Positions 1 to 41,371 of a DNA stretch of 41,371 nucleotides are shown here, piece after piece. The notes under the pieces are model-generated. The model saw nothing but the letters and a program-made list of their open reading frames with translations. It had not been told where the DNA came from and ran no database searches. Each line of letters begins with the position of its first letter. Position 1 is the first letter of the stretch. The position numbers and the translations under genes were made by a program. The stretch is from Candidatus Cloacimonadota bacterium (GTDB lineage Bacteria > Cloacimonadota > Cloacimonadia > Cloacimonadales > TCS61): positions 1 through 41,371 of the forward strand of contig JAGYMQ010000002.1 of assembly GCA_018400535.1 (NCBI GenBank), given 5' to 3'.

Positions 1-40
1 GCTTGTAAGGCAGGCGCTCTCCCAACTGAGCTAAGCGCCC
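1..40 (-). tRNA. tRNA-Val(UAC), partial at window edge
   Basis: Read on the minus strand, this is the 5' part of a tRNA: acceptor strand GGGCGCU, a D-arm with GCUC...GAGC, an anticodon stem CCUGC and a loop CUUACAA whose anticodon is UAC (valine). The molecule is cut by the window start two bases into the 3' side of the anticodon stem, so the T-arm and acceptor 3' strand are not seen. It lies 27 bases after tRNA-Pro on the same strand, so the two are probably co-transcribed. Confidence 0.88.
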
Positions 41-67
41 ATATCTACAAAACTCACGACTATATCC

Positions 68-145
<78 letters not shown>

Positions 146-240
146 AACTGGCAGACAACAAAAAAAATGCCTTTTTCCAGTCAAGACTTTTTAGCCTTTG
201 TATTTAAAATCTTGTCTATGATTTGATTTATTAACATAAG

Positions 241-2460
241 TTAGAATGTCGTTCCAAACTGAAAATGTGGTTCCCAAGATCTATTTTCGAAATTATGAGC
301 ATAATCGAATCCGATCAAGCCGAAAGGACTGCGCACGCGAATACCTAAACCGGCACCTTTTTTCATTTCCCAAAAGTTAAAATCCTCAAAATGATGATAG
401 CCATCTCCGTTATCAAAAAAAATGATGCCAACAAATTGATCGCTACCGATCGGAACACCCAATTCGGTAGAAAAAAGTATCTCTCGTAAAGCCCCTTCCG
501 AAGGACCTACCGACCGATCGGCATAGCCACGGATCCCATCGGGTCCTGTTCCACCCAGATAAAATCTTTCATCAGGAGGTGCGCTTTTGTTATCATAACC
601 ATTCACATAGCCAAATCGCCATTTGGTGCGCAAAACAAGTTTCCACAAAATACGATTGAACCAGCTGACTTCGGCGATCTGTTTGTAATAATTGAAATCA
701 CCTTGCAGATAGCCACCAGCAACTTCTGAATAAAGCGTGAAATTTGAGCCAGAAGTTGGAAAGAAAACATTATCTCTGCTATCGCGAGAAATAGTCAAAG
801 ACATTGAGCTGTTATTCTGCCAGCCTTCCTCATCCAGTTCGATTAAAGTCTCAGAAGCTTGTTCCTCTTCACCATTCAGGATCGAATATTTTTTGGAATA
901 GAGGGAATATCCCAAGACCAAACGAGAATAATTTAGAAACGGTATTGGTCTTCCCAGCCGAATTGAAGCGCCGTTCGTGAAAACTTCATAGATATCCCAT
1001 TCACGATTTGTATGATAGATATCAGTTCCGATCAGGGTATTTGTATCGCGAAAATAAGGATTTGTGAAACTCAAAGTGAAATTTTGTGTTTGTCCACCAA
1101 ATTCCCATTTAAAACTACCTTTCCAGGCATTTCCCAGAAGATTATTATGACTCACAGAAAGCTGACCTACCAAGCCTTCTTGACTATTCAAAGCCACACC
1201 TCCGTTCGCTGTTCCGCTCACTTTATCGTTCACATTGATTGTGAGATCGATATCGCCATCATCGTTGATGATCTTTGGATTATCCACATAAATATCAGGC
1301 TCAAAGAAGCCTAGATTATAAATATTCTGTTGGCTTTTCATCAATTTGGATTGTTGAAAATAATTTCCTGGTGAGATCACTAGCTGACGTCTGATTATTT
1401 TTTCTTTTGTTTTACGATTTCCTGCAATGTGGATTTTCCTGACTTGAGCGCGATTATTCTCGCTGATATTCAATTCAATATCGATTTTATCACCAGTTTT
1501 CAGTAACTCATGTTCAAAATTCGCATAGATATATCCTTCTTCATAATACATTGATGATACTTTACCCAATTGTTCGTTAAATTTTTCCAGATCAAATATT
1601 TCGTTCTTGTTAAATTTGAATTGAGATTTGATAATATCTTCTGTAAATCGTTTGTTACCTTTCACAAATATTTTCCCAAAATGGTAAACATTTCCTTCAA
1701 AAACATAAATATCAATGATGAAATTTCCATCAACGACCTTTTTTCCCCAGTTAATTATATTAGCATCGATGAATCCATTTTTATTGTAGTAGGTGATAAT
1801 TCTATCCAGATCTTCAATGAATTTTTCTTGTTCAAATTTTCCTGAACGAAAAAGACTTTTTTTCTTTGTTTTAATTTTTTTCAGGATGTCTTTGGAAGGG
1901 ACTTTTTTATTGCCGTGAATATTGATCTTTTTGATGACAACTTTCGAATTTTCTGTGATTTTGACGGTAAGATCGATTTTATTCCCGGAAATGGAATTCG
2001 TGATAAATTCAGTTTCGGCCATATGATAGCCTTTTTCTTTGTATTTTTCGGATATTGCTCGAGTGGTTTCAGCTTTCAAAAAAGGAGACCAATAATTACC
2101 TTCTTTCATTTCCAGATCATCTTCAAAAGTGTGATCTTTAATTTTTTTATTTCCTGAAAATTCGATAGAATTAATAATTGGATATTCCAGAACTTCGATA
2201 TTGATCGCTATTCCTTGTGGCAAGGGCTCTGCAAAAAATTTCACATCATCAAAAACACCGAGTTGATATAGATTCTTGATCGTTTTGGAAATATATTCAT
2301 AATTTAATTCATCACCTACTTCGAAAGGTAGGAGCGACAAAATGAGTTCTTTATCAATATTTTGATTGCCAGAAATATTGATTTCCAAGATCAGCTCTTC
2401 CTGAGAGAAAAGCATTACTGCAAGCATAATCAAGCCAAAGCTGAGAAGCACTTTCTTCAT
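241..2460 (-). CDS. bamA: Outer membrane protein assembly factor BamA (Omp85)
   Basis: BamA is the core of the machine that folds beta-barrel proteins into the outer membrane. The 739-residue product has a signal peptide (about residues 1-20), then five POTRA repeats beginning near residues 24, 96, 176, 262 and 340, each with the typical ending in a G-N-x-x-(I/T) strand motif. A C-terminal 16-strand Omp85 barrel follows. The lid-loop motif GIRGY sits in the barrel and the last residue is phenylalanine, as expected for a barrel recognised by the Bam machine. Length is normal for the family. A GGAGG ribosome-binding site precedes the ATG. It proves the host is diderm. The tRNA-Pro and tRNA-Val genes lie directly downstream on the same strand. 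Confidence 0.96.
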   Translation of the reverse strand: MKKVLLSFGLIMLAVMLFSQEELILEINISGNQNIDKELILSLLPFEVGDELNYEYISKTIKNLYQLGVFDDVKFFAEPLPQGIAINIEVLEYPIINSIEFSGNKKIKDHTFEDDLEMKEGNYWSPFLKAETTRAISEKYKEKGYHMAETEFITNSISGNKIDLTVKITENSKVVIKKINIHGNKKVPSKDILKKIKTKKKSLFRSGKFEQEKFIEDLDRIITYYNKNGFIDANIINWGKKVVDGNFIIDIYVFEGNVYHFGKIFVKGNKRFTEDIIKSQFKFNKNEIFDLEKFNEQLGKVSSMYYEEGYIYANFEHELLKTGDKIDIELNISENNRAQVRKIHIAGNRKTKEKIIRRQLVISPGNYFQQSKLMKSQQNIYNLGFFEPDIYVDNPKIINDDGDIDLTINVNDKVSGTANGGVALNSQEGLVGQLSVSHNNLLGNAWKGSFKWEFGGQTQNFTLSFTNPYFRDTNTLIGTDIYHTNREWDIYEVFTNGASIRLGRPIPFLNYSRLVLGYSLYSKKYSILNGEEEQASETLIELDEEGWQNNSSMSLTISRDSRDNVFFPTSGSNFTLYSEVAGGYLQGDFNYYKQIAEVSWFNRILWKLVLRTKWRFGYVNGYDNKSAPPDERFYLGGTGPDGIRGYADRSVGPSEGALREILFSTELGVPIGSDQFVGIIFFDNGDGYHHFEDFNFWEMKKGAGLGIRVRSPFGLIGFDYAHNFENRSWEPHFQFGTTF

Positions 2461-2631
2461 TGATCCTCCATCTCCAATTCATTATCGTATCAAATTGCAG
2501 AATTAATCAGTTTTAAATTTATCCAAATATAAAAAAGGAAATTTTGAGTAAAGTGATTTATCGATAATTTTTTGATCACCGCAAAATTTCTTGACGGAAT
2601 TATTAATATTCAAATTTTCACACAAAACTTT

Positions 2632-2707
2632 GGGGCATTAGCTCAGTTGGGAGAGCGCTACACTGGCAGTGTAGAGGTCAGCGGTTCGAGCCCGCTATGC
2701 TCCACCA
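2632..2707 (+). tRNA. tRNA-Ala(GGC)
   Basis: This is a complete cloverleaf with acceptor stem GGGGCAU/AUGCUCC, a D-arm GCUC/GAGC, anticodon stem CUACA/UGUAG with loop CUGGCAG (anticodon GGC, alanine), and T-arm AGCGG/CCGCU with UUCGAGC loop. The CCA end is encoded at 2705-2707. A TTGACG box at 2591-2596 lies at a suitable distance to be its -35 element. The T-rich stretch right after the gene may serve as terminator. Confidence 0.96.
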
Positions 2708-2844
2708 TTGTTTTTCTATTACTATTTTTAACGATATCTGAATTATCGTAAAAACAAAACTAACCTTGTGAAATAGTGATAAAGTGACCACAACAAATTG
2801 ATAATTTCAATGGTTTAAGTATCAAAAAATCAAAAGATGACGTA

Positions 2845-2925
2845 ATGAAAAGAAGACTGATGCAATATCTTGTTATTTTTGTTCTCTTTACGGTGAATTT
2901 CTTTACAGCAAAAACTCGACTGTAG
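2845..2925 (+). pseudogene. Truncated signal-peptide-like ORF (26 codons)
   Basis: ATG at 2845 opens a 26-codon frame that stops at TAG. It starts M-K-R-R-L, continues with a hydrophobic run (LVIFVLFTVNFF) and ends T-A-K-T-R-L, which is what the first exon of an exported protein looks like: positive n-region, hydrophobic core, small residue near the cleavage site. Nothing that follows continues the frame, and a palindromic element begins 17 bases later. It has no good ribosome-binding site. It is either a decayed gene start or chance. Confidence 0.25.
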
Positions 2926-2941
2926 AATGTTCAGTAACGCA

Positions 2942-2999
2942 AAACTTTCCGAATCTTATCTGAAAAGCAAAATTTTTCAGGGAAAGCTTCGGAAAGTTT
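2942..2999. repeat. Nested 58-bp palindromic element
   Basis: A perfect 12-bp outer inverted repeat (AAACTTTCCGAA at 2942-2953, TTCGGAAAGTTT at 2988-2999) encloses a perfect 7-bp inner hairpin (CTGAAAA at 2960-2966, TTTTCAG at 2974-2980). The two are separated by 6- and 7-base unpaired arms. The shape resembles REP/palindromic-unit elements more than a classical terminator, because no T-run follows on either strand. It lies between convergent transcription units, where such elements commonly sit. Confidence 0.6.
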
Positions 3000-3123
3000 A
3001 AATATAAATTATATCAGCTCATAACTTTAGTTGCGGAAAACGTTTTTTTGGACAAAGAAACGTGCAATCAACGAAATATAGATAATCTACCCGTCAAGTC
3101 ATAACATAGAGAAAATTGGTCGT

Positions 3124-6100
3124 TCACACTTCTTTCACTTTTTTCACATGTTCTTTTGTTGTGAGAAAATAAAAAGCTGGAATGACAAACAGCGTCAGAA
3201 CTGTCGAAACGATCAAACCGCCGATGCTAACGATTCCCAGTGGTTGTCTGATCTCAACTCCCGAACTTCCCACGCCGAGAGCTAAAGGCAACATTCCCAT
3301 AATGATGGCTACTGTGCTCATTATGATCGGTTTGAATTTGGTTGGGCAGGCTTCAATAAGTGCAGTTTTTGTAGTTTTTCCTTGTTCGCGTAACATTTGT
3401 GTGTAATCCAGTAATAAAATGGCAGCATTCACGACGATTCCCAGCAGCATAATAACCGCCATCATTGAGATCATATTGAGAGTTCCGCCTGTGATAAAAA
3501 TCGATAGAATGACGCCGATCATAGCCAGTGGCAAAGTCAACAAGATCAAGATCGGTTTGGTAAAGCTTTCTAATATTGCAGCTAAGAGCATATATGTGAG
3601 TAAAATTGCAATGAGAAAGGCTTTTCCCATTTCGCGATTATTTTCCTGCATCATTTCACTACTCCCACCCCAATTAAATTGGTAGCCAGAAGGCAGGTCA
3701 ATTTGCTGTTGGATTTGCATCAAGGAATTCATCACGCCGCTTTGCACAAAACCTTCGGCAACATCACCGGTAAATTTGATAGTTTTGAATTTGTCACGAT
3801 GAACGATCATCGTTGAACCTTCTGTGAATTGCACGTCAGCCAGCTGCGAAATGCGGAAAGCTCCTTTTTGTGTGATAATTGGAATATTTTTTATTTTTTG
3901 CGGAGTATCGACAGATTCTTCAGAAAGAGAGAGACGAATATCATATTCATTTCCAGCTTCTTTATATTGCGTGGAAACAAGTCCTTCCACAGAAGTTCGC
4001 AAGATCAGAGCCAGATCATAGACCGTGACATTCATTTGCGACATTTTTTCCCTTTTGGGTAGTAAAGTAATCTCTGGTTTGCCTGGTCTGGAACTGCTAT
4101 CGAAATTTAATAAACCTGGAATATCTTTGCTTTCTGTCAGCAGTTTGTCAGTAATTTGATTCAATTTGGACATTTCTTGTCCTTGCAGGTAAAATTCCAG
4201 ATCGGAATCTCCGCCCCCTACAGAGCCTGAAATAGCCACTTTAAACTTTGCATTTGGAATATCGGCAAGTTCTTGAATGAATAGTGAAACCATCTCTTCG
4301 CTGGAGCGTTCTCTCTTTTCAACATCGACCAATTTCACGCTTATCTGGGCGAGATTGGGAGCTTCGTTCGTCCAACCCGCCGAACCAAGTGAAACCAGAA
4401 AGTGTTTTATTTCATCATATTTTTTCAAACGGTTTTCGATTTCTTCATACATTTCTGCTGTTTGTTGCAAATTATAACCTTCTGGTAATTCAAAATCGAT
4501 TCTGATATTTCCTTGATCCATAGATGCCATAAATTCAAAGCCTAATTGCGGAGCGACAAATATAAAGGTCAGGATCAGCATTAAAAAAGCAATTGAGATC
4601 GTAGCTATTGATCTGCCTTTATTTTTCAAAATTGCTGTTAAATGTCTTTGATAAGCTTTTTCCCATTTATGGAACATATTTTCCATCTTGTCACCGAGAG
4701 GATGTTTCTTTTTCTTTTCGGGCAAAATTATTGAAGCCATCATTGGTGTGATCGTGAAAGATATCAAGAGCGAGAAGATCGTAGCAAAAGCGACGGTGAG
4801 AGCAAATTCTTTGATAAATTGTCCAGCGATCGTCTGCATCATTGCCAGAGGAACAAAAACCACTATGTTCGTGAGCGTTGATGCGATTACAGCAACAGCA
4901 ATTTCCGAAGTTCCAATGCTGGCAGAATTGCGTCGATCATGTCCCAATTCTTTGTGACGGAAAATATTTTCCAGCACCACGACGGAATTTGTGACCAGAA
5001 TTCCGACAGAAGTGGACAAACCCATCAAGGATAAAATATTAATAGAGAAATCAGCGATCTGCATGGCGAGAAAAGTTGAGATGATCGAAGTGGGCATAGC
5101 GATGGCAACGATAAGCGTCGAGCGCAGATCGTGTAAAAAGAAAAGCAGAACGATCCCGGTAAAAATAATTCCCAGTATCACATTATTCAAAGTGTCTTGA
5201 ACAGAGCTTTTTATGAACCGTGAATCGTCTTCGATGATCTCCAATGAAGTTCCTCGCGGTAATTCATTGCGGATCATCGGTAGTTTCTTTTTCACCTCTT
5301 GTGCGATCGTCACAGGATTTCCTTCTGAAGTTTTGGTGATCTTGAGCGTGATGACATTTTCCTGTTTCAGATTGTTTATGTTATTAAAGTAGATCGAACG
5401 TTTGCGTACTTTGGCTGAAGTATCTTTTACCTCTGCTAATTGACGCAGCTTTTTCACGCCAAAAGGTGTGGGAATATCGATCTCATTCAATTGTTCAATA
5501 GTCTGTAATTCACCTTTCATTCGGACTGAATATTCTTCTTCATTTTGCTGAAATTGACCTGCTGGCATATCGAGATTTTGTGCTGCCAAAATTTGTGAAA
5601 GCTGCGGTAACGAGATCATGTTTTGAAAGACAACGCGATCATCCAATTCTACTTTTATCTCTCTTTCTTCGCCGCCGGTAAGATCAACTTTTGCTACACC
5701 TTCAATTTGTGAGAATAGGTCTTTCAAGCGTTTATCAGCAAAATCAAAGAGTTCACGGCTGTCCAAATTTCCAGAAAAAACAAGCGACATGATCGGCATT
5801 GCGCTGGGATCAAATTTGTCGATCGTTGGTTGTTCCGCATCAGCAGGAAGGTTCATCATAATTCCATCGACTTTTTGTTTCACTTCCTGTGAAGCCACAT
5901 CTACAGCTTTATCAAGTTCAAAAGCCAGAATCACCATCGATACATTTTCCATCGAATAAGATTCCACGTAATCTATTTTACTGATCGTTGATACAGCATC
6001 TTCGATCTTTTTTGTGATCTGCGTTTCTGTCTCTTGTGGACCAGCACCCGGGTAAATTGTCTGAACGGTAATAAATGGTAGATCGGCTTCTGGCATCAAA

Positions 6101-6204
6101 TTCAATGATAGACCAAAATAGGCAAGAACTCCGAAAACAATAAATACAGAAATGATCATCGTTATCATTACCGGTCTATTGATTGATAATTTAGTTAAAA
6201 ACAT
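3124..6204 (-). CDS. RND efflux permease (AcrB/HAE family)
   Basis: This 1026-residue inner-membrane permease is the pump of a tripartite efflux system that exports hydrophobic or toxic compounds. It begins with an amphipathic segment and TM1 (residues 10-30), has the two large periplasmic loops expected after TM1 and TM7, and the TM2-6 and TM8-12 bundles. Length is typical. One oddity: the TM4 motif normally reading G-x-x-V-D-D/N-A reads GILVTNSVVVLEN (residues 401-413), so the usual proton-relay aspartates are T405 and N406. TM10 has GIVVNAAIL instead of the AcrB lysine motif. It is the last gene of the tetR-tolC-MFP-RND operon, 26 bases after the adaptor gene, with an AGAGGA ribosome-binding site. 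Confidence 0.93.
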   Translation of the reverse strand: MFLTKLSINRPVMITMIISVFIVFGVLAYFGLSLNLMPEADLPFITVQTIYPGAGPQETETQITKKIEDAVSTISKIDYVESYSMENVSMVILAFELDKAVDVASQEVKQKVDGIMMNLPADAEQPTIDKFDPSAMPIMSLVFSGNLDSRELFDFADKRLKDLFSQIEGVAKVDLTGGEEREIKVELDDRVVFQNMISLPQLSQILAAQNLDMPAGQFQQNEEEYSVRMKGELQTIEQLNEIDIPTPFGVKKLRQLAEVKDTSAKVRKRSIYFNNINNLKQENVITLKITKTSEGNPVTIAQEVKKKLPMIRNELPRGTSLEIIEDDSRFIKSSVQDTLNNVILGIIFTGIVLLFFLHDLRSTLIVAIAMPTSIISTFLAMQIADFSINILSLMGLSTSVGILVTNSVVVLENIFRHKELGHDRRNSASIGTSEIAVAVIASTLTNIVVFVPLAMMQTIAGQFIKEFALTVAFATIFSLLISFTITPMMASIILPEKKKKHPLGDKMENMFHKWEKAYQRHLTAILKNKGRSIATISIAFLMLILTFIFVAPQLGFEFMASMDQGNIRIDFELPEGYNLQQTAEMYEEIENRLKKYDEIKHFLVSLGSAGWTNEAPNLAQISVKLVDVEKRERSSEEMVSLFIQELADIPNAKFKVAISGSVGGGDSDLEFYLQGQEMSKLNQITDKLLTESKDIPGLLNFDSSSRPGKPEITLLPKREKMSQMNVTVYDLALILRTSVEGLVSTQYKEAGNEYDIRLSLSEESVDTPQKIKNIPIITQKGAFRISQLADVQFTEGSTMIVHRDKFKTIKFTGDVAEGFVQSGVMNSLMQIQQQIDLPSGYQFNWGGSSEMMQENNREMGKAFLIAILLTYMLLAAILESFTKPILILLTLPLAMIGVILSIFITGGTLNMISMMAVIMLLGIVVNAAILLLDYTQMLREQGKTTKTALIEACPTKFKPIIMSTVAIIMGMLPLALGVGSSGVEIRQPLGIVSIGGLIVSTVLTLFVIPAFYFLTTKEHVKKVKEV

Positions 6205-6230
6205 CTATTTTCCTCTTTGTTCATTTTTCA

Positions 6231-7250
6231 TTATTTGATTATTTTCACTTTTTCCTTTTCGGAGATCAGGTTCAGACCTTCCACGATAACCTTGTCACCA
6301 ATCTGTAAACCATTAATGATCTCAATATTTCCATTTTGTTCACCGGTTTGAACGTAAGTCTTTTTTGCCTGCAAAGAATTTACCTTGTAAACGAATTTTC
6401 CCTTATCATCTTCTAATACTGTTTTACGAGCGAGTACGAAAGCTTCAGGATTTTCATAGGTGCTGATCTGAATATCAGCGATCACACCACTTTTACATAG
6501 ATTTTTTGGATTGGAAAAGATAAGATCAACAGGAAATGCATTATGAGTACGATCCATCGACATTGCTACTTCCACAACCTTTCCCTGCAGAATTGCATCT
6601 TTCCAGAGTGCTTTTGCTGTCATTCCTTTTTGAATTTCACAAATCTCGTCTTCTGTCACCCAAACACGTGCTTTCATTTTTTCAGTTTGGGAAATTATGG
6701 CGAGAACTGTTTCAGCATGCACGCCATCAGTTTCGCGCACGGAAATATTGGAAACGTAGCCAGAAATGGGAGCACGGACTTTCAGCATTTGTTGAGCTGC
6801 ATCCCAATTTGCTGCGCTCACGTCATATTGTGTTTTTGTTTGATCGAGTTCTTGTTTGGAAATTCCGCCGATCTCATAAAGATTTTTCATTCGTTCATAC
6901 GTTTTTTTTGCCAGTTCAAAAGCAGATTTTGCTTGCTTGAATTGGGCTGCTGGTGCATCTTTAGGAAATTCCATTAAAATAGAGTCTTTTTCGACGAGAT
7001 CTCCCACTTCGACATTGATCTTTTCGATCCTGCCACCGATCATCGCAGAAGCAGCAGATTGCCTGTTTCCGGATAATCTTGCCGAAAAATTCAAGCTTTT
7101 GACAAATTCTTCTTTTTCTATAATTTTCACTTTCACTGGAATTCCTTCTTCTTTATGAATGGATTCCATCGTAACGGTTTTCTCATTGTTTTTTTCGCAA
7201 GCTGTCATCAACGTCATTGCGACCAATATCATCAAAATATTTTTTTTCAT
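6231..7250 (-). CDS. RND efflux periplasmic adaptor (MFP/HlyD family) lipoprotein
   Basis: This 339-residue adaptor links the RND permease to the outer-membrane channel. The N-terminus is a lipoprotein signal with lipobox L-M-T-A-C (cysteine at about residue 18), so the mature protein is anchored to a membrane. A biotinyl-lipoyl-like region with IEKINVEVGDLVEKDSIL is followed by a helical hairpin (A-K-S-A-F-E-L-A-K-K), the second lipoyl half (VRAPISGYVSNI) and a C-terminal beta-barrel/membrane-proximal domain. The gene lies 10 bases after the TolC gene with an AGAGGAGAG ribosome-binding site, so translation is likely coupled across the operon. Confidence 0.93.
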   Translation of the reverse strand: MKKNILMILVAMTLMTACEKNNEKTVTMESIHKEEGIPVKVKIIEKEEFVKSLNFSARLSGNRQSAASAMIGGRIEKINVEVGDLVEKDSILMEFPKDAPAAQFKQAKSAFELAKKTYERMKNLYEIGGISKQELDQTKTQYDVSAANWDAAQQMLKVRAPISGYVSNISVRETDGVHAETVLAIISQTEKMKARVWVTEDEICEIQKGMTAKALWKDAILQGKVVEVAMSMDRTHNAFPVDLIFSNPKNLCKSGVIADIQISTYENPEAFVLARKTVLEDDKGKFVYKVNSLQAKKTYVQTGEQNGNIEIINGLQIGDKVIVEGLNLISEKEKVKIIK

Positions 7251-7260
7251 TATCTCTCCT

Positions 7261-8640
7261 CTATAATTCTCTTCCCAGAACTTTTTTCATTTGCTCATAA
7301 GAAATCATCGCTTGATAAACTGCATTCAGATAGTTCAAACGTGCCGATTTGAGCTGCAATTGTGCATCCAAAACTTCCAATTGATTGGAAACTTGATTAT
7401 TGTATCTTGCTTCGGCGATCGTCATACCTTTTTCAGCTAATTCGATATTCTCTCTTTGTGTTTTCACTTTTTCTAGATTTGTTTGCCATTGACGAAATGA
7501 ATTTCTCACTTCCAGTTGAATTTTTTCTTTCATATCTTGATCGGATAATTTTGCTTGTTTCAAGGAATGACGAGCTTTTGCGATCTTTGCTGAATTGGAA
7601 AAACCGGTGAAAAGTGGCATAGAAAATCCAATTCCTACCTGATAATAATTTCCCCAATCTTCGCTTTCGATCTGATTCTGATTTTGACCAAAATAATTAT
7701 ATTCTGCAGAAATTCCAATATTTGGCAGAAAATTTCCTTTTTCATAACGCAGCTGAACATGATTCACGGCGACATTAAGATCGGACAATTCCAATTCTAT
7801 TCGTTGATTAAGAGCTTCATTCAAAGCATTGTCCAATTCTATCTTGTCCATCGCTTGCAACTCGATCTCTTCGGTCAGTTTGATCTCTTCTTGCAAATTT
7901 AAATGATCCATAAAACTCTGTTTTGCCAGCTCGAAATTTTTCTCTGCTTCCATCAATTGCGGTTCGAGTTTTTTCACTTCCAATTCGGCTCGCAAAAGAT
8001 CATATTCTGAGACCAGACCCTGCTCGAATAAATGAGAGACTTGCTCCTGATATTTTCGGGCAAATTCCAAAGCATCTTTTTGGATTTCCACAACTTCTTC
8101 TGCCAGTTTGGTTTGATAATACATGTCTTTTGTTTGGAAGATAATATTCTGCTCGGTTAAAAAATAATTTTTTTCCTGCAGATGATAGAGTTTGCTGGCA
8201 ATATTGATGCCGTTGATCAATTTTCCACCCATAAAAATAACCTGATCGAGTTTCAGCTGTCCGAAAGCAGAATTTTCTTTTTCTTCAGCACTCGGATAGA
8301 GACCCTCAAAAGCAGAATCGATGTAGCCAGCGATCATTTGATCATTTGCCGTTGCTGTTGTATCCAGCATTGTGCTCAAAAGTGTGACCTCTGGAAGAGC
8401 CGAATCAGGGTATTGTGTTTTTTTATATTGATATCCGGCTGAAAAATTTAATTGTGGAAGCAAATTTCCGCGCACATTCTTATATTCTTCTTTGTATTTT
8501 CCCACTTCTTCACGAGCTGTTTGCAATTCTTTATTATTCTGGATCGCCAGTTCCACACTTTGAGAAAGAGAAAGCGATACTTCTGCCGATAAATTTCCGA
8601 GCACAAAGACAATGATCACAAAAATTAAATATTTTTTCAT
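7261..8640 (-). CDS. TolC-family outer membrane efflux protein
   Basis: This 459-residue protein is the outer-membrane channel of the efflux system. It has a Sec signal peptide (residues 1-19, ending L-S-A-E) and two OEP repeats of long amphipathic helices rich in Glu, Lys, Gln and Leu. The first repeat covers roughly residues 25-235, the second 255-455. An aromatic/glycine segment (YQVGIGFSMPLFTGF) marks a barrel strand and turn typical of TolC proteins. It lies 11 bases after the tetR gene and 10 bases before the adaptor gene, with ribosome-binding site AGAGGAG. The permease, adaptor and channel in one operon make a self-sufficient export system. Confidence 0.93.
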   Translation of the reverse strand: MKKYLIFVIIVFVLGNLSAEVSLSLSQSVELAIQNNKELQTAREEVGKYKEEYKNVRGNLLPQLNFSAGYQYKKTQYPDSALPEVTLLSTMLDTTATANDQMIAGYIDSAFEGLYPSAEEKENSAFGQLKLDQVIFMGGKLINGINIASKLYHLQEKNYFLTEQNIIFQTKDMYYQTKLAEEVVEIQKDALEFARKYQEQVSHLFEQGLVSEYDLLRAELEVKKLEPQLMEAEKNFELAKQSFMDHLNLQEEIKLTEEIELQAMDKIELDNALNEALNQRIELELSDLNVAVNHVQLRYEKGNFLPNIGISAEYNYFGQNQNQIESEDWGNYYQVGIGFSMPLFTGFSNSAKIAKARHSLKQAKLSDQDMKEKIQLEVRNSFRQWQTNLEKVKTQRENIELAEKGMTIAEARYNNQVSNQLEVLDAQLQLKSARLNYLNAVYQAMISYEQMKKVLGREL

Positions 8641-8651
8641 AAAATCTCCTC

Positions 8652-9221
8652 TTATCCAATCCCATTGAAAATAACTTCGATGGATGTATCGATCATTTCA
8701 TCGATATCCCAATTTGCTTCTTCCAGAAATCTGCCGATGAAACTGCCATAAGTGACGCCCAGGATCATTAGAACCAAAGAATCATTCAATTCGTAGGATA
8801 CTTTTTTGTTTTGAATTCCTTGCTCAATTATCCCTTTGACCAGCGAAAAATCTGTTTCCATCAGGTGTTTTCTGTGTTCTTCTAAAAATTTCTTTGCTTT
8901 GACAGGTAATCCTTCATTTTCGAAAAGTTTGAAAAAGGGCAGATTTTCTTTCATCATACTGATCTTCAAACTCATATAAGTTCGTAATTTCTCACGCACT
9001 GTCTCTGCCTTTTTGACTGCATTTTGCAATTGTTCTTCAAATTCATTCATTTTCAGCAGGATCATTTTCGCCAGAATTTCTTCTTTACTTCTGAAATAAT
9101 AATAAAGAGCTGTTTTATTGATACCACATTCTTGCGCAATATCATCCAGCGTGATCTTTTCCAGCCCAAATTTCAGAAAGGCGTGTTCAGCAGCTTTCAA
9201 TATTTCGCTTTGACGATCCAT
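8652..9221 (-). CDS. TetR/AcrR-family transcriptional regulator
   Basis: This 189-residue protein has an N-terminal TetR helix-turn-helix (about residues 8-52) with the signature ITLDDIAQECGINKTALYYYF, followed by a helical ligand-binding domain. It is the first gene of the efflux operon, so it probably represses its own operon and is released by an efflux substrate. This is inferred from layout; ligand unknown. The start is supported by GGAGAA seven bases upstream. A 13-bp inverted repeat in the upstream region (9256-9305) flanks a TTGACA box and is the best operator candidate. Confidence 0.93.
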   Translation of the reverse strand: MDRQSEILKAAEHAFLKFGLEKITLDDIAQECGINKTALYYYFRSKEEILAKMILLKMNEFEEQLQNAVKKAETVREKLRTYMSLKISMMKENLPFFKLFENEGLPVKAKKFLEEHRKHLMETDFSLVKGIIEQGIQNKKVSYELNDSLVLMILGVTYGSFIGRFLEEANWDIDEMIDTSIEVIFNGIG

Positions 9222-9255
9222 ATATTCTCCTTTATGAATTTAATTTTTTATTCAC

Positions 9256-9305
9256 AAATTCAAAAATTAGATGCAAGAAATGCTGTCAACCAAATTTTTG
9301 AATTT
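9256..9305 (-). promoter_or_regulatory. Candidate promoter/operator of the tetR-efflux operon
   Basis: A perfect 13-bp inverted repeat, AAATTCAAAAATT (9256-9268) and AATTTTTGAATTT (9293-9305), is separated by 24 bases. Between the arms, on the minus strand, lies TTGACA (9289-9284), a consensus -35 box oriented toward tetR. A further copy of the half-site core TTCAAAAAT lies at 9318-9326. This is a suitable layout for TetR autoregulation. The -10 box is not obvious. Confidence 0.5.
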
Positions 9306-9677
9306 TTTATCAAATTGTTCAAAAATGCATCTTTGGGTTTTTCCATGATTTATTGCGTTACGCTTCATCTCCAGTTCGAAGCTGTCTTTTAAAACCCAAT
9401 CTGAAAATTGCTAATCCGATTTCAATACTCAAGAATGAAAAAATCACGAATTTAATATTGATTCTATTCTTTGTATATCTGTGATACAATTCTATATAAT
9501 GATTCAAAAGATTATTAATGTTCGAACTTGGATAGCTTGGAAAAATTATCTTTACTTTACAAGGATCGTTACCTTCAAAAATTATGCACAGCAAAGGATA
9601 TAGGAATTTTAACAGCATTAAGCTGTTTTTCCCGATCACTTTCAGGATAGATAAAAAAAATTTGAGGAGAATATTCT
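9306..9677. other. Rest of the 456-bp tetR/glmM divergent spacer
   Basis: This spacer lies between the divergent tetR and glmM genes. I see no gene in it. A short hairpin AACAGC-ATTAA-GCTGTT followed by three more T residues (about 9611-9630, plus strand) lies about 50 bases before glmM and could be a leader attenuator or a chance structure. No known riboswitch consensus is recognisable. Confidence 0.4.
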
Positions 9678-11021
9678 ATGAGTAAGTTGATGGTTAGTGT
9701 TTCAGGTATCAGAGGAATTTTTGGTGAAACTCTTTCGCCAGAGATCGCTTTGAAATATGCAGCTCATTTTGGCATTTTTTCGAAACGAGGAAAAATTATC
9801 GTGGGTCGAGATTCTCGCACGACAGGCAAAGCGATGTTCAATGCGATCACTGCTGGTTTGCTTTCTGTCGGCTGTGATGTTGTCGATATCGGGATTGTTG
9901 CAACACCCACAGTTCTTTTGGCGGTGGAAGAAAGTGATGCCTTGGGAGGGATATCTATCACAGCTTCCCATAATCCAGCACAATGGAATGCGATGAAATT
10001 CGTTGGTGAAAATGGAATGTTCCTTTTTCCCGAAAAGGCAAAAGATTTTGTTGCTTCTTTTTCCAAACCAATTTCCTATGTTGACTGGCAGAAAGTTGGG
10101 AAATTGGAACAAGATGAACAGGCGATTGAACGTCACATCCAAAAAATTTTGCAGATAAGTTATTTAGAAATTTCTCAGATCAAAGCAAAGAGGTTCAAAG
10201 TCGTGGTCGATTCGGTGAATGGAGCTGGTGGTCTGATCTCACCCAAACTACTGCGGGAATTGGGTTGCGATGTGATCGAAATTAACAGCGAGCCAACAGG
10301 CCATTTTGCTCATACGCCTGAACCGCTGAAAAAAAATTTGGGTCAGTTGGAAGAGACGGTTAAAAAATATTCTGCAGATCTCGGTTTTGCGACCGATCCA
10401 GATGTGGATAGATTGGCGATCGTCAATGAAAAGGGAAAATGTATCGGCGAAGAATTTTCCTTGTTATTAGCAGAAAAATTCATTCTATCCAAACAAAAAG
10501 GAGATATTGTCACCAATTTGTCATCTTCGATGGCTTCTGAAGATATTGCTCATGAATTTGGTGTGAGAGTTCATCGCACAAAAGTGGGTGAGATCAATGT
10601 TGGTAAGAAGATGCAGGAGCTGAAAAGTCCGATCGGAGGCGAAGGAAATGGCGGCGTGATCTGCCCGGAAGTTCATTACACACGAGATGCACCAGCTGGG
10701 ATGGCGTTGATATTGGCATATTTGGCAGAAAGCGGAGAAAAAATATCAGAATTAGTTCAAAAAATTCCCCATTATTATTTTGCTAAGGATAAGATAAAAA
10801 TCGATCCAGAAAAACTTGATCTTGTTATGCAAAAAGTTCCAGAGATATTTTCTGAATACCAATTGGATAGAACTGATGGCATCAAAGTTTTGGGCGATAA
10901 TTTTTGGATACACATTCGTAAAAGCGGCACAGAGCCGATCATCAGAGTTTATGTGGAAAGTGAAAGCGAAAAGCGTTCCGCGCAACTTTGTTCCGAAACG
11001 ATAAAAAAATTGATTAAATGA
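9678..11021 (+). CDS. glmM: Phosphoglucosamine mutase / phosphohexomutase
   Basis: This 447-residue alpha-D-phosphohexomutase interconverts 6-phospho and 1-phospho sugars, most likely glucosamine-6-P to glucosamine-1-P for UDP-GlcNAc, peptidoglycan and LPS synthesis. The catalytic phosphoserine loop is TASHNPAQWNAMK (S97), the metal loop is DPDVDR (D240, D242, D244), the sugar-binding loop is GEGNGG (321-326), and the C-terminal phosphate loop is RKSGTEPIIRVY. The sugar loop is not the textbook GlmM GEQSGH, so phosphomannomutase or phosphoglucomutase activity cannot be excluded. ATG is preceded by GAGGAGA. It is followed after 16 bases by a TauE-type exporter gene with no evident functional link. 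Confidence 0.85.
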   Translation: MSKLMVSVSGIRGIFGETLSPEIALKYAAHFGIFSKRGKIIVGRDSRTTGKAMFNAITAGLLSVGCDVVDIGIVATPTVLLAVEESDALGGISITASHNPAQWNAMKFVGENGMFLFPEKAKDFVASFSKPISYVDWQKVGKLEQDEQAIERHIQKILQISYLEISQIKAKRFKVVVDSVNGAGGLISPKLLRELGCDVIEINSEPTGHFAHTPEPLKKNLGQLEETVKKYSADLGFATDPDVDRLAIVNEKGKCIGEEFSLLLAEKFILSKQKGDIVTNLSSSMASEDIAHEFGVRVHRTKVGEINVGKKMQELKSPIGGEGNGGVICPEVHYTRDAPAGMALILAYLAESGEKISELVQKIPHYYFAKDKIKIDPEKLDLVMQKVPEIFSEYQLDRTDGIKVLGDNFWIHIRKSGTEPIIRVYVESESEKRSAQLCSETIKKLIK

Positions 11022-11037
11022 ACTGATAAAAAAAAAT

Positions 11038-11793
11038 TTGCCAACGATGGATTTTTATTTCATTGGAATTGCGATCTTTTTTTTCGCAGCTGCTTTGCAA
11101 GGATTGAGCGGTTTTGGTTTTTCCATTTTGGCCCTACCGCTTCTGACTCTTTTCCTTTCACCAAGGCTGATCGTCCCGATCCTGCTTTTATATTCGATGA
11201 TCATCAATCTGGTCGTTTTGCGATCGTCATACAAGGAATTACGCTGGAAAGAAAATCTGATGTTGTTTTTCTGCGGAATTCTGGCGATGCCCATTGGAGT
11301 TCACATTTTAGTGAATCTCAATGAAAATATCCTGAAAGCTTTTATCGGAGCTGTCATCATCGGGTTCAGTATTTTTTCTTTCAAAGGCTATCAGATCAAA
11401 TTGAAAAATGATAATCTGGCGATGGCAATTTCTGGTATCTTCAGCGGCATTTTGGGCGGCAGTATCTCGATGAGCGGACCACCGATCATTATTTTCCTGA
11501 AAAATAAAAAAGTGGGGAAACATTCTTTCCGTGGAAATTTAGCGATCTATTTTTTTATCTTGAATATTTTCAGTATTCCCGTGTTTTATTGGAATGGATT
11601 GCTCACTGCTGAAGTATTTGAACTTTCTTTGAGATTTCTGCCAGGATTGTTGATAGGCGTGGTGCTGGGCAATTTTCTTTCACACAAGATCAAAGAAAGC
11701 TCCTTTCATGACCTCACCTTGATCTTGCTTTTTATAATCGGATTGATCGCTTTCCTGTCAGGGCTCAAATTTCAATTTTCAGTAAATGTCTGA
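11038..11793 (+). CDS. TauE/SafE-family membrane protein (sulfite/sulfonate exporter type)
   Basis: This 251-residue integral membrane protein has about eight hydrophobic segments. Family signatures are the N-terminal GLSGFGFSILALPLL (TM1) and the mid-protein repeat GSISMSGPPIIIFL. Family members move sulfite, sulfoacetate or other organosulfur or organic anions across the inner membrane; the substrate here is unknown. The frame opens at a TTG (11038); an ATG at 11047 is three codons later and neither has a convincing ribosome-binding site, so the start is uncertain. The 3' end overlaps the convergent SfsA-type gene by 22 bases. Confidence 0.85.
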   Translation: MPTMDFYFIGIAIFFFAAALQGLSGFGFSILALPLLTLFLSPRLIVPILLLYSMIINLVVLRSSYKELRWKENLMLFFCGILAMPIGVHILVNLNENILKAFIGAVIIGFSIFSFKGYQIKLKNDNLAMAISGIFSGILGGSISMSGPPIIIFLKNKKVGKHSFRGNLAIYFFILNIFSIPVFYWNGLLTAEVFELSLRFLPGLLIGVVLGNFLSHKIKESSFHDLTLILLFIIGLIAFLSGLKFQFSVNV

Positions 11794-12908
11794 TATTTTA
11801 GAATGATATTCCAAAAATTTTGTTTATGATAAGGATCATTTGCAAAATAAAAAAGATGTGATTTCATTCTGGAATCAGAAGCGCCGAAACCAGCGATCTC
11901 ATCTTCTGAAATTTGAGAGAAATCATTTGCCAAAGCTTCTTCTATTCGATCTTTACGCCGGAAACTAATCTCTTTGTGTAGTTTCAACCTTTTCGGAAAA
12001 ATGTGATCAATGTGCCAATGTTTTTTCTTGTTCTTGCGTTTATGCCGCTGCAATCGCATCGATAAACCATTCAAAGCAGAACCAACATAAATATAGAATC
12101 CTGCTGGAAAATTTCGCATTCCCAATTGTCGAATTTTACTGGAAAATTTTCGTGGATTCTTCAATAACAGAATGTAGCTGCCTTTATCTTGAAGATTATC
12201 AGATAGCAGATTATCGCGGATCGGAATTTCTGTGACTTCATCCAGATCAAATTGATGCGGAGTGGCAAAGGGAATTTTCAAAGCGTGATAATGAATATTT
12301 TTATGTGATTGAAATTCTTCAGCATAAGCAGGATCGGTGTGTAAATTGGGAACGAAACTTGTGCAATTTCCATTTAAAACAAGAAAGTAAAGATGAGCCT
12401 CAATTCTTTTTTCGACCAGTTTTGAAAGTCCGATTATATGTTTTTTCCCCCGCTTTGTAATCGCATCTGGGAACATTGCGACACCATTATGACACAATGT
12501 GCATGATTTTAGCTCGATGACAACTTTTTTCCCATCTTGTTTGATGAGCTCGATATCAAAGCGAGAATCAGCATAATTCACTTCTTGTTTGATTTTTTGT
12601 AATTTCTGGAATTGCAGAATTTTTTGGTGTTGAAGAAGCTGTTTGAAAATAAAATTCATTTGGGAAGTATCCAAAAACACAAAAGAATTTTGGTATCTCG
12701 TGGCGATCAAGCGATAATCGAATTTGGGAGTTGGCTTTTTGATCAGAAAAAATTCTCGGTCAGGAATCAAAAATTCAGCCATTCTGCCTGTATTCGGCAG
12801 ATATGCTTTCACGATGGAATCTCGATATTGAAATTCTCCCACAAAACGATTCAATCTTTGGCGAAAGCTAACAGTAAGACTTTCAGGATAAATATCTAAC
12901 AGAAACAT
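11772..12908 (-). CDS. SfsA nuclease fused to a DUF123/GIY-YIG domain
   Basis: This 378-residue protein joins two nuclease-type domains. Residues 1-228 match SfsA: an OB-like N-terminus (LPNTGRMAEFL), then a PD-(D/E)xK core with SRFDIEL and VIELKSCTL...AMFPDAITKRGKKH. SfsA was named for sugar fermentation stimulation and is annotated as a DNA/RNA nuclease. Residues 235-378 match DUF123, a GIY-YIG-like fold, with YILLLKNPRK, GFYIYVGSALNGL, RLQRHKR, KHWHIDHIF and the end motif GFGASDSRMKSHLFYF. It follows the alkyltransferase-like gene by 11 bases, suggesting a nucleic-acid repair pair. No clear ribosome-binding site is seen. It overlaps the end of the convergent TauE gene by 22 bases. Confidence 0.88.
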   Translation of the reverse strand: MFLLDIYPESLTVSFRQRLNRFVGEFQYRDSIVKAYLPNTGRMAEFLIPDREFFLIKKPTPKFDYRLIATRYQNSFVFLDTSQMNFIFKQLLQHQKILQFQKLQKIKQEVNYADSRFDIELIKQDGKKVVIELKSCTLCHNGVAMFPDAITKRGKKHIIGLSKLVEKRIEAHLYFLVLNGNCTSFVPNLHTDPAYAEEFQSHKNIHYHALKIPFATPHQFDLDEVTEIPIRDNLLSDNLQDKGSYILLLKNPRKFSSKIRQLGMRNFPAGFYIYVGSALNGLSMRLQRHKRKNKKKHWHIDHIFPKRLKLHKEISFRRKDRIEEALANDFSQISEDEIAGFGASDSRMKSHLFYFANDPYHKQNFWNIILKYQTFTEN

Positions 12909-12919
12909 TTATATCGAAC

Positions 12920-13222
12920 TTAAATTTGCCATAAATATTCATTTAAATCTATTCTATCTTTTTGGAATTTCACTTTTTCTTTTTCCAGCATTGCTTTTTG
13001 TTCTTCCAGTCCTGTCCCTACTTGCAAAGATATCTCGCCTTTTGCGTTCAAGACGCGATGCCAGGGCAATTTGAATTTGCTGGAATATTGATGAAGAATG
13101 TGGGATATTCTTCTAGCAGAGCGTGGATTTCCTGCTAATTTGGCGATCTGTCCATAAGTTGCAACTTTTCCTTTGGGAATCTGCCGGATAATCTCGATTG
13201 CTTTATTGGTGAATTCATTCAT
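12920..13222 (-). CDS. Alkyltransferase-like protein (Atl, YbaZ type)
   Basis: This 100-residue protein has the fold of the O6-alkylguanine-DNA alkyltransferase C-terminal domain: KVATYGQIAKLAGNPRSARRIS is its DNA-binding helix-turn-helix region with the arginine finger. The active-site motif PCHRV of true alkyltransferases reads PWHRVL here, so the acceptor cysteine is tryptophan. That replacement defines Atl proteins, which bind and flag O6-alkylguanine lesions for nucleotide excision repair instead of repairing them directly. The start overlaps the end of the pgk gene by 8 bases, and the SfsA-fusion gene follows after 11 bases. Confidence 0.92.
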   Translation of the reverse strand: MNEFTNKAIEIIRQIPKGKVATYGQIAKLAGNPRSARRISHILHQYSSKFKLPWHRVLNAKGEISLQVGTGLEEQKAMLEKEKVKFQKDRIDLNEYLWQI

Positions 13223-14471
13223 CTTTGAGAAGTGCTTTGACAGGTTCCAAACCGTAAGGAGAATCTTCTTTGATCGCTTTCAGGATTGTTCCACCGCCGG
13301 TAAAGAAATAGTATTTTTCATTTTTCAGGGCTTGAGTATAAAGATCGGGAAGTAAAGTTTTAAATTCTTGCAAAGTATCTCCGCCACCGAAAAATTTTGC
13401 AGCTTGTTCATTTTCCGAGATCAAACTGTTCAAAGCAATTGTTCCGTCAGAAAATTGTGGCGTGAGTCCCATCACGGCATTCACAAAAATTGTTTCAGTC
13501 TTCAGGAAAGCAGAACGAACAACTTTTTCTTGAAATGATTCGGGAGCAGCATCCAGCACAAAATCCAGCTTTTTTTTTGTTTTCAATTCTTTCACTGGAA
13601 TTATTCGATATTTTCCTTCTATTTTATCTTCCAGGTTTTTTGATTCGACTATAAAAGGCAGCTCGATGATCTTGTTGGAAAAAGGCTTGGAAAGGTCGAG
13701 AAATTTTCTCGCTGCTGTCACATCTTCTTCACTGATGCCATTGATCTCTATTCCATATTTTGCACAAAGATAGGCATTATAGATCACGCCACCGATTATT
13801 AGATGATCAACCTTTTTCAAAAGAGCGTTCAATGGTTCAATCTTTGTATCAAATTTTGAGCCGGCGACAACTGCCAGAAAAGGTCTTTTTGGAGAAAGCA
13901 CTCTTTCCAAATTGGAGATTTCTTTTTGCATCAATAATCCCGCATAAGATGGTAGAAACGTAGTTGGACCAACGGTCGAGGCGTGCGGTTGCCACGAACC
14001 AAAAGCATCATTAACAAATATATCAGCAAGATCAGATAGCGCTCTGGAAAATTTTTCTTTTGCCGAATTTTTTGCTTCTTCACCTGGAAACCACCGTGTG
14101 TTTGGAAGATACAGTCCATCAATTTTGCCAGCTTGCAATTCATCCAGATAATTATTTCTGTTTAGATCGGGTTGGTCATCGAAGGCGATCTTGAAATTCA
14201 ATTTGAATTCTGACTTTAGATAATCGACGATCGGCATCACCGAAGTTTCTTCTGAAACGGTTATTTCTTTAGTTTTTTTATCTCGCGGTCTGCCCACATG
14301 GCTCATCAAAATTGGTTTTCCACCATTTTCCAAAACGTATTCGATGGTTGGGATTGAAGCATCGATGCGATATGGGTCTTTGATCTTTCCCTTTTTTACA
14401 ACGTTATGATCAACGCGAATTAATACGACCTTTTCTTGCAGATCAGCATCTTGTATTTTTGGTAAATGCAT
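13215..14471 (-). CDS. pgk: Phosphoglycerate kinase (divergent)
   Basis: This 418-residue protein has the two-domain PGK fold: LIRVDHN (R19, D21, N23), PYRIDASIPTI (R35), SHVGRP (H58, R61), YLPNTRW (R126), NDAFGSWQPHAS (154-165), SKFDTKI (K206), FGGGDT (361-366) and FTGGGT (390-395). PGK transfers phosphate between 1,3-bisphosphoglycerate and ADP in glycolysis. Two parts are unusual. The NDAFG loop normally continues A-H-R-A-H but here reads S-W-Q-P-H, losing the catalytic arginine. The W-x-G-P-M-G-V-F-E nucleotide motif is VNAVMGLTP. It may still be the housekeeping enzyme of this lineage or a specialised paralogue. It is 18 bases after the mscS gene. Confidence 0.85.
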   Translation of the reverse strand: MHLPKIQDADLQEKVVLIRVDHNVVKKGKIKDPYRIDASIPTIEYVLENGGKPILMSHVGRPRDKKTKEITVSEETSVMPIVDYLKSEFKLNFKIAFDDQPDLNRNNYLDELQAGKIDGLYLPNTRWFPGEEAKNSAKEKFSRALSDLADIFVNDAFGSWQPHASTVGPTTFLPSYAGLLMQKEISNLERVLSPKRPFLAVVAGSKFDTKIEPLNALLKKVDHLIIGGVIYNAYLCAKYGIEINGISEEDVTAARKFLDLSKPFSNKIIELPFIVESKNLEDKIEGKYRIIPVKELKTKKKLDFVLDAAPESFQEKVVRSAFLKTETIFVNAVMGLTPQFSDGTIALNSLISENEQAAKFFGGGDTLQEFKTLLPDLYTQALKNEKYYFFTGGGTILKAIKEDSPYGLEPVKALLKDE

Positions 14472-14489
14472 AATTCCTCCTACTATTAA

Positions 14490-15296
14490 CTATCTATTTT
14501 TGATATGAACGTCCATTTGTGGAAAAGGAATATTGATCTTATGTTTGTCAAATTCTTCTTTTACTGTTTCGATCAGGTCAAAATAAACTGTCCAATAATC
14601 TGCAGTTTTTACCCAAACGCGCACCGTAAAATCTAAAGAACTGTCATTGAGTTTTCCCAATCTGACAAAAGGTGGTGGTTCTTTTAAAATAAGGTCATGT
14701 TTTGCAATGACAGAATCAATGATACTGTGAACTTTTTTGACATCTGATTCATAGCCAACACCGAAGGAAAGATCAACTCGACGAGTATCTTCTGCAGAAT
14801 AATTGATTATATTATCATTCATTATCTTAGAATTTGGCACTACTATCTTTTTATTATCCACGGAATGAAATTCGGTGGTGAAGATAGTGATCTTGCTGAT
14901 AGATCCAGATTGACCTCCCGCATTTACATAATCTCCTACTTTGAAAGGTCGAAAAAGAATGATCAAAAATCCAGCAGCAAAATTGGAAAGTGAGCCCTGC
15001 AAAGCTAAACCGATAGCCAAACCAGCAGCTCCGATCACTGCCATGAATGAGGTTGTCTGAATTCCCAGCTGAGATAGAGCAGCCAAAATGACAAAGATCC
15101 ACAAAGCACCATAAGTGAGTGAAGCAACAAAACTGGAAATGCTGGAATCAACATTCTTTTTTTTCAGCATATTAAGAAGAATTTTCTTTATGCTGGAAGC
15201 AATGATCTTTCCAATGATCAAGATAAATAAAGCGGCAATAAATTTCATTCCAAAAGCAGAAATCAATTCATAAATTTTTGGTAACATTTCTTTCAT
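14490..15296 (-). CDS. Small-conductance mechanosensitive channel (MscS family)
   Basis: This 268-residue inner-membrane channel opens under membrane tension to release solutes on osmotic downshock. Three N-terminal membrane segments are visible (about residues 10-30, 55-75, 80-115). The last is the pore helix with the glycine/alanine pattern GAAGLAIGLALQGSLSNFAAG. The beta domain follows with RPFKVGDYVNAGGQSGSISKI and VVPNSKIMNDNIINYS, both hallmarks of MscS. The soluble alpha/beta cage domain ends the protein. Length is close to E. coli MscS. AGGAGGAA precedes the ATG. It heads the transcription unit with pgk, atl and the SfsA fusion. Confidence 0.94.
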   Translation of the reverse strand: MKEMLPKIYELISAFGMKFIAALFILIIGKIIASSIKKILLNMLKKKNVDSSISSFVASLTYGALWIFVILAALSQLGIQTTSFMAVIGAAGLAIGLALQGSLSNFAAGFLIILFRPFKVGDYVNAGGQSGSISKITIFTTEFHSVDNKKIVVPNSKIMNDNIINYSAEDTRRVDLSFGVGYESDVKKVHSIIDSVIAKHDLILKEPPPFVRLGKLNDSSLDFTVRVWVKTADYWTVYFDLIETVKEEFDKHKINIPFPQMDVHIKNR

Positions 15297-15633
15297 TATT
15301 TCCTCCTAAATTTTCTCTGATTTAAAAACTTCTGCATAATTAAATATATTTGTCATTCTGCTTGCCTTACCAAATTGAAACGAAGGCTGGACGTGTCTCG
15401 CAATATTTCTCAGGAAGAATCTAATGAAAATCTTTCAGCTTAACTTCTTTGTTTTTAAAATTCGAGAAGAATAAGAAAGAAAAGCACGAGATTTTCGTGA
15501 GTAAAGATGAAAGATTCCTCAGAATGACCTCCTTTTTTTTATTTCGCAGAACTCATATATCTTTACTGTTGATTGTAAAAGATCAGTCACAAATGAATAT
15601 TTCTAAAATCTGATAATTTTCGAAAAACTGATT
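15297..15633. other. 337-bp spacer upstream of the mscS gene
   Basis: No gene is seen. Most of it is occupied by the inverted-repeat element at 15352-15528. The remaining ends are AT-rich, and the right-hand part is the 3' flank of the GNAT gene. Confidence 0.6.
15352..15528. repeat. MITE-like element with GTCATTCTG / CAGAATGAC ends
   Basis: The 177-bp stretch begins GTCATTCTG (15352-15360) and ends CAGAATGAC (15520-15528), a perfect 9-bp terminal inverted repeat. The right end extends to GATGAAAGATTCCTCAGAATG, and degenerate pieces of the same motif (CTCAGGAAGAATCT, ATCTTTCAG) recur inside the left half. Two inner hairpins are visible: GCCTT/AAGGC (15364-15387) and CACGA/TCGTG (about 15486-15500). 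It encodes nothing. The form fits a non-autonomous miniature element or an old palindromic repeat. Confidence 0.5.
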
Positions 15634-16476
15634 TCAAACATAATAATTTTCTAAATTCTTCTTCATAGAATAATTTCTGTAATTTAGCGGGAAGTTTTTT
15701 CGAACAGCGAATATCTCATATCCTTGTTTCAGGTAAAAATCCTTTGCCTGAAAATCTGTTGTTCCCAAAAAAGCATTTTTGATATTCTGGGAAAGAGCAA
15801 AGTTCTCTGCTTCGATCAACAATTTTTTTCCTAAGCCTTTTCTACGGTATTTTGCTGAAACCCACAAAACGCCGATATAAAGATAATCCCAGCCAATGTA
15901 ACCAGTTATACCACCAAGTAAACATTCTTTTTCTTTGGCAAAGATATAAAAAGAATCGAAAGGATATTTCCCTAATTTTTTATCCATAAGATCACTTTTT
16001 TGTTTTTTGATCCTGTCGCTCTCTTCACTTGTGGGATGAATAATCTTGATTGTTTTCTCAATCTTTTTAGTTTCTGCTGTTTTTATCAGATATTGACAAT
16101 TAAAATTTGGTGGACGATCATTCAAAACACCATTCACCTGAAAACCATAATTTTGCAAAAATAATTGTTCTTCAGGCAATATGGATCGCACAGCAATATT
16201 TTTGATATCAAGCTCTAGGGCATCATTTTCCAAACGGTATAAAATCTTATTTAAGTTATCATAAGCATCATCTATCGGAAAAATTGTTTCGATATTTACC
16301 CAATCCCAGAAAATATTCGCCAATACTGCTGCAACCAGTTTTCCATCTTTGTGGATACAGTAATTGAGGGGAATTGTTTTCTCTTTTCCAACATAAGATT
16401 CATTGTATGCTTGAAAGGATTGATGAAATTCTTTTTTTTCATCATTACTAATATCTTTATCACGAATTATTTTCAT
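15634..16476 (-). CDS. GNAT-family acetyltransferase, probably two GNAT modules
   Basis: This 280-residue protein ends in a clear GNAT domain (residues 140-275): VLWVSAKYRRKGLGKKLL is the acetyl-CoA-binding Q/R-x-x-G-x-G/A motif, and FYLKQGYEIFA is the usual C-terminal strand. The N-terminal half also resembles a degenerate GNAT module, with FLQNYGFQVNGVL in the place of that strand and then a YLIK end. No substrate can be named. No strong ribosome-binding site precedes the ATG. It is 41 bases downstream of the deiminase gene on the same strand, so co-transcription is possible. Confidence 0.8.
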   Translation of the reverse strand: MKIIRDKDISNDEKKEFHQSFQAYNESYVGKEKTIPLNYCIHKDGKLVAAVLANIFWDWVNIETIFPIDDAYDNLNKILYRLENDALELDIKNIAVRSILPEEQLFLQNYGFQVNGVLNDRPPNFNCQYLIKTAETKKIEKTIKIIHPTSEESDRIKKQKSDLMDKKLGKYPFDSFYIFAKEKECLLGGITGYIGWDYLYIGVLWVSAKYRRKGLGKKLLIEAENFALSQNIKNAFLGTTDFQAKDFYLKQGYEIFAVRKNFPLNYRNYSMKKNLENYYV

Positions 16477-16517
16477 TTTTTAGAAAAAACTTGTTTCCAA
16501 GCTCCAGCTATTTCAGG

Positions 16518-18554
16518 TTATTTCAACATTATCATCTTTTTCGTATTGAAAATTTCGTTGTCGATCTTCAGCATCGAAAAATAGATCCCGCTACTCAGAC
16601 TTTCACCGTTATTACTATTTCCATCCCAAACGATAGAATAAAAACCTGCAGTTTTTTTGCCGTTGAACAGAGTTTTCACGAGTTGTCCTTTCACATTGAA
16701 AACCTGTAACGTGATATCTGCATCTTTTTGTAGAGAAAATTTGATCTGCGTTGTTGGATTAAAAGGATTGGGATAAATTCCGATCAAACCATTTTTTTCT
16801 GCTTTCAAAAATTCTTCAGTTTCAGTGCCAATTACTGATAACAAAACAGGAACGAGTGTTTCTTCCCGATCGTCAGAAATGATGATATCACATTCATAAT
16901 CGCCTGCAATAATTGCATTTGTGTCAAAAGTTAACTGGATGAGAAGCGAATCTCCGCCAGCAATTTCGCCTGAAAAGAGATCAAGTTCCAGCCAATTCAC
17001 AGGTTCGCTCAATTCCAGATCGAAAGTCAGTGTTGTTTCACCAATATTTTTCATTTGCAATTCTTCAGTGAGAGTCTCATCAACGCTCATTTCCAATTCA
17101 AAAAAGGCAGGATCGAGAACAAGTTCAGCGGGAGTGGGTCCGGTTATCACTGTAAATTGATGAGGATCGGCAGCGCCAATGAATGGATGGAAAACATTTT
17201 TTCCGGATTCATCTGCAGCATGGATAAAATAGCTCACTTCTGTTCCGATCGGTTGAGCTGGAATGATCCCGGAATAAGTGTCATTGCCGTTATCAGTCAT
17301 TTGAACAGCGATGAAATTTCCATCATCGATTTGATAAATGACTTGTAGTGAATCCATGATAAGAGCTTCGTCGCTGAAAGGAATGATTTTTGCCATGATC
17401 TCAAATTCCGTGCGATATTCCTGATTGCCCCAAAGCGGTTGATGCTCGACGTAAAGCATATTTCGATCAGCAACTCCGCGGGTTCGACAATGCAAAGCAT
17501 CCGTATTCAACCAGCCGGTAGAATATATTCCAAAGATCTCATAGCCAGGCATCGCTTGCTCGTAGGTTTGCAATGCTTCATCATCCCATTGACTGCCCGT
17601 TTGTGGAACAAAAACTTTGTTATTGACGATCAGAGAATTTGTGTAGGGAGTGGCAGGATTTCCACCTGGTGTGTAAACGCGATAGACTTGATAATTATTG
17701 CCCCAAGCAGAAGTTTGAGCGACGAAATAATCGGCGACAGCTTCAAAATCTTCATAACGATAATCGGTTTCGGGAACTTCTCCGATCAATACTTTGTCCA
17801 CATCAAGGAATTTTCCCCAGCAATCGATGTGTTTTATATAATCATCGAGCGGATCGAGAGTTACATGATATTCCTGAATTCCCAGAAAATCCAGAACTAA
17901 TTGCTCGATTTGTGCAGGAGTGAGACTTGGATTTTCATCATAAACGAGATCGGTCGATGCTCCGACATAATTTCCATCACACATATAATTTCCACCTGTA
18001 TGTTCGATGTCCATTCCATAAAGATCAATTCCCAGATAATTTGCTACTTCGATCGGTATTTCATCATCAAAGGGACGCGGACGATTATAGGGAAAATCAA
18101 CGATCGCGATCTGGTCATCTTCGGCAATGAACCAGGGACCGAAATCTCTTACCCAATAAGAATTTGTACTGGCATTGATGAATTCACAGTTTGCCAGATT
18201 GACGCCATTATTCTGATAATTATTTTCACATTGACTCTGTTGATAACTGGCAACGATAGTATAAACTTTTGTATCTTCAGAAATTTCGGCGATCAAATTG
18301 TAGGGAACACCGAGAGGATAAACCACTAGAACGCCTTCCATTTGTTCAAATTCGGAAGTTTGCCGCACATCGCCAGTTGGTGGATCGGTTGGTGTGAAAT
18401 CTCGTTCATAATCAAAATTGAGGAAAAATTCTTCCAGACTGAGGAAATGACTGGAAAGGGGATTCTCTTGAATTTCCTGCGGTATCACTTTTTGATCTTC
18501 GGTAAAAGCACAAACGCTTGCGAACAATAATAGAAAAATTAACAATTTTTTCAT
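16518..18554 (-). CDS. Secreted peptidylarginine deiminase-like protein with C-terminal sorting domain
   Basis: This 678-residue exported enzyme has a signal peptide (1-17), a catalytic guanidine-deiminase domain (about 60-375), an Ig-like domain (about 380-460), a second beta domain (480-590) and a C-terminal sorting domain starting IYPNPFNPTTQIKFSL. The catalytic domain resembles Porphyromonas PPAD and agmatine deiminases: WVRDFGPW (D137), GGNYMCDG, HIDCWGKFL (H242, D244), TNSLIV and DALHCRTRG (C356). These match the PPAD Asp/His/Asp/Cys set. NRPRP (R158, R160) lies where PPAD has two arginines that read a C-terminal arginine substrate. Expected reaction: arginine to citrulline plus ammonia, outside the cell. 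Agmatine-type activity is the alternative. Confidence 0.86.
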   Translation of the reverse strand: MKKLLIFLLLFASVCAFTEDQKVIPQEIQENPLSSHFLSLEEFFLNFDYERDFTPTDPPTGDVRQTSEFEQMEGVLVVYPLGVPYNLIAEISEDTKVYTIVASYQQSQCENNYQNNGVNLANCEFINASTNSYWVRDFGPWFIAEDDQIAIVDFPYNRPRPFDDEIPIEVANYLGIDLYGMDIEHTGGNYMCDGNYVGASTDLVYDENPSLTPAQIEQLVLDFLGIQEYHVTLDPLDDYIKHIDCWGKFLDVDKVLIGEVPETDYRYEDFEAVADYFVAQTSAWGNNYQVYRVYTPGGNPATPYTNSLIVNNKVFVPQTGSQWDDEALQTYEQAMPGYEIFGIYSTGWLNTDALHCRTRGVADRNMLYVEHQPLWGNQEYRTEFEIMAKIIPFSDEALIMDSLQVIYQIDDGNFIAVQMTDNGNDTYSGIIPAQPIGTEVSYFIHAADESGKNVFHPFIGAADPHQFTVITGPTPAELVLDPAFFELEMSVDETLTEELQMKNIGETTLTFDLELSEPVNWLELDLFSGEIAGGDSLLIQLTFDTNAIIAGDYECDIIISDDREETLVPVLLSVIGTETEEFLKAEKNGLIGIYPNPFNPTTQIKFSLQKDADITLQVFNVKGQLVKTLFNGKKTAGFYSIVWDGNSNNGESLSSGIYFSMLKIDNEIFNTKKMIMLK

Positions 18555-18728
18555 GATAAAATCCTTTTTTTAGATATTTTTATGCAACATTGATTCCATC
18601 AGGATCACTATATTTTTGTGTCAATAAAAAAATGATTTACGATTTATTTTATGTTTACCAAAAATTTAATTTCATTGACACAAGTTAACGTCACAATTTG
18701 TTGGCTCAAATTATTTAATGAGGTTAGT
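18555..18728. promoter_or_regulatory. Divergent promoter region, deiminase / SPT-like genes
   Basis: Two TTGACACAA-type boxes point outward: minus strand 18624-18619 toward the deiminase gene and plus strand 18675-18680 toward the SPT-like gene. Both are good -35 matches; the -10 boxes are not clear. The plus-strand reading frame of the SPT-like gene stays open through part of this region, but the GAGG ribosome-binding site places its start at 18729. Confidence 0.45.
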
Positions 18729-19910
18729 ATGAGTCTATTTGACAAAATAAAAAAATTTACAGCTGCCAAAGAAGTAATGGCGTTAGGACACTATCCATAT
18801 TTTAGAGTGATAAATTCTGAACAAGATACTGAAGTAATGTGTAATGGAAAAAAAATGTTGATGATGGGTTCGAATAGTTATCTGGGACTCACTAACCATC
18901 CACGCGTGATCGAGGCAGCGCGAGAGGCAACAAAGAAATATGGAACTGGTTGTGCTGGCTCGCGTTTCTTGAACGGCACTTTGGACATTCATCTAAAATT
19001 GGAAGAGGAATTGGCTCATTTAGTTGGAAAAGAAGCTTCTCTTGCTTTTGCTGCTGGCTATATGGCAAATCTGGGAGCAATTTCAACGTTTGTCGAAAAA
19101 GGTGAATTCATCGTAACAGATAAATATGATCATGCTTCGATTTTGGATGGCTGCATACTTTCAGCAGGAAAAATGGTGCGTTTCAATCATAACAATATGA
19201 AACATTTGAAAACAGTTTTGGAAAAAAAAGTTAAAGGTGAAAATGCATTAATTGTTGTTGATGGGATTTTTAGCATGGAAGGTGATATTGCCAATATTCC
19301 AGAAATATGCAAAATCGCTCATTCCCACAATGCAAAAGTGATGGTTGATGAAGCGCATTCGATCGGGGTTTTACACAAAACAGGAGCTGGCGCCGCAATG
19401 CATTTGGGATGCACCGATGATGTTGACCTGATCATGGGAACTTTCAGCAAATCCTTGGCTTCAGTTGGCGGCTTTATTGCTGCTGATAAAGATGTGATCC
19501 ATTATCTCAAGCATCATGCACGTCCTTTGATCTTTAGTGCTTCTTTACCTCCAGCTTCCGCTGCCAGTGTGCTGGAAGCGATGAAGATCATGCAGGAAGA
19601 ACCAGAAAGAATTGATCGACTTTGGGAAAACACAAATTATATGGCAAAGAATTTTAGAGCAATGGGTTTTGATATTGGAAATTCCAACACACCTGTCATT
19701 CCTTTGCATGTCGGTGATATGATGAATTCTTTCAAAATGTGGAAACAGTTGGATGAAAAAGGTGTTTTTATCAATCCGGTCGTTCCGCCTGCTGTTCCAC
19801 CAAATGACACATTGATCCGCACCAGTTTTATGGCAACTCACACCAGAAAACAGCTCGATGAAGCTCTGGAAAAATTTGAAGCAATAGGAAAAAATGTAGG
19901 GATCATCTAA
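18729..19910 (+). CDS. Serine palmitoyltransferase-like alpha-oxoamine synthase
   Basis: This 393-residue fold-type-I PLP enzyme belongs to the alpha-oxoamine synthase family (SPT, KBL, BioF, HemA). Motifs: SNSYLGLTNHPRV, GTGCAGSRFLNGT, VDEAHSIGVLHKTGAG (PLP-binding Asp and His) and GTFSKSLASVGG with the Schiff-base lysine K241. The C-terminal part PAVPPNDTLIRTSFMATHT resembles Bacteroides-type serine palmitoyltransferase, which condenses serine with palmitoyl-CoA in the first step of sphingolipid synthesis. KBL or BioF activity cannot be excluded by eye. I start it at ATG 18729, after TGAGG; an upstream ATG at 18651 would add 26 unconvincing residues. No other sphingolipid gene is adjacent. 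Confidence 0.82.
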   Translation: MSLFDKIKKFTAAKEVMALGHYPYFRVINSEQDTEVMCNGKKMLMMGSNSYLGLTNHPRVIEAAREATKKYGTGCAGSRFLNGTLDIHLKLEEELAHLVGKEASLAFAAGYMANLGAISTFVEKGEFIVTDKYDHASILDGCILSAGKMVRFNHNNMKHLKTVLEKKVKGENALIVVDGIFSMEGDIANIPEICKIAHSHNAKVMVDEAHSIGVLHKTGAGAAMHLGCTDDVDLIMGTFSKSLASVGGFIAADKDVIHYLKHHARPLIFSASLPPASAASVLEAMKIMQEEPERIDRLWENTNYMAKNFRAMGFDIGNSNTPVIPLHVGDMMNSFKMWKQLDEKGVFINPVVPPAVPPNDTLIRTSFMATHTRKQLDEALEKFEAIGKNVGII

Positions 19911-19959
19911 GAATAAAAGTTTGATTTGTGCCGTTTTAAACAATTTTTTGCATTCTTAT

Positions 19960-19996
19960 CCAAAATAAAAAAGCAGTAGTTTCTCAACCACTGCTT
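19960..19996 (-). terminator. Rho-independent terminator between convergent genes
   Basis: The inverted repeat AAGCAGT...ACTGCTT (19971-19977 / 19990-19996) extends through one A-C mismatch into GTT/AAC with loop TCTC. On the minus strand it is followed by TTTTTTATTTTGG, so it terminates the small exported-protein gene that ends at 20020. It may also help stop the SPT-like transcript, though no T-run follows on the plus strand. Confidence 0.8.
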
Positions 19997-20019
19997 GAAA
20001 CATTGCTGAAAATTATCAG

Positions 20020-20553
20020 TTATTTTTTTTGCGATGACTGCTCTTGAAGTTGTCTTTGAACTTCTTGAAGCCTATCTATTCTTTCTTCTGTTTTTGGTTC
20101 GATCTCGATCATTTTTTCTATGACAGACGTTTCCATCTTTTGTTGTTTTTGTTGAATTTTTTCATCTTGAAGAGCTTGTTGCTGAACATTCTCAATTTCT
20201 GAATTTACTTTCTGATAATCTTGCTGTAGTTTTTGTAACTTTTCCTGATCATTATTTTCCTGAGCATTTTCGTAATCTTCGACAATTTCTTCTCTTTGCT
20301 GTATCAAGTCTTCAGCAGCAGGATCAATTTCACACATTTTATCATCTAATAAACTATAAAATTCGTCAGACAATTTTGCAATTTCGGGATCTTCCAAAGC
20401 TGCACTCTGAGTGGTCTGTAGCTGCTGATTCAAGGTCATATACTCTTGATACAAATCATTTTCAGTCTCACCAGTTTGCTGAGCTTGAAGGGTTATAGCA
20501 ACTAAGAAAAATAGTGTTGCAATAACTTTGAAGTAAACAATTTTTTTATTCAT
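20020..20553 (-). CDS. Small exported Gln/Glu-rich coiled-coil protein
   Basis: This is a 177-residue protein of unknown family. It has a signal peptide (about 1-23, ending TLQAQQ), then an almost entirely helical, charged sequence rich in Gln, Glu and Lys with heptad-like spacing, ending in QEQSSQKK. It could be a periplasmic chaperone-like (OmpH/Skp-like) or spacer protein, but there is no firm match. I choose ATG at 20553 because AGGAG lies five bases upstream; a GTG two codons earlier would overlap that site. A good promoter (TTGACA, 17-bp spacer, TAAATA) precedes it and a hairpin terminator follows, so it is a single-gene unit. Confidence 0.8.
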   Translation of the reverse strand: MNKKIVYFKVIATLFFLVAITLQAQQTGETENDLYQEYMTLNQQLQTTQSAALEDPEIAKLSDEFYSLLDDKMCEIDPAAEDLIQQREEIVEDYENAQENNDQEKLQKLQQDYQKVNSEIENVQQQALQDEKIQQKQQKMETSVIEKMIEIEPKTEERIDRLQEVQRQLQEQSSQKK

Positions 20554-20577
20554 AGACACTCCTTTTTATGCGGAAGT

Positions 20578-20606
20578 TATTTATTTTAAATAAGTTATAA
20601 TGTCAA
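20578..20606 (-). promoter_or_regulatory. Sigma-70-type promoter of the small exported protein gene
   Basis: On the minus strand TTGACA (20606-20601) is followed by a 17-base spacer and TAAATA (20583-20578). The -10 box is 24 bases before the ATG at 20553. Confidence 0.65.
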
Positions 20607-20728
20607 TGATAACATTGGATTTTTTGAGTAAAATAATTTCGTGGCAGGATTTATCTTTTTATCTGCACAAAATATTTTAATAATCAGTTTTTTATATCAC
20701 TCTTGATATTGTTGTTTTATGAACTTTA

Positions 20729-21577
20729 TCATCCTACAAAATTAAGACTCAAGAATTTTGTGATCAGATTTAGACAAACTTGAAAACGATATTCTTTTTC
20801 GGAGCGTAGATCGGAAATTGGTGTGATCTCTTTTTTTAAAATTTCAGAAATGTCATATTCGAGAAGCGTATCCAGATCTTTTCCGATCAAAAAATTCTCC
20901 AATTGAAAGAGACGTCGCGGATATTCATTCAAACTTCCCACAGCAATTTTTATCTTGGTGATCTGCCCGTGATCAATCCTTTTCAAGCCAGCTACTGAAA
21001 CTTTTGCAATGGTCAGTGTTTTGCGTGATCCAACTTTCTTATAAAAAGTTTGATAGCCTTTCGCTGCATTTTGTTTGATCCAAATACCTTTGATCAATTC
21101 GTTTTCTTTCAAGGCAAATTTTTTGTATCCCAGATAGAAATCCTGGAAGGGTATTCGGCGTGAGTCATTTTGTGAAATAAGTTCTAATTCGGCTTCCAGA
21201 ACAAGAAGAGGTGGAGAAACATCATTTGTGGGTGAACCATTTGCAATATTACCACCGAGAGTTGACATTGTCGTGAGTAGGGGAGAAGCAAAATTTTTGA
21301 GTGAATGAATTAAAAATGGGAGATGTTTTTTGATAATATTCGAATTTAGTAATTCACGATAAGTGGTGAGAGCACCGATAAATATTTCATTTTCATCCTG
21401 TCGTATCCCGTTCAATTCTGGTAAATGATTGATGTAAATGATTGTTCCTTCAGGGATCAAACCATTTTTAATCTGCACATTGATGTCCGTTCCACCAGCA
21501 AGAAAATATTTTTTTCCGGAAATTTCTGGTAAGGAAGAAAAAAGTTCGGTCAAATTATTTGGTTTCAAAAATTTCAT
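20729..21577 (-). CDS. Xanthine dehydrogenase-type FAD-binding subunit
   Basis: This 282-residue protein is the medium (FAD) subunit of a three-subunit molybdenum hydroxylase (XdhB/YgfM/CoxM family). It carries the two FAD loops AGGTDINVQIKNG (near residue 27) and TLGGNIANGSPTNDVSPPL (near residue 108), and a CO-dehydrogenase flavoprotein C-terminal domain. It passes electrons from the iron-sulfur subunit to the acceptor. I start it at ATG 21577 because AGAGGTG, which overlaps the stop of the upstream iron-sulfur gene, is properly spaced; an ATG six codons upstream has no such site. It is the last gene of the purine-catabolism-like cluster. Confidence 0.92.
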   Translation of the reverse strand: MKFLKPNNLTELFSSLPEISGKKYFLAGGTDINVQIKNGLIPEGTIIYINHLPELNGIRQDENEIFIGALTTYRELLNSNIIKKHLPFLIHSLKNFASPLLTTMSTLGGNIANGSPTNDVSPPLLVLEAELELISQNDSRRIPFQDFYLGYKKFALKENELIKGIWIKQNAAKGYQTFYKKVGSRKTLTIAKVSVAGLKRIDHGQITKIKIAVGSLNEYPRRLFQLENFLIGKDLDTLLEYDISEILKKEITPISDLRSEKEYRFQVCLNLITKFLSLNFVG

Positions 21578-21579
21578 GA

Positions 21580-22047
21580 TCACCTCTTTTGCCATCTTTC
21601 ACAGGCAAGATATAAGGAGCGGAATATCTTTTGGTAACCTGTGCAACGGCAGATATTTCCAGCAAGCGCATGTTTAATCTTATCCAGATTTGGTTCACCG
21701 TCATACATCAAATAATGATAGGATGATACCATGAATCCAGGAAAACAAAAACCGCATTGCACAGCGTTTGTTTCATCAAAACAGTCGATCAAGAGTTTTC
21801 CAGCTTTTGTTTGTGCGATTCCTTCGACGGTGAGGATTTCTCTGTTTTCTGCGTGAATTGCATTCAAAATACAGCTGGTGACTGGATTTCCATCCAAAAG
21901 TATTGTGCAAGAGCCGCATTCACCTTCACCGCAGGATTCTTTTGCTCCTGTCAAATGAAGGTCTTCCCGCAAAATGTCGAGTAAGCGTTTCATCGGATCG
22001 ACGTCAATCGTGACAGGTTTATTATTAATTTTCATATTTATTTTCAT
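21580..22047 (-). CDS. Xanthine dehydrogenase-type [2Fe-2S] subunit
   Basis: This 155-residue small subunit carries two [2Fe-2S] clusters. The plant-ferredoxin-like N-terminal cluster is bound by C39, C44, C47 (CGEGECGSC) and C59. The C-terminal helical cluster is bound by C98, C101 (QCGFC), C133 and C135 (ICRC). It relays electrons between molybdopterin and FAD subunits. GAGG is six bases before the first ATG. Its stop codon lies two bases before the FAD-subunit ATG. An 80-bp gap separates it from the large subunit gene; a TTGACA sequence overlaps the stop of that gene (22131-22126) and could be an internal promoter. Confidence 0.95.
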   Translation of the reverse strand: MKINMKINNKPVTIDVDPMKRLLDILREDLHLTGAKESCGEGECGSCTILLDGNPVTSCILNAIHAENREILTVEGIAQTKAGKLLIDCFDETNAVQCGFCFPGFMVSSYHYLMYDGEPNLDKIKHALAGNICRCTGYQKIFRSLYLACERWQKR

Positions 22048-22127
22048 TTGGTCCTCTTTTCCTGCCAGAAACTTTCACAAATTTTTTCTGACGATTATCT
22101 TAGTTTCTTGATCTAATTTCATCCGTG

Positions 22128-24275
22128 TCAATCAGTAGATTTTAGATTCTTAAAAACATTTTCAGGTGTAAGCGGATATTCATCGATGAAAATACCCGTG
22201 GCATTATGGAAAGCATTACGCACAGAAGCGGCTGGAAAATTCATGGGAATTTCTCCAAGACCTTTTGCCAGCGTTTCATCCGTGTGGATAAATTCCACGA
22301 TCATCTCAGGCAGATCGAGAGTTGTGGGCATCGCATAATCAGTAAAGCCGTGCATTCGGCCAAAACCGGGTTTATAAAAGAATTCTGTCGTGCCGTAACC
22401 CAAACCTTGCAAAATACCGCCCTCTGCTTGTCCAACTGCGATTTTTTCATTTACCACGCGTCCCACATCGAAAACGTTCCAGCTTTTGATCAATTCGATC
22501 TGATAGGTTTCTGCGTGAAAAAAGATCTCTGTGATACAAACGCCCCATGAATAATCTTTGTAAGCAATTCCCTGATAAGTTTCTTCGTCAAAAATGACCA
22601 TTGGATCTTGTTTAAAATGATTATGGATCTCTTTTGGAAATTCTGCAGGATTTTCTTTAACGTATTTTTCCAGACTGGAAAATCCGATTTCTTTTTTTAG
22701 AGCTAATGCTGTTTTTTTCAGAAGATTTCCAATGATATAAATCGTACGGGATGCAACTGTTGGTCCGCTGTCTGGCGATTTTTTCGTGTTTGGAATCTGC
22801 ACAATTGTTTTGCTGAAAGGATGACCGATCGCTTCGGCGAACATTTGTGCCAGAGTCGTATGAGCACCTTGTCCCATATCTGTATTAATAACATAAATTT
22901 TTACTGTTGCATCTTTTTCGATAACGATTTTGATCTCAGAATTCAGGATTTTTTCACCATTTCCTGTATAACCTCCACCGTGATAACCAATTGCAATACC
23001 AATACCTTTTTTGTTATCGTGCTTTTTATTCCAGAAAGCAAAATCTTTCAATTTGTCCTGATAAGATGAAATTTCCACAGCTCTTTCAAGACAGTCAAAA
23101 AGATGATCTTCTGTGATTTTTTGCGTTGTGGGAAATTCATCACCTTTACGAAGTAAATTATTTTTTCGAAATTGGTAGGGATCTTGATTCATTTTGTGGG
23201 CGATGCGGTCAATATGAGCTTCAATAGCAGAAAAAGCCTGCGGAGCTCCAAATCCTCGAAAGGCACCATTAGGCGGAGTATTGCTGTGCATAAGTCTTCC
23301 CTGCACAAAAACATCAGGAATATTATAGCCGCCATAAGAATGAAGCACACCGCGCGATAGAACGACTGGCGAAAGCGTCTGAAAAGCACCAGCATCCAAA
23401 CGATAATCGATATCCAATTTCTTGATCTCTTTCGTTTCAGGATCGGTGAATGTTTCGATCTCGATGCGGGCTGGATGACGCTTTGTCGTGATCTGAATAT
23501 CATCAGAGCGATCGAGAACAATTTTGACCGCTTTCCCCGATTTGAAGGATAGAAGAGCTGTTATTCCCGCGATCACGTTAGGAAAATCTTCTTTTCCGCC
23601 AAAAGCTCCGCCGATTCCTTCCGAAGTTTCCACGACAACTTCCTGCACAGTTTTGCCCAAGATCGTTTCGACAGCGTCCTTTACAAAATAGGGACATTGG
23701 CATGTTCCTTTGATGAACATACTTTTTGTTTCAGGATCATATTTTGCGATCATTCCTTGCGGTTCGAGATAGGCTTGTTCTTGGTGTGGTGTGTAATACA
23801 CGTGTTTTTGTCTGATCCAATCTGGAGCAATTTCACTTTCCTGATGGTGATCAATCGTCAATTCTCTACCAAAATGATTTTTTTCGTTCTCCAAACATTC
23901 TTTGATATCCGTGGTCGCCTTCAATTCATCATATTCGACTTTTATTCCTTTCACAAATTGCTGCAGGATATTTTTATCTTTATGAGCAATTCCCATGATC
24001 GGCTGTCCATAATAAGTTGCTTCATAGACTGCCAGAAAAAGCTGATCTTGTTCTGGTTCGGGAACGATATTTTTTCCCGGAATATCTTTGGCAAAAACGA
24101 TCACGAATTGAGAAAAATCAAAATTTTTTGGGAAACTGATGCTCTTTATAATAGCGTGATCTTTTTGGGAATAATAGATATAGCCATGTAGCATGTCGGG
24201 ATAGGAATAATCATCCAAAAACTGACGAGAACCGTCTAATTTTCCTATCGCATCGATCTTTCTAACTGAACTCAT
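22128..24275 (-). CDS. Xanthine dehydrogenase-type molybdopterin-binding subunit
   Basis: This 715-residue large subunit of the molybdenum hydroxylase carries the MPT-cytosine-dinucleotide/Mo site. Landmarks: GGAFGGKE (222-229), GAFRGFGAPQ (R340), DMGQGAHTT (about 467-474) and GQAEGGILQGLGY (E618). In bovine xanthine oxidase the GGKE glutamate, the FRGFG arginine and the late glutamate form the purine-binding/catalytic set. All three are kept here (E229, R340, E618), which favours a purine hydroxylase over CO dehydrogenase or aldehyde oxidase. It is shorter than E. coli XdhD and has no fused iron-sulfur domain. Its ATG overlaps the upstream threonine-synthase-like stop by four bases (ATGA), indicating translational coupling. 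Confidence 0.92.
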   Translation of the reverse strand: MSSVRKIDAIGKLDGSRQFLDDYSYPDMLHGYIYYSQKDHAIIKSISFPKNFDFSQFVIVFAKDIPGKNIVPEPEQDQLFLAVYEATYYGQPIMGIAHKDKNILQQFVKGIKVEYDELKATTDIKECLENEKNHFGRELTIDHHQESEIAPDWIRQKHVYYTPHQEQAYLEPQGMIAKYDPETKSMFIKGTCQCPYFVKDAVETILGKTVQEVVVETSEGIGGAFGGKEDFPNVIAGITALLSFKSGKAVKIVLDRSDDIQITTKRHPARIEIETFTDPETKEIKKLDIDYRLDAGAFQTLSPVVLSRGVLHSYGGYNIPDVFVQGRLMHSNTPPNGAFRGFGAPQAFSAIEAHIDRIAHKMNQDPYQFRKNNLLRKGDEFPTTQKITEDHLFDCLERAVEISSYQDKLKDFAFWNKKHDNKKGIGIAIGYHGGGYTGNGEKILNSEIKIVIEKDATVKIYVINTDMGQGAHTTLAQMFAEAIGHPFSKTIVQIPNTKKSPDSGPTVASRTIYIIGNLLKKTALALKKEIGFSSLEKYVKENPAEFPKEIHNHFKQDPMVIFDEETYQGIAYKDYSWGVCITEIFFHAETYQIELIKSWNVFDVGRVVNEKIAVGQAEGGILQGLGYGTTEFFYKPGFGRMHGFTDYAMPTTLDLPEMIVEFIHTDETLAKGLGEIPMNFPAASVRNAFHNATGIFIDEYPLTPENVFKNLKSTD

Positions 24276-25522
24276 AATTTCCTCTTTTGCAATTCAGAAA
24301 TATCGGAGATGGGAGCGGGCAAATTGCAGATTTTAGAAATGGTTTCGACGTCTTTCAAACCACTTCCCGTAAGTAAAATGACATTTCGAGATTGTGCATC
24401 AAATTTTTCATTTTTACTGAAAGCAAGTGCTCCAGCAAAGGAAGCTGCCGCAGCTGGTTCTGCAAATATTCCACTATTTTCACTCAAAATTCGGGACGCT
24501 TTTAAAATATCTTCATCAGAAACCGTAATCCATTTTCCTTGATAACTTTGCAGATATTTTTTTGTCAAACGAAAATTGCGCGGTACATCAACAGAGATCG
24601 AATCAGCGATTGTTTTGCTGGGTTGAGAAACGAATTTTTCGTCTTTCAGATTTCGGATCAGGTTATCGCTTTTTTCTGATTGGACTGCAACGATTGTGGG
24701 CATATTCTGAATGATTCCTAATTTCATAAGATCTTCAAATCCTTTGAAAACTCCAGAGATGATGCAACCATCACCAACAGGAACAAAAATGCGATCAGGA
24801 ACATTTTTTCCCAGTTGCTCAAAAATTTCCCAACTCACAGATTTTTTTCCTTCGATCGTCAGTGGATTATATGCAGTATTTCGATTATACCAACCAAATT
24901 TTCTGGAAGCGGCGATACTCATTTCAAAGGCATCATCATAGTTTCCTTGAACCGGAATTACTTGCGCTCCATACATCAGCATTTGCATCAATTTTGCTTT
25001 GGGCGCAGAAGCGGGCACGAAGATGATCGCTTTTTGACCTTGTGCTGCACATATTCCAGCTAAAGAAGAACCCGCATTTCCAGTCGATGCTGCCACGATC
25101 GTGTTCCAGCCATTTTCCTTTGCAAAAGCTGAAACGAGATTGGAAGCACGATCTTTGTAAGAAAAGGTGGGATTTTGCGAATCATCTTTGAGAAAGAATT
25201 TTCCTTTACCAAAAATGTTGTCGCTTTTATCATCTGGTATTTCGTAAAAGGGTGTGTTTCCAACTTTCAGGAAGGATAAACTGGCAGCAGAATGAATCGG
25301 TAAAATTTCCAGAAAATCTTTTTTTCGAAGCTGGGAAAACAGCGATGAAGGAAATTTCTGTTTGATTCTTTCATAATCATAGAACGTTTGTAAAACACCT
25401 TTTGGCGGGAGCTGGGATGTGTTTTCTTTTGCACAATTCGGGCAGAGATATTGCACTTCTTCTGCCCGATATTTTTTTCCACAATCTGAACACTGGAAAT
25501 AAAATTTTTCCGAACTACTCAT
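24272..25522 (-). CDS. Threonine synthase-like PLP enzyme with zinc ribbon
   Basis: This 416-residue fold-type-II PLP enzyme starts with a zinc ribbon (C11-x2-C14, C27-x2-C30). The PLP domain has NPTFSYKDRAS with Schiff-base lysine K123, the phosphate-contact loop ASTGNAGSSLAG, VPVGDGCIISGVFKG and a C-terminal LLTGSGLKD. The layout is that of threonine synthase (ThrC, no homoserine-specific insert judged). Its location between another PLP enzyme (8-bp overlap) and the xanthine dehydrogenase large subunit (4-bp overlap) argues for a catabolic role in the cluster, for example diaminopropionate or related amino-acid elimination, instead of threonine synthesis. That role is inference; housekeeping ThrC remains possible. 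Confidence 0.82.
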   Translation of the reverse strand: MSSSEKFYFQCSDCGKKYRAEEVQYLCPNCAKENTSQLPPKGVLQTFYDYERIKQKFPSSLFSQLRKKDFLEILPIHSAASLSFLKVGNTPFYEIPDDKSDNIFGKGKFFLKDDSQNPTFSYKDRASNLVSAFAKENGWNTIVAASTGNAGSSLAGICAAQGQKAIIFVPASAPKAKLMQMLMYGAQVIPVQGNYDDAFEMSIAASRKFGWYNRNTAYNPLTIEGKKSVSWEIFEQLGKNVPDRIFVPVGDGCIISGVFKGFEDLMKLGIIQNMPTIVAVQSEKSDNLIRNLKDEKFVSQPSKTIADSISVDVPRNFRLTKKYLQSYQGKWITVSDEDILKASRILSENSGIFAEPAAAASFAGALAFSKNEKFDAQSRNVILLTGSGLKDVETISKICNLPAPISDISELQKRKL

Positions 25523-26978
25523 ATTTTTTCAATAATCCTGTGCGTTCGTTAAATTCTCTGATCTTTTCATCCCATTCATTCACTTTATTGAATTGAGAAG
25601 TCCAATAATCTTCATTATACCATTGCTCATTCAGTTCTTGGATCGTTTTTCCCTGCTGTTCTATCCAGGTGAAATATTTGAGATTGTGCATCCGCTTTTT
25701 GTCATAATAGTTCATTTCCAACATATAATCCAAGCTTAATCCTCGCAAAGCTTTTTCAAAGGCGATCGCAGCATCTTTTTCTGTGAATTCACCATGCTTT
25801 TCACGCTCTTGAAGAACACGCGACTGATACATTTCCATCGAATCGGTAGCAACGGTGAAGATCACATCGTTATCTTTCATTTCATAATATTTCGCCATTT
25901 TGATCGCACCCATAATATTGGCAATTGAAGAGATTCCAAAAAGATGTAGTTGCTTGATCAGTTCAGAAGGAACATTTTTCTTTTTCAAGTAGGAATGACC
26001 GGCTTCTTCATTGAAAAGACGCATTATGTCAATATTCGGTTGGTCATCAATATCAATGACCATATCCATATTTTTGATGTTCATGATCCAGGGCACATGC
26101 TTATCGCCAATTCCTTCGATGCGATGAGCACCATAACCATTATAAAGCAAAGTTGGACATTGCAAAGCTTCACCAGCTGCAACTTTGTAAGATGGAAATT
26201 TTGTTCGTAGATAATCAGCACAACCCAGAGTTCCTGCCGAACCTTGCGTCAGAAATAATGCACTAAATTTGTCATTTTCTCGTTTTTCTTGAAGAAAGAC
26301 TTCTTCCATGGCAGGGCCGGTTACAGCATAATGCCAAACTGCATTTCCGATCTCGCTGAACTGATTTAGATTCACGATTTTGTCGCCCCGTTCTGCCATC
26401 AATTCCTTGGCTTTATCATAGATTTCTTTGACGTTACTTTCGCTGCCAGGCGTGGCGATGACTTCCGCACCAACTTTGTGCAGCCAGTCAAATCTTTCCT
26501 GACTCATTTCTTCGGGAAGCACTGCGATGGATTGACAGCCCAAAAGGTAGGAATCGTAAGCGCCGCCGCGACAATAATTTCCTGTGGAAGGCCAGAGTGC
26601 TTTTTGCGTGGTTGGATCAAATTCACCATGCACAAGTTTTTCCACCAAAGGACCAAAAGTTGCTCCCACTTTATGAGAACCTGTCGGGAAGAATTTTCCA
26701 ATTAGAATGATAATACGCGCCGGAACTCCTGTCAATTCGGAAGGAAGCTCCAGATAATTCACACCTTGAAATTTTCCACCTTTTTCCACTGGTTCGTTTT
26801 TCCAGGTCAATCGAAAGAGATTCAGTGAATTTAATTCCCACAATCCAATATTTTCTAATTCTGCTTTGATTTTCTCGGGAATAAGCTCGGGATTGCGCAT
26901 TTGTTCGTAAGTTGGAATAATGATATTCTTTTCACGACATCTTTGGATCGTGTTTTTGAGAATTTTTGCTTTATTCAT
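25515..26978 (-). CDS. Fold-type-II PLP-dependent lyase, unassigned substrate
   Basis: This 487-residue enzyme is related to the cysteine synthase/TrpB fold. The PLP lysine is K103 in FPTGSHKVGATFGP, the phosphate loop is WPSTGNYCRGGAYDSYLLG, and LTQGSAGTLGCADYL lies in the C-terminal half. It is longer than YgeX-type diaminopropionate ammonia-lyases and lacks their lysine motif as I recall it, so I do not call it YgeX. Start: ATG at 26978 has AGGAG six bases upstream; the frame stays open a further 34 codons upstream into the carbamate kinase gene but without support. It follows carbamate kinase by 19 bases and overlaps the next PLP gene by 8. A role in deaminating the purine-derived backbone is my inference. 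Confidence 0.82.
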   Translation of the reverse strand: MNKAKILKNTIQRCREKNIIIPTYEQMRNPELIPEKIKAELENIGLWELNSLNLFRLTWKNEPVEKGGKFQGVNYLELPSELTGVPARIIILIGKFFPTGSHKVGATFGPLVEKLVHGEFDPTTQKALWPSTGNYCRGGAYDSYLLGCQSIAVLPEEMSQERFDWLHKVGAEVIATPGSESNVKEIYDKAKELMAERGDKIVNLNQFSEIGNAVWHYAVTGPAMEEVFLQEKRENDKFSALFLTQGSAGTLGCADYLRTKFPSYKVAAGEALQCPTLLYNGYGAHRIEGIGDKHVPWIMNIKNMDMVIDIDDQPNIDIMRLFNEEAGHSYLKKKNVPSELIKQLHLFGISSIANIMGAIKMAKYYEMKDNDVIFTVATDSMEMYQSRVLQEREKHGEFTEKDAAIAFEKALRGLSLDYMLEMNYYDKKRMHNLKYFTWIEQQGKTIQELNEQWYNEDYWTSQFNKVNEWDEKIREFNERTGLLKKYE

Positions 26979-26997
26979 TTTTTGCTCCTGAAAATGG

Positions 26998-27960
26998 TTA
27001 TTTTTCGATAATCGTGCCAGCCTTACCCTCAAGAGCATCAGCAGCTTTTTGTAAGGAAGTGATGATCGCTTTTTCTCCACCAGCTTTCACGAAACGAATA
27101 GCAGCTGTAACTTTCGGTCCCATACTTCCGGCCAAAAAATGTCCTGCCGCGAGATATTCTTCTGCTTCAGCCACGCTGATCTTTTGCAAAGCTTTTTCAT
27201 CTGGTTTGCCAAAATTGATGCAGGCATTTTCCACATCAGTAAGCACCAGAAAAATATCGGCATTTACTTCTTGAGCTAATTTATTGCCAGCTTTATCTTT
27301 ATCGATTACAGCTTCCAAACCGGATAGCGAGTCATCATCTTTTTTCATCACAGGAATTCCACCGCCACCCGAAGCAATAACGATAGCACGTGCTTCGATC
27401 AAAGCTTTGATACTTTCAGCTTCAATTATAGTATAAGGTTCTGGAGATGGAACGACACGGCGCCAGAGTTTTTCACCGTTTGGTTTGACTTTTTTCACGA
27501 CGTAGTTTTTTTCTTTTTCCAATCTTTTCGCTTCTTCTTCTGTGTAAAAAGGTCCGACTGGCTTGCTGGGATCATTAAAATCGGGATCATCTTTTTTAAC
27601 CAAAACTTGTGTTATCAAAGAAGTGATGGGAATTTCTTTTCCAATTTGACGGAAATAATTTTGTAAAGTATTCTGGAACATATAGCCGATCTGACCTTGC
27701 GTCATTGCGCCAACCACATCAAGTGGTTGGGCTGGAACAAGTTCTTTTCCTTCTTCTTGTTGGATCAAAAGATTTCCGGCCTGAGGTCCGTTTCCGTGGG
27801 TTATCACCAATTTATAACCAAGGGTATTCATTTTGACCAATTGTTCGCAGGTTACTTCCACATTGCGAAATTGTTCTTCTGCGGTTCCGTTTTCATTCGA
27901 TTGTTTGATAGCATTGCCACCTAAAGCAATTACAACTAATTTTCTCTTATCTTTTGACAT
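26998..27960 (-). CDS. arcC: Carbamate kinase
   Basis: This 320-residue amino-acid-kinase-fold enzyme converts carbamoyl phosphate plus ADP to ATP, CO2 and ammonia. Signatures: VVIALGGNAI at the N-terminus, VITHGNGPQAGNLLIQQE, VVGAMTQGQIGYM, ASGGGGIPV, DKDKAGNKLA and LTDVENACINF. Length is standard. It follows the second carbamoyltransferase by 9 bases and carries AGGAGA. In the E. coli purine-related region the equivalent is yqeA. Its presence means the flanking carbamoyltransferases probably run in the phosphorolytic, ATP-yielding direction. Confidence 0.95.
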   Translation of the reverse strand: MSKDKRKLVVIALGGNAIKQSNENGTAEEQFRNVEVTCEQLVKMNTLGYKLVITHGNGPQAGNLLIQQEEGKELVPAQPLDVVGAMTQGQIGYMFQNTLQNYFRQIGKEIPITSLITQVLVKKDDPDFNDPSKPVGPFYTEEEAKRLEKEKNYVVKKVKPNGEKLWRRVVPSPEPYTIIEAESIKALIEARAIVIASGGGGIPVMKKDDDSLSGLEAVIDKDKAGNKLAQEVNADIFLVLTDVENACINFGKPDEKALQKISVAEAEEYLAAGHFLAGSMGPKVTAAIRFVKAGGEKAIITSLQKAADALEGKAGTIIEK

Positions 27961-27969
27961 TATTTTCTC

Positions 27970-29007
27970 CTAAATTTTTACTTTCAAGCCTGCCATTGTC
28001 ATAGCCATGATCGCCTTTTGCGTGTGCAGTCGATTTTCTGCTATATCAGTTATGATCGAATTCGGGCCGCTGGCAACTTCGTCTGTTACTTCTTTGCCGC
28101 GGTCAACCGGCATTGGATGAATGAAAAGCGCATTATTTGTGCGATCCATTCTTTCTTGATCGCAGATCCAATCCGTCATTTTGCGAGCCCGAGCAATTTC
28201 AGCTTCTTTTCCGATCTCATAAAAATCCGGGCCAAACCAATTGCGAGAATAGACGAATTCCACATCTTCATTATAAGCTGCATAAGGATCATTAATGATC
28301 TCAAATTTCGTGCCATTCATTTCACAATTTTTCTTTACTTTGGCGATTTCTTCTTCTGGAAGATCATATCCTTTGGGATAAGCGAGTTTAACGTTCATTC
28401 CCAGCCGTGAGGTGATCAAAAGATTCTCGTGGACAGAGCAATAGGAACGCGCTAGCGCACCGTGCGCCCAACTCATTAAAACAGTTTTTCCTTTCAGATC
28501 ACCACGATGTTCTTCCATCCCCATCACATCGGAAAGTCCCTGACAGGGATGATATTTGTCGTCTGCCATATTGATGATCGGCACATTCATCCAGCGTGCA
28601 TATTCCCGCAGAAGTGCATTTCCATCACCATAATGTTTCACAGAAGTTTCCAAAATTCTGATGCCCATTCCAGCAGCATATCGCGCCAGAACCTGTGCGG
28701 CATCTTCGATGGTTTCGCCAGCTTGCACTTCGACGCCTTGACTCGTTTTTTTCAACCGCATCGTTTTTGGTTCCAGAAATTGAGCATGTCCGCCCAATTC
28801 GGTTGCAGCTGCCTCGAATGAGATGCGGGTGCGCAAAGATGGATTAAAGAAGAACATCAAGAAAGTTTTATCTTTGAGTAGCTGATTGAATTTTTTATCG
28901 AATCGATCTTTTTTCATTTCTTTTGCCAGTTTCAAGATCGCTTTGATCTCATCAACAGATAGTTCTTGCGTCGTGAGAACATCTTTTCCTTTTATATCGA
29001 CTAACAT
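27970..29007 (-). CDS. Carbamoyltransferase 2, YgeW/knotted-like paralogue
   Basis: This 345-residue member of the aspartate/ornithine carbamoyltransferase family has carbamoyl-phosphate motif SLRTR (57-61), HPCQ (153-156) and HPMPVDRGKEV (from 297). In the amino-acid-binding half it reads MSWAHGALARSYCSVHENL, aligned with the MTWAYSP-type proline-rich segment of YgeW and the N-acyl-ornithine carbamoyltransferases, but altered. ATG at 29007 is preceded by AGGAGG; the frame is open upstream but unsupported. It is a tandem paralogue of the gene just upstream, 58 bases away. The substrate is likely a ureido compound but is not established. Confidence 0.86.
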   Translation of the reverse strand: MLVDIKGKDVLTTQELSVDEIKAILKLAKEMKKDRFDKKFNQLLKDKTFLMFFFNPSLRTRISFEAAATELGGHAQFLEPKTMRLKKTSQGVEVQAGETIEDAAQVLARYAAGMGIRILETSVKHYGDGNALLREYARWMNVPIINMADDKYHPCQGLSDVMGMEEHRGDLKGKTVLMSWAHGALARSYCSVHENLLITSRLGMNVKLAYPKGYDLPEEEIAKVKKNCEMNGTKFEIINDPYAAYNEDVEFVYSRNWFGPDFYEIGKEAEIARARKMTDWICDQERMDRTNNALFIHPMPVDRGKEVTDEVASGPNSIITDIAENRLHTQKAIMAMTMAGLKVKI

Positions 29008-29065
29008 ATTTCCTCCTGAATTTTTGTTAAAATGAAAAGGGTGATTCTTTACCCATTTCCATAAA

Positions 29066-30142
29066 TTATAATCTTCCACCCATAAGTAGCGTCATAACGG
29101 CTTTCTGAGCATGAAGTCTATTTTCTGCTTCATCAAAGACAACGCTTTGCGGTCCATCAATAACTGCATCGGTTACTTCCATATCTCTATCTGCTGGAAG
29201 ACAGTGCATATAAATTCCATTTTTGTCGATAAGTTTCATTTTTTCTTCATCGCAGATCCAATGTTTATTTTTTTCAAAAAGTGCTTTCATTCCATCCAGA
29301 TCTTCTTCTTTGATCTTCTTGCCGTTTTCATCTATCTGAGCGAAATAATCCATTGCACCCCATGATTTTGGATAAACAACATGTGCGCCTTCAAAAGCTG
29401 CTTCCATATCATCAGTTTCTTCGAAAGTGCTGCCATTCTGGTCGGCATAAGCCTTACACTGTTTTGTTACTTTTGGATCAAGTTCAAATCCTTTGGGACG
29501 AGCCAGCACGACGTCCATTCCTAATAAAGAAGGTGCTAAAGCCAGACTTTGTGGAACTGCAAAGGGTTTCGCTGTCGAGCCGGAATATGCCCAGCTGATC
29601 ACGAATTTTTTCTTCTGGAAATTACCAAATTTTTCCTTGATCGTCAGCATATCTGCAAGCGCTTGACAGGGATGATAAATATCATCTTCCATATTGATGA
29701 TGGGAATATCCGCCCAATGAGCAAATTCTTTGAGCGTTTCGTGAGCAAATCCATAGATCCACTGTGAAGGTTTACCATACATTCTGATCGCGATAGCATC
29801 TCCTGTGCGGCTTAATACACGCGCCACATCAGAAATTCTTTCTGTTTTGTAGGGAATCTCAAAACCTTTCCGAGCTGGAGTGTAGGTCTTTCCTGGCTCC
29901 AGATCAACGTGATAACCACCCAATTGTTGTATCCCAGCAGCGAAAGTGCTTCTCGTGCGCAGAGAACTGTTAAAGAACATTGTATAAAGTGTTTTTCCCT
30001 TCAATATCTGGGAAGTATCTTCGTTCATTGCATAACGCATCTTCAAATCTTCTGCCAGTTTAAGCAGACTTTCCCATTCTTCTTTTGTCCAATCGATTTC
30101 AGGACTGAGCCAATCTCTTCCAAAAAAATTGTTACTTCTCAT
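29066..30142 (-). CDS. Carbamoyltransferase 1, YgeW-like (knotted type)
   Basis: This 358-residue carbamoyltransferase has motif SLRTR (60-64), HPCQ (157-160) and HCLPADRDMEV (from 313). Its segment ISWAYSGSTAKPFAVPQSL (182-200) closely resembles the YgeW segment with MTWAYSP and KPLSVPQ, and PKGFELDP matches the following strand. YgeW is a trefoil-knotted carbamoyltransferase encoded in the E. coli and clostridial purine/uric-acid clusters, where it is proposed to act on ureido intermediates. It lies between ygfK (with a 262-bp gap containing a small ORF) and a paralogue 58 bases downstream. Ribosome-binding site AAGGAG. Confidence 0.9.
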   Translation of the reverse strand: MRSNNFFGRDWLSPEIDWTKEEWESLLKLAEDLKMRYAMNEDTSQILKGKTLYTMFFNSSLRTRSTFAAGIQQLGGYHVDLEPGKTYTPARKGFEIPYKTERISDVARVLSRTGDAIAIRMYGKPSQWIYGFAHETLKEFAHWADIPIINMEDDIYHPCQALADMLTIKEKFGNFQKKKFVISWAYSGSTAKPFAVPQSLALAPSLLGMDVVLARPKGFELDPKVTKQCKAYADQNGSTFEETDDMEAAFEGAHVVYPKSWGAMDYFAQIDENGKKIKEEDLDGMKALFEKNKHWICDEEKMKLIDKNGIYMHCLPADRDMEVTDAVIDGPQSVVFDEAENRLHAQKAVMTLLMGGRL

Positions 30143-30221
30143 TATAAAACTCCTTAAATTTGTATTTTTTTAAATTATATCAGTAAATCTGATCTGAAAT
30201 ATTTTCTTTAGTTGTAAAAAA

Positions 30222-30311
30222 TCAGTTAGTTATGTGTATGAAGATACAGGACAAGCGACGCATTTCATATATGCGCAATAAAATAAAATCGATGATAATC
30301 TCGCTTTTCAT
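30222..30311 (-). CDS. Candidate 29-residue small ORF/leader peptide
   Basis: Between ygfK and the first carbamoyltransferase, a near-perfect Shine-Dalgarno AAAGGAGGTG stands six bases before ATG at 30311 and opens a 29-codon frame ending in TGA. The product begins MKSEIIIDFILL, contains R-R-L-S-C near the middle-end and finishes with IHITN; it is hydrophobic but not a clear membrane helix. TTGACA at 30370-30365 (minus) could be its -35 box. The strength of the ribosome-binding site exceeds that of most real genes here. It may be a leader peptide controlling the downstream genes, a small protein, or a relic of a lost gene start. Confidence 0.4.
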   Translation of the reverse strand: MKSEIIIDFILLRIYEMRRLSCIFIHITN

Positions 30312-30404
30312 ACCTGCACCTCCTTTTATAGAATGAGAACGAAATCGCAAATGAACGATCTTTGTGTCAATCAAATTTTTTTATTATTTATTTTTTTGAA
30401 AATT

Positions 30405-33400
30405 TCAGGATGTAACATATAGATATTCATATCTTTCGCTGACAGTTCTGATCAACTGGACAATGGCGGGAAAATCTCTGTTCTCAAAAGATTTGTCTGC
30501 TTGCCAATTTTGATCAAAAATGATATCTTTCATTTCATTATCGATCTTAAGGCGAAACTGTTTTAACTTCAAATCAATTGCAAAAAATCCATCATTATCG
30601 CTTTCCTGCATTTCTTCAGCTGACCAGAAAAGCGTGAATTTGTCTTTATAAGGTGTTCCATCATAGGGACAGAAAGTTTCGCAATTGCCACATTCGTTAC
30701 AGAGTCCATCAATATGCAGTATCTGATTTTGGTTTTGAAATCCAGGAATGTTTATCTCTACATTTGCTCGATTGGGACAAACTTCCACGCATTTATTACA
30801 GATAAAATTACATTCCAGACATCGCGCTGATTCCCGCTGAATATCTTTTTCCGTTTTTAATTTTTGCGCTGCCTCGTTGATCACAGCTTTTTTCTGGATC
30901 ACATCTTGTTGACGTTTATTCACGTCGAAAAGAAAATTATCAGCTTTTTCCAGGTCAAATTTCTGTCCTTCCTTTTGGGAAATTCCTGCTGCCACTTTCT
31001 GTGCATCAGCGATCGCTTCCACGACAGTGGCAGGTCCGCGCAACGCATCTCCAGAGATGAAAACATTATTTACGCTGGTTTCATTAAATTCATTCACGAT
31101 GATCTTATTCTGCGCATCAATCTCGATTTCGTTTTTATGCAACAGCTGATAATCTACCTGTTCGCCGATCGCCGTGATCAATGAATCAATTTTCATTTCC
31201 AGAAATTCATTTTGGATTGGAAGTGGACGTCTTCTTCCGCTTTCATCGGCTTTTCCCAGTTTCATTTTTTGGCATTTCAAAATATTGTTCTGGAAAGAAA
31301 CAGGATTGAGCAATTCCAAAAATTCAATTCCATCTTGCAAAGCATTTTCCAATTCTTCTCGATCGGCTGGCATTTCATTTATTGTGCGTCGATATAGAAT
31401 ATATACTTTTTTGACACCTTTTGTGCGGATCGCAGCGCGTGCACCATCCATTGCAGAATTTCCGCCACCAACGACTGCGACGGTCTTTCCCAGATCAATT
31501 TTTCTCTTTTCGATTTTCCACTTTTCCAAAAAATGTATTGCATCAAAAATATTAGAATTGTCGGTTTGAATTTCCAGAACCCGCGATTTTACTGCACCAA
31601 TCGCCAGATTGATGTATTGGAAACCGGCATTACGCAATTTCTTGAGATCGAGTTTTTCTTTCCAGCTAAGCTGAAATTTCACACCCATTTTTTTGATCAA
31701 AGTCAGATCATTATCAATTGCTTCTTGCGGAATGCGAAAATCGGGAATAACGTGCGAGACTGTCCCAGATAGTTCTTTTCTGCGTTCAAAAACGGTTACA
31801 TCAAAGCCATTTTTTGCCAGAAAATAGGCAGAGCTCAAGCCAGCGGGACCACCACCAATAATTGCAATTTTGGTGTTTTTTTCTGGAGGAGATTTCAATT
31901 TTTCAATAAAATAAGAAAATCCCTTTTGCGCAGCGATCAATTTCAGATCGCGGATCAAGACAGGCTCTTCATAATCATTGCGCACGCATTTCAGCATACA
32001 TTTGTGATCGCAGATATAGCCCGTGATATGCGGTAAAGGATTTTTTGCTATAATAAGTTCAAAAGCTTCTTGATAGCGTTTCTCGGCGATCAGACGAAGA
32101 TATTCCGGCACATCCTGACCAATTGGGCAAGCTTCTTTGCAAGGTGCCACAAAACAATCAAAACGAGGTAAATTTTTCTTAATTTTCATTGAAGCATCAG
32201 ATTTTGTTGCTTTCCAATATTTTGGATCAGAAGAAATATTTTTCGCTAATCTATCCAATTTTTCCTGATCAATTTTGTCTGGAAAAGAATCTGTAAAATT
32301 TTCTTCTAATAATTCTGCGATCTGTTTCAAACGAGAATATCCACCAGGTTTCAGCAATTCTGTTGCCATCGTGATCGGACGAATACCGCATTCCAGAATG
32401 TCTTTGATATTACGCAAATTCGCACCACCCGAAAAGGATATTGCCAGATTACCATCAAACTCCGCTGATAATTTTCGCACCAGATTGATCGTGAGCGGGA
32501 AAAGTGCTCGCCCACTCATATACATCTCATCTGTCGGCAAAATGCCCTGATCGTTTACAACAGCAAGAGTATTGGAAAGCTTGACGCCAAAATCCAAATT
32601 TTCTTTCTCTGCTAATTTTCGTAAAATCTTCAGCATTTGCACAGCATCAGGATATTGCATATCCTCTGTAAATGACTCTTCTTTCAAAGTTATCTGGGAA
32701 AACCCTAGTTTTTCGAAAGTGTTTTTTACAAAATCATAACCTAATAAAGTTGGATTCATCTTCAAGAAAGTGTGCAATTTTTTTTCTGTGAGCAAATATT
32801 TGCAGATGTTTTGCTGCTCTTCGGGTGGACAGCCATGCATTGTGGAAAGAGTGATCGAATTGGATATCTTAGGTGAGATCATCTCCACAAAATCAGGATT
32901 GCTTATGTCAGGAATTTCTTTAGCAACGATCATTTCTTTCAATTCACTTTTACATTTAAGGAAAAAAGGATTTTGAGAAGCATCTTTCAAATTTTCGATA
33001 AAATCATCGACCTTTTTATCTTTGATGCCCTCGAGATCATACCCGACGCTCATATTGAAAACAAAATTACGTTCTCCATTCTTTGATAGATCGAGCATTT
33101 GATCCAAAATATGAAGCAAAAACCAGGCTTTGACGTATTCTGCAAATGCTTGTTCGACGGTCAATTCAGTGCTCCATTCTGTATTATATCCCTCATCATG
33201 GGCATCTATGCAGGGTTTATCGATATCAAGTTTGTCGAGAATTTGCACCGTTTTCAGCTCAAAAAAGCGCGCTCCAGTCAAATAAGCAGCAACGATGTTT
33301 TCTGCTTGTTGCGTGTGTGGCCCAGCTGCCGGTCCGAGAGCAGTTTCACATTTTTCTCCAAAAATTTGGAAAGAAGAATCTTTTCTTTTATGGAAAATTT

Positions 33401-33500
33401 TTTCTTGCGGAATACCAAAGATCATTCCCGTTCTCTCATATTCTTTGATGATCCAATTCAATAATTTTTTTAAACCCACTGGTTTCATTATATCACTCAT
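30405..33500 (-). CDS. ygfK: YgfK-type iron-sulfur flavoprotein (purine/uric-acid cluster reductase)
   Basis: This 1031-residue protein matches E. coli YgfK across its length, including the start (IFGIPQEKIF), GPAAGPHTQQAENIV, ELKTVQILDKLDI, STMHGCPPEE and SGRALFPLTIN. Order: an N-terminal dihydroorotate-dehydrogenase-like barrel (about 40-400); a GltD-type cysteine region (C449-C505); FAD Rossmann motif IAIIGGGPAG (545-554); NAD(P) motif VAVVGGGNSAMDGARAA (674-690); and two C-terminal [4Fe-4S] sites (C894-C908, C934-C944). It was first annotated as a selenate reductase subunit; later work ties it to anaerobic uric-acid degradation as an electron-transferring purine-ring reductase. It heads the cluster; AGGAGA precedes the ATG. 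Confidence 0.94.
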   Translation of the reverse strand: MSDIMKPVGLKKLLNWIIKEYERTGMIFGIPQEKIFHKRKDSSFQIFGEKCETALGPAAGPHTQQAENIVAAYLTGARFFELKTVQILDKLDIDKPCIDAHDEGYNTEWSTELTVEQAFAEYVKAWFLLHILDQMLDLSKNGERNFVFNMSVGYDLEGIKDKKVDDFIENLKDASQNPFFLKCKSELKEMIVAKEIPDISNPDFVEMISPKISNSITLSTMHGCPPEEQQNICKYLLTEKKLHTFLKMNPTLLGYDFVKNTFEKLGFSQITLKEESFTEDMQYPDAVQMLKILRKLAEKENLDFGVKLSNTLAVVNDQGILPTDEMYMSGRALFPLTINLVRKLSAEFDGNLAISFSGGANLRNIKDILECGIRPITMATELLKPGGYSRLKQIAELLEENFTDSFPDKIDQEKLDRLAKNISSDPKYWKATKSDASMKIKKNLPRFDCFVAPCKEACPIGQDVPEYLRLIAEKRYQEAFELIIAKNPLPHITGYICDHKCMLKCVRNDYEEPVLIRDLKLIAAQKGFSYFIEKLKSPPEKNTKIAIIGGGPAGLSSAYFLAKNGFDVTVFERRKELSGTVSHVIPDFRIPQEAIDNDLTLIKKMGVKFQLSWKEKLDLKKLRNAGFQYINLAIGAVKSRVLEIQTDNSNIFDAIHFLEKWKIEKRKIDLGKTVAVVGGGNSAMDGARAAIRTKGVKKVYILYRRTINEMPADREELENALQDGIEFLELLNPVSFQNNILKCQKMKLGKADESGRRRPLPIQNEFLEMKIDSLITAIGEQVDYQLLHKNEIEIDAQNKIIVNEFNETSVNNVFISGDALRGPATVVEAIADAQKVAAGISQKEGQKFDLEKADNFLFDVNKRQQDVIQKKAVINEAAQKLKTEKDIQRESARCLECNFICNKCVEVCPNRANVEINIPGFQNQNQILHIDGLCNECGNCETFCPYDGTPYKDKFTLFWSAEEMQESDNDGFFAIDLKLKQFRLKIDNEMKDIIFDQNWQADKSFENRDFPAIVQLIRTVSERYEYLYVTS

Positions 33501-33557
33501 AGTTTCTCCTCAAAATGCATTAAAAACATTCTTCGAAATTTTTTTATGATCGCTTTA

Positions 33558-33572
33558 TGTCAAGAATTCTTG
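33558..33572 (-). promoter_or_regulatory. Palindromic operator candidate overlapping the ygfK -35 box
   Basis: A perfect 12-bp palindrome CAAGAATTCTTG (33561-33572) overlaps TTGACA on the minus strand (33563-33558), which faces ygfK and lies 58 bases before its ATG. Overlap of a dyad with a -35 box is typical of repressor sites. The -10 box is not clear. Confidence 0.5.
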
Positions 33573-33844
33573 GTTTGGAAGGAAACTTACCGAGAGGATC
33601 GCAAAAAGAGAGTTTCTCCAAAATCTAGAAAAAATTTTTTAAAGACAAATTTCGTAAAACTGAATATTGAATATCTTTCGTTGAGATTCAGAAATTTCAC
33701 ATTTTGCATTATTCAGTAAATGAAAGAGTGGAATCCGCCAATCTTCACTTTATCACAGATCAGCAAGCTAATTGACGCAAATTATCGCAAATCGAGAAGC
33801 TAAAAATATCACGAAAAAAAATTCTATCAATGAGAAAAAAAAAA

Positions 33845-33874
33845 TTGACAAATAATAAAACTAATTCATATTAA
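33845..33874 (+). promoter_or_regulatory. Sigma-70-type promoter of the secreted protein gene
   Basis: TTGACA (33845-33850), an 18-base spacer and TATTAA (33869-33874) lie in AT-rich DNA 22 bases before the ATG, and AAGGAGG (33886-33892) is the ribosome-binding site. Confidence 0.7.
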
Positions 33875-33896
33875 TAATAATTAATAAGGAGGCATA

Positions 33897-36038
33897 ATGA
33901 AAGTAAAAAAGTGGAGTTTTGTATTTTATTTGATATTTATCACAAATCTCTTGATGGCAGGTCCTAGTATCGTTGGCTCAATGCAAGGTTGGGATCCCGC
34001 TGATCCAACTTATGAACTGAATGAAAATGCTAATGGTGTCTGGGAACTTACGAAAACTTTGAGTGCGGGAAATTATCAATATAAAGTAGTTGAAGGTGAT
34101 ACATGGGGAGCGCCAAATTGGCCAGAAAATATTACACTGGATTTGGCAGAAGAAACTGACATAACTTGGAAAGTAAATTTAGATGATGATTTCGTTTTTC
34201 ATTCTCCCAATCCACCGATCGTAGTCGGGGATTTTCAAGATGAGCTCGGTGGAAATGACTGGGATGTTTCTGCGACCGATACGCAATTATTGGATGATGG
34301 ACAAAATGGCGATGAAATTGCTGGTGATGATATTTACACGTTCCAAACTGTTATCCCCGCAGGTGATTACCAATATAAAGTTGCTTTGAATAACAGCTGG
34401 AATCAAAATACCGGTGGCAACATTGCCTTTTCTTCTGATGGCTCCAGCACTACGCGTTTTACCTATGATATGAGCAATAATACAACACTCAATATTGCTC
34501 TATCACCGCCAGAAGTCGTTTCAGTTATGCAATATAACATCAATCATTTGCAGGTTCTTTTCAATACCAGCATGGATACAACTTCCACGACAAATCCAGC
34601 AAATTACACGATCGATAACGGTGCAGCTTTGATCTCCGGCGAAATGATCTCTCCCACCACTGTGCGCTTTGAAACATCCGATCTAACCAGTGGAACAACT
34701 TACACTATCGAAGCTTCATTTGACGTGAAATCTTCGGAAGGATACGGCGTCAGTCCTTTCGCAGGAAATAATTCCGGCTCTTTCACTGCTTTTGAATATG
34801 CACCTATCACTTTTGTGATCGTTGATACAGCAAATGCACGTTTGAATGATTGTCTTTTAAAAGGAAGCTGGATTAAAGAAACCGGCGTTTATGATCCCAG
34901 CTGGGATAACGGCGCTACAGAACAAATGTATGACGATGGCACGCATGGCGATGTTACTCCGAATGATAATCGCTGGTCACGTTTGAATTACCTCGTTGTT
35001 GATTCCACACAAACCTGGGAATGGGGAGCTGAAGAAAACGGCAACTGGCTTATTTCAGGTGATAATCCACAATTTTTCGTGGATGATGATTCTGCTCAAA
35101 CGCTGGAATATATCTTGCCTTTTGTAGATCAAACCACTCAAGATGTGACTGTTACTTTCCAGGTTGATATGAATTTCCAAACTATTAATGGCGATGTCAC
35201 AATTGCTGGAGATTTTAACGGTTGGAACGGGACGGCAAATTTGATGAGCGATCCTGATAACGACAGCATTTACACCGCTGAGATCCTTTATCCGGCGGGC
35301 TCTTCCTACGAACAAGAATACAAATTCATCAACAGCGGAAGCTGGGAAAACATGCTGGAAAACAGACTTTTCACGATCGATGATTCCGACACGACACAAG
35401 TTTTGGACGCTGTCTATTTCAATAATGAGAATCCCACTGAACTCACCAGCGTCACTTTTCTCGATTCCACCCAATCCAGTTACACGAATTTCGAAAGCGG
35501 CAGTGCTGTCGCTGAAGATGATTCTCTCTTTTTTGAAATCAGAATGACGCCTTTCGATGAATTCGCTAATTCTGGCTACTGGGCAAAATTACATTATGAC
35601 AACGGAACAGATTCCTGGCAGGAAAAATATTTCAGTTGGAATAATAATTTCCAGACAGATTCCTACTGGCGCGTTGTCTTGGAAAACGGCAATGAGATCC
35701 AAAACGGACAAATTGTCGAATTTTACATTGAAGCTTCCGATTATAACGGCCCACTCATTCTGGACGATAACAGCGGCGAGAATTATACCGTCAACGTGGG
35801 CGATGAGATTTTAACAGCACCCGAAAATGTCCAGATCGAGATCATTGACGGAGATGCACACATCAGCTGGAATGAAGTTATTGGAGCAGAAGGCTACAAC
35901 GTCTATCGTTCCACAACTCCCGATGGAACTTTCACTGGACCTCTGAATGGATTGAATTTGATCACCGAAGAAGCTTATATTGACGAAAATATCGGTAGCG
36001 AAACAAAATATTTCTATTACATCAAAACGGTGTACTAA
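33897..36038 (+). CDS. Secreted multi-domain carbohydrate-binding-like protein
   Basis: This 713-residue protein has a signal peptide (1-21, cleavage after M-A-G). Residues 22-100 and 103-200 form two beta modules resembling those attached to pullulanases and SusE/SusF: VGSMQGWDP, AGNYQYKVVEGD, then FHSPNPPIVVGDF, DDGQNGDEIAGDDIYTFQT and YQYKVALNNSWNQ. An Ig-like domain (205-300), a glycogen-binding/CBM48-like domain with VTIAGDFNGWNG (435-444) and a fibronectin type III domain (636-713) follow. It has no catalytic motif and no terminal sorting domain, ending directly after the FnIII strand. It probably binds alpha-glucan at or outside the cell surface; this is inferred from the modules, which recur in the GH57-like gene downstream. 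Confidence 0.8.
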   Translation: MKVKKWSFVFYLIFITNLLMAGPSIVGSMQGWDPADPTYELNENANGVWELTKTLSAGNYQYKVVEGDTWGAPNWPENITLDLAEETDITWKVNLDDDFVFHSPNPPIVVGDFQDELGGNDWDVSATDTQLLDDGQNGDEIAGDDIYTFQTVIPAGDYQYKVALNNSWNQNTGGNIAFSSDGSSTTRFTYDMSNNTTLNIALSPPEVVSVMQYNINHLQVLFNTSMDTTSTTNPANYTIDNGAALISGEMISPTTVRFETSDLTSGTTYTIEASFDVKSSEGYGVSPFAGNNSGSFTAFEYAPITFVIVDTANARLNDCLLKGSWIKETGVYDPSWDNGATEQMYDDGTHGDVTPNDNRWSRLNYLVVDSTQTWEWGAEENGNWLISGDNPQFFVDDDSAQTLEYILPFVDQTTQDVTVTFQVDMNFQTINGDVTIAGDFNGWNGTANLMSDPDNDSIYTAEILYPAGSSYEQEYKFINSGSWENMLENRLFTIDDSDTTQVLDAVYFNNENPTELTSVTFLDSTQSSYTNFESGSAVAEDDSLFFEIRMTPFDEFANSGYWAKLHYDNGTDSWQEKYFSWNNNFQTDSYWRVVLENGNEIQNGQIVEFYIEASDYNGPLILDDNSGENYTVNVGDEILTAPENVQIEIIDGDAHISWNEVIGAEGYNVYRSTTPDGTFTGPLNGLNLITEEAYIDENIGSETKYFYYIKTVY

Positions 36039-36086
36039 AACACTTTTTGGAAATTTGGAAAATTGGTCCAAGAAAGTTTATAATGA

Positions 36087-36248
36087 AAAATAAATATCCT
36101 GATCGATTATTTCGAAAGCTATTATGTGGAATTTGAGTATGATTGGGATAATTTAGAATTTTTGGAAAAGAAATTTTTTTCTTTACAAAAAGTAATACAT
36201 AGAGATCTAGAGATTTATGAGAAATTGCTTAAAGATTTAAAAAATTGA
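36087..36248 (+). pseudogene. Gene remnant with coding-like 53-codon frame
   Basis: The frame ending TGA at 36248 reads as plausible protein (YYVEFEYDWDNLEFLEKK, then a helical charged end finishing L-L-K-D-L-K-N) but has no ATG. An ATG at 36083 in another frame gives M-K-N-K-Y-P-D-R and stops after 17 codons, so a frameshift between the two could explain both pieces. The end of the frame sits just before the AAGGAGG of the next gene, an operon-like spacing. It is AT-rich, like the first half of the next gene. Confidence 0.3.
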
Positions 36249-36260
36249 TAAGGAGGAAAG

Positions 36261-37640
36261 ATGAGAAAGATTTTTTTATTTTTTTCTGTAATTATTATAC
36301 CATTATCATTATTTGGTTGGGCTCAGTGTAGAAATACTAATGGAGACTCTCCAGAAGAACCATCAACAATATATTTAGGTGATACAGCTGAGTTTGGATG
36401 TGATGCTTGGGCTACGGATGAAGGAAATTGGGGAAGACATCAAGTTGTAATACATACAAGTAGTGATATAAATAATGGAACACATGGAGATTGGTCTGAT
36501 TTCAATGAAGTTGAACATAATACAGGAATTTCTCCCAGGTTCACTTCATCTGGTACTTGGTATTGGGGAATGAAGTTAAACTACGGTGTAATTAATGGCT
36601 GGTATTGTAGGAATGATGAAAATTGGCATAATATGTGGGAAACACCTACTTCAGACTTAACGGTCACTGTAAATGAGTTAAGCGATCCTTCGGATTTAAC
36701 TATTTCACCTAACTCATCTAATCCAAACGAAGCTTTAGACATTTCTTGGAATAAAGATGCGCAAGATCACAGTGTTTTGCTTGTAAGAAGAAAAGGTAAT
36801 CCCGTAATGTGGAGTCCAACGCAAGGTGAAGATTACAGCGATTGGCAAGATTTGGGAGATGATACTATTATTATTCGTGGCTCTGAAGCTTCAACATCAA
36901 TTACAGATAATAATAATGGAAGTGGTCTTGAACCCAACACAATGTATTACTACAAACTATATTCGGAAAATTATCAATATTATTCAAGTGGAATTACTGG
37001 CGAAGATCATCCCCTCCCCGTCACCCTTTCCGGTTTTTCTGCTGCTTTTGTAGATGGCACTCCCACCCTATACTGGACGACAGAAGATGAAGAGAACAAT
37101 GCCGGCTGGAATATTTATCGTGGTTTGGAAAGTGATGCAATGACAAACGATCAGACGATCCAATTGAATTTAGAGCTCATTCCTGGAGCTGGGACGACTA
37201 ACCAATTGACTTCCTATGAATTTGTGGATGAACAGATAATTAATTCTGGAGAAACCTACTGGTACTGGCTGGAAAGCGTTGATACAGAAGGTGTGACAGA
37301 GATCTTTTTTCCGACTACGTTATCAATCCCAGATGATTCTGCACCTTTTACACCAGAGACTTACGGTCTTTATCAAAATCATCCCAATCCCTTCAATCCA
37401 GACACAATGATCCGTTTCGCTTTGGAAACTTCAGGTTATGTAAATCTGGTGATCTTCGATATCAAAGGCAGCAGGATCAAGACTTTGCTGGCAGACGAAT
37501 TTATTCCAGCAGAAACCTTGCAGGAAAAGGTCTGGAACGGCACAGATGAAAATGGTAAATCGGTTGGATCCGGCATTTATCTTTATCGTTTGCAGACAGC
37601 AGAAAAAACCTGGCAGAAAAAAATGCTGCTTGTAAAGTAA
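36261..37640 (+). CDS. Secreted protein with C-terminal sorting domain, N-domain unknown
   Basis: This 459-residue exported protein has a signal peptide (1-18, ending LSLFG). Residues 19-135 form a tryptophan-rich domain I cannot assign, with GDWSDFNEVEHNTG and WYWGMKLNYG. Residues 140-250 look like an FnIII-type domain. Residues 253-365 contain the linker LPVTLSGFSAAF with a second FnIII-like domain (GWNIYRGLES). The end (about 373-459) is the NHPNPFNPDTMIRFAL sorting/FlgD-like domain finishing KKMLLVK, which directs export to the surface in type IX systems. Base and codon use change near 37010: AT-rich with ATA and TTA codons before, more GC-rich after. AAGGAGG lies before the ATG. Confidence 0.82.
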   Translation: MRKIFLFFSVIIIPLSLFGWAQCRNTNGDSPEEPSTIYLGDTAEFGCDAWATDEGNWGRHQVVIHTSSDINNGTHGDWSDFNEVEHNTGISPRFTSSGTWYWGMKLNYGVINGWYCRNDENWHNMWETPTSDLTVTVNELSDPSDLTISPNSSNPNEALDISWNKDAQDHSVLLVRRKGNPVMWSPTQGEDYSDWQDLGDDTIIIRGSEASTSITDNNNGSGLEPNTMYYYKLYSENYQYYSSGITGEDHPLPVTLSGFSAAFVDGTPTLYWTTEDEENNAGWNIYRGLESDAMTNDQTIQLNLELIPGAGTTNQLTSYEFVDEQIINSGETYWYWLESVDTEGVTEIFFPTTLSIPDDSAPFTPETYGLYQNHPNPFNPDTMIRFALETSGYVNLVIFDIKGSRIKTLLADEFIPAETLQEKVWNGTDENGKSVGSGIYLYRLQTAEKTWQKKMLLVK

Positions 37641-37837
37641 CTCAACATCCCAACATTGAGCAGTCACATCCTGATGCAAACATTCCTGTTTGGAGTTTGT
37701 CCATAAAGTAGATTTAAGAGTATTTTCAAAGCCTTCCGTAACTTTTCCTTTATTCGTATGGTCTCAGGTTGCGGGAGGTTTTATTGTTTTGCATCTGAAG
37801 ACCTAAGTTATTGACCTCAACCCCCAACACCTAACAC

Positions 37838-37861
37838 CCATGTAACCATGTAACCATGTAA
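37838..37861. repeat. Tandem repeat, three copies of CCATGTAA
   Basis: Three perfect 8-bp units stand head to tail at 37838-37845, 37846-37853 and 37854-37861, preceded by the related C-rich run CCAACACCTAACACC. The unit also places in-frame-less ATG and TAA triplets side by side; no reading frame uses it. Confidence 0.85.
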
Positions 37862-37970
37862 TCCAAACCAATAGTTCCGATGTCCTCGACATTGAAATAT
37901 CAAGTTACAGCAACATTCGGAGTTTGAACAGGCATTTGATATCATTAATTTAAAAAAAACTTATAACTTA

Positions 37971-38000
37971 TTGACTTTACAATTAATGAAAAAATAATTA
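37971..38000 (+). promoter_or_regulatory. Sigma-70-type promoter of the GH57-like gene
   Basis: TTGACT (37971-37976), an 18-base spacer and TAATTA (37995-38000) precede the ATG at 38027 by 26 bases. The spacing equals that of the promoter at 33845. Confidence 0.6.
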
Positions 38001-38026
38001 CAAAAAGAATGATGTGAGAAATTATT

Positions 38027-41000
38027 ATGAAAAAAAAATTTATCTTATTGATATTTTCAGGATTTGTGTGTTTTCTCTTTTCTGAACTGGGAAATTTGCA
38101 TAATTGGTCACAGCAGGATTTTCTCGGTTTTGATGAAATTGGTGATGCAGATATTGCTGACATTTCTTCGCTTTTCGGTAAATCGACTGAACAGGGTTTC
38201 CTGCTGCGCATCACCTTCGATGATATGATTACACGAGAAGAGAACCGAATGGCGGACGACAATTTCCTGCATTCAGAATTAAAACTGGAAATTTTATTTT
38301 TGGAAAAAAATGTTGTGCTTTTCTCCAAAGAATTTTCTTTGCGAAATTTTTCTGGTAAATCAAAAGATTGGAAATATTTACGCACACCGGAAAAAAATCT
38401 TTGGGAAATCGCTTTCCAAGAAAAAATTCCAAAAGATGCAGAGATACATCTCCAAACAAAAAAAGAAAATGAAATTCTGGATGAATATTCTGCACAATTG
38501 AATGGCGATTACCGCGGAGGGAATTGCGCTTTTGTTCATCACGGAAATCAAGGTCTGACCTACACAGAAGTTTTTTACGGACAATATCCTCCTGAAACCA
38601 GCGGGTTCGACGAAGTTCTGGAAGTCCATGAATTGACCGACATTCCAGGAAATTTTCATTTAAGTGGAACGCTGATCCCAGCAGCGCAGTGGCACAATCC
38701 AGAATTTAATGACTGGCTCGAAAATGGTGCAGCTGAAGGTTACGTGGCAATGCTTACTTCAGCTCTGGGTCAACACATTATGCCTTTTGTGCAAAATGAT
38801 ATGAATGATTGGTCGGTCGCTGTGGAAACAGAGATGGTGGATACACGTTACGATTATTTTCCCAAAATCGCCTGGATTCCAGAAAGAGTCTGGCTCACTC
38901 CTGGACAATATCCTGAAGCTGGCGTTATTGATTGGCTGGGAGATAATTGGGCGCAACACGGCATCGAAGCTGTCATTCTCGATGATTCTCCTCATTGTGA
39001 TGGACATTCCAACTACAAAATTCATTGGATGAACAATGGCAGCGGAATTGTTTTGCGAGTGATCCCGATCAATAATGAATTTGTCGGGAATATGCATTAT
39101 AATGCCGATGCTGCCAAAAATCAAATCTCCAATACGGGACAATACGGTATCTGTGTTTACGGAACCGACTGGGAAGTAGCTGCCGAGATGAATCAGCATA
39201 ACGGAACTTATTTCCTGGATAATTACGAAAATGTACTGTGGTATTGTCATGACAATTATCCCGCCATAAGCGTGTGGAAATTGGACGAGGCGATCTACAA
39301 CAGCGATTTCAATGGTGAAGGACTGGATATCGTTAACGGAACTTACTACCTTTTAGGTGGTTACGAAGGCTATGGTTATGCAAATAACAGCTGGTATATC
39401 AATTGGGCTTCCACAGCTTCTCATTCCGATTTTCATCAACCACCTTGGAATTACGGTTTTATCTGGGATAATACTTACAATAATTTGTTGGATTCGCCAG
39501 ATAATTCACTCACGCAGCTTGGATGGTACACCTTGATGATCAATTTGCATGAAACAGGCTGGCATGATAACGGTCAGATTTCCGGCTGGGAACATCGCTA
39601 TTCCTCTCACATCAAAAATGCCAATGTCTATGCTGAAGTAGCGCGCTGGGCAAATGGCAATTATCCTGATCCAACTGGAGCTTTTGAAATTGATATTGAC
39701 CGCGATGGAATCAACGAGCTGATCATTCACAATGAAAATGTCTTTTTCGTTTTTGAACATATCGGTGGTAAAGCAAATTGGGTCTTTGCCAAAGATGATC
39801 TGGGCAACATGTATTCTGTTGTGGGATCAGACGTTGCTTATTTTTCCGAAACTGAAGGAGATTATAATGAATCTTCCAATAATCACGTGGCAGCGCTTTC
39901 GGAAGTTTCGCCAAATTTTCAGCATGATGATTATCAGTTTGAGATCATTCAGGGAAGCGGGAATGAAGTGGAGATCAATCTCACCAAAGATTTTATCCAG
40001 AAGAACTGCAAATTGGAGCTGGGAAAAAAATATCTGGAAGTAGAATATTCGCTGCAGGAAAATGATGTTTATGTTCGTTCTGGCTGGACGCCTGATCTTC
40101 TCGACCTGATTTGGTCTGGCAAGTCAAATCTGCAGAGAATGTGGGGAGAAAACGGCAGTTATTGTGGAAGACGGAATTCTGTTTATGGGGCAACCTCTGC
40201 TTTTATTCTGGGAAATGGCGGAGCTTTCCACAGCACGGAATTTGAAGGAACGCTTGTGATGGGCGATGAGATCTTTGCCACAAGTGATTTTAAAGTTTTT
40301 TTATTCGCTGGCAGAACTTCTGCTCCTTATGATCCGAATTTCAGTAAAACAGCCGAATTAGATAGTCTTGCCAATATTCTGGGTGATACGATCCCGCCCG
40401 AAATTGACATGAATGCTGGAATGATCGCATCTGAGAATAAAATGCAGATCGTTTTCACCGAAGCTGTCTCGCTCAATTCTGCCCAAAATATCACCAATTA
40501 TGAACTTTCTTACCCCAGCGGAGATTACACCGTGCTTTCAGCTGAACTTTCTCACGAACGCAAGGTTACTTTAACGATCGCCGAAGAATTCCAAACAGGT
40601 ATTTATCAATCCGCTTTTGTTTCCAATATCGTCGATCTAAATGGAAATGTTATCGTTCCAGTTGAAGTAGAATTATTGAATACAATCAAGCCACATCTAG
40701 TAGGATCTTTTAATGATTGGGATCCGGGAAATCACGATTATGATCTAGAGTTGCAGAATAATGGAATTTGGAAAGCAGAAATTGAACTTCCAGCAGGAAA
40801 TCACAGTTACAAAGTTCTGGAGTCAAATGATTGGAATGGAAATGACTGGCCTACAGAAAATCAAACGTTCATCCTGACAGAAGCGACAGAGATTGAATTT
40901 TTCGCAAATTGCGGCGTGATGCTGATGCATAAAAATGGAGATGAATTCGTCTTTCACAGTCCAAATCCGCCGATCGTTTGCGGTGATTTTCTTTCCGAGA

Positions 41001-41371
41001 TCGGTGGCTCAGACTGGAATGAACAAACTACTCTTACACAGATGCACGATGATGGACAAAATGGTGATCAGATAGCTGATGACGGCATTTTCACGTTTCA
41101 AACAAATATTCCCGTTGGCAATTATGAATTCAAGATCGCTTTGAACAACAATTGGGATCAAAATACGACAAATAATAATTTGAATTTTTCTATTTCTGGA
41201 AACGCGATCGTAAATTTCCAATATGATATGAGTCAAAATATAATCGCTGCGGAGCATTATCTGGAAAACGAGAAAGACAAGATTATACCTCAAGCAGAAA
41301 AGATCATTCTTTCCAATCACCCCAATCCTTTCAATCCATCGACAACTATTTCTTTTTCTCTCACTACGGAA
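38027..41371 (+). CDS. Secreted GH57-like glycoside hydrolase, 3' end beyond window
   Basis: The frame is open from ATG 38027 to the window end (1115 residues so far). A signal peptide (about 1-19) is followed by a beta region, then a catalytic-type domain with motifs resembling glycoside hydrolase family 57: FVHHGNQG (near 169), WIPERVW (283-289, with the glutamate at the nucleophile position) and DDSPHCDG (319-326). GH57 enzymes are amylopullulanases and glucanotransferases acting on alpha-glucans. A calcium-like DIDRDGINELII segment, an Ig-like domain, and a tandem module (about 888-1070; VGSFNDWDP, FHSPNPPIVCGDF, DDGQNGDQIADDGIF) shared with the protein at 33897 follow. The last residues NHPNPFNPSTTISFSL begin a sorting domain. 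No strong ribosome-binding site is visible; ATG chosen from the signal peptide. Confidence 0.8.
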   Translation, partial: MKKKFILLIFSGFVCFLFSELGNLHNWSQQDFLGFDEIGDADIADISSLFGKSTEQGFLLRITFDDMITREENRMADDNFLHSELKLEILFLEKNVVLFSKEFSLRNFSGKSKDWKYLRTPEKNLWEIAFQEKIPKDAEIHLQTKKENEILDEYSAQLNGDYRGGNCAFVHHGNQGLTYTEVFYGQYPPETSGFDEVLEVHELTDIPGNFHLSGTLIPAAQWHNPEFNDWLENGAAEGYVAMLTSALGQHIMPFVQNDMNDWSVAVETEMVDTRYDYFPKIAWIPERVWLTPGQYPEAGVIDWLGDNWAQHGIEAVILDDSPHCDGHSNYKIHWMNNGSGIVLRVIPINNEFVGNMHYNADAAKNQISNTGQYGICVYGTDWEVAAEMNQHNGTYFLDNYENVLWYCHDNYPAISVWKLDEAIYNSDFNGEGLDIVNGTYYLLGGYEGYGYANNSWYINWASTASHSDFHQPPWNYGFIWDNTYNNLLDSPDNSLTQLGWYTLMINLHETGWHDNGQISGWEHRYSSHIKNANVYAEVARWANGNYPDPTGAFEIDIDRDGINELIIHNENVFFVFEHIGGKANWVFAKDDLGNMYSVVGSDVAYFSETEGDYNESSNNHVAALSEVSPNFQHDDYQFEIIQGSGNEVEINLTKDFIQKNCKLELGKKYLEVEYSLQENDVYVRSGWTPDLLDLIWSGKSNLQRMWGENGSYCGRRNSVYGATSAFILGNGGAFHSTEFEGTLVMGDEIFATSDFKVFLFAGRTSAPYDPNFSKTAELDSLANILGDTIPPEIDMNAGMIASENKMQIVFTEAVSLNSAQNITNYELSYPSGDYTVLSAELSHERKVTLTIAEEFQTGIYQSAFVSNIVDLNGNVIVPVEVELLNTIKPHLVGSFNDWDPGNHDYDLELQNNGIWKAEIELPAGNHSYKVLESNDWNGNDWPTENQTFILTEATEIEFFANCGVMLMHKNGDEFVFHSPNPPIVCGDFLSEIGGSDWNEQTTLTQMHDDGQNGDQIADDGIFTFQTNIPVGNYEFKIALNNNWDQNTTNNNLNFSISGNAIVNFQYDMSQNIIAAEHYLENEKDKIIPQAEKIILSNHPNPFNPSTTISFSLTTE

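Follow-up and report, generated by a model that had tools for sequence, protein, structure and literature searches.

Two adjacent carbamoyltransferases in the place of YgeY and YgeW in an apparent variant of the anaerobic reductive uric-acid pathway

Introduction

A compact gene cluster of a Candidatus Cloacimonadota bacterium encodes two complete carbamoyltransferases side by side, among genes associated with the reductive degradation of uric acid, raising the question of what two such enzymes do there. The reductive uric-acid pathway was elucidated only in 2025. In it, uric acid is converted to yanthine by XdhD, to dihydro-yanthine by YgfK, to ureidomethyl-hydantoin by SsnA and to 2,3-diureidopropionate by HyuA (PMC12507026; PMC12990295). 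YgeW then removes one ureido group as carbamoyl phosphate, YgeY hydrolyses the other, and the 2,3-diaminopropionate so produced is converted to pyruvate by YgeX (PMC12507026; PMC12990295); the order in which the two ureido groups are removed is still open (PMC12990295). Exchanges of individual enzymes are known, with UacX or an F420 enzyme in place of YgfK and, in C. difficile, the hydrolase UacY in place of YgeW, such that the carbamoyl phosphate is given up (PMC12507026). The stretch of DNA analysed here, referred to as the window, comprises 41,371 nucleotides (assembly GCA_018400535.1, contig JAGYMQ010000002.1) of a genome of 2.6 Mb that is 96% complete.

Organization of the locus

The genes form a compact operon on the minus strand. 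YgfK (30405..33500; TIGR03315 1421 bits, cut-off 835) is followed by the two carbamoyltransferases, here termed CTA (29066..30142, 358 residues) and CTB (27970..29007), then by the carbamate kinase ArcC (26998..27960; TIGR00746 428 bits, cut-off 358) and two fold-type II PLP enzymes, the CysK-like PALP1 (25515..26978; PF00291; start assigned by its ribosome-binding site) and the ThrC-like PALP2 (24272..25522; PF00291 236 bits). An Xdh set comprising molybdopterin (22128..24275; MoCoBD_1/2), Fe-S (21580..22047; NCBIfam XdhC 155 bits) and FAD (20729..21595; NCBIfam XdhB 200 bits) subunits completes the order. The intergenic gaps are 58 bases for CTA-CTB, 9 for CTB-ArcC and 19 for ArcC-PALP1, with short overlaps or gaps downstream.

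The two carbamoyltransferase reading frames are intact and in tandem, with all of the motifs quoted in the original prediction. The start given there for CTB, a GTG at 29079, is abandoned; it has no ribosome-binding site, and the ATG at 29007 is preceded by AGGAGGAAAT, so that the latter is most likely the start, giving a predicted protein of 345 residues. In a search of the genome ArcC was the single carbamate kinase match. The transcarbamylase superfamily is represented in the genome by four proteins, i.e. CTA, CTB, a protein on contig C6 that has ornithine carbamoyltransferase motifs and is 64% identical to E. coli ArgI, and a presumed aspartate carbamoyltransferase on contig C123.

Sequence and active site features of CTA and CTB

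CTA and CTB are 38% identical to one another and both have the Pfam domains OTCace_N/OTCace (E 6e-38 to 1e-30 per domain). The transcarbamylase superfamily is marked by SxRT, HPxQ and HxLP motifs (PMC4581275), which are present in CTA (FFNSSLRTR, HPCQ and HCLP, together with WAYSGSTAKPFAVPQ) and, with leucine changed to methionine in the third motif, in CTB (FFNPSLRTR, HPCQ and HPMP, together with WAHGALARSYCSVHE); HPMP, in place of HCLP, recurs in 41/41 CTB sequences. AF2 models made from 8-row alignments are weak (pLDDT 66.5 for CTA and 59.0 for CTB), and a fold search with them retrieves the expected transcarbamylase fold. By residue tests the two proteins are neither ornithine nor acetylornithine carbamoyltransferases, and by model score and clade neither is a YgeW.

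With respect to E. coli YgeW (YTCase, PDB 3q98), CTA (32% identity) shares the SxRTR, HPxQ and HCLP motifs, a proline-rich loop at the position of the knot, a catabolic setting and five of six pocket residues, S200, K203, K270, D334 and E344 being kept as S189, K192, K259, D318 and E322, with Q160 replaced by E152; the latter aligns, in a HMMER alignment, with E144 of the X. campestris N-acetylornithine enzyme. CTB (29% identity to YgeW) keeps only D334 and E344 (as D302 and E306), the lysine being replaced by R255 and Q160 by A148, and has a Y-x-R-N-W motif in the 240s region; its pocket is distinct and is conserved across phyla. By contrast with YgeW, the N- and C-terminal extensions are missing and the 80s loop is extended. 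The knot-loop insertion is present in both proteins; the loop, which is rich in proline in the knotted enzymes known so far, has prolines in CTA and none in CTB. Neither passes the YgeW model TIGR03316 (cut-off 500 bits; CTA 167.6, CTB 98.7), on which true YgeWs of the phylum score up to 637 bits.

The best solved relative of CTA is the X. campestris N-acetylornithine carbamoyltransferase (PDB 3kzc, 40% identity), with which it has in common extended 80s and 120s loops and an equivalent of K252; the arginine cluster of that enzyme is not present. Acetylornithine carbamoyltransferases have E92, N185 and K302 as marker residues (PMC4581275), the equivalents of which are T100, K192 and E322 in CTA and G97, S188 and E306 in CTB; W77 is likewise not kept in either. 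Of the two, CTA scores just above the cut-off of NCBIfam NF003384 for acetylornithine carbamoyltransferase (296 bits, cut-off 288) and CTB below it (244). Since this model accepts CTA (29066-30142) despite the absence of the marker residues, public annotation probably misnames proteins of the CTA type, which the present analysis would correct. For CTB, the best solved relative by sequence is the P. furiosus ornithine carbamoyltransferase (1pvv, 36% identity); the carbamoyl-phosphate half is common to the ornithine enzymes (1pvv, ArgI), but the DxxxSMG motif of the latter is absent from CTB as from CTA, with R255NW and K259SW respectively in its place, and the knot-loop insertion is present.

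Phylogeny

CTA, CTB and YgeW form separate clades in the tree, with a bootstrap of 100 each (100/99 for CTA and 100/100 for CTB as paired values). CTA is sister to YgeW plus CTC, a third carbamoyltransferase type (support 96/94), and CTB lies outside the group of YgeW, CTC and CTA, near the ornithine and acetylornithine enzymes. The description of both proteins as YgeW-like holds in part for CTA, which groups with YgeW and keeps much of its pocket, and not for CTB, with the scores of both on the YgeW model speaking against it. Grouping with ornithine carbamoyltransferase, the outcome that the original prediction had named as contradicting it, was not observed for either protein, both forming clades of their own and lacking DxxxSMG. 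A recent local duplication was considered as the origin of the pair and is rejected, because the CTA and CTB clades each span several phyla. When CTA and CTB are constrained to group together, 7.4 log units are lost (AU p 0.03), and the exact relation between the two is therefore uncertain.

Genomic distribution and exchange for YgeY-YgeW

CTA was identified in 28 and CTB in 29 of 125 genomes from the phylum, the two together in 25 (Fisher p 5e-19, shared ancestry uncorrected). Chance does not account for this pairing, and the few departures from it involve incomplete genomes or the ends of contigs. Identity to the window proteins within the phylum is 84-92% for CTA and 74-90% for CTB, with one genome at 62% for both. 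Beyond the phylum, CTA, CTB and ArcC occur together in Elusimicrobia, WOR-3, Zixibacteria, Caldiserica, Eremiobacterota and one Verrucomicrobia genome, and in Neomarinimicrobiota in the order CTB-ArcC-CTA; one Muiribacteriota genome has CTA and CTB without ArcC in the stretch seen. Where a CTA locus has no CTB, the latter was located elsewhere in six such genomes (57-66% identity). A Zixibacteria locus (L179) has the order SsnA-PALP-CTA-CTB-ArcC-PALP2-Xdh, plus a purine-permease homolog.

The corresponding cluster of relatives of the window genome runs YgfK-YgeY-YgeW-(ArcC)-PALP1-PALP2-Xdh (e.g. in G083, G084 and G088), with ArcC placed after PALP1 in one YgeW-type cluster (G067) and, in a 96% complete genome of the window's own genus (G092), a second Xdh set between PALP1 and PALP2. 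In the window, CTA-CTB occupies the YgeY-YgeW position, between YgfK and the PLP/Xdh genes; the partner genes PALP1 and PALP2 are shared by the two types of cluster. ArcC is present in 39/42 CTA-CTB loci vs 2/14 YgeW loci, the YgeW genomes having mostly retained it, unlinked.

The available evidence is that, within the phylum, CTA and YgeW exclude one another. The 28 CTA genomes and 49 YgeW genomes of the phylum (of 125) have no member in common, i.e. YgeW is found in 0/28 CTA genomes vs 49/97 of the remainder (p 9e-8), in 0/18 vs 11/22 within the window's family (p 3e-4), and the exclusion is also observed in good genomes (p 2e-5), all values being uncorrected for shared ancestry. YgeY is present in 47/49 YgeW genomes. 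Family searches of the window genome gave no YgeW or YgeY above cut-off, and none of four other M20 candidates in it matched YgeY with E <= 1e-30. The association of CTA with YgeY by itself is modest (p 0.005, and p 0.36 within the window's family, shared ancestry uncorrected). Replacement of YgeY-YgeW by CTA-CTB in the window genome is well supported by comparison of gene order and gene content.

There are arrangements that do not fit a simple replacement. CTC (35-37% to YgeW) was observed adjoining YgeY (L034, L035, L036 and L048), and in all eight of the eight CTA genomes of the phylum that have YgeY, CTC is beside it. Seven genomes of two genera of the window's family (g1 and g18) have YgeY-CTC directly upstream of CTA, mostly with CTB behind, giving three carbamoyltransferases in a row (CTC-CTA-CTB); this is not explained by simple replacement, and it follows that both solutions can coexist. 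Outside the phylum, 14/34 CTA genomes have a YgeY-family match (E <= 1e-60), 11 of them over the cut-off; in three genomes that were examined (L249-L251) YgeY adjoins a true YgeW on another contig than CTA, and a YgeY-like M20 gene directly adjoins CTA-CTB in some Elusimicrobia. A strict rule that CTA-CTB excludes YgeY was considered and is rejected, as it fails with CTC and in some Elusimicrobia. A separate case is a 64% complete genome (G110; loci L110, L126 and L208) that encodes three carbamate kinases and in which CTB is found at two loci, with YgeW-YgeY on a different contig; this reflects either mixed origin or real coexistence.

Pathway context

Of the pathway genes, YgfK and an Xdh set are in the window, and candidates for the intervening steps are encoded outside its cluster. 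An SsnA homolog on contig C118, which at 355 bits falls short of the cut-off of 444, adjoins an Xdh set, and a HyuA homolog (contig C111) is 39-48% identical to HyuAs of relatives that are encoded beside SsnA; a second cluster, made up of PALP1, HyuA and SsnA, occurs in several family f13 genomes. The window genome has two different Xdh sets, one at 20729-24275 and the other next to SsnA (L085:6856-10523). YgeX was not found above cut-off in 18 genomes searched, nor in that of the window, and PALP2 scores 69.5 bits on the DpaL model (cut-off 276). PALP1 and PALP2 probably include the diaminopropionate lyase, with PALP2 a candidate to replace YgeX.

Discussion

The cluster probably represents a variant, apparently not described before, of a known pathway. 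In common with the E. coli/Clostridium reductive uric-acid pathway there are YgfK, an Xdh set, a carbamate kinase, PLP enzymes, SsnA/HyuA homologs and a ureido carbamoyltransferase; by contrast with it, YgeW and YgeY are absent, with two other carbamoyltransferases present, and two other PLP enzymes are found with no YgeX above cut-off. It is likely that the two carbamoyltransferases do the jobs of YgeW and YgeY. CTA, with its YgeW-type pocket, would take one ureido group of 2,3-diureidopropionate and transfer it to phosphate; CTB would take the remaining ureido group, yielding a second carbamoyl phosphate and replacing YgeY. ArcC would then convert both carbamoyl phosphates, producing two ATP compared with one in the published pathway, and the leftover 2,3-diaminopropionate would be converted to pyruvate by a PLP lyase (PALP2 or PALP1). 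We infer the substrates, the order and the second ATP from the place of the pair, which suggests that both urea groups are removed with twice the energy saved. That CTA acts first and CTB second is a weak guess, made because YgeW and the N-acylornithine enzymes have pockets similar to that of CTA.

The original prediction that two enzymes each remove one ureido group receives strong support from comparison, through the exclusion of YgeW by CTA and the swapping of the pair for YgeY-YgeW in collinear clusters, with the phosphorolysis itself presumed. Such phosphorolysis is disfavoured thermodynamically, and a strong pull by ArcC and the lyase is needed for two of these steps in series. Slightly less firmly, we lean towards CTB having a new specificity, for the monoureido product of CTA, such that the route is fully phosphorolytic and yields two ATP, with CTA-CTB-ArcC constituting a portable module for saving energy that several uncultured phyla possess and YgeY being unnecessary.

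Other explanations need to be weighed against this assignment of both ureido groups to the pair. It may be that CTA alone does the job of YgeW, with an unrecognised hydrolase in the role of YgeY and CTB acting on another, co-produced ureido compound. CTA has the YgeW pocket residues and the YgeW slot, the pocket of CTB differs, the genome has other M20 candidates (the four checked being without a match at E <= 1e-30) and an M20 gene adjoins the pair in some Elusimicrobia. However, CTB goes with CTA nearly everywhere, in several phyla and even when unlinked, no YgeY-profile protein is present in the window genome, and CTB and ArcC are in one operon; this explanation is considered unlikely. The formation of one mixed trimer by CTA and CTB, with active sites at their interfaces and either a single specificity or both ureido groups handled in one complex, has a lower probability still. 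The transcarbamylase catalytic unit is a trimer in which residues of the adjacent subunit help to bind substrate (PMC4581275), and the genes are closely coupled and tend to be present or absent together, but the carbamoyl-phosphate motifs are complete in both proteins, each of which has a conserved pocket of its own, ArcC lies between the genes in Neomarinimicrobiota, and the genes are unlinked in several genomes.

There is very little room for the cluster degrading another diureido compound in the same way. Allantoate, for example, likewise bears two ureido groups, cyclic amidohydrolases are hard to separate by sequence and a HyuA homolog (at L148) also matches allantoinase models; yet YgfK, the PLP enzymes and genes of the SsnA type fit the route through diureidopropionate, and there is collinearity with the YgeW-YgeY clusters. 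A role of the pair in arginine or N-acylornithine biosynthesis, misread as catabolic, is the least probable, the score of CTA on the acetylornithine carbamoyltransferase model being countered by the differences at E92, N185, K302 and W77 in both proteins, by neighbours that include ArcC, YgfK and Xdh with no arginine genes nearby, and by the separate protein with ornithine carbamoyltransferase motifs on contig C6.

If the two-enzyme route is correct, the variant is similar to that with UacY in C. difficile in that the ureido-removing enzyme is exchanged, but here a carbamoyl phosphate would be gained rather than lost, doubling the ATP from ureido groups. Two dedicated enzymes would also allow the two ureido-removal steps to be separated, and the range of the pathway would extend to anaerobes, uncultured and mostly environmental, of several phyla. 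The CTA-CTB exchange was not found in the literature searched, although absence there is not proof, and the enzyme specificity is probably new.

Relatives of CTA also occur in other settings. In Pandoraea and Burkholderia, proteins 46-52% identical to CTA are encoded next to PLP enzymes, with a matching locus in Kitasatospora (L184-L203). One of the Pandoraea loci (L190) also encodes an AurF-like N-oxygenase and a PurA-like enzyme and looks like a biosynthetic cluster, possibly based on diaminopropionate. Elsewhere in the window, a long protein is encoded at 16518-18554 that, judged by eye, is deiminase-like in its N-terminal part and resembles secretion-sorting tails in its C-terminal domain.
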